From: Thermococcus sp. AM4
GTDB taxonomy: Archaea; Methanobacteriota_B; Thermococci; Thermococcales; Thermococcaceae
Reading direction: 5' to 3'
Length of the DNA: 64,000 nucleotides
Assembly: GCF_000151205.2 (NCBI RefSeq)
Contig: NC_016051.1
Span: forward strand, 930,001-994,000
In this document: positions 1 to 64,000 of the stretch, piece after piece
Layout of the letters: each line of letters opens with the position of its first letter
Position numbering within the stretch: position 1 is the stretch's first letter
Notes under the pieces: model-generated
Told to the model about the DNA's origin: nothing
What the model saw: only the letters and a program-made list of their open reading frames with translations
Databases searched by the model: none
Translations under genes and position numbers: made by a program

Positions 1-1006
1 GCCCGCCTATCCAGTACCAGCTGACGTGAGGCGCTATCTCGGCCCAGGACTCGTTGTCGAAGGCGGTTCCGTTGATGTAGCCTCCCTTCTTGCCTAGGGA
101 CGCGCTGTACCAGAACGGGTGGTGGACGAGCACTATCGGAACCTTGTCCGGGTGCTCCTCGAGGACCTTCTCCATCCACTCGAGCTGGGCCATGTCGGGA
201 TGACCCTCGTCGCCCCTGCTGTCAAGGCCGATTATGAGGAACTTCCCTATTATCCTGTAGAAGTACCTCGGGCCGATGAGCTTCGTGAAAACCGTCGGCG
301 GATCGTCGTGGTTGCCCTTGATGTTGATGACGAGCCTTCCGCCGGCTGAGGTCCTCTCCAGTATGTCGAGCATTATCTGATAGCCGGCGTAGTCACCGGC
401 AGTATCAACGTCGTCACCCGTGTTGATTATGAGCGTTGCGTTGGGGTTCATCGTCCAGTAGGTGTAGGCGCTGTCGGTGGCAACTGCACTGTGAAGGGGT
501 ATGACGTTGGAGCAGTTCTTCTCGAGCTTGAAGATGTCCCTCTGGAAGAAGTCACCGCAGACGTAGCCTATCTTCGAACCGCTGGTTATGTGGGTGTCGC
601 TGACCTGGGCTATGTTGAGAACCGCCGGGTACTCCTTGAAGACGTAGACGCCGTTCGGAATTACGGTTTCACCTGAAGGTGTGTGGACGATCAGGAAGTA
701 GTCATCGGGTACGACGTCTTCTGGGATCTTGGCCGTTATGACGCCGCCGTTCATGAAGGTCTCGAGCTCGTAGGGGCCGTGAAGGATGGAGACTATCTCG
801 ACCTTGGTTATGTTCACTCCCGCCTTCGGAACGAGGGTTATCTCCGATCCAGGTGTCGCTATGGCCGGTGCACCGGGCGCCGGCTCCACGAGGGCGGTGC
901 TGTACGCGTAGCTGACGGTGGAGGCTGCGGTGGTTGTCCTCACCCCGCTCAATCCGAAGATGGCTCCAATAAGGAGGAGCACGACCAAAAACGCGACCTT
1001 CCTCAT
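1..1006 (-). CDS. secreted calcineurin-like metallophosphoesterase, 3' end cut by window edge
   Basis: I translated this from the minus strand. The ATG at 1006 follows a GGTGATG ribosome binding site. Residues 1-20 form a hydrophobic signal peptide (MRKVAFLVVLLLIGAIFG), so the protein is exported. After an Ig-like linker of about 110 residues come the metallophosphoesterase motifs: VSDTH (first metal site, near residue 130), TGDDVD, GNHDD and VLVHHPFW. These ligands bind a dinuclear metal centre and hydrolyse phosphoesters in this superfamily. The substrate cannot be told from sequence; extracellular phosphate scavenging or surface glycan/lipid phosphate turnover is possible. The reading frame is open to base 1, so the C-terminus is missing. 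The PEBP-like lipoprotein gene lies upstream on the same strand. Confidence 0.85.
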   Translation of the reverse strand, partial: MRKVAFLVVLLLIGAIFGLSGVRTTTAASTVSYAYSTALVEPAPGAPAIATPGSEITLVPKAGVNITKVEIVSILHGPYELETFMNGGVITAKIPEDVVPDDYFLIVHTPSGETVIPNGVYVFKEYPAVLNIAQVSDTHITSGSKIGYVCGDFFQRDIFKLEKNCSNVIPLHSAVATDSAYTYWTMNPNATLIINTGDDVDTAGDYAGYQIMLDILERTSAGGRLVINIKGNHDDPPTVFTKLIGPRYFYRIIGKFLIIGLDSRGDEGHPDMAQLEWMEKVLEEHPDKVPIVLVHHPFWYSASLGKKGGYINGTAFDNESWAEIAPHVSWYWIGG

Positions 1007-1061
1007 AGCATCACCACGAAAAATGAGCGAAAAAATCGATATAAACTTTGTCCCACTCGGC

Positions 1062-1607
1062 TCATCCCCGCCGGTAGAGGCCGACAACCTCACCCCAGGC
1101 CAGGACGTGACCCTTCATCTCCCTCTCAAGGTCTCCCCTCGAAGAACCGGGCTTGAGGCTGAGCTCCGTGTCGAGGGCGTAGACCTTGAAGTGATAGTGG
1201 TGCGCCTTGCCCGGCGGTGGACAGGGCCCGTTGTAGCCGATCCTCCCGAAGTCGTTCCTTCCCTGGACGATGTGGATCGGCTCGTCGGTTTCCCCCTTCT
1301 TGGGTATCCACGACGGGATCTCCCCGAGCGGCGGGATGTTCCAGGCTATCCAGTGGGTGAACGTTCCTCCCGGCGCGTCGAGATCGTCCACTATAACGAC
1401 GAGGGACTTCGTCCCCTCTGGAATTTTGCCGACATAGATCGGCGGGTTCGTGTCGTCGCCATCGCAGGTGTACTCCCTCGGTATGAAGCCTCCGTCGTGG
1501 AAGACGGATCCAACTTCGAGGGTCTTGGCTTCCATCTTCCCACCCCCACCGGTTATGCAACCGGCGGACAGGACCAGCAGCACGAGCAGGGGAACCAGCC
1601 ACCTCAT
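1062..1607 (-). CDS. YbhB/YbcL-type (PEBP family) lipoprotein
   Basis: A 181-residue protein beginning MRWLVPLLVLLVLSAGC, a signal peptide with a lipobox ending in Cys17, so it is probably lipid-anchored outside the cytoplasmic membrane. The mature part has the phosphatidylethanolamine-binding/RKIP-like fold signatures: IPREYTCDGDD, the LVVIVDDLDAPGGTFTHWIAWNIP core and GYNGPCPPPGKAHHYHFKVYALD. Prokaryotic members are small ligand-binding proteins of unclear role. The reading frame is open 24 codons further upstream, but the ATG at 1607 puts the signal peptide first and is preferred. It is divergent from the DUF402 gene. Confidence 0.85.
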   Translation of the reverse strand: MRWLVPLLVLLVLSAGCITGGGGKMEAKTLEVGSVFHDGGFIPREYTCDGDDTNPPIYVGKIPEGTKSLVVIVDDLDAPGGTFTHWIAWNIPPLGEIPSWIPKKGETDEPIHIVQGRNDFGRIGYNGPCPPPGKAHHYHFKVYALDTELSLKPGSSRGDLEREMKGHVLAWGEVVGLYRRG

Positions 1608-1664
1608 GGTCTCAACTACTCTTTCCTCCGTAAAAGCCTTTAGCCCTGCCACCAACCGATAACC

Positions 1665-2156
1665 ATGAAGAAGATTCACCTCATCTACCGGAGGATTCCC
1701 AACAGGGTTCTTGAGCGGGACGACGAGGTTGTGGCAGATTTGGGCAACGTGCTCGTTGCCAAGGCTCGCTTTGAGGGAATGCTCGCCCCGCTGAGGGTGA
1801 ACGGCGTGGAAGTTATCAGAAACGGCTACACCATGCTCTACTTCGCCTTCGTCGGGGAGAACTACGACGTTCTGAAAGTCTACGACGAACGGGGCAACTT
1901 CAGGGGGCTTTACGTCGATGTCTTAGCTTACACGAAGCGCGAGGGGAACACCTTGGAGATGCTCGACCTCTTCCTCGACGTATTCATCTTCCCCGATGGA
2001 AGGGCTTATCTCCTCGACGAGGACGAGCTTGAGATGGCCCTCAACTACGGGCTGATCGACAAAGAAACCTTCGACTTCGCCTACTCCGTCGCGAGGAGGA
2101 TAGTGGAGAAAGCCAGGCGTGGAGAGTTTCCGCCCGAAATCGTGTGGAAATACTAG
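1665..2156 (+). CDS. DUF402 domain protein
   Basis: A 163-residue cytoplasmic protein. The C-terminal half carries the DUF402 signature, [20 protein letters not shown] followed by [23 protein letters not shown]402 is a beta-barrel fold shared with FomD-like nucleotide hydrolases and found fused to RNA-binding domains in archaeal RNase E/G-like (FAU-1) proteins; known members hydrolyse nucleoside di- or triphosphates or act on RNA. The Asp-rich motif would hold the metal. The N-terminal half (a YRRIPNR start, then beta strands) fits the rest of the barrel. The 3' end overlaps the convergent trmY stop by 4 bp. The exact substrate is not known. Confidence 0.75.
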
Positions 2157-2761
2157 GGCGGGTTCGGAAGGGAGTCGAGGAGTATGTTGATGTAGGCGAC
2201 GACGTGGGAAGCCAGATAGCTCTTCCTCCCAACGCTCACCCTCTCCGCTATCCCATCGAGGAAGGCCTCGTCCTCTTTGCTCAGCCCCCTGTGGTCGCCG
2301 AGGACGAAGGCCACGTTACCGGAGAAGTCAGCCTCAGTTGCTGGCTTCCCCTCCTCGTGGAGGTAGTAGAGCTTTGAGTTCTTGAGCGTCAGCCTGATAA
2401 CGTCCTCAAAAGTTTTGTTGCTGATGTATAAACCCGGATAAACCTCGATCTCCTTTCCAGGTTCCCTCAGCCCCTCGCCGGCCTTGAGGGCCTTCATTAT
2501 GAGCTTCGCCGTGCTCCTCTCGTCGGGGTTGAGGCGGACTTTGAGCTTTTGCCCCTCGAAGCGTATCGCCTTTGGAGGGTCTGGCGGGCCGTAGAGGAGG
2601 AGCCAGACGCGCACGTTTTTCCTGAAGCCGTGCGAGAGCAGGAATGCGGAGTTAAGGAACCTGCAGAGAACGTCTATCCTGCCGCTCGTCCCCGGCAGAT
2701 CGCTCAGCTTGAAGTCCGCCCTCGTGTGGGCCTCGTTGGCTTTGATTATGAAGGTCCTCAT
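2153..2761 (-). CDS. trmY: tRNA (pseudouridine(54)-N1)-methyltransferase TrmY
   Basis: A 202-residue SPOUT-class methyltransferase (former DUF358). TrmY uses SAM to N1-methylate pseudouridine 54 in the T-loop of archaeal tRNAs, giving m1-pseudouridine in place of ribothymidine. Signatures are the N-terminal [20 protein letters not shown], the [22 protein letters not shown]-type region, and the C-terminal knot [10 protein letters not shown] followed by [20 protein letters not shown], which binds SAM. Length matches the family. It is divergent from the DUF167 gene and overlaps the end of the DUF402 gene. Confidence 0.92.
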
Positions 2762-2819
2762 GGGAGTTGCTTGGGAAACGGGTTTAAAGGGCTTTGGCCT
2801 ACCGATCCCGGGTGGTGGG

Positions 2820-3101
2820 ATGAAGTTCCTGAAGGAGACGAAAGACGGAACGCTCCTCTTCGTTTACGTCCAGCCGAAGGCGAAGAAGAACGAGATCGAG
2901 GGAATCGACGAGTGGCGTGGAAGATTGAAGGTCAGGGTGAAGGCCCCGCCCGTTGGCGGAAAGGCAAACAAAGAGCTGGTTAAGTTCCTCTCGAAGCTCC
3001 TCGGCGCGGAGGTTGAACTCGTTAGGGGAGAGACGAGCAGGGAGAAGGATCTACTGGTCAGGCTGAGCGCGGAGGAGGTAAGGAGGAAGCTCAACCTGTA
3101 A
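2820..3101 (+). CDS. DUF167 / YggU-family protein
   Basis: A 93-residue protein. The ATG at 2820 follows GGGTGGTGGG and starts [10 protein letters not shown]; a longer frame from 2709 would run into the trmY 5' region and is rejected. The DUF167 core is clear: [13 protein letters not shown], then [20 protein letters not shown] and [13 protein letters not shown]. The family is conserved across life as a small alpha/beta protein with no firm biochemical function. After its stop comes an AT-rich gap of about 210 bp with no convincing gene. Confidence 0.88.
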
Positions 3102-3313
3102 CCAAAACCTGAACACTAATTACGATTAGCAAATTTGTAGGCGGCAATACCGAGTGAAAAACGCTTGAGTGGACACCTCTAACGGTTCGTTACATCTACG
3201 CCCCGACGGACAAGGAGCATGGGAAATTTGAAGGACTTTGAAGATGCAAAGTTCCCCCAGAAAGAAAGTTTAGGTACCAAAAACCTAAAAAAGTGGAACC
3301 CTAAATTTCTCAT

Positions 3314-4633
3314 ATGCCGGACAAGACCCTCGTCAAAAGGTACATCCTTAACTTCCACGAGAGGGACTTTAAAGGGATAATCCCAAGGGAGCTGATGGTA
3401 AAAACGCTTCCCGGAAGGGCAACGGTCATAATCGGCCCGAGGAGAGCTGGGAAGACCTATTATCTCTTCTCCCTTATTGACCGAAACGCTCCCGAGAGGT
3501 ACCTCTACGTTGACTTTGAGCATCCAGTCTTTCACCCGATGATCCCGAGAGACTTCATAGACGTTCTCGACGCCTACCACGAGCTCTATCCTGAGATAGA
3601 GAAGCCGGTCGTTATGCTCGACGAGGTTCAGGCCGTTCCGGACTGGGAGAGAATCGTCCGCTATCTCCTCGACGAAGGCTACACCGTATACGTTACGGGC
3701 TCGTCCTCAAAGCTCCTCTCCCGCGAGGTGGCGACGCACTTGAGGGGCCGCTCGCTCACATACACTCTCTTCCCGCTCTCCTTCAGGGAGTTCCTGCGCT
3801 TTAAGGAGGTCGAGTACCGGGGAAGAGAGTTCTACAGGAACACACCAAAGATAAACCGCCTTTTGGAAGAGTACCTTCACTTTGGGGCATATCCAGAGGT
3901 CGCCCTCGCCCCGGAAGACGTGAGGGAGCTCATCCTGAAGGACTACCTCGACGTTCTCATAAAGAAGGACGTCCTCGAGAGACACCGCGTTAAGAACGTC
4001 CATCTCCTCAACGAGATGCTCTACTTCTCCCTCAGGGCGTACTCAAAGTACGTCTCCTTCGACTCCCTCTACCGGCTCTTCAAGGGCAGGCTGAAGGTGA
4101 CGAAGAGGACGATAGCCAACTACTTCGCCTACCTTGAGGAGGCCTTCGCGCTCTTCCTCGTGAGGAAGTACGGGCGCTCGCCCAAGGGAAGAATCGTTGC
4201 CCCGAGGAAGCTCTACCTGATTGATACGGGCTTGGCCCTCTTCGGGGAGAAGGATTTGGCGAGGGACGTTGAAAACACCGTTTTCCTTGAGCTGATGAGG
4301 AGGTACTCCCTAAGGCCGGGCGTTGAGGTGACCTACTGGAAGGACGAAGCGGGCAGGGAGGTCGACTTCGTCGTCTCGGAGAACGGAAAAGTTAAGGAGC
4401 TGATTCAGGTCAGCCTCGGGCTCGACGATGAGAGGACGAGGAAGAGGGAGTTTTTAGCTTTGCTTCACGCTGCCAAAAGGCTCGGCTGCGAGAACCTGAA
4501 GGTAATAACGCTTGAGGAGGAGGGCGTGGAGGAGGTCTCACTCTACGGCATGAGCGGGCGGATTGAGCTTGTCCCCCTCGCGAAGTGGCTCCTCGGAGGG
4601 GAAAGCCTTATCTCACATGAAGGCGAAGTTTGA
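3314..4633 (+). CDS. AAA-type ATPase with DUF4143 C-terminal domain
   Basis: A 439-residue member of the archaeal/bacterial AAA_14-DUF4143 group. Walker A is GPRRAGKT (residues 41-48); Walker B is VVMLDEVQ (D103, E104); a sensor-like VYVTGSSSKLLSRE follows, then FPLSFREFL. The C-terminal part has the DUF4143 helical region (LYLIDTGLALFGEKD) and a nuclease-like core, EVDFVVSENGKVKELIQVS, resembling PD-(D/E)XK folds. Thermococcales carry many scattered copies, often in variable regions; the cellular role is unknown. Its last bases overlap the next, unknown gene, suggesting co-transcription. A TATA-like AT-rich stretch precedes it. Confidence 0.85.
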   Translation: MPDKTLVKRYILNFHERDFKGIIPRELMVKTLPGRATVIIGPRRAGKTYYLFSLIDRNAPERYLYVDFEHPVFHPMIPRDFIDVLDAYHELYPEIEKPVVMLDEVQAVPDWERIVRYLLDEGYTVYVTGSSSKLLSREVATHLRGRSLTYTLFPLSFREFLRFKEVEYRGREFYRNTPKINRLLEEYLHFGAYPEVALAPEDVRELILKDYLDVLIKKDVLERHRVKNVHLLNEMLYFSLRAYSKYVSFDSLYRLFKGRLKVTKRTIANYFAYLEEAFALFLVRKYGRSPKGRIVAPRKLYLIDTGLALFGEKDLARDVENTVFLELMRRYSLRPGVEVTYWKDEAGREVDFVVSENGKVKELIQVSLGLDDERTRKREFLALLHAAKRLGCENLKVITLEEEGVEEVSLYGMSGRIELVPLAKWLLGGESLISHEGEV

Positions 4634-4949
4634 GGGGGTGGTGTCCTTGTCGCTTCTACCGTTGGCAGGGATGTTCATCTTCGGAGGGAAGAAAGAAAAG
4701 AAAAAGGGAAAGAGCTACAAGGAAATCCTGAAGGAAGCAGAAGAAAGGTTTGGAGTACCTGCTGACACCATAGATGAACTTGCTAACATATATGTATTTA
4801 ATGCGGGCCTCCCGAGGCTTGTACGCCACGCACATCCGGAAAAAGATCTGGAGCACGTCATGAAGATAACAGGGTCCATAGACCGAGGAAACAATATATA
4901 TATCCTCAATCCTAGACGCAAAGTGGCGCAAAAAAGCAATGGAGGTTAA
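4617..4949 (+). CDS. unknown small protein, possible N-terminal membrane segment
   Basis: No family recognised. From the ATG at 4617 the protein is 110 residues; GTG at 4641 or ATG at 4672 are also possible starts, so the N-terminus is uncertain. Residues from VVSLSLLPLAGMFIFGG are hydrophobic, followed by a very basic stretch (KKEKKKGK), as in a membrane-anchored protein with a cytosolic tail. The rest is mixed helix/strand (SYKEILKEAEERFGVPADTI, then DRGNNIYILNPRRK). It overlaps the ATPase by 17 bp and the next gene by 11 bp. Codon use is more A/T-rich than in the flanking core genes (for example the run around 4790 and 4893-4910), consistent with acquisition. Confidence 0.6.
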   Translation: MKAKFEGVVSLSLLPLAGMFIFGGKKEKKKGKSYKEILKEAEERFGVPADTIDELANIYVFNAGLPRLVRHAHPEKDLEHVMKITGSIDRGNNIYILNPRRKVAQKSNGG

Positions 4950-6021
4950 TGATCCGCGGGCAGTCAAGTTCGTCCTTCTTCACCCGTTTATCGCACTGAT
5001 ACTCTCCCACCACAGTTCAGCGGAGACGAGCACAATAGGAAAGGCAGTTAGCGATGCGCTGAACGTGTTCTACGGACAAATGGGAAGGACGTACGAGGAC
5101 GCGAAGAAAGAGCAGGACAAGATAATAGATTACATAATTACAATGGTAGAATTTAACCACATCCCAATAGTGAGGGAGAAACTAAGAGAGCAGCTGAAAC
5201 AGGGCCTCCCAAAGGCATTTAAAATCGTGGATAAACTTCTCCCAGACAATAGCAAAGAACACGCAATGATTCTAAGGGACGCGCTAGACTACGATGTACA
5301 AAATCCCGTTCACATCCTCAAGCAGGCAGGCATCGACATAGAGCCGGAACTTGAAGAATTCAGGCAGTTCTTGGCGGAGATCAGCGGGAAGAAGATAGAG
5401 GCGGCGAAGTTCAAGCAGGTGCAGAAAGAGGTAGAGAAGGAGCTGAGGGCGAAGGGAGTACCGGAAGAAATGATAAAGGCGGCAACGGTCAGGTACTTCG
5501 AAGAGGCCCTGAACGCAATGGACCACGAAGTGTACAGGAACCTGGGCGGAGTGCCCGTGGAGTATATCAAGAAGATAAGGAACATGGCGCTGGCGAAGAA
5601 GCTGGCGGCGGAGCACATATTCACCGTCTGGGGAAAGGAAGGCATACGCCCGGTGTCGCTGGAAGAGGCTCCCGAGCAGCACAGGAAGCTCATAGAGGAG
5701 TACGCGAAGGAACTCTACGAAGCCGCGGAGCACCTGGCAGAGGCGCACGGGAAGGGGGAGCTATCGGAGAAGTCGGTATTCAATGTCATCGCGGCAAACA
5801 TGAGTCTGGCCGGCAGAATCTACGAAATGACCGGCAGGCTCATGTCGGAACCATCGGCGCTGGTGGAAATTCCGGAGGAGCACAGAGCGGCACTGAAGCT
5901 CCTGATGAAAAAGAACCCGGGCACGCACATGCTCAGGATGGACCGCCTGAAGGAGTACAAGGAAACGATAAAGATGCACCTCGAAAAGACGAGGCCGATA
6001 CTGGTGAAACGCTGCGAATGA
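4939..6021 (+). CDS. unknown, largely alpha-helical protein
   Basis: A 360-residue protein with no family I recognise. Near the start is a hydrophobic stretch (AVKFVLLHPFIALILSHHSS), then almost entirely amphipathic helices rich in Lys and Glu (for example KKIEAAKFKQVQKEVEKEL). There are no Cys pairs, nucleotide-binding loop or obvious catalytic triad; the only Cys lies in the last residues. It overlaps the preceding unknown gene by 11 bp, so the two are probably translated together. No strong ribosome binding site precedes the ATG, in line with coupling. The 5' third is A/T-rich and the rest more like the host. It may be an accessory or defence-related component, but that is only inference from its neighbours. 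Confidence 0.65.
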   Translation: MEVNDPRAVKFVLLHPFIALILSHHSSAETSTIGKAVSDALNVFYGQMGRTYEDAKKEQDKIIDYIITMVEFNHIPIVREKLREQLKQGLPKAFKIVDKLLPDNSKEHAMILRDALDYDVQNPVHILKQAGIDIEPELEEFRQFLAEISGKKIEAAKFKQVQKEVEKELRAKGVPEEMIKAATVRYFEEALNAMDHEVYRNLGGVPVEYIKKIRNMALAKKLAAEHIFTVWGKEGIRPVSLEEAPEQHRKLIEEYAKELYEAAEHLAEAHGKGELSEKSVFNVIAANMSLAGRIYEMTGRLMSEPSALVEIPEEHRAALKLLMKKNPGTHMLRMDRLKEYKETIKMHLEKTRPILVKRCE

Positions 6022-6076
6022 GTGGGTTCTCAGCTTCCCTGGGGGTAGAGTCTGGCTTTTCTCGTTTTCACAAACG

Positions 6077-6745
<669 letters not shown>

Positions 6746-7753
6746 TCACTTCAAAATCCCCAAGCTTTTGTTCGTCTTCTTTATGCTCTCCCACTTGTCT
6801 GCGAGCTCAAACATGGCCCTTATCGCGTCGATATTCTCCGGAACCACGTCGCTCTCCTGGTGGACGGCCTGAATGTAGAACAGCCTGTTTCCACGCACGT
6901 TTATGCTCTCCTTCCAGACGGCTATCTCGTAGAGGTTGTTCCACTCGCGGTGCAGGTCCCTTGCAAACTCTATGAGCTGGGCTGTGCTCTCGAATCCCTT
7001 CTCCTTCTCGAAGAGCAGAACGCGCGTGGTGTTCTCAAAGATATCGATGACGTCCTTCGCCTCGACCGGCTTCTTCAGCTCAACCATCACGCTGTGAACG
7101 TGCATGAGAGTAGTCGGGACGACGAAGGCGCTCGTCTCGATGTTAATCGGTATAACCGTCTGGACGTCCGGCCCGTGGTGCGAAGGCACCGTAACGCTCG
7201 GCGTTATGGCGTTTATTGGACCGCGCTTCGTGTCGTTGGGGTCGGCAGCCCTTCTAATCATGACCGCGTAAACGTAGTCTATGTACTCCTGAATGGCCGA
7301 GAGGGTTCTGGTTAAACCCGTTGTGTTGCAGGAGACGACGCGGACGTAGTCCTTTCCCAAGGCCTTCTCGTAGTTGGCCTGGGCCACGAAGGAAACCTCG
7401 GCAACGTTCGCCTTCTCACCGCCCTGGAATACGGCCTTAACTCCGGCCTTCTCGTAAATTGCCTTGTTCTTTGCCCCCATTCCCCCAGGGGTGGCGTCAA
7501 CGATTACGTCAACCTCGCCGAGAAGATCCTCCAGCGTTCCGGAAACCTCGAAGCCTGCCTTCTCAAAGCGCGGGAGGAACTCCTCGCTCGCTGCATAGAC
7601 CGGGATTCCGAGCTCTTTCGCGCGGTATGCCTCGAAGTCCGGCTTGGTCTTGGTTACGCCGATGAGCTTCATATCGTCCTGTTTGGTTACGGCGTAAGCT
7701 ACCCTCTTACCTATCGTGCCGTAGCCGTTTATTCCGACCTTGACCCTGGCCAT
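6746..7753 (-). CDS. gap: glyceraldehyde-3-phosphate dehydrogenase, archaeal type
   Basis: A 335-residue enzyme from the ATG at 7753 ([17 protein letters not shown]), preceded by GGTGGTT; a longer open frame from 7804 lacks support. It interconverts glyceraldehyde-3-phosphate and 1,3-bisphosphoglycerate with NAD(P). The Rossmann loop [11 protein letters not shown] is at residues 7-17 and the catalytic Cys142 lies in VSCNTTG. In Thermococcales this enzyme works in gluconeogenesis, because glycolysis uses ferredoxin- and NADP-dependent GAP-oxidising enzymes instead. It shares a divergent promoter region of about 110 bp with the eIF2B-like gene. Confidence 0.96.
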
Positions 7754-7866
7754 GGCAACCACCAGGAGTTTTACAGCGATAAAATACTTAAGCGTTGCTT
7801 TCACCGCCGGTGAAAACAGGCGAAAAGGTGATAAACCGGAAGATCGATCAGAATCGGCGGTTCACC

Positions 7867-8694
7867 ATGATACCCCCGCAGGTTAGGGAGATCATCGAGG
7901 AGATGAGGGCGGAAAGGATTAGGGGGGCCAGCTGGCTCGCGAAGAGGGGAGCCGAGGCCTACCTGCTTCTCTCGGAGCTTCTCGCGGGAGAGGAACTTGA
8001 AAGGGCGCTCGCGGAGATGAGGAGAGAGATACCCTCCGTAAACCCCACAATGGCGTCCCTCTACAACCTCTCCCGGTTCATACCCGTTACACCCTCCCCA
8101 GAGCTCGTAAAAACTAGAGCGGAGGAGTTCCTCCGGCTTATGGACGAGGCGAGGAGGGAGATCGGCAACATCGGAAGCGAGCTGATTGACGAGGGTGACG
8201 TGGTGATAACCCACTCCTTCTCATCGGCCGTCCTGGAGGTGCTCCGGTCCGCGTGGAGAAAGGGAAAGCGGTTCAGGGTCATACTGACCGAGAGCGCGCC
8301 CGACTACGAGGGGATAGCCCTCGCAAACGAGCTGGACTCCCTCAACATCCCCCACGAGGTCATAACCGACGCCCAGCTCGGCCTCTTCGCCAGGAGATCG
8401 ACCCTCGCGCTCGTTGGGGCCGACAACGTGACGAGGGATGGGGCCGTCCTCAACAAAGCAGGAACGTACCTCCTGGCTTTGGCATGTCACGACGCGGCTG
8501 TTCCATTCTACGTCGCCGCCGAGAGCTTCAAGTTCAACCCGGAACTGAACGCGGAGGATGTGGAGATAGTGGAGCGGCCCTACCACCGGCAGGGCCACAG
8601 GGTGAGGAACTACCTCTTCGATGTGACCCCATGGAAGTACATCCGGGGGATCATAACCGAACTGGGTATCCTCGTGCCCCCCAAAGAGATTTAG
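7867..8694 (+). CDS. eIF2B alpha/beta/delta-like protein (sugar-phosphate isomerase family)
   Basis: A 275-residue protein from the ATG at 7867 after GGCGGTTC; an upstream in-frame extension to 7795 is rejected. It belongs to the eIF2B regulatory-subunit fold shared by methylthioribose-1-phosphate and ribose-1,5-bisphosphate isomerases. Visible signatures are EGDVVITHSFSSAVLEVL, RVILTESAPDYEGIALANEL, LVGADNVTRDGAVLNKAGTY and CHDAAVPFYVAAESFKF, the last two including the conserved Asp and Cys/Asp positions of the isomerases. It is shorter at the N-terminus than true ribose-1,5-bisphosphate isomerase, so it may be a paralogue with another sugar phosphate or a translation-related role. Confidence 0.8.
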   Translation: MIPPQVREIIEEMRAERIRGASWLAKRGAEAYLLLSELLAGEELERALAEMRREIPSVNPTMASLYNLSRFIPVTPSPELVKTRAEEFLRLMDEARREIGNIGSELIDEGDVVITHSFSSAVLEVLRSAWRKGKRFRVILTESAPDYEGIALANELDSLNIPHEVITDAQLGLFARRSTLALVGADNVTRDGAVLNKAGTYLLALACHDAAVPFYVAAESFKFNPELNAEDVEIVERPYHRQGHRVRNYLFDVTPWKYIRGIITELGILVPPKEI

Positions 8695-9899
8695 CTGAGA
8701 AACCTCTCGATTTCGTCCCAGAGCCTCTCCGCCAGCTCTCGCTTGTCCATCTTCGGCAGTTTCTTAACTTCATCGCGGGTGACGAGAAGGACCTTGTTCT
8801 CCTCGCTTCCGAACGCTTTGAGCGTATTCGTAACCACGAGGTCGCTCCCCGCGCGCTCAATCTGCTTTCTGGCTTCCTCAATGAGCTTTTCCTCGCCCGT
8901 CTCGGCCTTGAAGCCCACGAGGAATACATCTGGCTGAAGCTCTTTAACGCGGTCTATTATCTTCGGCGTCGGCTCGAGTTCGAGGGTTAAACTCCTACCG
9001 CTCTTGATTTTTGTATTGGCCCTGTTCTTAACGCGGAAGTCGCTTACGGCGGCGGCCAGAACTACAACGTCGTATTTCTTCGCCCTCAGCTCGCTCTCTA
9101 TCGCCTCGAGCATCTCCTCGACGGTCTCGACTTCAATCTGGTTCTCGACGAAGCTCGGGACGCTTCCCTTCGTCCTGATGAGCGTAACCTCCGCTCCCCT
9201 GAAGTCCGCCTCTTCGGCTATGGCAACTCCCATTCTGCCGCTGCTCGCGTTGGTGATGTAGCGAATCGGGTCTATGTACTCTCTCGTCGCGCCTGCCGTA
9301 ACTAAAACGCGCTTCCCCTCAAGGCTCTTGGGGTGGAGCTTCCTGATGACGCGGTAGACTATCTCGTCTATCGAAGCGACCTTAGCTTTCCCCTCCTCGA
9401 AGCGCGGACCTATAAACTCGACACCAAGTTTTTTGAGCTTCTCGATGTTCTCAACGACTATCGGGTGCTCGTACATCGTTGAGTGCATGGCCGGGGCTAT
9501 CATAATCGGCGTGTGGGCGAAGGCGGTCGTTACAACGGTCGTGACGGGTGTATCGTCTATGCCGCAGGCTATCTTGCCTATGGTGTTCGCGGTCGCGGGA
9601 CAGACGAGAATCAGGTCGGCCTTGTTCTCGTGGTCTCCAGCAAGTTCAACGTGCTCTATGAAGCCCGTGATTTCAGTCACGACGGGGTTTCCGGTGGCGA
9701 ACTCCATCGCGTAGGGGTGGATTATTTTTTGAGCGTTCTCGCTCATCACCGCGTGAACCTCGGCGCCGTGCCTTATCAGTTCCCTGGCCAGCTTGACGCA
9801 CTCAACCGCGGCTATGCTCCCGGGAATCGCGAGAACGATTTTCTTACCGACGAGCTTTCTGCTCTTGGTCGCGTAGATAAGCCTGACGTGGTGAAGCAT
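8691..9899 (-). CDS. coaBC: bifunctional phosphopantothenoylcysteine decarboxylase / phosphopantothenate-cysteine ligase
   Basis: A 402-residue fusion for coenzyme A synthesis. The N-terminal CoaC flavoprotein (about 1-190) has KIVLAIPGSIAAVE, CPATANTIGK and PAMHSTMYEHP, the last carrying the region of the active-site loop. The C-terminal CoaB ligase starts near KRVLVTAGATREYIDPIRYI and has TNASSGRMG and VGFKAETG. The enzyme joins cysteine to 4'-phosphopantothenate using a nucleotide triphosphate and then decarboxylates. The ATG at 9899 has GGTGGT at the right spacing; a GTG three codons upstream is less likely. Its stop overlaps the convergent eIF2B-like gene by 4 bp. Pantoate kinase, an earlier step of the same pathway, lies at 59.5 kb. 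Confidence 0.95.
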   Translation of the reverse strand: MLHHVRLIYATKSRKLVGKKIVLAIPGSIAAVECVKLARELIRHGAEVHAVMSENAQKIIHPYAMEFATGNPVVTEITGFIEHVELAGDHENKADLILVCPATANTIGKIACGIDDTPVTTVVTTAFAHTPIMIAPAMHSTMYEHPIVVENIEKLKKLGVEFIGPRFEEGKAKVASIDEIVYRVIRKLHPKSLEGKRVLVTAGATREYIDPIRYITNASSGRMGVAIAEEADFRGAEVTLIRTKGSVPSFVENQIEVETVEEMLEAIESELRAKKYDVVVLAAAVSDFRVKNRANTKIKSGRSLTLELEPTPKIIDRVKELQPDVFLVGFKAETGEEKLIEEARKQIERAGSDLVVTNTLKAFGSEENKVLLVTRDEVKKLPKMDKRELAERLWDEIERFLS

Positions 9900-9953
9900 C
9901 GGAACCACCGATAAGACTAAACCCTACCCGCTATAAAACTTCTTCATGGAACA

Positions 9954-10712
9954 TCAAGAAACGTTAAGCCATGAGAACTCGCGCTCCAGCAACTTCAGCT
10001 CCCTCTCATCGAAGGTCCTGGGGTCGAGGATGAGAACAAGCAGGGCTTTCTTGGAGAGGACGTTGTCCTTCAGGCTGGTGAGGAACTTGAAGACCGTTTC
10101 AAATCCGTTCTCCAGGATCAGGTACTCAACGCCCTCAAGGATCACGGCGGTGCTCTCGTCGGTTCGCTCTATCAGGTAGTGCATAAGCGGGGCAAGTCGG
10201 GTCGGCTCAATCCTGTTCTCTCCGCCCACCTTTGTGATCCACAGGGTTGGGATGCCGAACTCGTTGAACCTCTCGGCGTTTCTCGCAACGGCCAGCAACT
10301 TCCAGCCGCCCAGGAGCTGGAGAAGACGCTGAAGGGGTATCGAAGCGTTGAAGAGATACCCACCGGATCTAAGTACTTTGGTCCCCTCGAAGACCTTGCT
10401 CGGAACGGATTTAAGCCTGAGCTTCCCGTAGATCGGCCGAACCGTTACCAGAATCCAGGCCAGGCCAACGGCCACGAGAACGTCGTCGAAGACCTTCATG
10501 AACTCAGTTGTGATGATATCGTTGAGGACGTTGACGAGGTAGCCGGACCAGAATATCAAGAACCCGACCATCATGTTGTTGATCTCCCTCTCACCGAGAC
10601 TCGCACCGAGCCTCTTCCGTATCCTCATCGCCATTACAACCGTGATCGTCAGCACTGAAAACGCGATTACCTCTGCGAGAAGCTTGATGTGCGCATAGCT
10701 CACTGTCCCCAT
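9954..10712 (-). CDS. membrane protein with DUF835 domain
   Basis: A 252-residue protein. Three hydrophobic segments occupy the first 95 residues (AEVIAFSVLTITVVMAM; MMVGFLIFWSGYLVNVLNDI; VLVAVGLAWILVTV). The cytosolic C-terminal part matches DUF835: LLAVARNAERFNEFGIPTLWITK, STAVILEGVEYLILENGFETVFKFLTSL and ALLVLILDPRTF. DUF835 resembles the P-loop-like signalling domains of bacterial and archaeal sensors, but no nucleotide loop is visible. The function is unknown, possibly signalling. A TATA box (CTTTTAAAG on the minus strand, plus coordinates 10732-10740) lies about 25 bp before the ATG, so the mRNA is probably leaderless. Confidence 0.75.
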   Translation of the reverse strand: MGTVSYAHIKLLAEVIAFSVLTITVVMAMRIRKRLGASLGEREINNMMVGFLIFWSGYLVNVLNDIITTEFMKVFDDVLVAVGLAWILVTVRPIYGKLRLKSVPSKVFEGTKVLRSGGYLFNASIPLQRLLQLLGGWKLLAVARNAERFNEFGIPTLWITKVGGENRIEPTRLAPLMHYLIERTDESTAVILEGVEYLILENGFETVFKFLTSLKDNVLSKKALLVLILDPRTFDERELKLLEREFSWLNVS

Positions 10713-10756
10713 GGTAGCCGGTTTGAGGCACTCTTTAAAAGTTTTTCTGAGCGGAT

Positions 10757-10786
10757 AGTACGGATATACCCATGGGGACCCGTACT
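10757..10786. promoter_or_regulatory. 30-bp inverted repeat upstream of the DUF835 gene
   Basis: The arms AGTACGG (10757-10763) and CCGTACT (10780-10786) are perfect inverted repeats with a nested palindrome CCCATGGG at 10769-10776 near the same centre. The element sits just upstream of the TATA box of the DUF835 gene, where an activator would bind. It also lies about 60 bp after the stop of the preceding minus-strand gene, so it could instead be a 3' hairpin of that transcript. No T-run follows on the minus strand, which favours an operator. Confidence 0.4.
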
Positions 10787-10842
10787 GTCAATAAAACTAT
10801 TGAGGATAATAAAAAGGGATGAACCCCCGGTCGTGTTATGGG

Positions 10843-11331
10843 CTAACGAGCCGGTGTCATGACTATCTTCGTGAGAGAATTTCTCTCTACTATTCCGGGT
10901 TGGTACGAACGTCTGAGGTCGAAGTTACCAAAGTGCGTGCCAAGGATCGTTTCAATGCCCTCCTCCGGGAGGTCGCCCCGGGTTATAACGGTCACCTTGA
11001 CGGGAACGTAGGGGCCCCTCTCACGGGAGTACTCCATCAGAACGACGACGGGATAGCTCTTGGCGTGGATGTGAATCGAATTTAAAAACGCCTGCCCGAC
11101 GAGCATCGTCTCGCTATCGCGGAGAACGCTGACTTCCAGGGGCTCACCATAGGCCCTCGCGATCATGAAGAGTATCTCCTCGATCTCATCCTCCGGGACG
11201 ACTATCCTCACGGAAACGGTGCCCCTGAGCTCGTTGTAAAGAACCCACCTGAGGTAAAGACCCGCACTCGTAACCGGGTTCATTACAGCGTTGAGCTTTT
11301 CAATTGGAACTTCAAGATCAAGCTCTCCCAT
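10843..11331 (-). CDS. hypothetical protein, 162 residues
   Basis: I do not recognise a family. The protein starts MGELDLEVPIEKLNAVMNPV and looks like a soluble alpha/beta protein with alternating strands (GTVSVRIVVPEDEIEEILFM, SYPVVVLMEYSRERGPYVPV, KVTVITRGDLPEEGIETIL). It has no Cys, no signal peptide and no membrane segment. GGTGATG a few bases upstream is the likely ribosome binding site. On its upstream side lies a 281-bp AT-rich gap (11332-11612) with TATA-like runs but no open frame I would defend. On its downstream side is the inverted repeat at 10757. Confidence 0.65.
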   Translation of the reverse strand: MGELDLEVPIEKLNAVMNPVTSAGLYLRWVLYNELRGTVSVRIVVPEDEIEEILFMIARAYGEPLEVSVLRDSETMLVGQAFLNSIHIHAKSYPVVVLMEYSRERGPYVPVKVTVITRGDLPEEGIETILGTHFGNFDLRRSYQPGIVERNSLTKIVMTPAR

Positions 11332-11612
11332 GATGACATCACCAAATGTAACGCTTAACGATTAGAGTAACTCGCGACACACCACATATGATCCTTATTG
11401 GCTCATTTCGCGATAATGATTTTAAAAGTTTTGGTGGGCAGAAGGAAAATTGAAAATAGATTTGAACCCGGAGGGTCGGCCACTTATTTTACCAGCCGAA
11501 TTTGAAGGTGTTATTATAGCGGGTTCTTTGGGATCAGTTACCCCTCATACTATATAAACTTTTCCCCAAAAATTGTGGCTTTTACAACATAATTTTGGAA
11601 ATTTTACAGAAA

Positions 11613-12372
<760 letters not shown>

Positions 12373-12408
12373 CCCTGAACCCTCCTGGAAGCCTTCCAAA
12401 ACGGGGGG

Positions 12409-12825
12409 TCAGTCCTTTTTAAAGTTTAGGTAGTACCTGACCTTCTCCTCAACGGACGAGTAGTCCCTCTCCCCCATCCCCAGCTTTTCCCTGAGCCTCT
12501 TGTTCTGGGCGATCATGGCGGAGACCTGTATCGCGAGGTTCTGGTTGTCAAGGGCAACGTAGTAGGTCTTGAACTTCAGGGGCGACCAGAGACCTTCGAG
12601 GCTGTAGAGCCTGCGCTCCAGATCGTCAAGCTTCCGCTGTAACCCCTCGATATCCCCTTCGGTAGCGGATCCTTCAATGAAATCTCCCATCAACAGGATC
12701 TTGAGGGCATCCTCCACGCGGAAACCGTATCTTTTGGCGAGCGCTTCAATCCGGGCGTAGACGTCATCATCCAGTTCCAGCCTAAGTCTCCTGAACCTTC
12801 CCGCTCGAACCGTCACCCTTACCAT
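12409..12825 (-). CDS. putative ribbon-helix-helix plus coiled-coil protein
   Basis: A 138-residue protein from the ATG at 12825 (MVRVTVRAGRFRRLRLELDD). Residues 1-50 look like a ribbon-helix-helix DNA-binding unit: a basic beta strand, then DDDVYARIEALAKRYGF and VEDALKILLM. A coiled coil follows (GDIEGLQRKLDDLERRLYSL) and then a helical tail (NLAIQVSAMIAQNKRLREKL). It overlaps the preceding gene by 44 bp. It might regulate this operon or organise DNA; neither is shown. No homologue is known to me by name. Confidence 0.65.
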   Translation of the reverse strand: MVRVTVRAGRFRRLRLELDDDVYARIEALAKRYGFRVEDALKILLMGDFIEGSATEGDIEGLQRKLDDLERRLYSLEGLWSPLKFKTYYVALDNQNLAIQVSAMIAQNKRLREKLGMGERDYSSVEEKVRYYLNFKKD

Positions 12826-13129
12826 CGAGCATCGCCTCAAGCTTTCTGTTCTCCTCACTGAGCTCGGCCCTCACCTTCTTGAGGAAGGCCCTGTCCTCCT
12901 TCGCGGTTTTCTCGAACTCAACCAGCGAGCGGTAGTGGGCCTCCATCTCCCGAAGCTTTTTCTCAACTTCGTCGACCCGCTCCGTTAGGTACCTGAACCT
13001 CAGCTCCCGGAGGGTAATCTCAAGCCTCTCAAGATCGGCGTCCGGATCGAGGGGCCGCCTCCTGAGCCTCTCCTTTATCCGGGCGAACTCCTCCGGACTG
13101 ACCTCAAGTTCTATCTCTCCTCCAGACAA
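12782..13129 (-). CDS. coiled-coil protein of unknown function
   Basis: A 115-residue, highly charged protein that is almost all helix. The heptad-like stretch LTERVDEVEKKLREMEAHYR and AELSEENRKLEAMLDG predict a coiled coil. The N-terminus MSGGEIELEVSPEEFARIKE resembles small adaptor proteins. It overlaps the upstream Cys/His-rich gene by 26 bp and the downstream gene by 44 bp, so it belongs to one translationally coupled set. No function can be assigned. Confidence 0.65.
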   Translation of the reverse strand: MSGGEIELEVSPEEFARIKERLRRRPLDPDADLERLEITLRELRFRYLTERVDEVEKKLREMEAHYRSLVEFEKTAKEDRAFLKKVRAELSEENRKLEAMLDGKGDGSSGKVQET

Positions 13130-13796
13130 AACCTATTACCCCCCTCTTCTTTCCCCGGGGCTTTAATGGGAGGGGAAGCCCCTTAAGGGCCTCCACCGTG
13201 CCTCTAACTGCCCTGATTTCCTCATCGCTCGGCCGCTCCTCCGACCGGTAGTCAAACTTCTCGATAAAGCTAGTTATGAGCCCATGAAGTTTCTCAAGCT
13301 TTTTGATCTGGACCGTCCGAAGGCGCTCCTTTAGATGGGGGTCCTCGATCAGCTCGGCGATCATTGAGTAATGCCTCCTGCAGAGCACCGCACTGGAATT
13401 CTCGTACTCGTCCAGCAGCTCCTCCAGCCTCTCCGCGAAGGACTCCACGAGTATTCTCTCCTTCTCCTCAAGGAGGGAACAGAGGTAGCACTCCCCCTCA
13501 TGGAAAGTGGAGTTCTCCTCCAGCGTCGAGATGTACGTTCTGAGCATGTCCTCGTAAATGGTCGCTACGCCCAAACCCCCGTAGAGCGGGTTGGAATGTG
13601 CTACCTCGAAGAGCTTCCACGCGTGGTAAGGACAGAGCCCCAGGCTTTCTCTGAACTTCCGTCTCAAGGAGGGATCGTTGACGCCCTCGTACAGGATGTT
13701 CTCAATGACGCCGCGCTCGAATTTATCGAGGCCTCTGCAAACCGGGCAGCCATACCCTCGAAGGCCCTCACGGAGGTGCAACCCTATCAGATCCAT
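13104..13796 (-). CDS. Cys/His-rich putative metal-binding protein (DUF6062-like)
   Basis: A 230-residue protein from the ATG at 13796 after GGTGGT; the longer frame to 14069 is a shadow of the upstream gene. It has two similar Cys/His modules: GCPVCRGLDKFE with GLCPYHAWKL (about residues 15-70), and GECYLCSLLEEKE with VLCRRHYSMI (about 108-155). Each pairs a CxxC knuckle with a CxxxH or CxxH, so two metal sites, probably zinc or Fe-S, are likely. The pattern recalls DUF6062 proteins. The function is unknown. It lies 13 bp after the prenyltransferase-like gene and overlaps the next gene. Confidence 0.7.
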   Translation of the reverse strand: MDLIGLHLREGLRGYGCPVCRGLDKFERGVIENILYEGVNDPSLRRKFRESLGLCPYHAWKLFEVAHSNPLYGGLGVATIYEDMLRTYISTLEENSTFHEGECYLCSLLEEKERILVESFAERLEELLDEYENSSAVLCRRHYSMIAELIEDPHLKERLRTVQIKKLEKLHGLITSFIEKFDYRSEERPSDEEIRAVRGTVEALKGLPLPLKPRGKKRGVIGFVWRRDRT

Positions 13797-13809
13797 GACC
13801 ACCACGTTG

Positions 13810-14676
13810 CTAGAGGTACCTTGCCATTGAATCGAGCACTGCCAGCGCGCGGTAGGTGTTCTGGAAGTTCGAGATTCCCAGCTCAAGGCTCCTCCTGAAG
13901 CCACCGTTGGGATTCTGGAGCTGGCGGATAAACCATATGTGCCTCCTCGGGCAGGTGGGAGTCTCGTTCTGAAGCTCAAGGCCCCTCGTGGCGTAGAAGG
14001 TCGGCTCAAGGTACGGTGGAAGGCTGTATGGCACCTCGGTGAAGCCACCCCAGTCGCCGCAGAGCTCACAGTTCCTGAAGTGCGGACTCTTGGGCGGGCG
14101 GTAGCCGAGGGTGTAGAGGGTAAAGAGCGCCTGGTAGGTCATGGTCGTGGTCGGTTGCTTGACGCCGTAACCGTTTCCGTTCCTAAAGCGCATCACGAAG
14201 GCCCTAATCGCGTCCTTTTCCGCAGAGTCGAACTTCAGGCCGATCTGATCGAACGCCTTGGTAACCCAGTAGGTGGCTTCGAGCGGGGTCGCCGTCCCGA
14301 ACTCCTCGCTTCCCCCTAGTCCAACGGCGAACTTGCCTTCTGTGGGGTTGTACTTGGTGAACACTATGTCGCTCTTCTCCCTCGCGAGGTCCCTGGCTCC
14401 AAGGAGGGCGAGGCCCTCGAGTGCCATCGCTATTGCCACCACCGCAGTCTGGGGCTGGATTGCATTGCTCAGGAACTCTATGGTCATCTCGGGTTCCGGG
14501 AACTCCACATTCAGAAGCCTGTGTATCTTGACCGCGTAGTAGGTGTCGTTCACGTTGGTGTCGTCGAGGACGCTAACGAAGCAGTAGCCGCCATCCTCGT
14601 GGCGCCTCTCCTTAACGTAGCGTAAGACGGCATCAACGTCAACGTAACGTCCGAGTTCGTACAGCTTCGAGCCCAT
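13810..14676 (-). CDS. prenyltransferase/squalene cyclase-repeat-like protein
   Basis: A 288-residue soluble protein from the ATG at 14676, which has a strong AAGGAGG site; the upstream extension to 14757 is rejected. It has repeated Gly-aromatic motifs typical of the alpha/alpha-toroid of protein prenyltransferase beta subunits and squalene cyclases: HEDGGYCFV, NGNGYGVKQPTTTMTYQALF, DWGGFTEVP and NPNGGFRRSLE, each followed by helix pairs such as DTYYAVKIHRLL. A CELC pair sits before DWGG. The zinc ligand set of true prenyltransferases (D, C, H) is not plainly present, so catalysis is uncertain; a binding or scaffold role is possible. It is the first gene of a minus-strand run reaching to fluC-DUF190. 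Confidence 0.7.
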   Translation of the reverse strand: MGSKLYELGRYVDVDAVLRYVKERRHEDGGYCFVSVLDDTNVNDTYYAVKIHRLLNVEFPEPEMTIEFLSNAIQPQTAVVAIAMALEGLALLGARDLAREKSDIVFTKYNPTEGKFAVGLGGSEEFGTATPLEATYWVTKAFDQIGLKFDSAEKDAIRAFVMRFRNGNGYGVKQPTTTMTYQALFTLYTLGYRPPKSPHFRNCELCGDWGGFTEVPYSLPPYLEPTFYATRGLELQNETPTCPRRHIWFIRQLQNPNGGFRRSLELGISNFQNTYRALAVLDSMARYL

Positions 14677-14849
14677 TCTACCGCCTCCTTCCGTGGTAGA
14701 ACAGGCGTCATCAGCCCGAGCGGGCGGTTCGGGCTCGAAGCCCCGGGCGGACGCCATCGCCCGTCCCCCTATTGGAGGGTCGCTTAAAAACGTTTTCGTT
14801 CGACCCTCAACGTTAAAAGGATCGGGGGAGAACCTGAGGGGGATGCATC

Positions 14850-15575
14850 ATGGTAACGTTCGTTCCCTTCGGCGAAAAACCAAACAGAGAAGGCGTGGAG
14901 TACGCGAGAAAACTCCTGCTGAGGGAGGGGCTCATCGATGACGCCAGGATTGTGGAAGCCAGAAACGTTGAGGGGCTCGCGAGGGAGGTTCAGCCGGATT
15001 GCTGCTACATCGTGGGGGAGCACCTCGCCACCTACGGGATCGCAACGAAACTCAAACCTTCTTCAATCCTGAGCCTGGACGCCCACACCGACCTCATGCA
15101 CGATTACCTCGACCACGGTTCGTGGCTGGCCTACGCCCTTGAAAACGGGATCGTGAACAGGGCCGCCGTTGTTGGGGCCGTGCTGATGATACCGACGACG
15201 AACAGAACCCGGCTGTGGAGGAGAAGGGTGCGGATTTACCCGGCCCTCCCGAGAACGCGGAAAACCGGGCGGGGATGGAGGGCGTACGTAAACCTCACCA
15301 ACCACGGAGTTGACGGAGTGCTCGACGACGCCCTCAGGTACCTCGGAGAGGAGATATACCTGACGATAGATCTCGACGTCCTGAGGCCGGAATACCGGAT
15401 AGCGAGGTTTCAGCACGGGGAGCTAACACTGGAGGAGCTCCTGGAGCTGATTGAGGGCATCAAGGAACGCTTTAAGGTGGTTGCCTTTGATCTAGCCGAG
15501 ATCTCCGACAGGATAAAGAGGTCAAAGCCGGGCAAAAAAGCCCTCGTTGAGGTGTTCTCCGCGCTGAGGTGGTGA
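14850..15575 (+). CDS. arginase/agmatinase-fold (ureohydrolase-like) protein
   Basis: A 241-residue protein related to the ureohydrolase superfamily (arginase, agmatinase, formiminoglutamase). Metal-ligand motifs are partly visible: VGEHLATYG in place of GGDH, ILSLDAHTDLMHDY for DAHxD, and IYLTIDLDVLRPEY for DxDxxDP. It is about 50-60 residues shorter than normal agmatinases, and the first His motif and the DP are altered. Either the substrate differs or catalysis is lost. It is the first gene of an overlapping three-gene set with a zinc-ribbon and a winged-helix protein. GAGGGGGATG precedes the ATG. Confidence 0.75.
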   Translation: MVTFVPFGEKPNREGVEYARKLLLREGLIDDARIVEARNVEGLAREVQPDCCYIVGEHLATYGIATKLKPSSILSLDAHTDLMHDYLDHGSWLAYALENGIVNRAAVVGAVLMIPTTNRTRLWRRRVRIYPALPRTRKTGRGWRAYVNLTNHGVDGVLDDALRYLGEEIYLTIDLDVLRPEYRIARFQHGELTLEELLELIEGIKERFKVVAFDLAEISDRIKRSKPGKKALVEVFSALRW

Positions 15576-15577
15576 AG

Positions 15578-15901
15578 GTGAAGGGACCAACGGAGGAGGA
15601 GATCAGAAAGGTGATAATGCCCCTCATGCTGTCGGGTGCGAAGATGCTCGACAGGCACTGCCCCAAATGCGGCTCACCCCTCTTCGAAAAAGACGGAAGG
15701 GTTTTCTGTCCCGTCTGCGAATACAGGGCCAAGCAGAGACGGGAAGAGGTCAGGGAATTCGAGGAGATACTGCTTGAAAAGCTCAACGAGCTTGCCTCAA
15801 ACCTTCCGGACGATCCGGATGAGCTTGAGAAACGCTTAAGTGTGATGGAGAGGATAATAGACCTGATTGAAAAGTACAGAAGGCTGGAGGGATCGGCGTG
15901 A
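15578..15901 (+). CDS. UPF0148 / Sjogren-scleroderma autoantigen 1-like zinc ribbon protein
   Basis: About 107 residues. GTG codons at 15569, 15572 and 15578 are all possible starts; 15578 fits best because GAGGTGGTG lies just before it. The zinc ribbon HCPKCGSPLFEKDGRVFCPV then CEYRAK (CxxC...CxxC) is typical of the autoantigen p27/UPF0148 family. A helical C-terminus follows (FEEILLEKLNELASNLPDD, then VMERIIDLIEKYR). The family is widespread in archaea with no firm function; a role in RNA or transcription is guessed elsewhere. It is translationally coupled to both neighbours. Confidence 0.85.
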   Translation: MKGPTEEEIRKVIMPLMLSGAKMLDRHCPKCGSPLFEKDGRVFCPVCEYRAKQRREEVREFEEILLEKLNELASNLPDDPDELEKRLSVMERIIDLIEKYRRLEGSA

Positions 15902-16110
15902 AGAACAGAAGGGTTTTAAAAGCTCTTGAAACCGGCCCCAAAACCGTTGAGGAGATAGCGGAGGAAACGGGCCTCTGGGTGATGGAAGTAAGGAGGTACC
16001 TCCTCCGGTTCGCGGAAGGGGGAAAGGTTGAGAGCTTCGAGAAGGACGGAAAGATCCTCTGGAAGATACGGGAGAGGAAACCCGAAGAGGAGGAGTTCAA
16101 GTACGTCTGA
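15898..16110 (+). CDS. small winged-helix DNA-binding protein
   Basis: A 70-residue protein starting at a GTG that overlaps the upstream stop (GTGA). The helix-turn-helix VLKALETGPKTVEEIAEETG with LWVMEVRRYLLRFAEGGKVE and a wing (SFEKDGKILWKIRE) fits MarR/ArsR-like minimal winged helices. The acidic tail KPEEEEFKYV is probably flexible. As the last gene of the ureohydrolase-UPF0148 set it may be their regulator. Confidence 0.75.
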   Translation: MKNRRVLKALETGPKTVEEIAEETGLWVMEVRRYLLRFAEGGKVESFEKDGKILWKIRERKPEEEEFKYV

Positions 16111-16175
16111 AGATTTTCTTTTATGTCCCTTATGTTCTTGGGAAACCCAATAACGGAGAAGAGAAGGAGAGAGGC

Positions 16176-16970
16176 TCAAAGCGGCTTGGCCTTCTCCCAG
16201 TACTCGTTGAACTTGCCCTCAAAGAGCGCCCTGACGCGGAAGTCCTTGATCCATATCTGGGTCTCGTAGTTGAAGTAGCGCGCGGCCATGTCCTCGAGGG
16301 CGAAGAAGACCTCGTCGTCGCAGATGAGCATCGGCAGGTCGAACTTGTCGGCCACTCTGAGCTCGATCTTGCCGGCCTTGGCGTAGTCGAGCAGCTTGGA
16401 GGACTTGAGCCTCGGGAGGAGGTTCTCGGCGACGACTATCTTGACCTTAACGCCCCTGTCAACCGCTGCTATGATGTCCTTGTCGAGGTTAACCGCTATG
16501 TAGCCGTCGTCGGCGAGGAGTATCTTCTCCTGAACGCCCTCGAACATCTCCTTGGTCTTGAGGGTGGCGTTCCTGATTCCCCTGACAACCCAGACGCGCT
16601 CAACGCCGTACTTCGGAATCTCGGTCTCGATGAGCGGGGTCATGAGCTCGAGGAGTTCTTCCTTCGCCTTCTTCTTGGCCTCAAGCTCCTCGGCAACCCT
16701 CTGCTGCCACTCCTCGATGAACTTCTCGAGGATGTTCTGCGGGTGAACCGGCCTGTACTTGTTGACCTTGCCCGGCTGGCTTATGGCAAAACCCTTCTTC
16801 TCAAGGCTCCTGAGAACGTCGTAGGTTCTCGGCGCGGGAACCTCTGAAACGCTGGCCAGCTCCGCTGGGGTTAGTACTCCGAACCCTACCAGGGCCACGT
16901 ACGCCCTTGCCTCGTACAGGTTCAACTCGAAGTGCTCCTGGAGGAGCTCTACCATCCTGTCCTTCACCAT
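16176..16970 (-). CDS. trmBL2: TrmBL2, chromatin protein of the TrmB family
   Basis: A 264-residue protein from the ATG at 16970 (MVKDRMVELLQEHFELNLYE); the open frame further upstream is non-coding. The N-terminal winged helix (LTPAELASVSEVPAPRTYDV, then LRSLEKKGF) is that of TrmB regulators. A coiled coil follows (WQQRVAEELEAKKKAKEELL), then the C-terminal TrmB-like domain. In T. kodakarensis TrmBL2 is abundant, coats DNA into thick filaments and represses many genes without sequence specificity. There too it is adjacent to reverse gyrase, as I recall. A TATA-like TTTATATGG lies upstream on the minus strand. Confidence 0.9.
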   Translation of the reverse strand: MVKDRMVELLQEHFELNLYEARAYVALVGFGVLTPAELASVSEVPAPRTYDVLRSLEKKGFAISQPGKVNKYRPVHPQNILEKFIEEWQQRVAEELEAKKKAKEELLELMTPLIETEIPKYGVERVWVVRGIRNATLKTKEMFEGVQEKILLADDGYIAVNLDKDIIAAVDRGVKVKIVVAENLLPRLKSSKLLDYAKAGKIELRVADKFDLPMLICDDEVFFALEDMAARYFNYETQIWIKDFRVRALFEGKFNEYWEKAKPL

Positions 16971-17238
16971 CTTTACCACCACCAAAATTTCTTGTTTATA
17001 ATGTCCGCATAAGCCCATATAAATTTTTTCCCTCTTTTGAGTCGGGGGCAAATGTGAGAAGTATCCCGTAATGAAATAACTCCTATGGATCTTATTTGAA
17101 GTGCATGGAGATGCAACATGATTACTATGGCAATTTCTTGACTTTAAAGGTTTTCGGTGGGGAAAATATCCGCCCGAAAAAACAGCGTTACTATTAAGCA
17201 AAAGGGAAAAGAAAAGGGTTACAGAAAGAGACAGGGGG

Positions 17239-20200
17239 TTAACTGCATCCTTCCTTTCTAATCTCGCATGCTATCTCACGGTACAGTTCGTTCAGAACTT
17301 CAAGGTAATTCAGCTTACCCTCTTCGATTAGGTCCATCTTCTCCTCCAGCTCTCTCGTTTTCTCCTCGCTCACCAGCTCGCGGTACTTGCTGATGAGGTA
17401 GTGGTAGACCTTGATGCCCTTCTCCGTTGGAACGAGCTTCTTCCTACCCCTAGTCTCGAAAACGTAGTACCTCTGGAGGAGCGTCTGGACTATCTTCGCA
17501 TACGTTGACGGCCTCCCTATGCCGCGCTCCTTCATAAGGGCTATTATGTCGCCCTGGGTGTAGAGGGAAACCTTCGGCGCCTTCCACTTCTTGAACTCAA
17601 CCACTTTGAGCTTTGCCCCGGGCTCAAGCTTCGGCAGCTGTCTCAACGGCGGGCTTCTGAGTTTCGTCCAGCCGTCCTTGAGGATCTCGACGTAGCCCTC
17701 GAGCTCCACCTTTCCAACGCCCGCGTTTATCACCGCCCTCTCGTGAAGAATAACCGCCGGGACCATCTGGCTCGTCATAAAGCGCCTGAAGATCATGTCG
17801 TAGAGCCTGTAATGGTTGCGCGTGAGGTTCCTCGGGAGCTGGATTACGCCGTCGCGGATGAGCTGCATCAACCTGCCGGTGTCGATGGGCCTCGTCGGCC
17901 TTATGGCCTCGTGCGTGCCCTCTTCACCCCATGGCCTCGGCTTGAAGTACTCCTCGCCGAGCTCGCTTGTGATGTACTCTTTGGCGATTTCTATGCCCGT
18001 GCTGCTGACGTGAGTTGAGTCGGTTCTGTGGTAAGTACAGTTGTGGGAAACCGCGCCGTTTGCGATGAAGTTCTCGGTTGTCGTGGTGAAGTCGTAGAGC
18101 TTTCCGGTGTAGTGCTCCTCGTCAACGTCCACAACCTTAACCCACGTTACGTTGGCCTCAACGAGAGAGCGTAGATAATCTTTGACTTCGTTATCTTCCA
18201 CGTACTCAAGGACTTTGGCAAGCTTATTCCTTGGCACGCTTCCGGGCTTCTTCAGCCAGTTCCAGATATCAATGCCTTCCTCTCTAAGGAGCCTCGCTTT
18301 GGTACCGTTGGGGAATATTAGCTCTTTGATTAGAGCTCCAATGGGTATCGTATCAGATTCGTTGGGTTTCCTCGTTCTCCTGTATGCAGAATAAGTTTCC
18401 TCGAACTGGGCCCTCCTAATCCTGAGGTACGGGTAGATTTTCTCCCGGAAGATGCCGAGACTGCGGTTGCTTATTATGAGGTCCCAGACCCCAGTTCTTT
18501 TGTCCCGCTTGAGGTAGTTGAGGATGCCAACCTGGTAGAGATAAACGCTGAGCTTCTTGAGAACGTCTCCGCGCTTCGATGTAAGGAGGGCTCTGAAATT
18601 AACTCCCCTCTTGTCATGGAGCAGAGAAAACGTTCCGTCCGTGTCAAAGTAGCCAGCAATCATTGCGTTGAGCATCTTTTCAGGTATCGTGAAGATTATG
18701 GGATTGAGTTCGCCAGAGCGACCACCGAGGCGCCTGAAGAGCTCCACAAGGATTGAGTTTGAAAAGCCGACTTGATTGGTAGTCTCGAACACGTGGAGGA
18801 ACGGAAACGTCTCCTCAAGGATTTCCTTGACCTGCTTGAGGGGGGTTTGGGATATGAGGACTTTGCTGCCCCTGAGCGTTCCGTCCCCCAGAACCAAGCC
18901 GAAAACGTACCAGAAGTTCTCATCAAGCTTGAAGTTGGGAATCCTCCTGCTTCCTGCCCTCTGGCGGTAAATTGATACGACATGGGGCTCGTAGTCGTCC
19001 ACTCCCCACTCCACAAGTTTCGCCAGCGGAACGACGCGGTTGCGGAGGTACTTGTACTTCGTGCTGGTCTTGATTCTCTCCCTAACGAGGGGTGCGATTT
19101 TTGAGTCAAAGTACTCCCCCTTAAGCTCAACCATAACATCAGTTATTCCAAGTTCAATTAGCATCTCGAGGAGGGTGTATTCCCTCGTTCCCTTGTGCCC
19201 AGTGTTGTAAGCGAAGGCAACGTAATCCCCGGGCTCGATATTCTTCGTGGAAACCCAGCCAAGCTTTCCATCGCGAAGCACCAAGAGACCATGATCAGGA
19301 GTCGCCCTTATCTCGTGCCCGTTCTGGAGCCGTACAACCTTCAAAGGCCCGTTCCAGTTAATCTCCCAGAACTTTGTGGCCTTTGCGTTCTTGGCTTTCA
19401 AACCGTTTACTGCGAGGAGATTTCCTTCTTTACTCCTGACGGCATCTTTAATCCTCATAATTCTCCCATCTGCGAGGGTAACCACTGTATCTGGGGTAAC
19501 ACAGAGACCTGCTTCGAACAGATCCTGAGCCAATCTCATCGTCTCCGGGGCCGAAAGCTTGAGGAAGGTGGAAGCATCGCGGAGCATCGCGTCGGTCGTG
19601 TACGGCGGGGCGGGGTTGAGCTCCCTCTCCTCGAGCTGGACCTCCTCCACCGTGACGTACTCCGGTGGCTCGACGTCCTTGCCGTCCTTTCCGAGCTCGA
19701 CCGTTACCTGAAGGCCGTTTTCAAGCGTTAAGCCGAGGAAGTAAACCTCGCTCTCGGTAAACTCCTTGTACCGCTCGATGATCCAGCCGAGGACCGGCGT
19801 CTGAACCCTTCCGGCGGAGAGATTCCTGTTCTCAAAGACCCTCTGGAGCTCCTGGCTGAGCTCAAAGCCTATCCACCTGTCCTCTATGCGCCTCACCATC
19901 TGGGCCTCTACCCTCGCCTCGTTGACGTCCCTCGCCTCACGTATTGCCTTCATTATGGCCGGCCGCGTGACCTCGTGGAACTCAACGCGCTTGATGTTGG
20001 GGGTGTAAGGAGCAAGAACGTTCCTTATGTCCCAGGCTATCTTCTCACCCTCCGTGTCCGGATCGGTTGCTATGAGGATCTCATCAACCTCCTGGGCTAT
20101 CTCGCGCATTGCTTTGACGTTCTCGAGGGCATCGTGGACGTTTCTAGAGCCACAGCGCGGACAAACGCCCCGCTCCTCCCAGTCCACGAACTGGTAGCCG

Positions 20201-22383
20201 CAGTCGCGGCAGCGCTTTATGGTATCGTAAACGGGTATGAACTTGAGCATGTCCCCCTCGCGTTCTATCAGAACACCGTGGTAGCCCTCGTTCGTGACCA
20301 GGTCGAACATGTGCCCCCCGCTCGCCAAAATCGTCAGCATCTTATCGCCCACGCTGACCTCGTAGGCAACGAGCTCACCGATTCTCGTCTTGCTAGGCCT
20401 GCCGAAGAAGTTGGCTATCGTCCTGGCCTTGTTGGGGCTCTCCACGATCATGAGGGCCGATTTAACGAGGTCCTTGACCTTCGAGCTTATCTTGCCCTCC
20501 ATAACCAGCTTTACCTTCTCCCTGTCCTCATCTATCTCCTTCAGGAGTTTCTCAAGGTCGAGCTCCTCGAAGGGCACCATCTTGAACTCGGTGAAGCGCC
20601 AGCGCATCTGCCTCACGAGGCCGTTGAAGACCTTCTCGTTGTCCACTATGAGGACGCTGAGTCCCTTCGTTATTCCGCCCGCGAAGAGCCTGCTCGTCCT
20701 CCCGGTTGCCTGGATGTACGTCCTAACATCTGGAATCTCGATGAACCACTTGCCCTCTTCCTTCACAAGGCTGACGAAGGGGTCCTCCGCGAGCCTTTTG
20801 AGAACATCCTCCTTTTTCAGGACCTCGCGCAGGAACTCGACGAGCTCGCGGAAGACGTTGAGAACCGTCTTGTGGAAGTCGTTCTCGATGGGAAGGCCCT
20901 CCGCCAAGGCCTCCTCAATCTTCAGGAGCTCGAACTGCGGGATGTTTCTAATCAGCCTTCTGAGCCTCGCATGTAGCTTTTCGGCCTTCCTCCTGTCCTC
21001 GTCGTCGAGGAAGTCCATGACCTCGCTGAGCAGACCGAGGGCGCGGTATATGGTGGGCCTCTCAAGGTCTATGCTAAAGCGGAACTTGGGAACGCCTGTG
21101 AAAACGGCGTAGCGGATTAGGTGGGGCAAATCCAGACCCCTGACTATCGAGCCGTAGTAGGTTGCAACGCCAACGAGGTAATCCGCTTCGCCATTCTCAA
21201 ACCTCTCAACGGCCTTCTTGTTCTTCGAGCTCGCGAGTTCAACGGCGAAGCCCCTCTCCTTAAGATAGTCCACGAGCTCCTCGGCGTAGCTCAGCCCCTG
21301 GTCGATGGGGACAAAGATGAGGCCGCCCTTCCCGAGTTTCCTGAGGAGCTCCTCCACGTGCTCCTTGACGTCCTTACTCGGCTTTAAATAGCTGTCCACG
21401 ACGTTCCTCAGCGCGCTCCTTCCGGAACCGACCTCGAAGCCGAGCAGTTCGCGGTAGAGCTTTATCCTGTCGCCCCTCGCCGAACCGGTTGCCGAGGCGA
21501 TGATCATGATTCCGATGTCGTTCTTCCTCTTGAACTCCTCGATCTCGCGCTGGATTTTCTCTATCGCCTCGTTGAGCTCCTTAAGCCTGTCGTTTTTGTC
21601 CTGGGAGTTTCCGTTGAGGTATCTCGCCATCTGCTTCTTGAGCCTTATGATTTCCCAGGCCTTGCCGATGATTTCCTCGGTGAAGCCGAGGAGCAAAAGC
21701 GAGCGGTCTATGTTCTTGCTCGCCTTGAGGAAGGCATCGACGTCGTCGACGAAGATGAAATCGAAGTGCCTCCCCTTCAGCTTCTCGTCGAAGTTTCTAG
21801 CTAACCACTGGGCGCTCGTTATGAGTATGTCGTAGTCCCCGCTTTCGATTTTGGCGAGCATCTCTTCCTTTTCCTTCTTCCTGAGGTTGCCGTGGTAGTA
21901 GGCGAGGTTAACATTGAGCCCCGTTCTCTCGATTATCGCCTGAACCTTTCTTATGGTCTGGATTACCAGGGGCGTCGTGGGAACGACTATGTAGCTCTTC
22001 TTGCCCTTCGTGGCGTAGTAGACGGACATGAAAGCTCCAAAGGTGCTCTTGCCCATTCCGGTTGGAGCGATTATCGAGAAGCTCCTTCCCTTGAGGAGCC
22101 TTTTGACCCACGTCCTCTGGGCGCTCCAGAAGGTAAAACCGGTTGCCTTCCGGAAGAAGTCCTCTATCTCACGGGTTTCGCTCTCAAGGCGGTATATTCT
22201 CTCCCAATCCTTTAACCTGCTTGCGTTAAGAAGGGCGTCCCTAACGGCGGAAACAAGCTCAAAATAAGAGTCAATCGCGATTGGCTCATTTAAACAGCTC
22301 TCGCACGGGTTTCTCATGGAGAGCCTCTCGTCGGATATCCTGCCCCTGCAGTTGGGGCACATCTCCCGGTACAGGGCCTTCAT
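17239..22383 (-). CDS. rgy: reverse gyrase, containing an intein
   Basis: A 1714-residue precursor; without the 488-residue intein it is 1226 residues, normal for the family. Reverse gyrase adds positive supercoils using ATP and is the hallmark of hyperthermophiles. Order of parts: N-terminal zinc finger (Cys9, 12, 27, 30); helicase-like domains with Walker [10 protein letters not shown] (106-114) and [17 protein letters not shown] start [17 protein letters not shown]; a second zinc finger [20 protein letters not shown]; then the type IA topoisomerase core, whose catalytic Tyr lies in [12 protein letters not shown]. The Tyr is precursor residue 1451, two residues after the intein. GGTGGGGTGAG precedes the ATG; the SWIM-like gene ends 4 bp upstream. 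Confidence 0.97.
18040..19503 (-). other. intein with LAGLIDADG endonuclease in reverse gyrase (coding segment)
   Basis: A 488-residue in-frame insert, precursor residues 961-1448. It begins with Cys ([20 protein letters not shown], block A) and ends [10 protein letters not shown] before Cys+1 of the extein (block G). Block B is visible in [16 protein letters not shown]. Two dodecapeptide motifs, [10 protein letters not shown] and [11 protein letters not shown], mark a LAGLIDADG homing endonuclease that looks intact. Splicing should restore [10 protein letters not shown], the topoisomerase active site. Reverse gyrase inteins are known from Methanocaldococcus and T. kodakarensis. The insert seems somewhat more A/T-rich than the flanking exteins. 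Confidence 0.93.
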
Positions 22384-22387
22384 GGTC

Positions 22388-22894
22388 TCACCCCACCGAT
22401 CTTATTCTTAAACGTTGAAACTCCGATTTAAGCCTTTCTGTGACGGCGTAATCGGGGAACAGGGCGGAGTACTCGTCCAACAGAACCTCTATCCGCTTTA
22501 GTTTCCTGCCTTCTGGGTCTTTTTCGAGCAGTTTAAAGGCCTCGTAAAAGAGCTTCGCTGCGTCGCTGCCGCTCTCGTCGGTTTCAAGGGCGTGCTCAAG
22601 CTCCCTAAGGAGAACCTTCCATCTCAGCTCGGGGACGGAGTTGAGCATTGAATACGCACAGCCTTCACCGAATGGTTCCTCACCAGGACAGTCAAAGTAA
22701 AAACCCCTTTCGTAGGCTATTTCAACCGCGCGGACGTGTTCGCAGTTCCCTCCCCTGGGGCACGTGCAGAAGCTCGAATCACCATCGACTTCAACGTAGT
22801 AGGGGTAATCCTCGAGAACCTTGCCGTAGAGCCGATCGCCGGATTTCACGACCCAGAGAACCCTTCCGGAGTAGTAGAGCCCCTCCCCATCCAT
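22388..22894 (-). CDS. SWIM zinc-finger-like protein
   Basis: A 168-residue protein. The N-terminal half is beta-rich ([20 protein letters not shown]) and leads into a SWIM-like zinc motif, [20 protein letters not shown] (CxCx6CxH), which in other proteins binds DNA or protein. The C-terminal half is helical ([19 protein letters not shown], then [13 protein letters not shown]). ATG at 22894 has GTGGTT upstream; a GTG three codons earlier is less likely. It directly precedes reverse gyrase in the same direction with 4 bp between, so a linked role in DNA topology is plausible but unproven. Confidence 0.75.
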
Positions 22895-22953
22895 GATAAC
22901 CACAGAGGTTAGTAAGAAACGCCACTTAAAAAGCTATCGTAAATGAAGAAAAA

Positions 22954-23187
22954 TCAGAGCTCGAGGCTGAGCCTCCTGACTATCGGGTTCTCGGCCTCTT
23001 CGGGGCTTATCTCCTCGATGCTCTCAATCCATATCTTGGTCCTCGGGACGCGGTGCTTGCTCCCTATCTCGGAGTAGACGAGCTCGACGACGTGCTCCGG
23101 CTTGAGAGCGCGGTACTCCTTGGTGAAGGGCTGCTTGAGCTTACCCCTCTGGAAGATTCCCTTAACGCGGTAGACCTTGACCTCCAT
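22954..23187 (-). CDS. rpl18a: 50S ribosomal protein L18a/LX
   Basis: A 77-residue archaeal ribosomal protein (L20a/L18Ae, LX). [40 protein letters not shown] and [17 protein letters not shown] are diagnostic. The ATG at 23187 has AGGAGGGG at ideal distance; an ATG two codons upstream sits too close to it. It is the last gene of the L39e-L31e-aIF6-LX cluster, conserved in archaea. Confidence 0.95.
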
Positions 23188-23233
23188 TTCCATCCCCTCC
23201 TTCAGCGGGCCTTTGAAGGTGAACTTTTAAGCT

Positions 23234-23920
23234 TTATCCGAGGAAGCCTAAAGCCTCTTCAATCTTCACTATCTCGGGGCCGGTCGTCAAATGCCCGACG
23301 ACGACGCCGTGCGAGTTGGCTATCATGCACGAGCCGACGAAGGGAACGCCCATGTTGGCGGTTCCGACGTATACATCGACCTTGAAGAGGTCGCTCAGCC
23401 ACTCGAGCTCCTCGTCGGTCGCCTCGGGGTGCACGAGACCGCCCCTGTTCGTGACGACGCCGACGCTTCCAACCGCCGTGTAGTCGGCTATAACGCCTCT
23501 CTCAACAGGAACGCCGAGAATATCTTCAATCTTCCTCGCTTCCTCCCTTGTGAAGTCCTTGCTGACCAGAGCGCCTTTGTCGTTCGCTAAAATCAGGTTT
23601 CCGAAGGCGGTGAGCCTGCTCTGGAAGGGGACGACCTCCATGTCAATCCCGTACTCCCTGAGCTGGGCGTTTATGAAGTCGAGCTCGGCGTCCCAGATGT
23701 ACCAGGGAACTATCAGTGCGTTGGAGTTGCCGGCAACGAATATGCCGACGATGCGCGACTTCATAACGCTCGTCTCGATGAGCGGGACCTTCAAAACTTC
23801 CCTGAGGACCTCTAGCTTCTTCTCGCCGAGGCCCTCCCTAATCACCGCTACCCTGTCGGTGGCGAAGCCGTAAACGCCGAGATATGGAGAGTTTTCAAAA
23901 TCGAGCCTCTCGATGTGCAT
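23234..23920 (-). CDS. eif6: translation initiation factor 6 (aIF6)
   Basis: A 228-residue protein of the pentein-fold aIF6/eIF6 family. It binds the 50S subunit near L14/L24e and stops premature joining with 30S; in eukaryotes it also acts in 60S maturation. The repeated fold is visible in SPYLGVYGFATDRVAVI, KSRIVGIFVAGNSNALIVPW, GNLILANDKGALVSKDF, VTNRGGLVHPEATDEEL and CMIANSHGVVVGHLTTGPE. Full length for the family. It sits between L31e and LX. Confidence 0.97.
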   Translation of the reverse strand: MHIERLDFENSPYLGVYGFATDRVAVIREGLGEKKLEVLREVLKVPLIETSVMKSRIVGIFVAGNSNALIVPWYIWDAELDFINAQLREYGIDMEVVPFQSRLTAFGNLILANDKGALVSKDFTREEARKIEDILGVPVERGVIADYTAVGSVGVVTNRGGLVHPEATDEELEWLSDLFKVDVYVGTANMGVPFVGSCMIANSHGVVVGHLTTGPEIVKIEEALGFLG

Positions 23921-23947
23921 CTCTTCACCTCTAAAAAGTGGTTAAAA

Positions 23948-24217
23948 TCAGGCCAGGGAGACCTTTGCAACCCTCTTGCCGTCAACTTCCTCAACGACGA
24001 CCTTAACGCGGAGCTTGTTGGGTGGCTTCTCCGCCCCGCGCTCCCAGAGCTTCTCGTTGACGGCCGGGTCGAGCTTGACCTCCTCGGCCTTGGCGTGCCT
24101 CGCTATCCACTCGCGGACGAATTTGGCCGCTCTCGGGGCCCTCTTCCAGCGCGGAACGCGCTTCTTTATCTTCCTGATGGGAACGACGAATATGACCTCC
24201 TCACCGGGCTTGATCAT
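23948..24217 (-). CDS. rpl31e: 50S ribosomal protein L31e
   Basis: An 89-residue ribosomal protein: [40 protein letters not shown] and [20 protein letters not shown] are family signatures. GGTGGTCTAA precedes the ATG. It begins 10 bp after the L39e stop, so the two are one unit. Confidence 0.96.
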
Positions 24218-24227
24218 TTAGACCACC

Positions 24228-24383
24228 TCACTCCTTGAGCTTGGTTCTCCTCCAGTGTCTCCTCTTCGGGTGGGTCATAACCTTCCTGTTCGTCTTAACG
24301 ATAACCCAGACGGGAACGCGCCTGTTCTGCTTCGCGGCCTTAGCGAGCCTCAGCTTCTTTGCAAGCGGCTTGTTTCTCGCCAT
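24228..24383 (-). CDS. rpl39e: 50S ribosomal protein L39e
   Basis: A 51-residue protein translated from the minus strand: [20 protein letters not shown], then [20 protein letters not shown] and a tail ending RRTKLKE. This is the small basic L39e lining the exit tunnel. The ATG at 24383 follows GGGAGGTGTAGCT. It is the first gene of the L39e-L31e-aIF6-LX operon; its promoter would lie in 24384-24495, where a TTTTTAAGCTTTT stretch is visible. Confidence 0.95.
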
Positions 24384-24495
24384 AGCTACACCTCCCGGTT
24401 TGCTAAAGTCATCGTGAATGCCTAACGTTCCTTCAGTTACCCGTTTTTAAGCTTTTTTGTGAGGCGCGAGAAAAGTTGGAAAAAAGGGTCAGGGC

Positions 24496-26184
24496 TCAGA
24501 ATATCAGCGGAGCGCGGTACTCTCCCCAGACTTCCCTTAAAACGTCCGTAACCTCGCCGAGTGTCGCGAGGTGCCTGTGGGCCTCGATGATGTAGGGCAT
24601 GAGGTTCTCGTCGTCGGTTTCGGCCGCGTTCCTGAGCTTGTCGAGAGCTTCTTCAACCTTCTTGTTGTCCCTCTCGGAGCGGAGCTTCTTAAGGCGCTCA
24701 ATCTGCTTCTCGCGGATGCTCGGGTCGACCTTGAGTATCTCGACCTCAAGGGGCTCATCCGTCTGGAACTTGTTGACGCCGACGATTATCCTCTTGCCTT
24801 CCTCTATTTCCTTCTGGTACTTGTAGGCGGCATCTGCAATCTCCTTCTGGATGTAGCCCCTCTCGATTGCCCTCATCATTCCGCCCATCTTCTGAATCTT
24901 CTCGATGTACTTCAGGGCCTCCTCGTAGATGTGGTCGGTGAGCCACTCGATGTAGTAGGAACCCCCGAGCGGGTCAACGGTGTCAACGACACCGCTCTCG
25001 TAGGCGATAATCTGCTGGGTCCTCAGGGCAATCCTCACGCTCTTCTCGGTCGGGAGCGAGAGGGCCTCATCGTAGGAGTTGGTGTGTAAACTCTGGGTTC
25101 CGCCGAGAACCGCCGCGAGGGCCTGAATGGCAACGCGGACGATGTTGTTCTCGGGCTGTTGAGCGGTAAGCGTTGAACCTGCCGTCTGGGTGTGGAAGCG
25201 GAGCATCATGGAGCGCGGGTTCTTGGCGTTGAACCACTCCTTCATGATGTATGCCCAGAGCCTCCTCGCGGCTCTGAACTTGGCAATCTCCTCGAGGAAG
25301 TTGTTGTGAGCGTTGAAGAAGAAGCTCAGCCTCCCGGCGAATTTATCAACGTCCATACCGCGCTCGATGACGGCCTTGACGTACTCTATACCGTCGGCCA
25401 GGGTGAATGCAACCTCCTGGACCGCGTTGGCGCCGGCCTCTCTGATGTGGTAGCCGCTTATGCTTATCGAGTTCCACTTCGGTATGTTCTCGGCACAGTA
25501 CATTATGATGTCCGTTGTAAGGCGCATGCTCGGCTGGGGCGGAAAGATGTAGGTTCCCCTCGCTATGTATTCCTTCAGGATGTCGTTCTGAACCGTTCCG
25601 CGGAGCTTCTCCTGCGGAACGCCCTGCTCTTCAGCAACCAGAATGTACATCGCGAGCAGATTAGCGGCGGTCGAGTTAATCGTCATGCTCGTTGAGACCT
25701 TGTCGAGCGGAATACCGTCGAAGAGAATCCTCATGTCCCAGAGCGAATCAATGGCAACGCCGACCTTTCCGACTTCGCCTTCGGCCATCGGGTGGTCGGA
25801 GTCGTAGCCGAGCTGGGTCGGCAGGTCAAAGGCGACGCTCAAACCGGTCTGTCCCTGCTCGAGGAGGTACTTGTAGCGCTTGTTGCTCTCCTCGGCGGTG
25901 GCGTAGCCCGCGTACTGCCTCATCGTCCAGAATCTGCCACGGTACATCGTTGCGTAGACGCCGCGCGTGAAGGGATACTCACCCGGAAAGCCGAGCTTCT
26001 CGAGGTAGTCCCAGTCCTCGCCGAGGTCAGCGGGAGTGTAGAGCCTCTTAATTTCGAAACCATCATCCGTCATGAACTTCTCCTTTCTCTCAGGGGCCTT
26101 CTGGAGGAACTTCGTGACTGTTGTTTCCTCCCAGCGCTTCTCCTCCTCGCGAATCTTGGCGAGCTTCTCCTTATCGAAGGTCAT
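24496..26184 (-). CDS. methylmalonyl-CoA mutase, large (catalytic) subunit
   Basis: A 562-residue protein starting [20 protein letters not shown] at the ATG 26184 after GGTGGTTCGC. It interconverts methylmalonyl-CoA and succinyl-CoA through adenosylcobalamin radicals. TIM-barrel signatures include [95 protein letters not shown] and [20 protein letters not shown]. The cobalamin-binding domain is absent, as expected for the split archaeal type; its small-subunit gene is not in this window. Confidence 0.94.
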
Positions 26185-26409
26185 GCGAACCACCTAATCC
26201 CATTTGAATTCCGACCTATAAAAACCTTTTACATAGCGAAAGGAAGCATTTGGCATTGGATAAAAAGTCCAGTTTGAGAGGTTCGAAAACCTGACAAAAC
26301 GTCGAATGGGAAGGGGCATTGTTTTGAACATTGTTCCGAATCGAAACAAAAAACCTAATAAACAACGAAATCTTAAACAAAAAATCGAAAACCTTGCGGA
26401 GGTGATGCA

Positions 26410-26697
26410 ATGCAAACCCTGGTTCGGAGGGCGCGCTCCAAGTGGGTCACGGGGCTGAGGCCCAAACTGGAGGAAGCCTTTTCTCGCGGGGCCGTTGAGG
26501 GAACCCTCGTTGGGAGAGCCGTGATAGAGGGCATTGACATGGTTGAGGTCGTTGAGGTAAAGCTCGCCCCCGGAAAGCCGGAGGGGCCGTCCTTCGAGAT
26601 CTCCGGTAGAATCGTGACCTTCAAGTTCCCCGTGGAGAAGGGGGAGAGCCTTGACGACGTCTACTACCCCCTGATGGGTATGCTCAACAGGGTCTAA
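26410..26697 (+). CDS. hypothetical protein, 95 residues
   Basis: A strong GGAGGTGATGCA precedes the ATG, so translation is likely. I recognise no family. The N-terminus is basic (MQTLVRRARSKWVTGLRPKL), then beta strands (GTLVGRAVIEGIDMVEVVEV, FEISGRIVTFKFPVEKGE) and a final helix. It ends 30 bp before the MBL-fold gene and may be co-transcribed with it. The 225-bp region upstream is very AT-rich and holds the divergent promoters of this gene and the mutase. Confidence 0.7.
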   Translation: MQTLVRRARSKWVTGLRPKLEEAFSRGAVEGTLVGRAVIEGIDMVEVVEVKLAPGKPEGPSFEISGRIVTFKFPVEKGESLDDVYYPLMGMLNRV

Positions 26698-26727
26698 AGC
26701 TTTAAGCTCCCTCCCCAAGTTTTTCTG

Positions 26728-27591
26728 ATGCTCGTCAAAGGTATAGGCCTCGACAGCTCGGCTCGCTTCACCTTCCAGAGCCACGCCCACAGCGACCACT
26801 TCGTTAGCGGGGAGGTTATATTCGCGACCAGAGCAACTAAGTTCCTCAGCCACCTCCGCAAGGGCGGGTTCTACCGCGAAGTTAGATTCAGAAGGACCGT
26901 CTACATCGGCGATGTTAAGGCGAAGCTTTATCCTGCAGGCCACATGCTCGGCTCGGCCGGAATAAAGCTCTGGCTCGACACTGGAACACTCTTCTACACC
27001 GGCGACACCAAGTGGTTCAAGCTGAGAACGGCAGAGAAGAGTCGCTTCCCGAGGGCGGACTTTCTGATAATCGAGGCGACCTTCGGCGTCCCAGCCTTCA
27101 CGTTCCCCTCGCCGAGGGAAGCTGAAAAGAAGCTAATCGCCTTCGTCGAGGAAGCCATTGACAGGGGAAAGAGGCCCGTTCTCTACGTGAACCAGACCGG
27201 GAAGGCGCAAGAGGTTATGAAGATACTCGACGTCCACGGGATAACCGTAAGGCCCTCGCGCGAGATGCTGAAAGTGGCGAGGGTTTACTCCAAGTTCGGG
27301 GTTCGCTTCGGCAACATCGAGAGTGATGGCGATGTAATCCTCCGCTCCTACCGCTCGCCGAGGGTCGAGAACTCTTTAAGCCCCTGGGAGCTGACTGTTT
27401 CCGGCTTCGGAAGGCTGAGGCTCAGCAACCACGCCGACTTCTGGGAGCTGGTGAGGATCGTCGAGAGAGTTAAGCCTGAGAGAATCTTCACCGTCTACGG
27501 CTTTGCCCGGGAGTTCGCGGAAATTCTGAGGGGGCTCGGCTACGAGACCCGTTATCTGCAACCGGATTCAACAGTCGAGCTGGAAGGCTGA
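26728..27591 (+). CDS. metallo-beta-lactamase-fold hydrolase, RNase/exonuclease-like
   Basis: A 287-residue MBL protein. Motif 2 is SHAHSDHF (residues 18-25), then PAGHMLGSAG, LFYTGDT (motif 4) and the late His in LSNHADFWE. The spacing and the C-terminal EVMKILDVHGI and IFTVYG blocks resemble the beta-CASP/CPSF-type nuclease family, though the beta-CASP insert is small. The family includes RNA-processing nucleases and DNA-repair nucleases. Zinc-dependent nuclease action is inferred. Its 3' end is followed by the long gap before hsp20. Confidence 0.82.
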   Translation: MLVKGIGLDSSARFTFQSHAHSDHFVSGEVIFATRATKFLSHLRKGGFYREVRFRRTVYIGDVKAKLYPAGHMLGSAGIKLWLDTGTLFYTGDTKWFKLRTAEKSRFPRADFLIIEATFGVPAFTFPSPREAEKKLIAFVEEAIDRGKRPVLYVNQTGKAQEVMKILDVHGITVRPSREMLKVARVYSKFGVRFGNIESDGDVILRSYRSPRVENSLSPWELTVSGFGRLRLSNHADFWELVRIVERVKPERIFTVYGFAREFAEILRGLGYETRYLQPDSTVELEG

Positions 27592-27684
27592 CAGGTATGT
27601 GCCTACTCTGAAAGTCTTTCGTTGAAATTTTGGCAAATTTGGGACCAAAACCTTAATATATTCGAAAAACACTAAGAATATCCG

Positions 27685-27780
27685 GAAAATACTCGACACC
27701 CCGGCGAACTGATAGGAGTGGGTGGCGGGCTCGCGGCAGTGCTCCCGTGGCCGGAGTTCGGGAGGATAAAATAAGCACAA
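27685..27780 (+). ncRNA. candidate structured non-coding RNA
   Basis: A GC-rich block in an otherwise AT-rich gap, a known sign of structured RNA in hyperthermophiles. A TATA-like TTAATATAT (27653-27661) lies about 25 bp before the proposed start. Possible helices: GAACT 27706-27710 with AGTTC 27755-27759, extended past a small bulge by CCC (27699-27701) with GGG (27760-27762); and an inner stem GGAG 27715-27718 with CTCC 27742-27745. The strand and ends are guesses. No known RNA family is recognised. Confidence 0.35.
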
Positions 27781-27905
27781 AAGGAATTAGGGGGTGATGC
27801 ACAAGCGGGAGCTTTCCGCTTTTTCAGCCTTTTCTAATGCATTACCCGTTTTCTATGCGATCTCCTCAGAAAATTTAGTCACCTTTTGTTCAGTAAATCG
27901 AAAAG

Positions 27906-27945
27906 TTTATAAAGGGTTCCTTTTTAGTAACTATCGGTAACCAAA
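27906..27945 (+). promoter_or_regulatory. hsp20 promoter with Phr-type heat-shock operator
   Basis: The TATA box TTTATAAA is at 27906-27913. The sequence 27923-27945 fits the published Pyrococcus Phr consensus as I recall it (TTTA-N3-AC-N5-GT-N-A-N2-AAA): TTTA, GTA, AC, TATCG, GT, AA, CC, AAA. It would cover the transcription start, so bound Phr would block polymerase recruitment until heat shock. A weaker related sequence lies at 27874-27897, upstream of the TATA box. Confidence 0.7.
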
Positions 27946-27972
27946 ATAAAGGCCGTCGAGAGGTGATGCCCG

Positions 27973-28455
27973 ATGGTCTGGAGAAGGGACCGCTACTGGG
28001 ATCCATTCGACATAATGAGGGAAATCCAGGAGGAGATTGACGCCATATTCAGGGACTTCATGCGCGGACCGAGGCTCTGGAGAACCGAGCCCAGGGAGAG
28101 CATTGCCGTCAGCGAGACATGGAGAGAGCCCTTCGTGGACATCTTCGACAGGGGAGACAGGTTCGTCATCACCGTTGAGCTCCCAGGAGTCAGGAAGGAG
28201 GACATCAAGCTCAGGGTTACCGAGGACACCGTCTACATCGAGGCCCAGATAAAGCGCGAGAAGGAGCTCGAGGAGGAGGGCGCGATAAGAATCGAGCGCT
28301 ACTACAGCGGCTACAGGAGGGCCATCAGGCTTCCGGAGGAAGTCATTCCCGAGAAGGCGAAGGCCCGCTACAACAACGGCGTCCTCGAAATCGAGCTTCC
28401 CAAGAAGGCCCCAAAGAAGCCCGAGGGAGAAGGCTTCGAGGTCAAGATTGAGTGA
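27973..28455 (+). CDS. hsp20: small heat shock protein, Hsp20/alpha-crystallin family
   Basis: A 160-residue ATP-independent chaperone. The N-terminal arm MVWRRDRYWDPFDIMREIQE is followed by the alpha-crystallin domain (about 48-145): EPFVDIFDRGDRFVITVELP then GVRKEDIKLRV, and NNGVLEIELPKKAP with the conserved A-x-x-x-NGVL motif. The C-terminal IxI-type anchor is replaced by VKIE. Its Phr-type promoter indicates heat induction. GAGGTGATGCCCG precedes the ATG. cdc48 follows in the same direction. Confidence 0.96.
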   Translation: MVWRRDRYWDPFDIMREIQEEIDAIFRDFMRGPRLWRTEPRESIAVSETWREPFVDIFDRGDRFVITVELPGVRKEDIKLRVTEDTVYIEAQIKREKELEEEGAIRIERYYSGYRRAIRLPEEVIPEKAKARYNNGVLEIELPKKAPKKPEGEGFEVKIE

Positions 28456-28549
28456 AGTTACTCTTTCGTTGTTTTTCATTTGAAGAGGCTCCGCCCCTAG
28501 GTAAAATAAACTCATCACAATCATCGCTCACAAAACGGAGGTGGTGTAT

Positions 28550-30940
28550 ATGAGCGAGAGGAAGGAGATCAAGCTTAAGGTTGCGTCCGCTTATCAGAGG
28601 GACGTAGGTAGGGGAATCGTCAGGATTGACAGGAAGGCCATGCGCGAGCTCGGCGTCCAGCCCGGCGACATAGTTGAGATTATCGGAACCAAGAACACCG
28701 CAGCGGTCGTCTGGCCGGCTTATCCAGAGGACGAGGGACTCAACATCATCAGAATGGACGGAACCATCAGGAAGAACGCCGGCGTTGGACTCGGCGACGA
28801 GGTTACGGTTAGGAAGGCCGACGTCAAGGAGGCGAAGAAGGTCATAGTCGCTCCAACCGAGCCGATTCGCTTTGGAAGGGACTTCGTTGAGTGGCTCCAC
28901 AGCAGGCTCGTCGGCAGGCCCGTCGTCAGGGGAGACTACATAAAGGTCGGAATCCTCGGTCAGGAGCTGACTTTCGTCGTTACCGCGACGACTCCAGCCG
29001 GAATAGTCCAGATAACCGAGTTCACCGACTTCCAGGTTAGCGAGAAGCCCGTTAAGGAGGTCAGCAAGGCGGCAGCGCTTGGCGTTACCTACGAGGACAT
29101 CGGCGGCCTGAAGGACGTCATCCAGAAGGTCAGGGAGATGATTGAGCTCCCGCTCAAGCACCCGGAGATATTCGAGAAGCTCGGCATCGAGCCCCCGAAG
29201 GGTGTCCTGCTTTACGGTCCGCCGGGAACCGGTAAGACGCTCCTTGCAAAGGCCGTCGCCAACGAAGCCAACGCCCACTTCATAGCCATCAACGGGCCTG
29301 AGATAATGAGCAAGTACTACGGCGAGAGCGAAGAGAGGCTCAGGGAGGTCTTCAAGGAGGCCGAGGAGAACGCACCGGCGATAATCTTCATAGACGAGAT
29401 TGATGCAATAGCTCCCAAGAGAGAGGAGACCCACGGCGAGGTTGAGAAGCGCGTCGTCAGCCAGCTCCTGACGCTGATGGACGGCCTCAAGAGCAGGGGC
29501 AAGGTCATAGTCATCGGTGCCACCAACAGGCCCGACGCGATTGACCCGGCTCTCAGGAGGCCCGGAAGGTTTGACAGGGAGCTTGAGGTCGGCGTCCCGG
29601 ACAAACAGGGTAGAAAGGAGATCCTCCAGATACACACCAGGGGAATGCCCATCGAGCCGGAGTTCAGGAGGAGCAAGGTCCTGGAGATACTCGAGAAGCT
29701 CCGCGGCGACGAGAGGTTCAGGGACGTTATCGACAGGGCTATAGAGAAGGTCGAGAAGGCGAAGGACGAGGAGGAGATAAAGAAGGCACTGAAGGAGCTC
29801 GACGAGAGGCTCTACGAGGAGATCAGGGCAAAGCTCATCGACGCGCTCCTCGAGGAGCTGGCTGAAGTAACGCACGGATTCGTCGGAGCCGACCTCGCGG
29901 CGTTGGCCAGAGAGGCGGCAATGGCCGCGCTCAGGAGGCTCATCAAGGAGGGCAAGATCGACTTCGAGGCCGAGAGCATACCCAGGGAAGTCCTCGAGGA
30001 GCTCAAGGTCACCAGGAAGGACTTCTACGAGGCGCTCAAGATGGTCGAGCCGTCGGCGCTCAGGGAGGTCCTCCTCGAGGTGCCGAACGTCCGCTGGGAG
30101 GACATCGGAGGCCTTGAGGACGTCAAACAGGAGCTCAGGGAGGCAGTAGAATGGCCACTCAAGTACCCGGAGGCATTCATGGGACTCGGAATCACCCCGC
30201 CGAAGGGAATCCTGCTCTACGGTCCGCCGGGAACAGGTAAGACCCTCCTCGCCAAGGCCGTGGCGAACGAGAGCGAGGCCAACTTCATCGCCATCAAGGG
30301 TCCAGAGGTGCTCAGCAAGTGGGTCGGCGAGAGCGAGAAGAACATCAGGGAGATATTCAGGAAGGCTCGCCAGGCGGCTCCGACGGTGATATTCATCGAC
30401 GAGATTGACGCAATAGCTCCGCGCAGGGGAACCGACGTCAACCGCGTAACCGACAGGCTCATCAACCAGCTCCTCACCGAGATGGACGGAATCCAGGAGA
30501 ACAGCGGTGTCGTCGTCATCGGTGCCACCAACAGGCCGGACATCATCGACCCGGCCCTGCTCAGGCCAGGAAGGTTCGACAGGCTGATACTCGTGCCAGC
30601 GCCGGACGAGAAGGCCAGGCTGGAGATATTCAAGGTGCACACCAGGAAGGTCCCGCTCGCGGAGGACGTGAACCTTGAAGAGCTCGCCAAGAGAACAGAG
30701 GGCTACACCGGTGCCGACATAGAGGCCGTCGTCAGAGAGGCCGCGATGCTCGCCATGAGGAGAGCGCTCCAGGAGGGCATCATCAAGCCCGGCATGAAGG
30801 CCGACGAAATCAGGAGAAAGGTCAAGGTCACCATGAAGGACTTCGAGGAGGCCCTGAAGAAGATTGGGCCGTCGGTGAGTAAGGAGACGATGGAGTACTA
30901 CAGGAAGATACAGGAGCAGTTCAAGCAGTCCCGCGGTTGA
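28550..30940 (+). CDS. CDC48/VCP (VAT)-type AAA ATPase
   Basis: A 796-residue unfoldase, starting at the ATG 28550 with GGAGGTGGTG upstream. The N-domain (double-psi barrel, residues 1-90, then a four-stranded barrel to about 165) binds substrates. D1 has Walker A GPPGTGKT (223-230) and [13 protein letters not shown]2 has Walker A at 558-565 and [12 protein letters not shown]. Both have the arginine-finger [18 protein letters not shown] region. Thermococcales carry an extra charged helical insert in D1 (around [20 protein letters not shown]), seen here. The hexamer extracts and unfolds proteins, probably feeding the proteasome; pairing with hsp20 fits protein quality control. Confidence 0.96.
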
Positions 30941-30996
30941 CCGCGTGGCACCTTCACATTTTTAACTTCTTCCTTTCTACCCTCTGAGGTGGTTCG

Positions 30997-31461
30997 ATGA
31001 GGAGGAAGATTGCGGTTTTGGTTTTTCTGGCGGTATTTCTGATGATGTACCTCTACCCCCTCTCGATAGTTCCGCTCCTGCTCCTCGCGAGGGAGTGGGA
31101 GGAATTCCGGGAGGAGTGGAGAAAGTCGGCCCTCTTAATAGGGCTCTCAATACCGCTCTACGGGGCGAAAATTGCCCTCGGCATCTCCGGCTGGGCTAAG
31201 ACCCTTGGGATAACGCCGATTCACGTTTCGCTTGCAATATGGTGGGGTGTTTATCTTTCGTTCACGGTGCTCCAAACGCTGGCGGTTTACTACGTCTACC
31301 GCGTCGGAAAGGGGCTGGGCGACTACGCGAGAACCGGTGGGCTCGTAATGCTGATTGCCGTTCCGCTACACCTGCTCAGCCTCAAGCTCTACTTCATCCT
31401 CACGTGGACCGGGTTGCTCCTCTTCCTGCTCGGTCTTGAAAAGGGAAAGGAGGTGATATGA
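30997..31461 (+). CDS. small integral membrane protein
   Basis: A 154-residue protein with about five hydrophobic segments (IAVLVFLAVFLMMYLYPLSI at the start, then SALLIGLSIPLYGAKIALGI, VSLAIWWGVYLSFTVLQTLA, GGLVMLIAVPLHLLSLKLYF and a last one ending LLLFLLGLEKG). I recognise no family. GAGGTGGTTCG precedes the ATG. Its stop overlaps the next start (ATGA), so they are coupled. Confidence 0.75.
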   Translation: MRRKIAVLVFLAVFLMMYLYPLSIVPLLLLAREWEEFREEWRKSALLIGLSIPLYGAKIALGISGWAKTLGITPIHVSLAIWWGVYLSFTVLQTLAVYYVYRVGKGLGDYARTGGLVMLIAVPLHLLSLKLYFILTWTGLLLFLLGLEKGKEVI

Positions 31462-31706
31462 TGATTTACGGAGTTTTGCTCAGCATACCGGAAAAGCTGG
31501 TGCAGAAGTATGAGGACCAGGTCAGGAAGACGATCGGCTACGGCATAGCCAGGGGTGACATAATAAGCTTCACCGAGGCCAAGTACAAGGGCGACGTCGC
31601 CTTCGTGATGCTCGCCCGCTCGAGGAGGGCCGCTGAGAGAACGTTCTCCGAGCTCTCGGAGCTTCCGATCTACGTCAAGGTCATAGAGATCGAGGGCGAG
31701 AGCTGA
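31458..31706 (+). CDS. small conserved-looking soluble protein, 82 residues
   Basis: Starts at ATG 31458 or the adjacent ATG 31461, with GGAGGTGAT upstream. The sequence is a plausible alpha/beta fold (YGVLLSIPEKLVQKYEDQVR, then DIISFTEAKYKGDVAFVMLA and LPIYVKVIEIEGES). There is no di-Gly C-terminus, so it is not a SAMP-like modifier. I assign no function. It is coupled to the membrane protein before it and lies 26 bp before the JAMM protease gene. Confidence 0.7.
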   Translation: MMIYGVLLSIPEKLVQKYEDQVRKTIGYGIARGDIISFTEAKYKGDVAFVMLARSRRAAERTFSELSELPIYVKVIEIEGES

Positions 31707-31732
31707 TTCTTTAACTTTTTTAGGGGATGGAG

Positions 31733-32167
31733 ATGAAGCTCGTCCTCGGGGAAGGACTCAGGAAAAAATTGATCGAGAAGGCACGAGGCTCTCCCGTTGA
31801 GGTGTGCGGATTTCTCTTCGGGAAAAAGACGGATGAGATGCTCCAGGTCGTTGAAGTTAGGTTCGTTCCAAACAGACTGAACTCTCCAAGGGCTTTTGAG
31901 ATGGAGCCCGAGGCGATGCTGGAGGCACTCGAATGGGGTGAGGAGAGGAAACTCGATGTCGTCGGGATCTTCCACTCCCATCTCGGCTGTCCGGCCGTGC
32001 CGAGCGAAAGGGATCTAAGGGGGATGCTGCTCTGGCCTGTGGTGTGGCTGATCTTCTCGGACGTTGAGGGACTGAGGGCGTGGGTTCTGGAGAATGAACA
32101 AACGAGGGAAGTGGAAATAGAAGTTGGAGGAGGGGAGGAGCGTCAGGCTATGAGCTCGACCTCGTAG
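31733..32167 (+). CDS. JAMM/MPN+ (Rpn11-like) metalloprotease
   Basis: About 144 residues. The JAMM zinc motif is complete: HSHLGCPAVPSERD (HxH-x7-SxxD), with the upstream catalytic Glu in VEVCGFLFG. Archaeal JAMM proteases remove SAMP ubiquitin-like modifiers and may process SAMP precursors. ATG at 31727 or 31733 is possible; AGGGG spacing favours 31733. The last few codons overlap a small gene on the other strand (32143). Proximity to CDC48 recalls the Rpn11-CDC48-proteasome relation in eukaryotes. Confidence 0.88.
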   Translation: MKLVLGEGLRKKLIEKARGSPVEVCGFLFGKKTDEMLQVVEVRFVPNRLNSPRAFEMEPEAMLEALEWGEERKLDVVGIFHSHLGCPAVPSERDLRGMLLWPVVWLIFSDVEGLRAWVLENEQTREVEIEVGGGEERQAMSSTS

Positions 32168-32292
32168 GCGATAGCGTTGAACTCGCTCATCTTTTCCTTG
32201 GCTATTCTCTCCGCCTTTTCTACGTCGTTCGCAGGAACGACAATCTCCCAGGGCATTTCCTTTTCCCGGTAGTAGAGTATCCTCGCCAGCAT
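32143..32292 (-). CDS. tiny alpha/beta protein (about 49 residues), paralogue of the gene at 32481
   Basis: Translated from the minus strand: starts MLARILYYREKEMPWEIVVP, then NDVEKAERIAKEKMSEFNAI and AYEVELIA. The ATG at 32292 has GAGGTGATG at good distance; an ATG at 32298 sits directly on that motif. The pattern strand - AxxxxxAxRIAxxxxxxxNA - strand matches the next small protein, so the two are likely related. No function is known. It has its own TATA box and a palindromic site over the start. Its 3' end overlaps the convergent JAMM gene. Confidence 0.6.
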   Translation of the reverse strand: MLARILYYREKEMPWEIVVPANDVEKAERIAKEKMSEFNAIAYEVELIA

Positions 32293-32308
32293 GGACATCA
32301 CCTCAGTG

Positions 32309-32348
32309 TATCACCAAGCGTGAAAAACGCTGAGGCCCAATTTAAAAG
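32309..32348 (-). promoter_or_regulatory. promoter with a TGM-like palindrome
   Basis: Read on the minus strand, CTTTTAAA (32348-32341) is the TATA box, and TTTCAC-GCTTG-GTGATA (32325-32309) lies about 25 bp downstream, over the expected start. The TGM motif of Thermococcales TrmBL1/Tgr regulators is TATCAC-N5-GTGATA; this site differs at one base. A position downstream of the TATA box corresponds to repression in that system. The target gene, a tiny unknown protein, is not a sugar gene, so the match may be chance. Confidence 0.35.
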
Positions 32349-32480
32349 CTTTGCTGAATATTAACGATCATCGATGAACAGAAAAGTGATGACATCAGTG
32401 AACTGAAGAGAGCCTGTGATCATAAATGTCCAGCGGGCGAAAGAGGGGGAAGGAATAAGTGAAAGCGACGCAGAACTTAT

Positions 32481-32630
32481 TCAATCGAGCCTTTCGAGTT
32501 CAAAAACGCGGGCGTTCCTGGCTTTAAGTTCCCTTACCGCGATCCTGCGGGCGAGGTCGGCGTTTTCCGCCTCAAAGGTTATCCTCTTTCCGTGGTATCT
32601 CCCCCCGTGGAGGGTCACGGCCCACTTCAT
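32481..32630 (-). CDS. tiny alpha/beta protein (49 residues), paralogue of the gene at 32143
   Basis: Minus strand: MKWAVTLHGGRYHGKRITFE, then AENADLARRIAVRELKARNA and RVFELERLD. CGGTGAAACC before the ATG acts as ribosome binding site. The core FEAENADLARRIAVRELKARNA aligns with PANDVEKAERIAKEKMSEFNAI of the neighbour: Ala, Ala, RIA and NA are shared at matching spacing. It probably folds as a minimal beta-alpha-beta unit and dimerises. No function is known. The 137-bp stretch between this gene and TATA box 32348 holds no other gene I can defend. Confidence 0.6.
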   Translation of the reverse strand: MKWAVTLHGGRYHGKRITFEAENADLARRIAVRELKARNARVFELERLD

Positions 32631-32713
32631 GGTTTCACCGACTTATTGTCATTTGTTCAAACTTTATAAGTTTAACGGGCGGTGATATGGACATTTCGTC
32701 AAAAAACGAAAGG

Positions 32714-33460
32714 TCACCGGAGGCCAATCCGCCTGAGGTAGGCCATCACGTTCTCCACGTCGTTGGCTATGACGACCTCAAAGAGGCCCTTGAGCCTGGC
32801 GAGGTTGTCGTCGGCGTAGAAGAGCCTGTCGTCTTCGGTCCAGAGGACGACCTTTAGGCCGAGGGAGCGGGCCCACTGAATGGCCTGAAGGGTCTTCTCG
32901 AAGCCGAGGAGATAGACTGCCTCCATCGGAACGTTGATCGACCAGAGGTTGAGCTCTTCCTTGAGCCTCGGAAGCAGAGAAACGACCTCCTCCCTGTTTA
33001 TCAAAAGCCCCATCGTCGTCTCCCTATCGAACTTCCGGTATTCCCTGAGGGCCTCAACGTCGAAGGACGATATCATAACGCGCCCGGGGTTGTTGGCCCT
33101 GACGATCTCGGCGACCCTCTCAACCGCGTCCCTGTCCTTGAGCTCTACGTTTATGAGGGCATCGTCTGGAAGGGCCTCAAAGACCTCCTCTAAGGTAGGG
33201 ATCCTCTCGCCCCCGCCGAGATCCGCCTTCTTCAGCTCCTCGAGGGTCATGTCCTTCTGCCTTCCGCTCATGTCGCTCGTCCTGTCTATGGTCTCGTCGT
33301 GCATCACGACAACGTGCCCATCCTTGGTCAGCCAGACGTCCAGCTCAACACCGTCAGCTCCTGCTTCAATCGCCTTTCTGAAGGCAAGCAGGCTGTTCTC
33401 GGGGAACTTCCCCATGAAACCCCTGTGGCCCAGAACTATAACCTTCTCCCTGTCCCACAT
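32714..33460 (-). CDS. glycerophosphodiester phosphodiesterase
   Basis: A 248-residue cytoplasmic enzyme starting [20 protein letters not shown] at the ATG 33460 (GAGGG upstream; the 9-codon extension is rejected). GDPD motifs: [37 protein letters not shown] followed by HDETIDRTS, and LINVELKD. It hydrolyses glycerophosphodiesters to glycerol phosphate and alcohol, presumably recycling archaeal lipid headgroups. A second copy lies directly upstream. Confidence 0.92.
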
Positions 33461-33483
33461 GCGAGTTCCCTCAAACCCGATGG

Positions 33484-34191
33484 TCACTTGGGCGATATAA
33501 ACCTTTTCAGTCTCGCGGGGTCGTCAGAGATGACCCCATCAGCCACGCCGAGAACCCGGGGAACGAGCTCGACTTCGTTCATCCGATAGTTCCAGAGCAG
33601 TATTTTCAGGTTTCTCCGCCTGTAGAGGTTGAGAAGGCCCAAAAAGCCCCGGAACCCAATGTATCGCACGAGATCAAGGGGGACGTGGATGGAATACGAG
33701 TTGGCCCTGAGGCTGAGGAAGAGGCTCCGTGCGTTCGTTATTGAGAACCCCACACGGCAATCGGGACAGGCCCTCCCGATCCTGTGCACCCACTCGAAAA
33801 CGTCAACGGATAATATGGCCCTTCCGAGCATTCCCTCCCTTTCAAGCTCCCGCAGAAGGGGTTCCAGGGCCAGGATTTCCTTGATGTCCGCGTTTATGAT
33901 CGGTGGAGAAAGCCGGAGAACGTCCCGAACGCGGGGGATGAGCTTTCCGAGGGGATGGAGGCGAACGAGCTCCCGATATGTTAAATCGCCCACGGAGTAC
34001 AGCCTTCCATCGGCCATAAAAACTTCGTCGTGGAGGACGACGGGTTTGCCGTCGCGGGTCATTCTCACGTCGAACTCAATCCCCTCGGCATGGACAAGGG
34101 CCCTCCTGAATGCAGGAAGCGTGTTCTCCAAAGGCCCCCTGAAGCCCCTGTGACCGAGGATAATTGGCTTTCCAGTGCGCCCGGGCCTCAT
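33484..34191 (-). CDS. divergent glycerophosphodiester phosphodiesterase
   Basis: A 235-residue paralogue of the next gene, from the ATG 34191 ([20 protein letters not shown]). It keeps [35 protein letters not shown] and INADIKE, so the metal and phosphate residues are present, but the ADG before E/D is shortened and the rest has drifted. A Cys pair in RACPDC is unusual for the family. It lies 23 bp before the GDPD gene downstream and is divergent from the first MFS gene. Confidence 0.87.
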
Positions 34192-34213
34192 CTTCCCAAC
34201 CTCAGACACATGC

Positions 34214-34230
34214 CTCAAAATCCTTAAAAG
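34214..34230 (+). promoter_or_regulatory. BRE/TATA element of the first MFS gene, repeated at 35832
   Basis: The 17-mer CTCAAAATCCTTAAAAG at 34214-34230 reads as BRE plus TATA (CTTAAAAG). The same 17 bases occur at 35832-35848 before the second MFS gene. The distance to the start codons is 59 and 105 bp, so the leader lengths differ. Confidence 0.55.
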
Positions 34231-34289
34231 TTATTGCCACCAACTAAGTCCCCCCTCCAGCCCCCATAATCAATCCGGAGGTGAAACGG

Positions 34290-35651
34290 GTGCAGTTCAA
34301 ATACTCCCGCATATTCCTGCTCGGCTTCGGTTTCTTCGGTATAAGCATAATATGGGCCCTCTACAACGCCTACATACCGATATTCCTTCAGGACACCTTT
34401 GGGATGAGCAGAACCGTGACGGGCTTCATAATGACGATAGACAACCTCTTCGCGGTCCTACTGCTCCCGTTCCTCGGGGCCTTGAGCGACATGACCCGGA
34501 CGAAGCTCGGGAGGAGAAAGCCCTACATCCTCCTCGGTGCTCCCTCCGCTGCCCTGATGTTCGCGCTGATCCCCATAGCCAGGGAGCACGGCAACTTGGC
34601 CCTATTCATGGGGACGATAATCCTCATGAACTTCTTCATGGCCCTCTTCCGCTCGCCGGTCGTTGCCTTCATGCCCGACATAACACCGAGCGAAAAGAGG
34701 AGCCAGGCCAATGGCATAATCAACTTCATGGGCGGTCTCGGGGCCCTGCTCGCGTACTTCGGCGGGAAGGTTCTCTACGAGATGAACTACGCCTATCCCT
34801 TCTACTTCGGAGCCGCGATAATGCTCCTTGCGAACCTCCTGGTGGTTCTCTTCGTGCCGGAGCCGGAGGAGTACAGGGTTCCGGGGAAGGGCATAAACCT
34901 AAGGAAGCTTCTCTCTGAGACTTCACGCAAGAGCTTCGGTGAGCTGAAGGAAAACCTCAGGGACGTTTTCGCAAGCCACGAAAAGAGCCTGCTCGCGATC
35001 CTTCTCGCGATATTCTTCTGGTTCGTGGCCTTTAACTCCCTCGAGACATTCTTCACGAGCTACGTCAAGTACCACCTCTACGGCGTACCCGTTGGTGCCC
35101 CCGAAACCGAGCTGACGAGGAAGATCGAGAGCACGGGGGCGTTTATGCTCGGCGTCTTCAGCCTGAGCTTCATGCTCTTCGCCATTCCGGCGGGCTTCAT
35201 TGGAGCGAGGCTCGGCAGAAAGAAGACGATAACGCTGGGCCTCCTGATGGTCGTCATCATAATGCTCGGGGCGTTCTTCATAGGGGAAACCTCAAGGCCA
35301 TCGAGCCCGAGCCTCTCGGACCCGGTCATAATGACCTTCATGGGGCTGTTCTTCCTCGGCGGAATCGGCTGGGCTATGGTCAACGTGAACTCCCTGCCAA
35401 TGGTCGTGGACATGACGACGGAGGAAAAGCTGGGTGGCTACACCGGTCTCTACTACTTCTTCAGCCAGGCCGCTAATCTCCTCGCCCCTCCACTCGCGGG
35501 AGCGTTCCTCGACCTCATCGGCTACGAAACGCTCCTGCCCTTTGCGATGGCCTTCTTCGTCCTGGCGCTTGCGACGGTGCAGTTCGTCAGGAGGGGCGAC
35601 GTGGTCAGATCAGCGGGAGATGCATTGGACTACGTTCCGGACATGGACTGA
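34290..35651 (+). CDS. MFS transporter (GPH/SLC45-like sugar transporter)
   Basis: About 453 residues, from the GTG at 34290 (GGAGGTGAAACGG just upstream). Twelve hydrophobic segments. Motifs: LGALSDMTRTKLGRRKPYIL in the loop between helices 2 and 3 (MFS motif A), RSPVVAFMPDITPSEKRSQA then NGIINFMGG (typical of the sucrose/SLC45-like subgroup), and a second LGRKKTITLG. Likely substrate: a sugar or other small polar solute by proton symport. It is similar to the MFS protein at 35954, and the two probably arose by duplication. Confidence 0.87.
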   Translation: MQFKYSRIFLLGFGFFGISIIWALYNAYIPIFLQDTFGMSRTVTGFIMTIDNLFAVLLLPFLGALSDMTRTKLGRRKPYILLGAPSAALMFALIPIAREHGNLALFMGTIILMNFFMALFRSPVVAFMPDITPSEKRSQANGIINFMGGLGALLAYFGGKVLYEMNYAYPFYFGAAIMLLANLLVVLFVPEPEEYRVPGKGINLRKLLSETSRKSFGELKENLRDVFASHEKSLLAILLAIFFWFVAFNSLETFFTSYVKYHLYGVPVGAPETELTRKIESTGAFMLGVFSLSFMLFAIPAGFIGARLGRKKTITLGLLMVVIIMLGAFFIGETSRPSSPSLSDPVIMTFMGLFFLGGIGWAMVNVNSLPMVVDMTTEEKLGGYTGLYYFFSQAANLLAPPLAGAFLDLIGYETLLPFAMAFFVLALATVQFVRRGDVVRSAGDALDYVPDMD

Positions 35652-35953
35652 GCCTTGTCTCTTTTTTACACATCCTAAATGCGGTTACCCTATTATTGGG
35701 CCTGCGTTTTTGAGCGCTGGTAGGGTACTAAATATCCGGAGTCTTTCCCGGATTCGGAGTTCGAGAAGTCCACAATGTGAAAATCCCCTCATTGTCCGAA
35801 AATGTCTCCTTTACTGCCGCCCATACATGAACTCAAAATCCTTAAAAGCCCCTTCGAGCAAACCTTTTACAACTATTTAGGCTGGTATGAAGGAGTTCAA
35901 GCCATGTACATGGATCTGGAATCCTGACATCCTGTGGTGTAGAGGTGGTTGAA
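35652..35953 (+). other. 302-bp gap between the two MFS genes
   Basis: No protein gene of normal size. A T6 run at 35662-35667 may end the first MFS transcript. A long hairpin follows: TACCCTA 35686-35692 with TAGGGTA 35721-35727, and inside it CCTGCG...CGCTGG (one T-T mismatch). The BRE/TATA of the second MFS gene is at 35832-35848. After that the leader holds a 21-codon open frame (35887-35952), rich in Trp and Cys, which ends one base before the MFS ATG; no ribosome binding site precedes it. Confidence 0.5.
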
Positions 35954-37279
35954 ATGAGGAGGGAATTCAGCTGGGGAACGGTTCTCGGTCTGGCGCTCTT
36001 AGGTTTCAGCATGAGCACGGGGTGGGCCCTTAACAAGGGGCTGTCCTTCAAACTGCTCCAGAATGGCTACACAAACTCGGCCTTCGTTATCGGTGCGGTC
36101 CTCTCGCTCCAGGGCCTCATGGGAATATTCGTTCCTATCCTGATGGGATATTACAGCGATATAAGCCGCTTTGGAAAGGGCAGGAGGACGCCGTTCATAC
36201 TCGCGGGCGGTATATTCGCCGGTCTGTTCGCACTTGGCATCTATTTCAGCTACGTATCAAAGGTTCCACTGCTCGCCTTTGCGGCGATGCTCGCTCTGTT
36301 CTACTTTGCCATGTACTTCTACGTGGCTCAATACAGGTCTCTAATGCCGGACGTCATACCAAGCGGCGAGCGCGGAAAGGCGAGCGGTGTTATAACGCTC
36401 TTCGAGTGGGCCGGCAACCTCTTCCTCTTCGGTAGCCTTGCCTTCCTGATAATCAAGGCCACGAAGATCACGGGCATCGACAACGAGATCAACGCCCTCA
36501 TCGCAGCGGGCTACATGTGGATCCCCTTCGCCGTCGTCGCGGGCTTTCTAATGATCTCCGCCCTCATAGTCTACGCCAAGGTCAAGGAACCGGCATTCCC
36601 CGAGGAGATTCCCGAGGAGGGGCTTTTTGACTACCTTCGTTCAATCGTCGCCGACAGGGACTTCCTCAAGTTCTACTCGGCCCAAATACTGTGGTGGATG
36701 AGCTTTGAGTTCGTCGCCGTGTTCCTCTTCGGGATCCTCGAATCCGTTCTGGGAACGCAGAACGTTACAGCCCTCGGAAACGCCATAATGGCCCTCTTCA
36801 ACGTCACCGTCCTCGTCGGTGCACTGGTGGGAGGAGTTCTCTACGACAAAGTTGGGCGGAGGAAATCGATCCTCCTCGGTGGGATTATATTCCTCCTGCC
36901 GTTCCTTGCTGGATGGTTCGTTTATACCAAGATCCAGATAACGGCCCTCATCGGCGTCGCCGGAATCGGCTGGGGAATGCTCATGGCAACATCATGGCCT
37001 GTCATCGGCGACCTGCTCACCAAGTACGAGCGTGAGGCCTTCAACGGGCGCTACTACGGCTTCTTTGAGGCCACCAAGTCCTTCCCGATTCTCATCGCGG
37101 GCATCGTGGGAGGAGCGATAGTCCAGCTCGCCGGCGGTAACTACAAGGTGCTCTTCCCAGTAGGCGCGATCTTCGTTCTCATAGCCCTTCCCCTGATCTG
37201 GGGAATGAAGAACCTCGACGAGACCTCAAAGGCCAAGCCCGGAATTGAAGGACTGGAAGAGGCTGAGCTGGAGGTATGA
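35954..37279 (+). CDS. MFS transporter, paralogue of the preceding one
   Basis: A 441-residue transporter from the ATG 35954 with GAGGTGGTTGAA upstream. Motif A region: GYYSDISRFGKGRRTPFILA; then QYRSLMPDVIPSGERGKASG then VITLFEWAGN, and LYDKVGRRKSILLGG in the second half. Same SLC45/GPH-like group as the first. Its stop overlaps the start of the hydrolase gene (ATGA), so uptake and hydrolysis may be linked, for example import of an ester or glycoside. Confidence 0.87.
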   Translation: MRREFSWGTVLGLALLGFSMSTGWALNKGLSFKLLQNGYTNSAFVIGAVLSLQGLMGIFVPILMGYYSDISRFGKGRRTPFILAGGIFAGLFALGIYFSYVSKVPLLAFAAMLALFYFAMYFYVAQYRSLMPDVIPSGERGKASGVITLFEWAGNLFLFGSLAFLIIKATKITGIDNEINALIAAGYMWIPFAVVAGFLMISALIVYAKVKEPAFPEEIPEEGLFDYLRSIVADRDFLKFYSAQILWWMSFEFVAVFLFGILESVLGTQNVTALGNAIMALFNVTVLVGALVGGVLYDKVGRRKSILLGGIIFLLPFLAGWFVYTKIQITALIGVAGIGWGMLMATSWPVIGDLLTKYEREAFNGRYYGFFEATKSFPILIAGIVGGAIVQLAGGNYKVLFPVGAIFVLIALPLIWGMKNLDETSKAKPGIEGLEEAELEV

Positions 37280-38148
37280 GTATGGTGTGGCCGATCGTTT
37301 TGATTTTTGTCCTCATACTTTTCCTGGCCTTCTCGGCCTTCGTTGGCTACAAGATGGTCAAGCCGCCCCGCTTCGTCGGCGATTGGACGCCAAAGGATCT
37401 CGGCTACGACTACGAGGAGGTAACGATAGAAACCAGGGACGGACTAAAGCTGAGCGGCTGGTGGATCCCCAACGGCGAGAAAACGGTAATCCCCCTACAC
37501 GGCTACACGAGGAGCAGGTGGGACGACGTCTACATGAAGCAGACCACAGAGTTCCTCCTAAAGGAAGGCTACAGCGTCCTGACCTTCGACTTTCGGGCTC
37601 ACGGAAAGAGCGAAGGAAAGTACACGACGGTTGGAGAGAAAGAGCTGATCGACGTTCTCTCTGCAATAGACTGGCTGAAGAGCAACCATCCTGAGAAAGC
37701 GGAAAAAATCGGCCTCGTCGGGTTCTCGATGGGCGCGGTGGTCACGATAATGGCCCTAGCCGAGGACGAGAGGGTAACCTGCGGCGTGGCCGACTCGCCG
37801 CCGGTGTACATGGACAGAACCGGGGCCAGGGGGCTCAAATACTTCGCCAACCTTCCGGAGTGGCTCTACACCTTCGTCAAGCCCTTCACAAAGCTCTTCA
37901 GCGGTGCGAAGGAGCTGGACGTCCTCCAGTACGCAGACAGGGTGAAGAAGCCCCTCCTGCTGATAGCGGGAGAAAAGGACCCCCTCGTCAAGCCGGAGGA
38001 GGTAAAGGAGTTCTACGAGAGGAACAGGCAGATAAACCCGAACGTCGAGCTCTGGATCAGCGATGCGCCGCACGTCAGGACCCTGAAGTTCCACCCGGAG
38101 GAGTGGAAGGAAAGGGTCGGAAGGTTCCTCGAAAAGTGGCTGAAGTAG
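37276..38148 (+). CDS. membrane-anchored alpha/beta hydrolase
   Basis: A 290-residue protein. Residues 4-25 are one hydrophobic anchor (WPIVLIFVLILFLAFSAFVG). The catalytic part has PLHGYTRSRWDDVY (oxyanion region), FDFRAHGKSEGKYT, the nucleophile elbow GFSMGAVV, the acid region LLIAGEKDPLVKP and the terminal His in DAPHVRT. The family covers esterases and acyl-transferring enzymes; the substrate is not known. The anchor should leave the catalytic domain inside or outside depending on topology; two Arg/Lys-rich sides make this unclear. It overlaps the second MFS gene by 4 bp. Confidence 0.87.
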   Translation: MSMVWPIVLIFVLILFLAFSAFVGYKMVKPPRFVGDWTPKDLGYDYEEVTIETRDGLKLSGWWIPNGEKTVIPLHGYTRSRWDDVYMKQTTEFLLKEGYSVLTFDFRAHGKSEGKYTTVGEKELIDVLSAIDWLKSNHPEKAEKIGLVGFSMGAVVTIMALAEDERVTCGVADSPPVYMDRTGARGLKYFANLPEWLYTFVKPFTKLFSGAKELDVLQYADRVKKPLLLIAGEKDPLVKPEEVKEFYERNRQINPNVELWISDAPHVRTLKFHPEEWKERVGRFLEKWLK

Positions 38149-38150
38149 CT

Positions 38151-39380
38151 TCACTCCATTCTTTTTATCCCCCTGTTGTAGAGGAGCACCGCTATCAAGA
38201 GCGTTCCAAAGGCCCCGACTGAAAGCCAGAGCAGATCGGGCGCGATCTCCTCTGCGGGGCGGTGGTAGAGCTCCAGAAGGCGGAGGTCCTTCAGGGCCCT
38301 TCCGAGAGGGAGGTAGTTCGCTATTGGTCTCGCCCAGCCGGGGAGTATGCTCTCCGGGATGACTATTCCGGCGAGGAAGAGGAGGGGCATTGAGATCAGG
38401 TTGACGAGGGCGTTCGTCGCCTTTATGCTCCCAGTTGCCATCGCTATCGCCAGTCCAAGGCCCATGGAGAAGACCGCCGCGAGGAAGATGAGCGCCCAGC
38501 CGATGAGGCCCGGAAAGACTGTCTCCCCAAAGACCAGCCTCGCGTAGGCTATGCCTATCAGTATGCTGATGGTTATGACTACGAAAGTTGAGAGCATCTT
38601 TCCGGCCAGGAAGTCCCACGCGGTTGCGGGTGAGGCCGCTATGCGCCTCAGAGTCCCGTGCTCGATCTCCTCAAGTGTTCCCGAGCCGATCATTATCATC
38701 GTTGCAAAGAGGAACTGTATGCCTATGAAGCTCGTGACGTAGAACTGGATCGGAGACGGCGACTCTCCTGCAACCTGACTCTCCCTGAGGTCGAGGGGGT
38801 TCGTCAGGCCGAGGAGGTACTTCTTCAGGTCTTCAAAGGTGAGGTTGCCCATTTCCTCGGTCAGAACGTACTTCTCCATGTAGCTGAGGGTGATGTTGAG
38901 CCTCCTCTCAGCAACCCGCCGTTCAAACTCCGAGAGGAAGCCCTTCACCGTCCCGCTGACTATCTGGTAGTTCTGCGGATCGCTCCGGTCGAAGTAGGCG
39001 TAGACCCTCGCCGGAAAGCCCCTGGAAAGGTTCTCCCCGAAACCCTCCGGAAACACAAGGAGGGCGTCGATCCTTCTCTGCTCCAGGGCCTTCAGTGCAC
39101 TTTCCTCATCCCCGTACTCTCGTATCTTAAAGATGTGAACTCCGTCGATTGTGACGTTCCTCATTATCTCCACCACATCCCCGGCCGTGAAGGGCGCGCT
39201 CTCGTTGTGGTACACGACGCCGAGGTCGACCTTCACCGGCGGGTTGTGGCCACCCCATATGCCCCCGAGCAGGGTTATCCACATGAGGGGAAAGACGAAC
39301 ACCCAGAACAGGGCCATCTTCTCCCGCCTTATCTCCCGGAGATCCTTCAGGATTATTCCCTTAACCGCCCTGGCCTTCAT
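38151..39380 (-). CDS. ABC-2 type transporter permease
   Basis: A 409-residue protein with one N-terminal membrane segment (MALFWVFVFPLMWITLLGGI), a long extracytoplasmic domain (about 45-215) with possible glycosylation Asn-x-Ser/Thr sites, and five or six C-terminal segments. IMIGSGTLEEIEHGTLRRIA and ASPATAWDFLAGK are the typical ABC-2 permease loop. It pairs with the ATPase gene, which overlaps it by 4 bp upstream. Probably an exporter of a drug, lipid or peptide. Confidence 0.9.
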   Translation of the reverse strand: MKARAVKGIILKDLREIRREKMALFWVFVFPLMWITLLGGIWGGHNPPVKVDLGVVYHNESAPFTAGDVVEIMRNVTIDGVHIFKIREYGDEESALKALEQRRIDALLVFPEGFGENLSRGFPARVYAYFDRSDPQNYQIVSGTVKGFLSEFERRVAERRLNITLSYMEKYVLTEEMGNLTFEDLKKYLLGLTNPLDLRESQVAGESPSPIQFYVTSFIGIQFLFATMIMIGSGTLEEIEHGTLRRIAASPATAWDFLAGKMLSTFVVITISILIGIAYARLVFGETVFPGLIGWALIFLAAVFSMGLGLAIAMATGSIKATNALVNLISMPLLFLAGIVIPESILPGWARPIANYLPLGRALKDLRLLELYHRPAEEIAPDLLWLSVGAFGTLLIAVLLYNRGIKRME

Positions 39381-40267
39381 TCCAGACCCCTCCCGGTGAG
39401 CTTCAGAAAGACGTCCTCAAGCGTCGGCTCCTCGACCCTTATCGTCCTTATCTCGCTGCCCGCCCCGACGAGGAGCTCGACGAGCCTCGGAAGGGCTGTC
39501 TTAGCGTTCCGCACCGACACCCGGAGGGCGTTTTCGCGCTCGACCACCCGCTGGAATTCCCTCCTCACGAGCTCGGTCCCCCTCAGGAGGCCCTCCACGT
39601 GGATGACGCTCTCCTCCCCGGCGAGGGCCTTCAGCTCCTCGGGCGTTCCGACCGCTATGACCCTTCCCTCGTTCATTATCGCCACCCTGTCGGCGAGGGC
39701 TTCTGCCTCCTCCATGTAGTGGGTCGCTATCAGGACTGTTTTTCCTTCCGACTTGAACCGTTTTATGATTTCCCAGAGCTCCCTCCTCGAAGGAACGTCG
39801 AGACCGGTCGAAGGCTCGTCAAGGATGAGAATTTTCGGCTCGTAGAGGAGGGCTATCGCCAGGTTGAGGCGTCTCTTAAAGCCCCCGCTCAGCTCCTTGG
39901 CCTTTTTCTTCGCGGGTAGGGAGAATCTGTTCATCAGCTCCATTATCCTCTCGCCCGGGGCATCGTAGAGGTCGGCGTAGAAGCTCAGGTTCTCCTCAAC
40001 GGTCAGGAGGTCGTAGGCTATGCTCTCCTGGGGCACGTAGCCGATCAGCCGGGCCGTTTCCTTTGAGAGGGGCCTTCCAAACACCCTTATCTCGCCGGAA
40101 TCGTAGCCGAGTCCCTCGGCGAGGATCCTTATGAGGGTCGTTTTTCCGGCGCCGTTGGGCCCGAGAAGCGCGAGTATCTCCCCCTCATCAACCTCAAGGT
40201 CAACGCCTTTAAGGGCAAGGAACCCACCGTAGCTCTTCCTCAGCCCCCGGATTTCGATGGCCTTCAT
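39377..40267 (-). CDS. ABC transporter ATP-binding protein (ABC-2 exporter)
   Basis: A 296-residue ATPase from the ATG 40267 (GGGGATG upstream). Walker A GPNGAGKTTL, signature LSGGFKRRL, Walker B ILILDEPSTGLD and the switch His in IATHYMEEAE are all present. A C-terminal domain of about 70 residues follows, as in DRA/CcmA-like exporters. It forms a pump with the downstream permease. Confidence 0.94.
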   Translation of the reverse strand: MKAIEIRGLRKSYGGFLALKGVDLEVDEGEILALLGPNGAGKTTLIRILAEGLGYDSGEIRVFGRPLSKETARLIGYVPQESIAYDLLTVEENLSFYADLYDAPGERIMELMNRFSLPAKKKAKELSGGFKRRLNLAIALLYEPKILILDEPSTGLDVPSRRELWEIIKRFKSEGKTVLIATHYMEEAEALADRVAIMNEGRVIAVGTPEELKALAGEESVIHVEGLLRGTELVRREFQRVVERENALRVSVRNAKTALPRLVELLVGAGSEIRTIRVEEPTLEDVFLKLTGRGLE

Positions 40268-40518
40268 GGGCATCCCCTACAAATAGAAACGGCATGGGGG
40301 ATATAAAGGGGCCGGAAACTCTGGAATTCAGAACGGCCTCGGCTAACCCTCTTCTCATCACCGTCAGCGTGGCTAACGCTCGTCATCGGCCGGGAAGATT
40401 AGCACCAAGACCTTAAAAAGGGAACGCGAGGAAGGGGTTGGGGGATGACGAGCGTTTACCGGTCGGATCGCTACCGGATGAAGAGACTGGCACTGGCCGA
40501 CCCCAAAAAAGGAAAGAG

Positions 40519-42027
40519 TCAGTAGTCGACTTCTCCCCTTTCCTTGAGCTCCCTGTACATGCGCCAGCTGATTATCGGCCTCTTCGCGGCAAGAACGTCG
40601 TCAACGCGCCTCACGGCGGTGTTGTGCGGGGCGCTCTTGACGACCTCGGGATTGGTGTAGGCCTCCTCGCTTATCCTCTTCAGCGCCTCGACGTAGGCGT
40701 CGAGCTCCTCTTTACTGACCGTCTCGGTCGGCTCAATCATCAGGGCCTCGTGCACAATCAGCGGGAAGTAAACCGTCGGCGCGTGCATTCCGAAGTCGAG
40801 CAGTCTCTTCGCCACATCCATCGCGGTAACTCCGGTTTCCTTCTTCATAGGTTCAGCGGAGAAGACGGTTTCGTGCTTCCTAAGCTTCTTGCCGGGCAAC
40901 TCGTAGCCCCTTGTCCCCAAAAGCTTCCTCGTCAGGTAGTTGGCGTTGAGAACGGCTATCTCGCTCACGTTCTTCAGCCCTTCTCTTCCCATGACCTTGA
41001 GGTAAACGAGGGCCCTCACCATGACCGCGAAGTTGCCGTAGAGCTCCTTCACCTTTCCGATGCTCTTGGGCACGTCGTAGTCGAGGTAGTAGCGGTCGTT
41101 CTCCTCGTCATAATTCACCAGCGGAACGGGCAGATAGTCCTTGAGGAAGTCCTTAACTCCGACCGGTCCGCTTCCCGGTCCGCCTCCACCGTGGGGCGTC
41201 GAGAACGTCTTGTGCAGGTTGAGATGGACAACGTCGAAGCCCATGTCGCCGGGCCTGACCTTTCCGAGGACGGCGTTTAAGTTGGCACCATCGTAGTAGA
41301 GAAGCCCGCCGGCCTTGTGGACTATCTTGGCTATCTCGAGTATCTCGTCCTCGAAGATGCCGAGGGTGTTGGGGTTGGTGAGCATCAATCCAGCCGTCCT
41401 CTCGCCGACCGCGTTCTCAAGGGCCTCCAGGTCCATTGTCCCCTCTTCCGTCGAGGGAATCTCAATGACCTTGAAGCCGGCCATCGCCGCGCTGGCCGGG
41501 TTCGTTCCATGGGCGGAATCGGCAACAAGCATCTCGTCCCTCTGGGGTTCGCCGTTGTCTAAGTGATAGGCACGGATTATGGAAACGCCGGTAAACTCGC
41601 CGTTTGCTCCGGCAGCGGGCTGTAAAGTAAAGCGGTCCATACCGGTTATCTCCTTGAGCCACTGCTCCAGCTCCCACATTATCCTGAGCGCGCCCTGGAC
41701 GGTTCTCTCGTCCTGATACGGGTGGACGTAGGCGACCCCGGGGTGACCGGCTATCTCCTCGTTTATCTTGGGGTTGTACTTCATGGTGCACGAGCCGAGC
41801 GGGTAGATACCGGAATCAACGCCGTAGTTCATCTCGCTTAAGCGGGTGTAATGCTTCACTATCTCCGGCTCGCTCAGCTCCGGAAGGTTGAGAGTGCTCT
41901 TCCTTTTTAGCTTCTCGGGAATTTCGACATCAACGTCCTCAATCGGCTTCGGCAACGTATAGCCGACCCTTCCCTCTCTCGAAAGCTCGAAGATGAGGGG
42001 TTCGTCCCACTTAGCCTGGCGGAACAT
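40519..42027 (-). CDS. gcvPB: glycine decarboxylase (P protein) subunit 2
   Basis: A 502-residue PLP enzyme. It forms with GcvPA the split P protein that decarboxylates glycine and passes aminomethyl to the H protein. The PLP lysine is in [19 protein letters not shown]; other signatures are [37 protein letters not shown] and [20 protein letters not shown]. The ATG 42027 lies 1 bp after the stop of the embedded PIN toxin gene, with GGAGGCTGATT as ribosome binding site. The usual direct linkage to gcvPA is interrupted by a toxin-antitoxin pair. Confidence 0.96.
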
Positions 42028-42028
42028 G

Positions 42029-42517
42029 TCAATCAGCCTCCTCCGGCTTTATAACCTCAACAAGGCCAACGTCAAAATCTCCGTTTAGGGTTACGATTTT
42101 CCTAATCCCAAACTTCAGAGCGGTGGCCAAAATCAAAGCGTCGTTGGGCAGGAGCCTCTTCTCCTCAATCAGCTCGTTCGCGAGTTCGACGGTTTCCTCA
42201 TCAACCTCGAGGATTTTGAGCCCCTGGGCGAGGCCCATCTCGATGAAGTTGGCATAGAAAGCCCTGTAGTATTCCAGCAGGCCTTCGTCTCGTCTGAGTT
42301 CCCGCTTCACGTCGTAGGAGGAGTATCTGCCCTTCTTCTCGATGTATTTTGCAACAATCAGGTGATAGGCCACTTCCGCGAAGATTATCGGGTTTATGGC
42401 AAGCTGATACTCGCTCTTTAGTCGGGAGAGAGCGTCTTTAACCCTCTCGTTCCCCCGGAGGAGCTCGATGATTACGTTGCTGTCAACGAGCACTCGCTCT
42501 CTCAAGGAGGTAGTCAT
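42029..42517 (-). CDS. PIN-domain toxin inside the glycine decarboxylase operon
   Basis: A 162-residue VapC-like PIN protein. Acidic sites: [14 protein letters not shown], the Glu in [11 protein letters not shown], the [17 protein letters not shown] block and TLNGDFD near the end. GGAGGAGGCCTACC precedes its ATG. It overlaps the antitoxin by 35 bp and ends 1 bp before gcvPB, so all four genes share one transcript. Confidence 0.87.
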
Positions 42518-42689
42518 GGTAGGCCTCCTCCAGCACCTCTAACGGGACTTTGCTCTTCACCTTTCCAAAGCTGGCCTCTATGAAGTCCTCCTCGATGATG
42601 ACTCTGACTCTCTGCCCCTCGCGGAGCTTAACCGGCTTGATGGGCCGCAAGGTCCCCTTCTCATACACCGCCTCAACGACCTCGCTCAC
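42483..42689 (-). CDS. AF2212/PG0164-type (DUF104) antitoxin
   Basis: A 68-residue protein. The GTG at 42689 overlaps the gcvPA stop (GTGA) and has GGAGGTGACT upstream; a longer frame into gcvPA is rejected. [20 protein letters not shown] followed by [13 protein letters not shown] is the signature of the AF2212-like antitoxin family, which pairs with PIN toxins. The C-terminal helix should bind the toxin encoded next. Confidence 0.85.
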
Positions 42690-44038
42690 CGCCCAGTCAC
42701 CTCCTTGAGGGCCTCGATTAGGGCATCTACCCATTCCTTTCTCGTTGTCTCGGTCGCCGAGAAGAGCGCTGTCTCGCCCAGCTCAGGAAAGTGCTCCCTG
42801 ATGTAGTAGCCGCCGTGTATTCCCCTCGCCAGAAGGGCCTCGTGTATCTCGCCGTAGGGCTTTTCGAAGCGAGCCGGCACGTCCTTGAAGTAGAGGCCTT
42901 CGAAGGGAACCCCAGCAACCTCGCTCAGCCTTCTCTTCAAGTAGGCGGTGTTCTTGAGTATGACCTCGCCGAGCTCCTTCAGGCCCTTCGGCCCGAGGCT
43001 GGCCAGGTGTATGGCGGAAGCAACGGCAACGAGTGCCTCGTTGGAGCAGATGTTCGACGTAGCTTTAGCGCGCCTGATGTGCTGCTCCCTCGTCTGGAGC
43101 GTCATGACGAATGCCCTCTTTCCTTCGGCATCTTTCGTCATTCCGATTATCCTGCCCGGCATCTGGCGGATTATTTTCTTGTCGTCCCTGACTGCAAAAA
43201 CACCGGCCCTCGGTCCGCCGAAGTTCATGGGGTTGCCCAGATAAGATGCCTCGCCGACCGCTATGTCCGCCCCGAGTTCGCCGGGGGCCTCAAAGATTCC
43301 GAGCATCGTCGGGTCGGCCCCAACGACGAAGTAGGCTCCTGCTTCCTTGGCTATCTCGCCTATCTCCCTCACGTTCTCTTCAACGAGACCGAAGAAGTTG
43401 GCCATCTCGACGTAAACTCCGGCCGCGTTTTCAACTGCCTCCTTGAGCTTCTCGATGTCGAGCCTACCGCTCTCGTCCCAGGGGACCTCGACTATCTCAA
43501 GGTTCGCACCGCGCGTGTAGGTCTCGATGACGGCCCTCTTCTCCGGGCTTATCGCCTTCGGAATCACGAAGCGCTTCCTCTTTCCCCTGTGGAGCCTAAC
43601 CGTCATCAAAGCGGCCTCAGCTATTGCCGTCCCCCAGTCGTACATCGAGGAGTTGACGACAGGCAGGCCGTAGAGCTCGGCCATCATGCTCTGGTACTCA
43701 AAGAGAGCCTGGAGCATCCCCTGGCTTATCTCGGGCTGGTAGGGTGTGTAGGCGGTCAGGAACTCGCTCCTCTCGATGAGGTACTTAACGTGAGCCGGGA
43801 CGTAGTGGAAGTATGTTCCAGCTCCGAGGAAGCTCGGCATATCGAGAACGGTTTTGTTCTTCGAGAGGACCTCGTTGAGCTCGAGAAAGACCTCGTACTC
43901 GCTCTTTCCTTCGGGGAGGTTGAACTCCTTAACCATTCCCTCCGGGACGTCCGAGAAGAGCTCTTCGATTGAGCTGAAGCCGATTTCCCTCAACATTTCA
44001 TCCCTCTGGGCGAGGTTGGGAAGGTAGTGCTTTCCCAT
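42686..44038 (-). CDS. gcvPA: glycine decarboxylase (P protein) subunit 1
   Basis: A 450-residue protein from the ATG 44038 ([29 protein letters not shown] upstream). It lacks the PLP lysine and forms the active site with GcvPB. Signatures are [40 protein letters not shown] then [21 protein letters not shown], and [15 protein letters not shown]. Its promoter region (44039-44121) has a TTTAAAAG element on the minus side. First gene of the gcvPA-antitoxin-toxin-gcvPB run. Confidence 0.96.
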
Positions 44039-44121
44039 GGCAATCACCTCGAAAGGTTAAGACGGTCGTTTAAAAGTAGGGGCGCTTTGAATATATGCTT
44101 TGTGCTCAAAAAAAGAAAGAA

Positions 44122-45417
44122 TCAGCCGGTGACGCCGACGTCCTCGAAGAACTTCTCCATGAGCCCAGCGATGGCCCTTATGTCGTACTGCATGGTCTCG
44201 TAGACCGCCCACTGAACCTTGGTGTAGGTTCTGCCGTCGAGGGTCCTGAAGGTGCTCGGCGAGTTGGGATCGAAGCTGGTGTGGAGTTCGATGTTCCTAA
44301 TGGCCCATCCATCGACGTCGTCATCAAGCCAGTCGTCCTTGTCAACGTGGGTGTAGATGTAGACGGTGTCCCCCGGGACGGTAACCTTCGTGTCGACGAG
44401 CGGGTTCGGGTCCTGGGCGTACCTGGCTATGAGGTTCCAGTTCCCGTCGTAGATCTCGACGTAGCCGAGGGTCCTGAAGTAGGCGTTCTGCATATCGATG
44501 TCCTTGAAGACTATGGTTATCGAGCTCGCCCCCTTGAACTCGAGCTTGAGGACGCTCCAGTCACCTTTCTTGAGTTCCTTGGTCCAGAAGTAGCTCCCCA
44601 GGTGGCCGCGCTCGCTCCAGAGGTTGATGTCCTTCCCGGTAGAGTAGAGCATGTAGCGCCAGGCGTTGTGGGCTATCAGATCGGCGTAGGCCCAGGCAAC
44701 ACCGTTGGCAAGGCTCATGTGGCCGTTCTCGTTGTCGGCCACGTAGATGTCCTCACCAACGATGAACCTCTTCTTCTCCTCAGGGATCTGCCACCACTTT
44801 ATCGGCGTGAGGTCGAGGGGGACGCGGTCGTGGAGTATGTCATCGGCCACCGTCGGCGAAACCTCGTTCTCGACGAAGTCGTGGGCGTTCTCTATGTATT
44901 TGAACTGTTCGAGATCCTCGAAGAGGTGGGGAGTGGTGTGGGCAACCAGCATGCTCATGTCCTCAAGGATGTGAACCGCCCTGCCGAGGTATAGCATCGC
45001 CTCGTCCCTCTTGCCCTCCTTCCAGAGCTGAACCGCCTTCTCGTAGAGCTTCTGGGCCATATCCGCTCCGGAACTGTCGCGGTCGCCGAAGAGGTCAACG
45101 GTCACGAGCTCCGCGTGGTCCATCGGGTCGAGGAAGTGGTACTGGCTCTGGAGCGTGTAGGTCTTTCCGTTGAACTCTATGCTCCCGCCGCGCCAGTCCT
45201 CGTCGTACGCGCCGTAGAGGAGCTTATCCTTGTACTGCATGAGGATCTTCCCTAGGGCCGGGTTGTCCCTGTAAACGGCCTGTATCGCCTTGTAGGTCAG
45301 CTTCTGGTGGACGTTCATGGGATCGTCGAGGGTCGGGCCGTTCGTGGGCCAGGCAGAGACTATTCCCATCCCACCCAGAACTACTAGTACAAGTAAAGCA
45401 ACTTTCAACTCCTTCAT
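44122..45417 (-). CDS. secreted zinc-dependent phospholipase C-like protein
   Basis: A 431-residue protein from the ATG 45417 (CCGGAGGTGATAAA upstream); an upstream open frame is rejected. A signal peptide (MKELKVALLVLVVLGGMGIV) ends before SAWPTNGP. The mature N-terminus and His/Asp pattern fit zinc-dependent phospholipase C/S1-P1-like nucleases: WPTNGP, DPMNVHQKLTYKAI, QYHFLDPMDHAE, YLGRAVHILEDMSMLVAHTT and HDFVENEV. The C-terminal part (about 275-431) looks like a beta-rich binding domain with DKDDWLDDDVDGWAIRN. It probably acts on lipids or nucleic acids outside the cell. Confidence 0.8.
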   Translation of the reverse strand: MKELKVALLVLVVLGGMGIVSAWPTNGPTLDDPMNVHQKLTYKAIQAVYRDNPALGKILMQYKDKLLYGAYDEDWRGGSIEFNGKTYTLQSQYHFLDPMDHAELVTVDLFGDRDSSGADMAQKLYEKAVQLWKEGKRDEAMLYLGRAVHILEDMSMLVAHTTPHLFEDLEQFKYIENAHDFVENEVSPTVADDILHDRVPLDLTPIKWWQIPEEKKRFIVGEDIYVADNENGHMSLANGVAWAYADLIAHNAWRYMLYSTGKDINLWSERGHLGSYFWTKELKKGDWSVLKLEFKGASSITIVFKDIDMQNAYFRTLGYVEIYDGNWNLIARYAQDPNPLVDTKVTVPGDTVYIYTHVDKDDWLDDDVDGWAIRNIELHTSFDPNSPSTFRTLDGRTYTKVQWAVYETMQYDIRAIAGLMEKFFEDVGVTG

Positions 45418-45531
45418 TTTATCACCTCCGGAAAGGGGGCAGCCGGCATATCCCACGGGGGTTAATAAATCTTCCGCATGGCAAAAGCTTTTAGAAGTCC
45501 ACGGCAACGGCCTTTTGGTTGGGGGATGGAG

Positions 45532-46212
45532 ATGATAGTTGCCTTTGACTTCGACGGAACGCTCATCGACAGCTACTCGTGCATAGAGGAAGCCTTTAGA
45601 CGGACACTTGAGAAACGCTACCGCTGGCTTCCGGGGAAGGGGCTTTGGGCGAAGTTGCTGACCAGAATCGAGCACCAGTTCGAGAGGCCGAGCCTCGGCG
45701 GTCATAAAAAGACCCACAGGCCGCCTTTCTTCCTGAGGACGAAGTTCTTTGAAACCTGGTTCATCGAGAGGGCGAAGCTAAGCAAGCCACTGGACGACGC
45801 CCCGGAGCTTTTGAAAAGGCTCAAGGAGGAAGGCCATACGGTTATTTCCTTCTCGGCCGAGGACTTCATAGACGGCATGAAGGTCAAACGGCTGAAAATG
45901 GCCGGCCTCTACGACCTCTTCGACGACGTCATCGTTTTCGGCAGAACCATGACTCTCGACGAGGCTTTTAAGCTCGTCCGCGAAAAGTACGGGAACGAGA
46001 CCTTCATCTGGGTGGACGACAAGCCTTGGCGCTTCATCGGAAGGGGCGACGAGAACACGGAGTTCGTTTGGTACTACTTCCCGTTTACGGCAAAATTCGT
46101 TGAGAAGAACCGCGAGAAGCTCGCCCTAATCCCGCACCTCCACGTCATCAGGGATCTGTGGAGCGTCCTCGACGTAATTGAGAGGGTGAAACAGGACAGG
46201 GGGGCGAAGTGA
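45532..46212 (+). CDS. HAD-superfamily hydrolase
   Basis: A 226-residue enzyme from the ATG 45532 (GGGGGATGGAG upstream). HAD motif I is DFDGTLID, motif II is in TVISFSAED, and motif IV is WVDDKPWRFIG. A helical cap with many basic residues lies between I and II. Likely a phosphatase on a small phosphorylated metabolite. It ends 3 bp before the ABC permease gene, so a phosphatase for a transported vitamin (for example thiamine phosphate) is possible, but that is inference. Confidence 0.85.
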   Translation: MIVAFDFDGTLIDSYSCIEEAFRRTLEKRYRWLPGKGLWAKLLTRIEHQFERPSLGGHKKTHRPPFFLRTKFFETWFIERAKLSKPLDDAPELLKRLKEEGHTVISFSAEDFIDGMKVKRLKMAGLYDLFDDVIVFGRTMTLDEAFKLVREKYGNETFIWVDDKPWRFIGRGDENTEFVWYYFPFTAKFVEKNREKLALIPHLHVIRDLWSVLDVIERVKQDRGAK

Positions 46213-46215
46213 GGA

Positions 46216-47835
46216 ATGCTCTCCCGGCGCTTCTGGCTGGTTGTGCTGCTTCCCGCACTTGCCTTTCTGCTGCTCTTCTTCTACTACCCCATAGCACTGA
46301 TCCTGAAGGACGGGCTCTCGATATCGGCCATCTCCTCCGTGCTCTCAAACCCCTACTACCGGCACGTCATCGCCTTCACGATACTCCAGGCCATCGGCTC
46401 GACGCTCCTGACCCTGCTCATCGGCCTCCCCGGGGCGTACCTCTTCGCCAAGTATGACTTCCCGGGAAAGAGGACGCTGAAGGCCGTTCTGACGGTTCCC
46501 TTCGTGATGCCCAGCATAATGGTGGCTTTGGGCTTCATACTCCTCTTCGGCAGGGAGGGCTTCTTCACTTCCCTCCTCGGGAGGAACCCGGGGATACTCT
46601 ACTCGTGGAAGGCCATTCTCCTGGCCCACGCGTTCTACAACTTCCCCGTCGTGGTTCGGATGGTGTCGTCGCTGTGGGAGAGGATAAACCCCCACTACGA
46701 GGAAGCGGCGATGAGCCTCGGCGCGAGGGGTTTCAGGCTCTTTCGAACGGTCACCCTGCCGATGCTCTCTCCAGCCATTATAGCCTCGGCCCTGCTCACC
46801 TTCATCTTCTCCTTCCTGAGCTTTTCAATTCCACTCATCCTCGGCGGTTACAGGTACAGCACGATAGAGGTCGCGATATTCACGTCGATAATAACACTCC
46901 TCGACTTCAGAACTGGAGCGGCCCTCGCCGTCATCCAGATGACCCTGAGCTTCACCTTCATGTACCTCTACCTCAAGAGCCTCGACAGGTACTCAAAGGC
47001 CGAGGAGCAGAGGATCCTCCGCGAGCCGAAGAGGCTGAAACTCAAGGACATGGTGAGCCTCAAAGGCCTCGGAATAGCCCTGTATTCCATCATCGTCTTC
47101 GTCTTCATACTCTCCCCACTCCTCGCGGTCGTCTACGATTCCGTCACCTGGAACGGGAAGTTCACCCTTGAGTTCTACCGCCGGCTCTTCGACAGCTCGT
47201 ACAACCCCATATTCGGCTCGGACAGTTTACACGCGATAGCGTGGACCTTCGCCTTCGGCTTCGCGACGGTTCTGCTGGCGACGCTCATAGCGCTCGCGAT
47301 AGCGTACTCCTCCCTCCGCTGGGATCTACCGGGAAAGACGCTCGTGGACGTTCTGGCAACGCTACCATTGGGCTCTTCGGCGATAATAATCGGCCTCGGC
47401 TACATCAAGGCCTTCCACCGGCCGCCTTTGCTCCTCCTCGGAAGTCCGTACCTAATCGTGGCCGCCCACACGGTTATCGCCTATCCCTTCGCCCTGAGGG
47501 CGGTTTCCTCTTCCCTAAGGAAGGTGAAGGCCAGCCTCCGCGAGGCTGCTATGAGCCTTGGAGCAACGGACTTCAAGGCCTTCCTCAAGGTTGAGCTACC
47601 TCTGGCCTTCGGCGGTGTTCTCGTCGGGGCGGTTTTTTCCTTTGCGATGAGCATAGCGGAGCTCGGAGCAACTTACATGATCTACCAGCCAGAGTACACC
47701 ACGATAACCATAGCCATCTACCGCTACCTCGGTTCGAGACAGTTCGGCTCGGCCTCGGCGATGGCGGTTATCCTAATGCTCGTCAGCCTGGCCGGGTTTC
47801 TCCTGATAGAGAGAACGGGTGAGGAGGTATGGTGA
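46216..47835 (+). CDS. ABC importer permease, thiamine/iron (ThiP) type
   Basis: A 539-residue protein with two fused permease halves and about 12 membrane segments. The EAA loops are seen as [20 protein letters not shown] then LPMLSPAI (first half) and [20 protein letters not shown] then LPLAFGG (second half). This double layout is typical of ThiP and FbpB-like importers. It overlaps the ATPase gene by 7 bp. With the substrate-binding gene at 48817 it forms a full importer. Confidence 0.9.
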
Positions 47836-48833
47836 GGCTTCTCCTGAAGAACGTGAGGCTGTCGAGGGAGGGCTTTGAGCTCCACATTCCAGAGCTCGAG
47901 GTGAAGGAAGGCGAGTTCTTCACGCTCCTCGGGCCGAGCGGCTGCGGAAAGACGACCACGCTGAGGATCATAGCGGGCTTTGAAAAGGCCGAAGGAAGGG
48001 TTTACTTTGGCGATGAAGACGTAACGGATAAGCCCCCCTACGAGAGGAACATCGGGATAGTCTTTCAGGACTACGCCCTCTTCCCGCACATGACCGTTTT
48101 TGACAACGTGGCCTTTGGCTTGAGGATGATGGGTTTTCCTGAGGAAGATGTCAGGAGGGAGGTTAAGGAGGTTCTCTCCCTCGTTGGCCTCGAAGGCTTC
48201 GAGAACCGCTATCCAGAGCAGCTCAGCGGCGGCCAGCAGCAGAGGGTGGCTTTAGCGAGGGCCCTCGTCATAAGGCCGAAGTTGCTCCTCCTCGACGAGC
48301 CGCTGAGCAACCTCGACGCCAAGATAAGGGAGAGGCTCAGGGGGGTGGTCAAAAGGATCCAGCGCGAGCTCGGCATAACGACGATCTACGTTACCCACGA
48401 CCAGGAGGAGGCGATGGCGATAAGCGACAGGATAGCGGTGATGCGGAACGGGAGGATAGTCCAGATCGGCGAACCGCTGGAGCTCTATTACAGGCCGAAG
48501 GACGAGTTCGTCGCGACTTTCCTCGGCATCGGGAACCTCTTGGAGCTGGAATCAAGGAACGGGCGTGCTTGCATAGGTGAGCTCTGCTTCGAAACGGGGG
48601 TTGAGGGGAGGGTCAAGGTCTTCTTCCGGCCGGAGAGCGTTCTCATCACCGAAGGAGAAACCGCTGAGGTAATGGACTACGAGCTCCTGCCCGGGAGGAT
48701 GAGGCTGTTCCTCAGCGTCTCCGGGGAAAGGATAACGGCGGAGAGGTTCATCAACGAGCTCCCCTTCGATCCGAGAGAAGTTCCAAAAAAAGTTGGGATT
48801 AAGATAAAAAACTACGCTATCCTCTCTCCTTGA
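47829..48833 (+). CDS. ABC importer ATP-binding protein
   Basis: A 334-residue ATPase: Walker [12 protein letters not shown]-loop [13 protein letters not shown], signature [15 protein letters not shown], Walker [13 protein letters not shown] and [10 protein letters not shown]. The C-terminal regulatory domain (about 235-334) contains a CIGELCF segment, an unusual pair of Cys. The ATG overlaps the permease stop and has GAGGAGGT upstream. The 3' end overlaps the convergent binding-protein gene by 17 bp. Confidence 0.94.
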
Positions 48834-49887
48834 TGATCTCCTCGGGGGACTTGCCCTGGATCATGAGCTCGACCCACTCCCTGACCCAGCGGTCGTGGTT
48901 GGCCTTTATCTCCTCGGGGCTGGGGTTGAGGATCTTCTCCGGCTTTACGGCGTACTTGAAAACGTCCGGCAGGGTGGCGTTTTTGCTGGCCGGGAACATC
49001 CAGTTGTGGAGGGGTATCTCGTTCTGGAACTGGTTGGTGAGCATGAACTCGATGAACTTCTCGGCCAGCTCCCTGTGCTTGGTTCCCTTAACTATGCCAA
49101 CGCCCTCGATCTGGACGTAGGCCGTTCCGTTGAGGAGTATGGCGCCTATGTTCGGCTCGGTGCCGTTGCTGTAGTAGGCGCTGTAAGCCGGATCGGTGGC
49201 GTAGCTCACGAAGAGAGGAGCTTCACCTTTGTCCCACATCTCCCAGCCGGCGTCCCAGCCCTCGGTTATCTGGTAGATCTGGGGCTTGAGCTTCTCCCAG
49301 TAGTAGAGCCAGCCGGGATCGCCGTAAGCTGCTATCGTCCAGAGGAGAAACGCCATACCCGTTGAACTCGTCCTCGGATCCTCAACGATAAGGCTCTTCC
49401 TCCACTCGGGCTTGAGGAGATCTTCAAAGGTCCTCGGCGGGTTCTTGACTTCATCCTTCTTGTAGACTATCGCTATCGCCCCGTAGTCGTAGGGAATCAG
49501 GTGGTACGTCGGATCGAGGCCCTTAACGAGCTCTTCCGGAACGAGGTCGATGTTCTTCGGCTTGTAGACCTCAAGGACCCCCGCCTTTATGGCCTTAGCC
49601 GCGAGGCTGTTGTCTATTCCTATAACCACATCTGCCCTCGGGTGGTCCTTCTCAAGGATCAGCCTGTTGAGGACTTTCCCAGCGTCGCCAAGGGTTACGA
49701 GGTTCACCTTGACGTTGTACTCCTTCTCGAACTTCGGTATCGTGACCTTGGCAACGCTCTGAAAGCTGTCGTAGGCGTAAACCGTCAGGGTTTCCTTTGG
49801 CTTCTCCTCGTTTTTCGAGCCTATGCATCCGAGGCCGAACACGAGCACGGCCACGAGGATTATTCCAGCCAGCGTTTTGCCCCTCAT
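48817..49887 (-). CDS. thiamine ABC transporter substrate-binding lipoprotein (TbpA-like)
   Basis: A 356-residue protein from the ATG 49887 ([20 protein letters not shown] followed by Cys). Lipobox LGC gives a lipoprotein. The start of the mature domain, [20 protein letters not shown], and [35 protein letters not shown] and [20 protein letters not shown] match the thiamine-binding protein family. Thiamine or a precursor is the likely ligand. It is transcribed toward the ATPase gene, with a palindromic element over its TATA box. Confidence 0.9.
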
Positions 49888-49921
49888 CACCACCACCTTA
49901 AAACATGGTTTTGGGTTTCAA

Positions 49922-49948
49922 TAACCGGTTTAGTGAACGGTTAATAAA
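49922..49948 (-). promoter_or_regulatory. promoter palindrome of the TbpA-like gene
   Basis: The arms TAACCG (49922-49927) and CGGTTA (49938-49943) form a 22-bp inverted repeat. On the minus strand TTTATTAA (49948-49941) is the likely TATA box and overlaps one arm, with the start expected near 49915. This looks like a repressor site. It may connect to thiamine-dependent control; no regulator gene lies nearby. Confidence 0.45.
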
Positions 49949-50109
49949 CTTTGCTGGTCGGATTTGGTTCCAGGGGGTTTTTAATCGGGGTATGTTTTTG
50001 AAGATGTTTCGGAATAGTAACGAAATGGCATAATTTGGACGGAATTTGTGGTGAGATGCCGAAACTATTTTAAAGCAGTTCGTCATAGAAGATCAATGTC
50101 CCGTCTTGT

Positions 50110-50136
50110 CCCGGGTTGGTTCGTTATTTACCCGGG
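50110..50136 (+). promoter_or_regulatory. hairpin in the 5' region of the NSS symporter gene
   Basis: CCCGGGT (50110-50116) pairs perfectly with ACCCGGG (50130-50136) around a 13-base loop. It sits between a TATA-like TTTTAAAG (about 50071) and the ribosome binding site GGGGGTGATT before the ATG at 50160. If the start is near 50097, the leader is about 60 bases, long for Thermococcales. The element could be an RNA hairpin controlling translation or a DNA operator. Confidence 0.5.
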
Positions 50137-50159
50137 TACCCAATAAAGGGGGTGATTGA

Positions 50160-51848
50160 ATGGAACAGAGGGATCAATGGGCAACAAAGATCGGTTTGAT
50201 TTTGGCCATGGCTGGAAACGCGGTTGGCCTTGGTAACTTCGTCAGGTTCCCAACCCAGGTCGCCCAGAACGGTGGCGGCGCCTTCATGGTGCCGTATTTC
50301 ATAGCACTGTTCTTCCTCGGTATCCCAGTGATGTGGATTGAGTGGGTGGCAGGTCGCTACGGTGGCAAATATGGCCACGGTACCCTCGGTCCAACATACT
50401 ACCTCATGGCAAGGGAGAGCGTCAAGCCGAGAAGCGCCCTCTGGTGGGGTGTCATCAGCGGTATGCTGGCCTTTTCGCTGACCATACTCCTCAACAGCTA
50501 CTACCTGCACCTCATAGGCTGGTCGGCGGCATATTCATGGTTCAGCATAACCGGGGCGTACTTCGGCAAGAACACCGGTGATTTCTTCGTCCAGTACCTC
50601 AGCAATCACACGGAGGTGTTCCTGTTCTGGGGCATCACCGTTATACTGCTGGCGATAGCGGTCGGTCAGGGTGTCAGCAAGGGTATCGAGAGATGGGTCA
50701 AGGTAATGATGCCGTTGCTCTACATATTCGCAATCATAATGGTCGGCTACGTCTTTGTACTCGGCTCCCCGGTTGACCCCAACTGGAGCACCATAGACGG
50801 CTTCAAGTTCATCTGGAGCCCGAACTGGGCTTACCTCAAGGAGCACTTCGCGGCGGTCATGCTCGCGGCAACGGGACAGATATTCTTCACCCTCTCGCTA
50901 GGTATGGGTATCATCCAGAACTACGCCAGCTACCTCGGCCCCAAGGATGACGTTGCTCTCTCAGGTATAGCAACTGTTTCACTCAACGAGTTCGCAGAGG
51001 TTGTCCTCGGCGGTTCAATAGCCATACCGCTCGCAACGGCTTACTTCACCAAGATAGTCTCCCCAGACCTCGTCGCCAAGGCCTTTAAAGACGCCCCGAG
51101 CTTCCTCATACAGATGGGAGTTCCCCAGAACATAGCAACCTCGGGAGACAAGAGCGCAATTGCAAACTACCTCAGCCAGCACTGGGGAGAGATCATGCAG
51201 TACCTCACCCAGCACAAGGACATCGGCCTGAAGGCCATTGGAAACACCTTCGGACTCGGCTTCTCGTACACGAGCCTACCGAACGCGTTCGTCAGCATGG
51301 GCGATGCAGGAAGGATCTTCGGTGCACTGTGGTTCCTCCTGCTCTGGTTCGCGGGCTTCACCTCTGCAATAGCCATGTACAACTACGTCGTGGCTCTCCT
51401 CGAAGAGGACCTCGGCATAAAGAGGAACGTCGGAACATGGATCACCTTCATAATATACCTCATCGCAGGACTGCCGGTCATCTACATCAGCGGCTACATG
51501 GACCAGGTTGACGCATGGGTGAGCTTCCAGCTGACCCTGCTGGCGCTCTTCGACATCATCGTCGCGGTGTACCTCTTCAAGCCCGACAACTTCTGGAAGG
51601 AGCTCCACGAGGGGGCATGGATGAAGGTCCCAGAGTGGTACAAGCCAATAATCCTCTACATCGCGCCGCTGCTCCTCATGATACCGCTCCTCGGAATGGT
51701 CAAGAGCCTCATAGGAACGACCCTTGAGTGGCCTGCCAGGATTGCAATAATCCTCATGTGGATCCTCGGATTCGTCGAGAGCTACTACTCCATCAAGAAG
51801 AAGTACGGCGAGGAGCTCGAGAAGAACGAGGTAATCATAAAGGTCTGA
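50160..51848 (+). CDS. sodium:neurotransmitter symporter (NSS/SNF) family transporter
   Basis: A 562-residue, about 12-helix transporter that carries an amino acid or related solute with sodium. The helix-1 motif AGNAVGLGNFVRFPTQVAQN (sodium/substrate site) is nearly canonical. FGLGFSYTSLPNAF around residues 363-377 covers the helix 8-region site. GGGGGTGATTGA precedes the ATG. A 35-residue membrane peptide gene follows 10 bp after, as in MetP-MetS type importers, so methionine or alanine is a likely substrate. Confidence 0.93.
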   Translation: MEQRDQWATKIGLILAMAGNAVGLGNFVRFPTQVAQNGGGAFMVPYFIALFFLGIPVMWIEWVAGRYGGKYGHGTLGPTYYLMARESVKPRSALWWGVISGMLAFSLTILLNSYYLHLIGWSAAYSWFSITGAYFGKNTGDFFVQYLSNHTEVFLFWGITVILLAIAVGQGVSKGIERWVKVMMPLLYIFAIIMVGYVFVLGSPVDPNWSTIDGFKFIWSPNWAYLKEHFAAVMLAATGQIFFTLSLGMGIIQNYASYLGPKDDVALSGIATVSLNEFAEVVLGGSIAIPLATAYFTKIVSPDLVAKAFKDAPSFLIQMGVPQNIATSGDKSAIANYLSQHWGEIMQYLTQHKDIGLKAIGNTFGLGFSYTSLPNAFVSMGDAGRIFGALWFLLLWFAGFTSAIAMYNYVVALLEEDLGIKRNVGTWITFIIYLIAGLPVIYISGYMDQVDAWVSFQLTLLALFDIIVAVYLFKPDNFWKELHEGAWMKVPEWYKPIILYIAPLLLMIPLLGMVKSLIGTTLEWPARIAIILMWILGFVESYYSIKKKYGEELEKNEVIIKV

Positions 51849-51858
51849 GGTGGTGACG

Positions 51859-51966
51859 ATGGGAAGCTGGGTAATCTACATGCTCTTTGCCTGGTTTGTT
51901 ATTTTTGCCCTCATGTACTGGAGCATCGGAAGGCTCCTCCAGGCCGAGAAGGCACAAGGGTCTTAA
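51859..51966 (+). CDS. 35-residue single-span protein, MetS-like NSS partner
   Basis: Read by hand: MGSWVIYMLFAWFVIFALMY, then WSIGRLLQAEKAQGS. GAGGTGGTGACG precedes the ATG. One transmembrane helix with a basic/acidic tail. The size, the position directly after an NSS transporter and the W-x-x-G-R-x-L-x-x-A tail fit the methionine/alanine import family small subunit (MetS), needed for MetP function in Corynebacterium. Too short for usual gene callers. Confidence 0.7.
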   Translation: MGSWVIYMLFAWFVIFALMYWSIGRLLQAEKAQGS

Positions 51967-52002
51967 GGCCCTTCCTTCTTTTCAACTTTTGGAGGTGCTA
52001 AC

Positions 52003-52737
52003 GTGAAGAGCAAGGACATTCTGCTCGACACAGCGGAGGTTCTCGAATCCACCCTCGATAGAATAGACAAGCTCACGATCCTCACTGAGAAGGAAAAGGC
52101 CAGGGTAAAGGAGAAGATAAAGGAAGCCGCGGAGAACTTCAGGAGAATAGCGGAGGAAGTCGAGAAGGACAACGAGGAGCTGGCCGAGTTCTTCTACAAG
52201 AAGGCCAAGGAGTTCAAGCTCATGAGCACGGACAAAGCCATAGAGAAGGAAGGCAAGAAGAAGTATCTGAAGCTCGCCGATAGAATACTCCTCTACTCAC
52301 GCTCGGCAGAGTACGACTTCAAACCGGAAAGGCTGGCGGAGCTCAAGAAGGTCTACCGGAGGTATCTGTTCGGAATGACGGCTTTCTTCGTGCTCACGGG
52401 CTTTTACCTCAACCAGTTTTTGGCCATAACCGCCCTAATCCTCGCGATTCCAATAATCCTCTCGATGCTCTCCCTTCAGAGGAGGGGTTACCTCGGACTT
52501 CTACTGGCGTATTCGGCAATACCTATCCCAGTAATCGTGGGCGTAATGGCCCTGAGGTACAGCATATACAACCTTATAACCCCCGAAAAAATACAGGAGA
52601 TAGCGGCCAAATTTGGAAAGAGCCCCAGCTTCGTCCAAGGATACCTTATATTCCTGACAATCCTTGCAGCGGTGGAGCTCTACCTCATCGGGAGTGCAAT
52701 CGTCGGCCTCTACAAACACCGCCACGCGTTCCTCTAG
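52003..52737 (+). CDS. coiled-coil membrane protein of unknown function
   Basis: A 244-residue protein starting at a GTG with GGAGGTGCTAAC upstream. Residues 1-110 are a charged helical/coiled-coil region (LTILTEKEKARVKEKIKEAA then ENFRRIAEEVEKDNEELAEF). Residues 120-244 contain four hydrophobic spans (YLFGMTAFFVLTGFYLNQFL, ITALILAIPIILSML, LGLLLAYSAIPIPVIVGVMA and a last one ending YLIGSAIVGLYKH). No family recognised. It lies 36 bp after the MetS-like gene, so it may regulate or assist the NSS transporter. Its stop overlaps the convergent branching enzyme by 4 bp. Confidence 0.75.
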   Translation: MKSKDILLDTAEVLESTLDRIDKLTILTEKEKARVKEKIKEAAENFRRIAEEVEKDNEELAEFFYKKAKEFKLMSTDKAIEKEGKKKYLKLADRILLYSRSAEYDFKPERLAELKKVYRRYLFGMTAFFVLTGFYLNQFLAITALILAIPIILSMLSLQRRGYLGLLLAYSAIPIPVIVGVMALRYSIYNLITPEKIQEIAAKFGKSPSFVQGYLIFLTILAAVELYLIGSAIVGLYKHRHAFL

Positions 52738-54824
52738 AGCTGCTCCACGAACCTTCTCAACCTTTTTATTGAAATCCTGCTCTTCTTCGCGAGCTCCTCA
52801 AGGTCCGCACGGAGGAGATCATCCGGCGTCTTTATCCCAGCCCTGTTAAGCCTAGCAAGGGTTTTTGGTCCTATGCCCTTAACGTCTATGAGGCGCTTCA
52901 AGCGCGGGCGTTTCTCCTCGGCCTTAGGCTTTCCGGACTTTTCAACCCTCTCGACCCTTTTGGTGAGCCTCGTGTCGAGCCTCTTCGCGAGGGGAACCTT
53001 CGGCTTTCTCCTCTTCACGAAGGCGAGCGAACTCGCGTAAAATCTCTCCACCCGTTCTTTGACATCTGGAGTTTCAACGGCTTTTCCTCGGGTGCTGTTC
53101 CCGCTCTCTGTCCCTTCAGCACGTTCCTCTGCGGAAACTTCGTTCTCATCTGGAGTCCCTGAGGTAGATTCCTCCTCAGGCGGAACCTCCAGCGGTTCGA
53201 CGAACTCTTCAAGCTCAGGTGGATTGTCGCTGACGTAGTGGGCAACTATCACCGGCCTGAAGGGGTTGTCGCGCTCCTCAAGCTCCTCGAGGAGTGAAAC
53301 GTCCATCTCGCCGGTCCTGAAGTACCTGACGACCTCGTTGGCGAGCCTGTGGAAGTCCCTGCTGTGGAGCAGAACGCGCCTCCCGGCGTAGGCCTTCGCC
53401 TGGCCCGTCGTTATGAGGAACTGCCAGTCGCTCGCCTCAAGGATTAGAAGCTCCCTCGCGAGCTGTTCCATCGCCCTGTCTCCGAGCTTATCCTTACCGT
53501 AAAAGCGGCTCGCCAGCGCGACCATACGCTCCTCCGCACGGTAGATTTCCTCCCACGTCCACTCCGTTTCCGGATTCCACCACGTCGAGTGATCCGCGTT
53601 GGCACCCCACGAGCCTTCGGGAAGTTCAACCTCAAGCCTCTCCTCGGAGTAGTTCGAGAGGAAGGCCGAAAGCGTCGTCGTTTTGATTCCCCTCTCGGCA
53701 AGAAGCTCAAGAACCCTGCCAAGCCACTTAACTCCCTCGTACCACCAGTGGCCAAAGAGCTCGGTGTCGTAGGGGGCAACGATTATCCCCTTCTCACCTG
53801 TCTCCTTCTCGAACCTCGCGAGCAGGTCCTCGACGAGGGAAACGAAGTGTCTCGCGTGCTCTTCAACCCGCTCAAGGGCCTTCTCGGGGTCGTAGAAGTC
53901 CTTCTCGCCCAGATCAACGTCCTTACCGGTTACGCGCCAGTACTGGTTGCCGCTCCGCTCGGCCTTCCTGTGGAACTCCCGGTAATAGAAGTCGCCGGGG
54001 TAGCCGTAGTGGGCGCTCCAGACCTGATGGCCCGTCTCGCGGTTCCTCGCGAAGACCGCAACGTTTGACCCCTTGACCCAGTAGGGCCTGAGCGTCGCGA
54101 GAGAACCAGTAGGAACCGGGGCGCCATAGGAGTCGCCCACCGGTCCGTTATCAACGAGGTTGCTCTCGACGAAGAAGTATTCGATTCCAAACTCCTCGAG
54201 GAACTTCTCTATACCCTTCCTCTCGACGGTTCTTCCTCCGGGGAGAGGCCATTCTCCACCCGGCCTGTAGGCGCACTCGGAAACCCACATTCCCCTTGGC
54301 CTCTTCCCGAAGTGCTTCTCGTAGGTCGCCACTCCGTTGGCTATCTGGGAGCGTATCGACTCCTCCCTCCAGAGGAGGGGCAGGTAGGCGTGTGTCGCGG
54401 GAGAGGTTATGATTTCAAGGTAGCCCTCTCCCTGAAGTTCCCGGAACTTACCAATTATATCGCCGTTTATGGCCTTCCAGTAGGAGTAAACGCGCTCGAA
54501 GTGGCGGAGGACTTCTTTAACGGGCTTCTCGGGGTACTTGCCAGATTCGAGGTCCTCCCTGGTTCTCTCGATTTTTCTGAGGAGGTACTTCTCGAACTCG
54601 GCCTTGATGTAGTCGTCGGCCAGCTGTTCCATCAGGACGGGCGTTATGTTCACGACGAGCTGGAAGCGAACGCCCGAGTCCCTCAACCGCTCGAACTCCA
54701 TGAGCAAGGGGAGATAGCTCTCGCTCATCGCCTCGTAGAGCCACTCCTCGCCGAAGGGCCACTTGCCGTGCTTCCTGACGTAGGGGATGTGAGTGTGAAG
54801 GACGAAGGTCAGATAGCCTTTCAT
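52734..54824 (-). CDS. GH57 1,4-alpha-glucan branching enzyme with C-terminal helix-hairpin-helix
   Basis: A 696-residue enzyme from the ATG 54824 (MKGYLTFVLHTHIPYVRKHG). It makes alpha-1,6 branches in glycogen. The nucleophile Glu183 lies in GMWVSECAYRPGGEWPLP, the same position as in the T. kodakarensis enzyme, which supports this start. The acid/base Asp is in IVAPYDTELFGHWW. After the catalytic core (to about 560) comes an acidic linker (PPEEESTSGTPDENEVSAEE) and a C-terminal HhH domain (LKRLIDVKGIGPKTLARLNR). Such DNA-binding-like tails are known in Thermococcales homologues but have no clear role. Confidence 0.94.
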   Translation of the reverse strand: MKGYLTFVLHTHIPYVRKHGKWPFGEEWLYEAMSESYLPLLMEFERLRDSGVRFQLVVNITPVLMEQLADDYIKAEFEKYLLRKIERTREDLESGKYPEKPVKEVLRHFERVYSYWKAINGDIIGKFRELQGEGYLEIITSPATHAYLPLLWREESIRSQIANGVATYEKHFGKRPRGMWVSECAYRPGGEWPLPGGRTVERKGIEKFLEEFGIEYFFVESNLVDNGPVGDSYGAPVPTGSLATLRPYWVKGSNVAVFARNRETGHQVWSAHYGYPGDFYYREFHRKAERSGNQYWRVTGKDVDLGEKDFYDPEKALERVEEHARHFVSLVEDLLARFEKETGEKGIIVAPYDTELFGHWWYEGVKWLGRVLELLAERGIKTTTLSAFLSNYSEERLEVELPEGSWGANADHSTWWNPETEWTWEEIYRAEERMVALASRFYGKDKLGDRAMEQLARELLILEASDWQFLITTGQAKAYAGRRVLLHSRDFHRLANEVVRYFRTGEMDVSLLEELEERDNPFRPVIVAHYVSDNPPELEEFVEPLEVPPEEESTSGTPDENEVSAEERAEGTESGNSTRGKAVETPDVKERVERFYASSLAFVKRRKPKVPLAKRLDTRLTKRVERVEKSGKPKAEEKRPRLKRLIDVKGIGPKTLARLNRAGIKTPDDLLRADLEELAKKSRISIKRLRRFVEQL

Positions 54825-54951
54825 CTGTATCACCGGGAGTGTTATCGAGCCCGGAGTATTTAACCTTATCCGGAACAGGTCTGTCATTATGGACAGTTAT
54901 GTGCATGGAAAACGTTTTATCCCCCAATCCCAAAGAAAACTCGGTGGTGCT

Positions 54952-55212
54952 ATGAGACTTGACGAGCTTACGGGCACGGAGGGCGGCTTCATTGCGGGGG
55001 CCCTGGCTGTGGTTCTTCTTGGAGCAATAATCTCAGTTCTCTCAATGCCCATCAGAGACATCATGAAGCTCGCCTACTTGATCTACGACATCGGAATCGT
55101 CGGCCTCTCCTTCGGGCTTCTGAACGAGGCCTTTGAAGGGGAAAGAAGCGACGCGATTAGAGCAGCTTTTGCAATCGCGGGAACGATCCTTCTGCTCGCC
55201 CTCAGGCTTTAA
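54952..55212 (+). CDS. small membrane protein
   Basis: An 86-residue protein from the ATG 54952 (GGTGGTGCT upstream); the longer frame from 54889 has no ribosome binding site. Two or three hydrophobic spans (GGFIAGALAVVLLGAIISVL, LAYLIYDIGIVGLSFGLLNE, AFAIAGTILLLALRL). The short GF-x-AGA motif is not family-defining. Function unknown. Its promoter lies in the 127-bp gap shared with the divergent branching enzyme. Confidence 0.7.
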   Translation: MRLDELTGTEGGFIAGALAVVLLGAIISVLSMPIRDIMKLAYLIYDIGIVGLSFGLLNEAFEGERSDAIRAAFAIAGTILLLALRL

Positions 55213-55251
55213 CCTTTTAACTCCACACCTCTACTCTTTTCGGGTGAGAGA

Positions 55252-57204
55252 ATGAAGGAAGAGATGAGCAGCGTTGATATTCGCTACGTTGTTCGAGAAC
55301 TTCAGTGGCTCGTCGGCTCTCGCGTGGACAAGGTCTACCACGACGGCGACGAGATAAGAATAAAGCTCCGCACGAAGGAGGGGAGAGCTGATTTAATCCT
55401 CCAGGCTGGAAAGAGGTTTCATTTAACGAGCTACGTCAAGGAGGCGCCGAAACAGCCTTCGAGCTTCACGATGCTCCTCAGAAAGCACCTGAGCGGGGGC
55501 TTTATAGACGCGATAGAGCAACACCAGTTCGACAGGATTGTCAAGATTCGTGTTGGTGACTACACGCTCATCGGCGAGCTCTTCAGGAGGGGCAACATCG
55601 TTCTGGTTGATTCCGAAAACAGGATTGTTGCCGCTTTAAGGTACGAGGAGTACAAGGACAGGGCGATAAAGCCCAAGGCAGAATACAAGTTCCCACCCGC
55701 AAGAGAGAACCCGCTTGAGATCAGCTTCGAGCGCTTCCTTGAGCTTATGCGAGAGAACGAGGAGCTTGAGCTCGTCAGAGCTCTGGCGAGGAAGCTCAAC
55801 ATGGGCGGGATGTACGCGGAGGAGATTTCAATAAGGGCCGGCTTCGAGAAAACCACCCCTGTGAAGGAGCTGAGCGATGAGGACCTGCGAAAGGTCTACG
55901 AGGCAATGATGGGAACCTTCAACGACGAACCGAGGCCGAACATCGTCTACAAGGACGGCAGCATGCACGACGTCGTCCCAATCGAGCTGAAAATATATGA
56001 GGGGCTTGAGAAGCACTATTTTAAAACGTTCAGCGAGGCCCTCGACGAATATTTTGGAAAGCTCACAATCGAGAAGGCCAAAATCGAGAGGACGAGGAAG
56101 CTCGAAAACAAGAAGAGGCAGTTGCTGGCAACGCTGAGGAAGCAGGAGGAGATGCTGAAGGGCTTCGAAAAGGCAATGAACGAGAACCAGGAGATAGGGG
56201 ATTTAATCTACGCGAACTACGCCCTCATAGAGAGGCTTTTGGAGGAGTTCAGGAAGGCAACGGAAAAACTCGGCTGGGAGGAGTTCAAAAAGAGAATAGA
56301 GGCGGGCAAAAAAGAGGGCAACAGAGTTGCGCTGATGGTAAAATCCATCGACCCGAAGGAGAAGGCCGTAACGATTGAGCTGGAAGGGAAGAAGGTTAAG
56401 CTTTACCTCAACAAAAGCATAGGCGAGAACGCCGAGCTCTACTACGAGAAGGCCAAGAAGTTCAGGCACAAGTACGAGGGTGCCTTGAAGGCCTACGAAG
56501 ATACCAAGAGGAAGCTCGACGAAGTCGAGAAGCTCATCGAGGAGGAGATGAGGAAGGAACTCAACGTCAAGAGAATCGAGAGGAGAAAGAAGAAGTGGTT
56601 CGAGAAGTTCCGCTGGTTCGTTTCAAGTGAGGGCTTTCTTGTCCTGGCTGGAAAGGACGCGAGCACCAACGAGGTTCTCATAAAGAAGCACATGACCGAG
56701 AACGACCTCTACTGTCATGCAGATGTTTACGGCGCTCCCCACGTCGTCATCAAGGACGGGCAGAAGGCCGGAGAGAGGACAATCTTTGAGGCCTGCCAGT
56801 TCGCAGTTTCGATGAGTCGCGCTTGGAGTCAGGGGCTGTATGGAGCGGACGCCTACTGGGCGTATCCCAATCAGGTGACGAAGCAAGCGCCGAGCGGTGA
56901 GTACCTCGGCAAGGGCGCCTTCATGGTTTACGGAAAGAGGAACTGGCTCCGCGGGCTTCCGCTCAAGCTGGCGGTGGGAGTCATAAACTACGATGGGGAA
57001 GACTACGTCGTCTGCGCGCCCGTTGACGCGATTAAGGCCCACACGAACAGGTACATCGTCATAAGACCCGGCAGGCTCAAGAAGGGCGAGCTCGTCAAGA
57101 AGATTCGTGGAATCCTCGAGAAGTGGGGCTACAAGGTGCGCGAGGAGGATTTGAACGCGATTCTTCCGCCGGGAGGGGGAGAAATAGTGGAGGTGGTGGG
57201 ATAA
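55252..57204 (+). CDS. rqcH: RqcH/NEMF-like ribosome rescue factor (NFACT family)
   Basis: A 650-residue protein: NFACT-N domain (SSVDIRYVVRELQWLVGSRV then DKVYHDGDE), HhH region, a long coiled coil (about 275-330 and 410-450) and the NFACT-R/DUF814 domain with VSSEGFLVLAGKDASTNEVL and KKHMTENDLYCHADVYGAPH. Homologues bind obstructed 50S/60S subunits and direct addition of C-terminal Ala or Ala/Thr tails for degradation. CGGGTGAGAGA precedes the ATG. Confidence 0.93.
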   Translation: MKEEMSSVDIRYVVRELQWLVGSRVDKVYHDGDEIRIKLRTKEGRADLILQAGKRFHLTSYVKEAPKQPSSFTMLLRKHLSGGFIDAIEQHQFDRIVKIRVGDYTLIGELFRRGNIVLVDSENRIVAALRYEEYKDRAIKPKAEYKFPPARENPLEISFERFLELMRENEELELVRALARKLNMGGMYAEEISIRAGFEKTTPVKELSDEDLRKVYEAMMGTFNDEPRPNIVYKDGSMHDVVPIELKIYEGLEKHYFKTFSEALDEYFGKLTIEKAKIERTRKLENKKRQLLATLRKQEEMLKGFEKAMNENQEIGDLIYANYALIERLLEEFRKATEKLGWEEFKKRIEAGKKEGNRVALMVKSIDPKEKAVTIELEGKKVKLYLNKSIGENAELYYEKAKKFRHKYEGALKAYEDTKRKLDEVEKLIEEEMRKELNVKRIERRKKKWFEKFRWFVSSEGFLVLAGKDASTNEVLIKKHMTENDLYCHADVYGAPHVVIKDGQKAGERTIFEACQFAVSMSRAWSQGLYGADAYWAYPNQVTKQAPSGEYLGKGAFMVYGKRNWLRGLPLKLAVGVINYDGEDYVVCAPVDAIKAHTNRYIVIRPGRLKKGELVKKIRGILEKWGYKVREEDLNAILPPGGGEIVEVVG

Positions 57205-57630
57205 CTACCTCTTCCCTCCACCACCCCCAATGGCACCGATCAGAAAGCCGATCCAGGCCAGATAGTAGCCGGTGTAGAGGATATCAAAGAGCCTGTCCCT
57301 GAAGACCATGTACCAGGCGGCGGTGAAGAGGCCCATGCCGATCAGCCCAAGGACGTGGCCGCCTTTGCCCCCGGTCAGGCCCAGCAAGGCTCCGAGGGTT
57401 ATGAAGAGCATCCCGAGGAAGTACATCCCGAGGAAGCTGATCGTTTTTCCCGATTCGTCGTGCTCCGCGAGGTACTGAAACGTCTTGAGGAAGTCGTCGA
57501 GGTTTGAATACGTAGCCTCTGCCATCTTGTAGAAGGACACTGACTCGTGTCCCAGCATGGTGCTGTGGAACCAGGGCATGAAAATAGCGAAGAGGACTAT
57601 TAGTGCTCCTGCAAACCCCACTATGCGCAT
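57205..57630 (-). CDS. small integral membrane protein
   Basis: A 141-residue protein from the ATG 57630 (MRIVGFAGALIVLFAIFMPW; GGTGGT upstream). Four hydrophobic spans; the loop between spans 1 and 2 (VSFYKMAEATYSNLDDFLKT) is extracytoplasmic-looking. The end GAIGGGGGKR is glycine-rich. No family recognised. Its stop adjoins the end of rqcH without a gap (57204/57205). Confidence 0.72.
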   Translation of the reverse strand: MRIVGFAGALIVLFAIFMPWFHSTMLGHESVSFYKMAEATYSNLDDFLKTFQYLAEHDESGKTISFLGMYFLGMLFITLGALLGLTGGKGGHVLGLIGMGLFTAAWYMVFRDRLFDILYTGYYLAWIGFLIGAIGGGGGKR

Positions 57631-57805
57631 TTTTACCACCGAAACGATACAGGATGAGCAATTTTAAAAAACTTTGCCCGGCGTAACCGGCGGATTTTTG
57701 CCGAAGGATTTTCTAAAATTTGTCAATTTATCGAAGAAATTTGCAAAAGGCTTATATAACCACCCAAATTTTTTGGGATCACAACTCAACCAGGAGGTGA
57801 ATTAA

Positions 57806-59413
57806 ATGGCTGAATTCGGTGTCCTTTCACTCCTTCCACCGCTGGTGGCCATCATACTGGCCATATGGACAAAAAGGGTCGTGCTGGCCCTGTTCGCTGG
57901 GGTATGGGTTGGAGGCTGGATGGTGTCTGGATGGAATCCCATTACCGGAACCACCCAGACCCTGGACTGGATCGTTGCGAGCGCAACCGACGACTGGAAC
58001 GCCAAAATCCTGCTCTTTGACTTCTTGATCGGTGCGGGTGTTGGGCTGGTCTACAAATCTGGAGGCGCCTTCGCCGTTGGGCAGGCCCTGGCCGGGAGGG
58101 TTCGCTCAAGCAGGGGAGCCTCGGTGATGGGCTGGTTACTAGGGGTCCTCATATTCTTTGACGACTACGCCAACACGATAATAGTCGGCAACACGATGAG
58201 GCCCATAACCGACAGGACGCGCGTTTCCAGGGAGATGCTGGCGTATATCGACGACTCCACCGCGGCGCCCGTGGCGGGACTGGCGCTGGTCTCAACGTGG
58301 ATAGGCTACGAGGTCGGTCTCATAGGGGACGCCTTCAAGGAGCTCCACGCCGATCTAACGTCCGTCGGCGGGGCCTACGGGGCCTGGCTCCACAGCGTGC
58401 CATTCAGGTTCTACTCGATCTTCGCGATAATCCTAGTATTCCTCGTGGCCTACTTCCACAGGCACTACGGGCCGATGCTCCAGGCTGAAATGAGGGCCCG
58501 GACAACGGGGAAGGTGCTCCGCGATGGGGCCAAACCGCTCATGACGACCGAGATAGACCTTGGAATACCCAAGGAAAACGGGAGCGTGCACTTTTTCATC
58601 TGGCCGATCCTAGCGCTCGTCTTCGTGACCCTGCTGGGGATGTGGTACAGCGGTGGGGGCTACACCGCCTACGCAGAGGGCGGCATAAAGTCAGTCCTCG
58701 GAAACGCGGACTCAGCCCTGGCACTCCTCTGGGGCAGCTTCGCCATGGTAGTGGTGGCCTTTGCCCTGGTCGTCGGAACGAGGCAGATGAGCGTTGAAGA
58801 GGCCGAGGAAGCTATCATAAGGGGAATGAAGCAGATGGTGATAGCCAACACGATACTCCTGCTGGCGTGGAGCATAAAAAGCGCTACCGGGGCCGTTGGG
58901 ACCGCCCAGTACGTTGTGAACATGGCGAACAGTGCCGGCATAAGCGGAAACTGGGTCCCTCTGATAGTGTTCGTCATCGCGATGTTCATCTCCTTCACCA
59001 CGGGAACGAGCTGGGGAACCTTCAGCATAATGATGCCGATAGCGATTCCCCTAGCCTACGGGGTCAGCGGAGAACTCGGACCCGCGGTCTTTGCGAGCAT
59101 CGGAGCGGTCTTCGCGGGCGGAATCTTCGGCGACCACTGCTCCCCGATAAGCGATACAACGATAATGAGCTCGATGTTCAGTGGGTCCGACCACATAGAC
59201 CACGTCAGGACGCAGGTTCCCTACGCGGTCACGGCCTCGGCCGTGGGGATAGTGCTCTATATCCTCTTCGGCCTCGGGCTGACGAGCGTTGCAGTCCTGC
59301 TTCCAATAGGCCTAGTGCTCTTAATCGGAGCTTGGTATGTGCTCAGCGAGTGGTACGGCGGGAAGTACGGCGTTCCCCACGGAAAGGTGCCGGTGTACGT
59401 TGTCGAGGAGTGA
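57806..59413 (+). CDS. NhaC-family Na+/H+ antiporter-like protein
   Basis: A 535-residue membrane protein of the NhaC/ion transporter superfamily with about 12 spans. Conserved blocks: GVLIFFDDYANTIIVGNTMR then PITDRTRVSREMLAYIDDST, FTTGTSWGTFSIMMPIAIPL, and GAVFAGGIFGDHCSPISDTT. It exchanges sodium or a small amine/acid for protons; some members are lysine or arginine exporters. CAGGAGGTGAATTAA precedes the ATG. The promoter GGCTTATATAACC lies about 50 bp upstream. Confidence 0.9.
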   Translation: MAEFGVLSLLPPLVAIILAIWTKRVVLALFAGVWVGGWMVSGWNPITGTTQTLDWIVASATDDWNAKILLFDFLIGAGVGLVYKSGGAFAVGQALAGRVRSSRGASVMGWLLGVLIFFDDYANTIIVGNTMRPITDRTRVSREMLAYIDDSTAAPVAGLALVSTWIGYEVGLIGDAFKELHADLTSVGGAYGAWLHSVPFRFYSIFAIILVFLVAYFHRHYGPMLQAEMRARTTGKVLRDGAKPLMTTEIDLGIPKENGSVHFFIWPILALVFVTLLGMWYSGGGYTAYAEGGIKSVLGNADSALALLWGSFAMVVVAFALVVGTRQMSVEEAEEAIIRGMKQMVIANTILLLAWSIKSATGAVGTAQYVVNMANSAGISGNWVPLIVFVIAMFISFTTGTSWGTFSIMMPIAIPLAYGVSGELGPAVFASIGAVFAGGIFGDHCSPISDTTIMSSMFSGSDHIDHVRTQVPYAVTASAVGIVLYILFGLGLTSVAVLLPIGLVLLIGAWYVLSEWYGGKYGVPHGKVPVYVVEE

Positions 59414-59480
59414 CGCCGCTTTCCTTTCCCTTTTCTAAACCCTTTTAAAAGCCCCCTCCAACTCCTCCCGGGGTGAGGCA

Positions 59481-60395
59481 ATGCTGGTTAGGTCCTTCGT
59501 TCCAGCCCACATAACGGCCTTCTTCGTGCCGGTCTTTCACGATGATCCGCTCAAAGCCGGCTCCCTCGGGGCGGGAATAAACCTCGACAAGGGAACCAAC
59601 GTCTTCGCGAGCATCGAAACCGGAACGCTGGAGAGGCACATCCATATAGCCTTCAACGGTGAGCCCGTAAAGAGGGAAGATGCAATAATCAGCTACTCAG
59701 TCGCGGGGAAACTCGTTCCAGAGGATTTCCTCGGCGAGGTCGAGATATGGCAGTACTTCGACTTCCCCAACGGTCACGGCTTCGGCAACAGCGCTGGGGG
59801 CGCTCTCGGCACGGCCCTCGCTTTGAGCTACGCCTTCGGGGGGACGTGGCTTAAAGCGGCTCAAACGGCTCACGAGGCAGAGGTGGTTCACAAAGGAGGT
59901 CTCGGCGATGTCATAGCCCAGCTCGCGGGGGGGATAGAAGTTCGGATCAAAGCGGGCGCCCCGGGGATCGGCGTCGTTGACAACCTCTTCTTCGAGGACT
60001 ACCGCGTTCTGGTCGTTCCGCTCGGGAAGCTCTCCACGAGGGAGGTACTCGACGGCGACGTCGTGAAGGCCATAGAAGTCGAAGGGAGGAAGGCTCTGGA
60101 GGAGCTCCTGAAGGAGCCAGCTCCGAAGAGACTCATGGTTCTGGCGAGGGCCTTCGCCGAGAGGACAGGCCTGCTCACCGGCGAGCTCCTTGAGCTGGCG
60201 AAGGAACTCGACAGGGTTTTAAAGCTTCCGAGCTCGATGATAATGCTCGGAAAGGGCCTCTTCGCGCTTGTCCGGGAGAAAGAAATCGAGAACGCTAAGG
60301 TCCTTCTGGCTGACCTCGGGGTTCCCTACGATATCGCCGAAATCCACGAGGGGAAGCCCAAGGTCGAGAGATGGTTTGAGGGGGGATCGGGATGA
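59481..60395 (+). CDS. pantoate kinase (archaeal CoA pathway)
   Basis: A 304-residue GHMP-family kinase. In archaea it phosphorylates pantoate before condensation with beta-alanine by phosphopantothenate synthetase. Motifs: SFVPAHITAFFVPVFHDDPL, the ATP loop GHGFGNSAGGALGTALALS, and AHEAEVVHKGGLGDVIAQLA (GHMP motif). The residue pattern matches T. kodakarensis pantoate kinase as I recall it. It links with coaBC at 8.7 kb in the same pathway. GGGGTGAGGCA precedes the ATG. The stop overlaps the next gene. Confidence 0.9.
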   Translation: MLVRSFVPAHITAFFVPVFHDDPLKAGSLGAGINLDKGTNVFASIETGTLERHIHIAFNGEPVKREDAIISYSVAGKLVPEDFLGEVEIWQYFDFPNGHGFGNSAGGALGTALALSYAFGGTWLKAAQTAHEAEVVHKGGLGDVIAQLAGGIEVRIKAGAPGIGVVDNLFFEDYRVLVVPLGKLSTREVLDGDVVKAIEVEGRKALEELLKEPAPKRLMVLARAFAERTGLLTGELLELAKELDRVLKLPSSMIMLGKGLFALVREKEIENAKVLLADLGVPYDIAEIHEGKPKVERWFEGGSG

Positions 60396-60616
60396 AGGTT
60401 GCCCTATTCCTGATTGCCATAGCCTTCATAATAGCCGCCACCTATGCAAACCTCAAGAAGGAGCACAAACTCGGGGTTATCCTGTCGGGAATCGCAGGGG
60501 GCTTGGCCGTGTGGTTGCTCTTCTACGGCAAGCTGAATCCAGTTGTGACGTTCGCGATAGGCTTCGTCCTCACGGCGGCCTTTGAGTGGGCGAGGTTCTT
60601 CCAGGGGAAGCGCTGA
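60392..60616 (+). CDS. small membrane protein following pantoate kinase
   Basis: A 74-residue protein with three short hydrophobic segments (VALFLIAIAFIIAATYANLK, LGVILSGIAGGLAVWLLFYG, PVVTFAIGFVLTAAFEWARF). Start ATG overlaps the pantoate kinase stop (ATGA), so they are coupled. No family known to me. DNA ligase follows 39 bp later. Confidence 0.72.
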   Translation: MKVALFLIAIAFIIAATYANLKKEHKLGVILSGIAGGLAVWLLFYGKLNPVVTFAIGFVLTAAFEWARFFQGKR

Positions 60617-60655
60617 GTTTTTATCCCCTTCACCGTATTTTAGCCGGTGGTGAGA

Positions 60656-62344
60656 GTGGGCGACATGAAGTATTTAGAGCTGGCCGAGCTTTACCGGAGG
60701 CTTGAGAAGACCACGCTCAAAACGCTCAAGACGAAATTTGTGGCGGACTTCCTCAAGAAGACGCCCGACGATCTGCTCGAGATAGTTCCATACCTTATTC
60801 TCGGCAAGGTCTTCCCCGATTGGGACGAGCGCGAGCTCGGCGTCGGTGAGAAACTCCTCATAAGGGCCGTTTCGATGGCGACGGGCGTTCCCGAGAAGGA
60901 AATCGAGAACTCGATTAAGGACACGGGGGATTTGGGCGAGAGTGTGGCTTTGGCTCTAAAGAAGAGAAAGCAGAAGAGCTTCTTCAGCCAGCCCCTCACG
61001 ATAAAGCGCGTTTACAACACCTTCGTCAAGGTTGCCGAGGCGAGCGGAGAGGGGAGCCAGGACAGGAAGATGAAGTACCTGGCCAATCTCTTCATGGACG
61101 CGACGCCCGAGGAGGGCAAATACCTGGCAAGAACAGTCCTCGGGACGATGAGAACCGGCGTCGCCGAGGGAATCCTGCGCGATGCCATAGCAGAGGCCTT
61201 CAAGGTGAAGCCCGAGCTGGTAGAGAGGGCCTACATGCTCACGAGCGACTTCGGCTACGTGACAAGGGTTGCCAAGCTCGAGGGGAACGAGGGGCTCTCA
61301 AAGGTTAGCATACAGATTGGGAAGCCGATAAGGCCGATGCTAGCTCAAAACGCCGCCAACGTCAAGGAAGCGCTAATCGAGATGGGCGGTGAGGCAGCCT
61401 TCGAGATTAAGTACGACGGCGCGCGCGTTCAGGTCCACCGCGACGGGGACAGGGTGATAATCTACTCGAGGAGACTTGAGAACGTCACCCGCTCGATTCC
61501 CGAGATAGTTGAGGCGGTGAAGGCCTCACTGAGGCCTTCCAAGGTCATAGTTGAGGGCGAGCTTGTTGCGGTAGGCGAGAACGGTCGTCCAAGGCCCTTC
61601 CAGTACGTCCTGAGGCGCTTTAGGAGGAAGTACAACATCGAGGAGATGATCGAGAAGATTCCGCTCGAGCTCAACCTCTTCGACATCCTCTACGTTGAAG
61701 GGGAGAGCCTCATCGACACGAAGTTCGCCGAGAGGAGAAAGAAGCTCGAGGAGAGCGTCGAGGAAAGCGATAAGATAAAGCTCGCCGAACAGCTCGTTAC
61801 GAAGAAGGTCGACGAGGCCGAGGAGTTCTACAAACGCGCTCTGGAGCTCGGCCACGAGGGGCTAATGGCGAAGAGGCTGGACTCCGTCTACGAGCCCGGA
61901 AACCGCGGTAAGAAGTGGCTGAAGATCAAGCCCACGATGGAGAACCTCGACCTCGTCATTATCGGAGCCGAGTGGGGCGAGGGAAGAAGAGCCCACCTCC
62001 TCGGTTCCTTCCTCGTTGCGGCCTACGATCCGGAGAGCGGTGAGTTCGTCCCGGTGGGCAAGGTCGGGAGCGGTTTCACCGATGAAGACTTGATCGAGTT
62101 CACCAAGATGCTCAAGCCCCTGATCGTCAGGGAGGAAGGGAAGTTCGTCGAGATACAGCCGAAGGTCGTCATCGAAGTAACGTATCAGGAGATACAGAAG
62201 AGCCCCAAGTATAAGAGCGGTTTCGCGTTAAGGTTCCCGCGCTACGTGGCGCTGAGGGAAGATAAAAGCCCGGAGGAGGCGGACACCATAGAGAGGGTCG
62301 CCCAGCTCTACGAGCTCCAAGAGAAGTTCAAGGCGAAGAGGTGA
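60656..62344 (+). CDS. lig: ATP-dependent DNA ligase
   Basis: A 562-residue archaeal DNA ligase I. The GTG at 60656 fits GGTGGTGAGA and the N-terminus of the T. kodakarensis enzyme; GTGs at 60647 and 60650 are less likely. Motif I is [12 protein letters not shown], with the adenylated Lys near residue 252. Further: [48 protein letters not shown] and WLKIKP (motifs III to V). The N-terminal DNA-binding domain spans about 1-230. It seals nicks during replication and repair. The 3' end overlaps the PrsW-like gene by 17 bp. Confidence 0.96.
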
Positions 62345-63062
62345 GCTCTTCATCCACCGCAACCGGAGAGGGCAGGGGCAGCTCTTTTACCTCTTCTTCC
62401 TCCCTCGGGATCAGTTCCTCCACGAGAGGAGCGGTTCTCAGGACGTCAACGATGAGGAGGGCAACCATGAGCAGACCGAGCCCCATGAGCGCCTTCAGGT
62501 ATGGCCCGCGATACCCGCCCACAAAGACGAGGAGCGGCAGGTCGTAGAGGGAGTGGTAGAGGGAAGCCCTCAGGTAGCCGGACCAGCTCTCTTTAACGAG
62601 GTAGTGGGTGACAGTCACGAAGGTGAGGGCCACGTGAAAGGCGACGAGGAAGACACGGTAGAGGGCCATGAGGTGCTCTCCAACGATCAGGAGGATCAGG
62701 GCGTAGAGGGACCCCTCGATGAGGCCGAAGAAGAACGCCGCGCCGATGGTCTTCTTCCAGAGCTTCCACTTCTCCTCGCGGTAGAGCTTGACCGGGAGAA
62801 GCTTTGAAAACTCCTCTATGGGCCCGACGAAGATACCCAGGAGGAAAAATCCCGCGAGCGAATTGGAGATGAGGAACGGGAACTCCATTATCGAGGCAAC
62901 GAGGATCGCTAGGAGACCGAGGAGAAACGAGATCGTCTTCCAAGACATTGCCGGGAGTTTTTCCCACGCTTCCCTGACCTTACGGTAGGTTACGATGAAA
63001 ACCAAAACCTGAAGGGGGGCCACCGCGTAGATGTAATACCTCAGTATCCCGAGATCGACCAC
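62328..63062 (-). CDS. PrsW-like intramembrane protease family protein
   Basis: A 244-residue protein with about eight hydrophobic spans, starting at a GTG (63062) after [29 protein letters not shown] carries the EExxK-like motif, [15 protein letters not shown] a second acidic site, and FHVALTF plus [12 protein letters not shown] the His positions, fitting PrsW/CPBP-type membrane proteases. The acidic C-terminus ([20 protein letters not shown]) is cytosolic. The substrate is unknown. Confidence 0.75.
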
Positions 63063-63105
63063 GTTACCACCGTGTGAAAGAAGGGAAGAAACCTTAAAAA
63101 GTTTA

Positions 63106-64000
63106 TCACTTCAGCCTTATGGCGTCGAGGTTGTTCGGTGCCCTCGTGGAGAGGTTGAACTTCTTGTGCAGGCTCGAGGCCAGGTCAAGGCACTTGTGCG
63201 GCTCGCCGTGAACTGTTATGACGCGCTCGGGCCTCGGCCTCAAGCGGGCGACGTAGCTTATGAGCTCCCTCCTGTCCGCGTGGCCCGAGAAGCCGTCTAT
63301 CGTGTGAACCTCCATGTTGACCTGGACCACCTCAGTCCTGCCGTCCTCGCCGACGAGCGGTATCTCGCGTAAGCCCCTCTGCACCTGCCTTCCGAGGGTT
63401 CCCTCGGCCTGGTAGCTGACGAAGATTATGCTGTTCTTCTCGTCCGGGGCGAGTTGCTTGAAGTACTCGACGCTCGGCCCGCCGACGAGCATGCCCGAGG
63501 TGGCGATGATTATCGCGGGTTCGCCACTGTCTATGATATCCTGCCTCTCGCGCGAGTTGGCGACGCTCTTGAATATCGGGTTGAGGAACGGGTTGTAACC
63601 CTCGTGGAAGATCTGCTCGCGCAGGCGTCTGCTAAGGTACTCCGGATAGGCAGTGTGGATTGCAGTTGCCTCCCAGATCATTCCGTCGAGGTAGATGGGA
63701 ACGTCTATGCCGCCGACGCGCGCGTACTCCTCGAGGACCATCATTATCTCCTGGGCCCTACCGACGGCCATGGCCGGAATGAGAACCTTTCCACCGCGCT
63801 TTATCGTGTGGTGGATGACCTCTATGAGCCTCTTCTCGGCCTCCTCCCTCGGCATCTGGTAGTCGTTGCTTCCGCCGTAGGTGGACTCCATAACCAAGGT
63901 CTCGACGCGCGGGAACCTGCTCACAGCCGGTTCGAGCAACCTTGTGGGTATGAACTTGAAGTCGCCCGTTACCGCTATGTTGTGCAAACCGTTGCCGATG
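63106..64000 (-). CDS. KH-domain/beta-CASP ribonuclease (FttA/aCPSF1), C-terminal part
   Basis: The frame is open across the window edge at 64000; about 297 C-terminal codons are present. AVTGDFKFIPTRLLEPAVSR, VETLVMESTYGG, VLIPAMAVGRAQEIMMVLEE, PAIIIATSGMLVGGPSVEYF, FVSYQAEGTLGRQVQRG, VHTIDGFSGHADRRELISYV and VITVHGEPHKCLDLASSLHK are the MBL and beta-CASP motifs B and C of archaeal CPSF1. These proteins carry N-terminal KH domains (off-window) and act as the archaeal transcription termination factor by 3' RNA cleavage. Confidence 0.93.
   Translation of the reverse strand, partial: IGNGLHNIAVTGDFKFIPTRLLEPAVSRFPRVETLVMESTYGGSNDYQMPREEAEKRLIEVIHHTIKRGGKVLIPAMAVGRAQEIMMVLEEYARVGGIDVPIYLDGMIWEATAIHTAYPEYLSRRLREQIFHEGYNPFLNPIFKSVANSRERQDIIDSGEPAIIIATSGMLVGGPSVEYFKQLAPDEKNSIIFVSYQAEGTLGRQVQRGLREIPLVGEDGRTEVVQVNMEVHTIDGFSGHADRRELISYVARLRPRPERVITVHGEPHKCLDLASSLHKKFNLSTRAPNNLDAIRLK

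Follow-up and report, generated by a model that had tools for sequence, protein, structure and literature searches.

What do four genes of unassigned function do directly upstream of a fluoride channel gene in Thermococcus sp. AM4? The analyzed stretch of this genome (64,000 nt, positions 930,001 to 994,000 of contig NC_016051.1; “the window” below) carries them at the head of a six-gene run on the minus strand (Table 1). They encode a soluble α/α-toroid protein (TOR), a Cys/His protein (DUF6062), a charged coiled-coil protein (CC), and an RHH-like protein, and are followed by the genes for FluC/CrcB and DUF190. TOR and DUF6062 are separated by 13 bp, DUF6062 and CC overlap by 26 bp, CC and RHH by 44 bp, and FluC comes 36 bp after RHH, just as a preliminary description of the locus had reported. 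On the opposite flank, an arginase-family gene (14850 to 15575, plus strand) runs divergently from the operon. Pfam searches place TOR in Prenyltrans (PF00432; 1.7e-10), the Cys/His protein in PF19538 (1.9e-14; 54.1 bits versus a cut-off of 27), FluC in CRCB (PF02537; 6e-29; 100.8 bits versus a cut-off of 32.9), and DUF190 in PF02641 (2e-39) with a further P-II match (6e-6); FluC also scores 88.1 bits against TIGR00494, above the cut-off of 80.45. For CC and the RHH-like protein, these searches return no confident family.

The answer begins in the TOR leader, where a fluoride riboswitch (14770 to 14695) had gone unnoticed in the preliminary description. The 3′ end of its aptamer lies 18 nt before the TOR ATG, on the same strand, and the predicted TATA-like box upstream suggests that the aptamer begins at or near the 5′ end of the transcript; a similar T-rich/TTTAA box precedes the aptamer in most leaders. 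The pseudoknot carries a TA-to-CG change in 7 of 71 leaders, and across 37 leaders P1, P2, and the pseudoknot are 99.4% paired, with both-side changes that exceed nearly all shuffles. Score, pairing, and covariation identify the element as an RF01734 fluoride riboswitch, for which switching by Mg-fluoride is predicted. With this riboswitch in their leader, the four unassigned genes would form the first half of an operon that responds to fluoride.

Table 1. Features of the operon and its leader (window coordinates) and of the small protein next to the second riboswitch (coordinates of the loci named)
Feature	Positions	Strand	Remarks
TOR (soluble α/α-toroid protein)	13810..14676	-	288 aa from ATG; operon gene 1
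DUF6062 Cys/His protein	13104..13796	-	230 aa; PF19538 match
CC (charged coiled-coil protein)	12782..13129	-	TTG start; alignment
RHH-like protein	12409..12825	-	138 aa from ATG; alignment
FluC/CrcB fluoride channel	12001..12372	-	ATG at 12372; PF02537, TIGR00494
DUF190 (COG1993, PII-like)	11613..11996	-	PF02641, 2e-39
Fluoride riboswitch aptamer (RF01734, crcB motif)	14695..14770	-	Rfam 51.9 bits, E 1.3e-12, gathering 34
TATA-like box GTTTTTAAG	14783..14791	-	Read from sequence; predicted; 13-21 nt upstream of aptamer
5′ pseudoknot strand GGCGTC	14750..14755	-	Pairs with 14704-14709 in 71/71 leaders scored
3′ pseudoknot strand GACGCC	14704..14709	-	With next base, CGCCT (14703-14707), alternative Shine-Dalgarno partner
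Shine-Dalgarno core AGGCG	14682..14686	-	Same AGGCG in 59/71 leaders
Aptamer linker insert GCTTCGAGCCC	14731..14741	-	Complementary over 11 nt to TOR start region 14664-14674
Start-region “lock” GGGCTCGAAGC	14664..14674	-	G of ATG through first base of codon 5
Small protein like the RHH C-terminal domain	L115 1658-1900 (reversed locus); L118 1714-1941; L031 1205-1447		Just upstream of second riboswitch

Comparison across Thermococcales shows to which gene this riboswitch belongs. Of 94 genomes, 90 contain a TOR ortholog and 88 the riboswitch; in all 88, coordinates place the aptamer directly upstream of TOR. The two exceptions among the 90 TOR-bearing genomes are G012, which has kept no more of the aptamer than a 3′ remnant, and G080, in which no aptamer was found, TOR is broken, and FluC is retained. 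In the G012 leader (L084, 1440 to 1502), the 5′ part of the aptamer is gone and the 3′ pseudoknot and anti-Shine-Dalgarno part is retained. TOR is absent from the 21 genomes searched that belong to the same phylum outside Thermococcales; a scan of the genome collection returned only Thermococcales or Thermococci records because its seeds were order specific.

FluC lies downstream in 65 of the 76 operons that we extracted and scanned with iterated profiles. FluC-DUF190 is relocated away from TOR in the sampled Pyrococcus-type genomes, and in the five sampled genomes with FluC-DUF190 elsewhere, those loci have no riboswitch and TOR keeps its aptamer. G012 and G054 yielded neither FluC nor DUF190, and in G011, which lacks DUF190, the FluC match covers only 30 residues (all three genomes are about 99% complete); TOR is intact in all three, and the aptamer is kept in G054 and G011. 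The next downstream gene in G054 resembles, by eye, the window gene at 9954 to 10712, beyond DUF190, an order consistent with deletion of FluC-DUF190. Since FluC has moved or been lost while the aptamer stayed at TOR, these gene arrangements show that the riboswitch is more faithful to TOR than to FluC across the order. The same placement had been reported in 2014 in the transcriptome of T. kodakarensis, where crcB RNA was “surprisingly” found before TK0513, which is orthologous to TOR by position, and not before crcB (PMC4247193). The riboswitch and this report answer the earlier statement that no described system matches the gene set. In T. kodakarensis, a transcription start site lies between TK0513 and TK0514 (crcB) (PMC4247193), which suggests that FluC also has its own promoter.

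The genes between TOR and FluC are far from constant. The full six-gene set is found in 43 of the 76 operons, in some cases with a second RHH-like gene, and TOR-FluC-DUF190 alone in at least 16, TOR being broken in two of these. Pyrococcus-type genomes have a TOR-CC-RHH arrangement, and the remaining operons contain intermediate gene sets with a partial cassette, some of them without DUF6062. Small remnants of DUF6062 and RHH in the L043 operon indicate that the cassette is subject to decay and was lost more than once. DUF6062 matches are present in 55 of the 94 genomes, always at the TOR locus; together with the 90 TOR orthologs, this argues that the gene order is not due to chance, and the conservation of that order, including linkage to FluC-DUF190, bears out the preliminary description within Thermococcales. 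In several genomes (loci L047, L049, L050, L054, L056, L061, and L062), TOR/RHH and FluC are separated by an opposite-strand gene of about 429 aa; by eye, it resembles a Na+/H+ antiporter, and in L061 it is split by a transposase-like ORF.

How might the riboswitch control TOR? None of the 71 leaders has a T-run longer than 3 between the aptamer and the TOR start; an intrinsic transcription terminator is accordingly rejected as the expression platform, and control is probably translational. All five positions of CGCCT pair with the Shine-Dalgarno sequence in 69 of the 71 leaders, perfectly in 59, because the latter reads AGGCG there. This is not the form usual in the window, where the commonest Shine-Dalgarno form elsewhere is AGGTG; of 37 window ORFs, 12 have TG after GAGG and 1 has CG. 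The insert GCTTCGAGCCC and the start ATGGGCTCGAAGC are complementary over at least 10 nt in 51 of 72 leaders, a length reached in 1 of 3600 shuffle controls, and folding of the window leader pairs the insert with the start codons.

The start of TOR is constrained accordingly at the codon level in its first few codons: synonymous variation is absent at codons 2 and 4, 68 of 71 leaders use TCG as codon 3, and codons 2 to 4 are among the four lowest of the 151 scorable TOR codons (mean 1.36 bits). Codon 5, which apart from its first base lies outside the lock, shows normal synonymous variation (1.61 bits), and TCG is absent or rare at 3 of 5 other conserved TOR serines checked. The start codons have diverged in L048 and L082, which have no insert, and in L069, where the insert is strongly diverged. 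However, the start ATGGGCTCGAAG is kept in L053, L065, L079, and L081, whose inserts have diverged, and in G012, which has lost the 5′ aptamer; moreover, in the covariation test, the OFF helices varied on one side at a time, to G-U, with no double (compensatory) change. For these reasons, the masking of the start codons by the insert is something that we infer, if with good motivation.

The pairings described above show that the TOR leader is able to form two mutually exclusive folds, and the leader sequences probably support a translational ON switch. When fluoride is absent, the 3′ pseudoknot strand CGCCU would base-pair with AGGCG of the Shine-Dalgarno sequence, and the start codons GGGCUCGAAGC would do so with the aptamer insert GCUUCGAGCCC; with both masked, TOR would not be translated. 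Binding of Mg-fluoride would close the pseudoknot and free the Shine-Dalgarno sequence and the start codons, so that TOR and the overlapping downstream genes would be produced, and FluC would then export fluoride.

The fold of TOR, recognized as a toroid in the preliminary description, is supported by the Pfam match and by an AF2 model with pLDDT of 90.9. Foldseek gives as its best PDB matches RabGGTase/FTase beta and squalene-hopene or meroterpenoid cyclases (E about 2e-5), with TM scores of 0.6 to 0.7. The near-invariant loop GLGGSEEFG (residues 119 to 127) lies within the lowest-confidence segment of the model (118 to 128) and might be placed as a flexible lid would be. TOR would bind a ligand or partner via invariant polar residues, those of this loop included. 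From its FluC-independent retention, we guess that TOR acts as a separate effector of fluoride stress that does not depend on FluC.

The two-module Cys/His architecture noted earlier for the second protein is upheld by its PF19538 match and by two CxxC...CxxH modules (C17, C20, C55, and H58; C103, C106, C139, and H142), whose eight ligands are invariant in 30 orthologs. The model is all-helical (pLDDT 88.8), and neither sequence nor fold searches against PDB gave anything significant. A plasmid search for DUF6062 yielded one match, in Thermomicrobium roseum (L184), where the gene adjoins HEAT-MoxR-DUF58-DUF4129 genes. The RHH-like protein combines an RHH-like N-terminus with a conserved C-terminal coiled-coil domain (DNQNL...AENKRLR). 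Its earlier assignment to RHH is plausible, and NikR and ParG are among the weak matches of a PDB search, but the RHH_1 model matches only 2 of 20 members, and weakly (best E of 4e-4). CC and RHH seem to belong together as a separate pair: elsewhere in the genome, a second, paralogous CC/RHH pair, its members adjacent or nearly so (within about 1.4 kb), is present in nearly all of the 41 Thermococcus genomes sampled, and one genome encodes CC and RHH as a single-ORF fusion. In one such second pair (L194; G000:C1:576115-577828), a nucleotidyltransferase gene (PF01909) lies between CC and RHH. Homology of CC and RHH to each other is not claimed (hhalign probability of 12%). We propose that the Zn-type DUF6062 protein and the CC-RHH pair form an accessory module beside TOR.

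A second riboswitch match is found in 15 genomes. According to Pfam, it precedes a membrane hydrogenase or formate-hydrogenlyase-like cluster in the five readable loci (L031 and L115 to L118), an association already known (PMC2864571). There, the start CCCGGAA has its complement in an upstream strand, TTCCGGG, an arrangement reminiscent of the TOR start lock. At L031, L115, and L118, a protein of 75 to 80 aa that resembles the C-terminal domain of RHH is encoded just before the riboswitch (Table 1).

Taken together, we consider it likely, from comparison of sequences, that the unit is a fluoride-response operon of the form riboswitch-TOR-[DUF6062-CC-RHH]-FluC-DUF190, with a translational switch and TOR as an effector; the regulatory part of this model is well supported. 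More tentative, and somewhat doubtful to us, is the stronger reading that TOR, with or without the cassette, is a new kind of FluC-independent fluoride-resistance or -sensing effector and the primary riboswitch target in Thermococcales, double-locked by pairing between aptamer and start codon. The preliminary description had suggested a complex and considered a lipid- or modification-related role with a DNA-binding partner conceivable. An obligate complex of all four proteins would explain the tight gene overlaps and the restriction of DUF6062 in Thermococcales to the TOR locus, but the operons in which TOR stands alone with FluC-DUF190 or lacks DUF6062, the remnants in L043, and the paralogous pair formed by CC-RHH make it very improbable; at least 16 of the 76 operons do without the cassette, which speaks directly against a single four-protein unit. 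The part of that proposal concerning lipids or modification returns in the idea that TOR is an active protein prenyltransferase or class II cyclase remodeling isoprenoid lipids to lower HF entry. Archaeal membranes are isoprenoid, and the best structural matches of TOR are enzymes of just these kinds. However, the zinc site of FTase/GGTase is D-x-C ... H, and among 30 TOR orthologs no D-x-C zinc motif is conserved, C32 being the only invariant Cys; the DxDD of class II terpene cyclases has no counterpart either, as SDVDD of 7xq4 aligns with TNIND. With these signatures missing, we regard an enzymatic role of this type as quite improbable.

Two further explanations concern what TOR does in the operon. 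TOR and the cassette could be regulatory, sensing metabolites of fluoride stress and controlling FluC/DUF190 or the hydrogenase cluster at the second riboswitch. The RHH-like domain of the cassette, the PII-like nature of DUF190, and the small protein just before the second riboswitch would fit such a role, but the RHH assignment is weak and TOR persists in G012 without FluC and the cassette, so that we find this rather unlikely, if worth keeping in mind. TOR might also be a housekeeping protein whose gene merely happened to separate the riboswitch from FluC in an ancestral operon, as its survival in G012 without riboswitch or FluC could suggest. Against this, the riboswitch stayed with TOR where FluC moved or was lost, and the leader sequence is fitted to the start of TOR; a housekeeping role is thus improbable, and the fluoride-response operon remains the reading that we prefer.

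Microbial fluoride defense is mostly explained by export, through FluC or CLC-F, and by extra copies of inhibited enzymes. Throughout this archaeal order, the fluoride sensor keeps more closely to an uncharacterized protein than to the exporter. The outcome is a short list of genes that are candidates for the fluoride response and a specific model, accessible to mutation, for translation control by an archaeal riboswitch, in an order in which T. kodakarensis offers genetics.

As a kind of system, the fluoride-riboswitch operon is already known, and Speed et al. 2018, as cited in PMC9855744 and PMC11549558, provides an archaeal example of a fluoride riboswitch. The literature searched does not name DUF6062, mentions TK0513 in a single paper, and describes neither the order-wide riboswitch-TOR pattern nor the cassette or the start-lock model; to judge from it, the close association of the riboswitch with TOR across the order, the accessory genes, and the start lock proposed here are all new. 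The window protein shares with DUF6062 (PF19538) the family match and the two Cys/His modules, whereas the relative on the Thermomicrobium roseum plasmid sits beside MoxR/DUF58 genes and not in a fluoride operon. TOR has the α/α-toroid fold in common with RabGGTase/FTase beta and class II terpene cyclases but, in contrast to these, is a single small soluble domain without the conserved zinc-ligand motif or DxDD. As in TK0513-TK0514 of T. kodakarensis, with crcB RNA upstream of TK0513 and crcB (TK0514) next (PMC4247193), TOR follows the riboswitch, but the window operon has three extra genes between TOR and FluC; that paper presents the placement as a surprise and leaves TK0513 uncharacterized. 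With crcB RNA (RF01734) operons, it shares the aptamer, its position in the 5′ UTR, and FluC among the controlled genes; here, however, the first and most faithful target is the uncharacterized toroid TOR, and the proposed control acts at the Shine-Dalgarno sequence and start codons rather than through an intrinsic terminator.

Follow-up and report, generated by a model that had tools for sequence, protein, structure and literature searches.

A LeuT-type transporter gene and two genes for small membrane proteins keep one order in two archaeal phyla

Introduction

Does an archaeal transporter of the LeuT type work with dedicated partner proteins? The question is raised by a locus in the window, the stretch of 64,000 nucleotides from Thermococcus sp. 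AM4 that we analysed (host genome 2.09 Mb, one contig). There, an NSS gene is followed in tandem by a 35-aa ORF with one helix and then by the gene for a 244-aa membrane protein, here called CC. LeuT serves as the structural model for human neurotransmitter transporters and has been studied as a lone subunit. For another member of the superfamily, MetP, a very small partner is known: MetS, which is regarded as stabilising or tuning it. An excerpt of PMC3219685 describes the methionine/alanine importer MetPS of Corynebacterium as an NSS protein with a small subunit; the original 2008 paper on MetPS is cited there and, likewise in excerpt, in PMC5105988. A first-pass annotation of the window took the 35-aa ORF for MetS and proposed that the three genes encode a three-part sodium-coupled importer.

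Results

Layout of the locus

The ORF coordinates of the window (Table 1) confirmed the tandem arrangement, and the gap of 36 nt that had been reported between the small gene and CC is correct. The ATG of the small ORF lies 10 nt past the NSS stop. Downstream, the end of a gene for a 1,4-alpha-glucan branching enzyme (NF041133; window 52734-54887, minus strand) overlaps the CC stop; the C-terminal tail of this enzyme has weak matches to parts of topoisomerase and RadA models. A hydrophobic ORF of 107 aa, unassigned to a family (window 54889-55212, plus strand), separates the GH57 gene from the large gene that comes next and recurs in some relatives.

Table 1. Features of the three-gene locus, in window coordinates
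Feature	Position	Strand	Basis
LeuT-type NSS (SLC6/SNF), predicted Na+-coupled symporter, 562 aa, ATG start	50160..51848	+	PF00209 1.1e-39
Ribosome-binding-site-like GAGGTGGTGA, overlaps NSS stop, just 5' of small gene	51847..51856	+	sequence inspection
35-aa single-helix membrane protein, unnamed family, candidate small subunit	51859..51966	+	conservation, purifying selection
T-rich spacer from small gene to CC; possible partial terminator	51970..51990	+	T-run excess over shuffles
Ribosome-binding-site-like GGAGGTG ahead of CC	51991..51997	+	sequence inspection
CC, 244 aa, GTG start: N-terminal helical domain, four membrane helices, conserved C-terminus (YKHRHAFL)	52003..52737	+	

The transporter is of the LeuT type

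The window NSS scores 137 bits against PF00209, above the curated cut-off of 27, and it is the one PF00209 gene found in its genome; several Thermococcaceae genomes carry further NSS paralogues, among the matches listed. The solved structures closest to it are LeuT entries (2a65 at 7.6e-84). MhsT (PDB 4us3), which we take to be the NSS of Bacillus halodurans, belongs to the same superfamily but is much less similar (2.6e-30), and eukaryotic SLC6 proteins reach 4.6e-15 at best. By sequence similarity, then, the window NSS is a LeuT-type protein, nearer LeuT than the other solved NSS.

Ligand positions were mapped through the 2a65 alignment in 101 genomes, six of which have no usable NSS frame and one of which (G015) is counted apart. 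The residues that we take to hold Na+ in LeuT of Aquifex aeolicus (A22, N27, T254 and N286, and G20, V23, A351, T354 and S355, in Na1 and Na2 roles) are identical or conservatively replaced (V/I at 23, T/S at 254) in 94 of 94 aligned LeuT-type homologues. The equivalents of the R30-D404 gate and of E290 are likewise kept in all 94, with one gap at D404. Conservation of the Na+ sites is therefore established, and the conserved Na1, Na2 and gate residues lead us to predict that the window NSS takes up a neutral amino acid in a Na+-coupled manner. The window NSS departs from LeuT at three pocket positions, with L for V104, M for F259 and M for I359. Among the homologues, position 104 is mostly L and position 259 is M (with I in four members of the second phylum described below). 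Position 359 is either M or T, and in the second phylum it is M, I or L.

The structure model of the window NSS has low confidence (pLDDT 49.7), and a C-terminal hydrophobic segment is visible in the sequence. An insertion of roughly 40 residues at about residues 310-350 is missing from many orthologues and present in a few relatives.

The small ORF is a gene

An ORF of 27-38 aa that starts at most 11 nt past the NSS stop follows 88 of the 89 tabulated NSS genes, the exception being a contig end; the 27-aa case, in G107, is cut by a contig end, and some of the lengths count an in-frame upstream ATG. Queried with the small protein, 35 of 37 genomes of the same genus gave a match, a weak one in G022 (E 0.007) and G023 (E 0.05). 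The two others have a different small protein in its place (G015) or a contig end (G032). Codons were compared in pairs that are at least 75% identical. For three sequence types, pN/pS in frame was 0.21 (200 pairs), 0.18 (272 pairs) and 0.12 (24 pairs), and in both shifted frames it was at least 1.16. Since the ORF is conserved and is under purifying selection in frame, these comparisons establish it as a real gene; a chance ORF is ruled out by the codon statistics. Some genomes offer GTG starts further upstream, but other genomes have these out of frame, so the ATG at 51859 is preferred. The basic C-terminus of the helix suggests an N-out/C-in orientation. No Pfam or NCBIfam family was over cut-off for the window small protein.

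The order of the three genes is conserved in Thermococcaceae

We searched 94 Thermococcaceae genomes and tabulated 91, leaving out the incomplete G083, G106 and G109, in which neither a convincing CC nor a strong NSS of the LeuT type was found. The order NSS, small gene, CC holds in all 86 tabulated genomes that have NSS and CC on one stretch. The distance from the NSS stop to CC is 145-164 nt in 85 of these and 343 nt in G015. In the remaining five of the 91, the locus runs into contig ends (G032, G063, G081 and G107; in G081, CC is at a contig end and NSS on another contig) or has suffered a deletion (G103). The trio is a conserved unit. What lies upstream of it differs: scored as whichever sought gene lies upstream on the stretch, not necessarily as the immediate neighbour, this is glutamate dehydrogenase in 69 of the 91 genomes, an ABC binding protein in 10 and neither in eight, and four could not be assessed.

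Several genomes have altered loci. G103 has lost NSS, the small gene and half of CC together; what remains (L115:2422-3827) is a truncated CC beside a truncated glutamate dehydrogenase, and an assembly error is possible there. The NSS frame of G065 is short, and the small gene and CC remain. In G100 and G101 (L112 and L113), the NSS frame is interrupted, with about 0.9 kb between the pieces, or split in two frames, and the small gene and CC look intact. G016 has two divergent copies of the trio on short contigs (C179 and C201), from duplication or from mixed strains.

The trio recurs in a second archaeal phylum

A CC profile, run against 396 relatives, matched 88 genomes of Thermococcaceae and, in another family, G139 (2.4e-46). 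A weak match in G195, which has an E of 0.003 and an in-frame stop, was attributed to chance. CC and NSS of G139 are 32% and 49% identical to those of the window. In the phylum of G139, which was searched with CC only, 10 of 398 genomes (drawn from a larger group) have CC, and all 10 belong to one family. Each has an NSS gene directly upstream and, between the two, an ORF for a one-helix protein of 32-64 aa. Three of these CC matches are weak (1.5e-5 to 3.8e-7) and are supported by being seated in the same trio. In L234, the stop of the small gene and the start of CC overlap, and with TTG as the CC start the same applies to L235 and L236. This suggests that translation of the two genes is coupled there. 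Seven of the ten small proteins were tested against the Thermococcaceae profile and scored 12.2-29.7 bits, with none of 300 shuffles as good in any case. The small proteins of both phyla thus seem to form one unnamed family.

The order of the three genes, whose conservation the first-pass annotation had asked to be checked, is therefore established in two phyla, at 86 of 86 and 10 of 10. The same annotation had expected its proposal to fail if CC were found mostly away from NSS genes, and the opposite was observed: no convincing CC away from an NSS locus was found in the 396 relatives and the 398 genomes of the second phylum. A scan of genome contigs with two narrow patterns gave 21 CC loci, all in Thermococcus, Thermococcaceae or Thermococcales, and no CC was found on PLSDB plasmids. 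Conversely, 11 genomes of the class that do not belong to the family (G043 and ten f3 genomes) have more distant NSS genes (E 1e-18 to 1e-36) and gave no convincing CC. The association with CC is not general to all NSS genes.

An apparent natural replacement of the transporter

In G015, the locus holds a different NSS, then a canonical MetS (NF033493, 47.2 bits; cut-off 25), a further ORF and CC. This NSS is 29% identical to that of the window and has eukaryotic SLC6 transporters as its closest solved proteins (3e-71); the CC is 43% identical to the window CC. G107 has an NSS similar to that of G015, with MetS (NF033493, 36.4 bits) and then a contig end. Both assemblies are incomplete (85% and 77%) and could be misassembled at this point; as they stand, the NSS-MetS block (L096:4143-5740 in G015, L163:1972-3568 in G107) is 90% identical between the two and the glutamate dehydrogenase side is 76% identical, which suggests that the two genes travel together as a cassette. 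It seems that this two-gene cassette replaced NSS and the small gene, and that CC stayed in G015. The 84-aa ORF between MetS and CC in G015 (L096:5760-6014) has hydrophobic stretches and overlaps the start region of CC. The swap is our best clue that the function of the small protein is MetS-like and that CC works for the transporter locus as such, not for a single type of NSS.

A cassette of two genes also fits another explanation, that NSS and the small protein make up a two-part importer like MetPS, and that CC has a separate function, for example in membrane quality control or stress sensing, and shares expression only. The spacer ahead of CC may separate transcripts. A run of at least five T was present in 49 of 85 small-gene-to-CC spacers (two of the 85 are empty), compared with a mean of 29% and a maximum of 40% in shuffled spacers, and a portion of PMC8716108 describes U-tracts that function in archaeal termination. 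The T-rich spacer may lower the output of CC relative to that of NSS and the small gene. However, every CC with an intact upstream stretch stands directly behind NSS and a small gene, and G015 kept CC beside the other type of NSS. A general function of CC should sometimes occur away from NSS genes, and the failure to find CC elsewhere argues against one. We therefore consider a separate role for CC unlikely.

The small protein and MetS

MetPS of Corynebacterium and the window trio are alike in pairing an NSS gene with a gene for a very small protein, and MetS-like small subunits of NF033493 have the same position and size as the window protein. Nevertheless, the identification as MetS did not hold up: in Pfam and NCBIfam, the small protein had no listed match to PF16951, NF033493 or NF033494 in a search with an E limit of 10, whose filters drop most matches above 0.1. 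The window locus further differs from MetPS in its LeuT-type NSS and its third gene, CC. Among 115 genomes of the phylum, NF033493 is over cut-off in G015 and G107 only, where the canonical members occupy the locus itself; PF16951 is over cut-off in none of the 115, with sub-threshold matches at E up to 1 in 35.

Could the small protein nonetheless be a true MetS that has diverged fast, making the locus a MetPS of the usual kind plus one gene? It has the same place, the same size and one helix, and canonical MetS was exchanged in at G015 and G107. Against this reading are the missing matches to the three MetS families among those listed and the difference between the two NSS types, which share 29% identity. 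In addition, the Thermococcaceae small-protein profile gave the MetS of G015 only 0.2 bits, and 622 of 1,896 scored shuffles (2,000 made) did as well, although this is a comparison with one canonical MetS sequence, and one between such short helices has little power. We think that a diverged MetS is improbable. Its sequence places the small protein outside the MetS families, and kinship to MetS is not supported. A MetS-like role is plausible, given the position and size of the protein and the fact that a true MetS takes its place in G015 and G107.

The CC protein

CC had been described as a coiled coil with four membrane spans. The four spans agree with our analysis (108-134, 138-159, 163-192 in two pieces, and 208-238; membrane placement was read from sequence), but in the structure model (mean pLDDT 91.9) the N-terminal half consists of several helices (3-22, 29-51, 58-74, 77-83 and 85-101) and not of one long coiled coil. 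Residues invariant among 15 aligned members from both phyla include N57, A61, A102, Y104, F106, R161, P174, P176, R240, A242 and F243. Positive charges in the TM2-TM3 loop and in the tail suggest that both ends are inside.

CC has no named family over cut-off in Pfam (15 members searched; the best match, for the member shown, is PF14973 at 8.6e-4) or in NCBIfam (3 members), and Foldseek gave no solved structure with E under 0.001. The best VIA-align match, a talin domain with Z = 10.2, is within the range that the notes of that program give for helical models. As modelled, CC has no clear solved fold, and we do not claim that its fold is new.

A P-II gene near CC

In 62 of the 91 tabulated genomes, the labelled gene that follows CC most closely is P-II, in convergent orientation (in G015, L096:6729-7043, minus strand). 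The L096 P-II, the one that was aligned to solved structures, has a T-loop shorter by 8 residues. G111, G113 and G114 have P-II adjacent to AmtB (G111:C1:459435-461041, G113:C10:14345-15951 and G114:C1:146537-148143) and a second P-II beside CC.

These observations would fit nitrogen regulation of the transporter, with CC or NSS as the target of P-II in the way that AmtB is the target of GlnK: the position is common, the T-loop is shortened, and where there are two P-II genes the other one adjoins AmtB instead. However, P-II lies apart from CC and stays with the GH57 gene in G062, G063 and G117, and in G061 it is with neither. Moreover, no P-II was found in the genome of the window or in the g12 genomes, and the trio persists there. 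We rejected P-II as a specific partner of the trio, as it follows GH57 in three of the four cases apart from CC, and regulation of the transporter by P-II seems very improbable.

Discussion

We favour the view, with a probability of about 0.6, that the three genes function as a unit and encode a LeuT-type Na+/amino-acid symporter together with two accessory proteins, which are dedicated to it and come from unnamed families. The order of the trio is kept while the upstream neighbours differ, G103 lost parts of all three genes together, and CC of G015 still adjoins another type of NSS that has its own MetS; each of these argues for a unit. The trio of the second phylum, with its related small proteins, and the overlap of the small gene with the start of CC in L234 (also in L235 and L236, given the TTG start) support it as well. 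Counting against it are the NSS genes without CC in 11 class members and the T-rich spacer, which could end an NSS-small-gene transcript before CC. Of the three-part sodium-coupled importer that was first proposed, the conserved unit and the Na+ sites stand, and MetS as its small part does not.

Conserved gene order is linkage, not binding, and we infer a physical complex, shared regulation, the roles of the companions and the substrate. NSS would run the usual LeuT cycle, carrying two Na+ with one neutral amino acid of small or medium size. The small helix might lie against its NSS, stabilising or tuning the transporter as MetS may do for MetP. CC could use its membrane helices to bind the NSS-small protein pair, and the cytoplasmic bundle and the conserved tail of CC might serve assembly or gating. 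LeuT was reportedly crystallised as a single gene product, so the companions should not be needed for the NSS fold.

Alternatively, the two companions might be assembly and stability factors that are required only during insertion of the transporter at high temperature and are not parts of the working importer. The two lineages that have CC are, we presume, hyperthermophiles, and the small protein is similar in size to the known stabilising peptides CydX and KdpF. But a two-subunit NSS importer is also described, in an excerpt of PMC3219685, from the mesophile Corynebacterium, so high temperature cannot be the whole reason for a small partner. We hold this alternative to be possible, though doubtful.

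Returning to the trio as one functional unit, we found no published work on it among the matches listed in a literature search that barely covered subscription journals. If a LeuT-type transporter is tied to two small partners in both archaeal phyla, it would be a tractable, heat-stable system in which to study how accessory proteins tune NSS transporters, and the trio would name two protein families that Pfam and NCBIfam have missed. We speculate, tentatively, that archaeal LeuT-type symporters are natively three-component complexes of a pocket-bearing NSS, a one-helix micro-subunit matched to the type of NSS, and CC, which would represent a new class of NSS regulator and couple the inner gate to a cytoplasmic helical bundle. 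If so, LeuT, the paradigm of the family, may have been studied without its partners.
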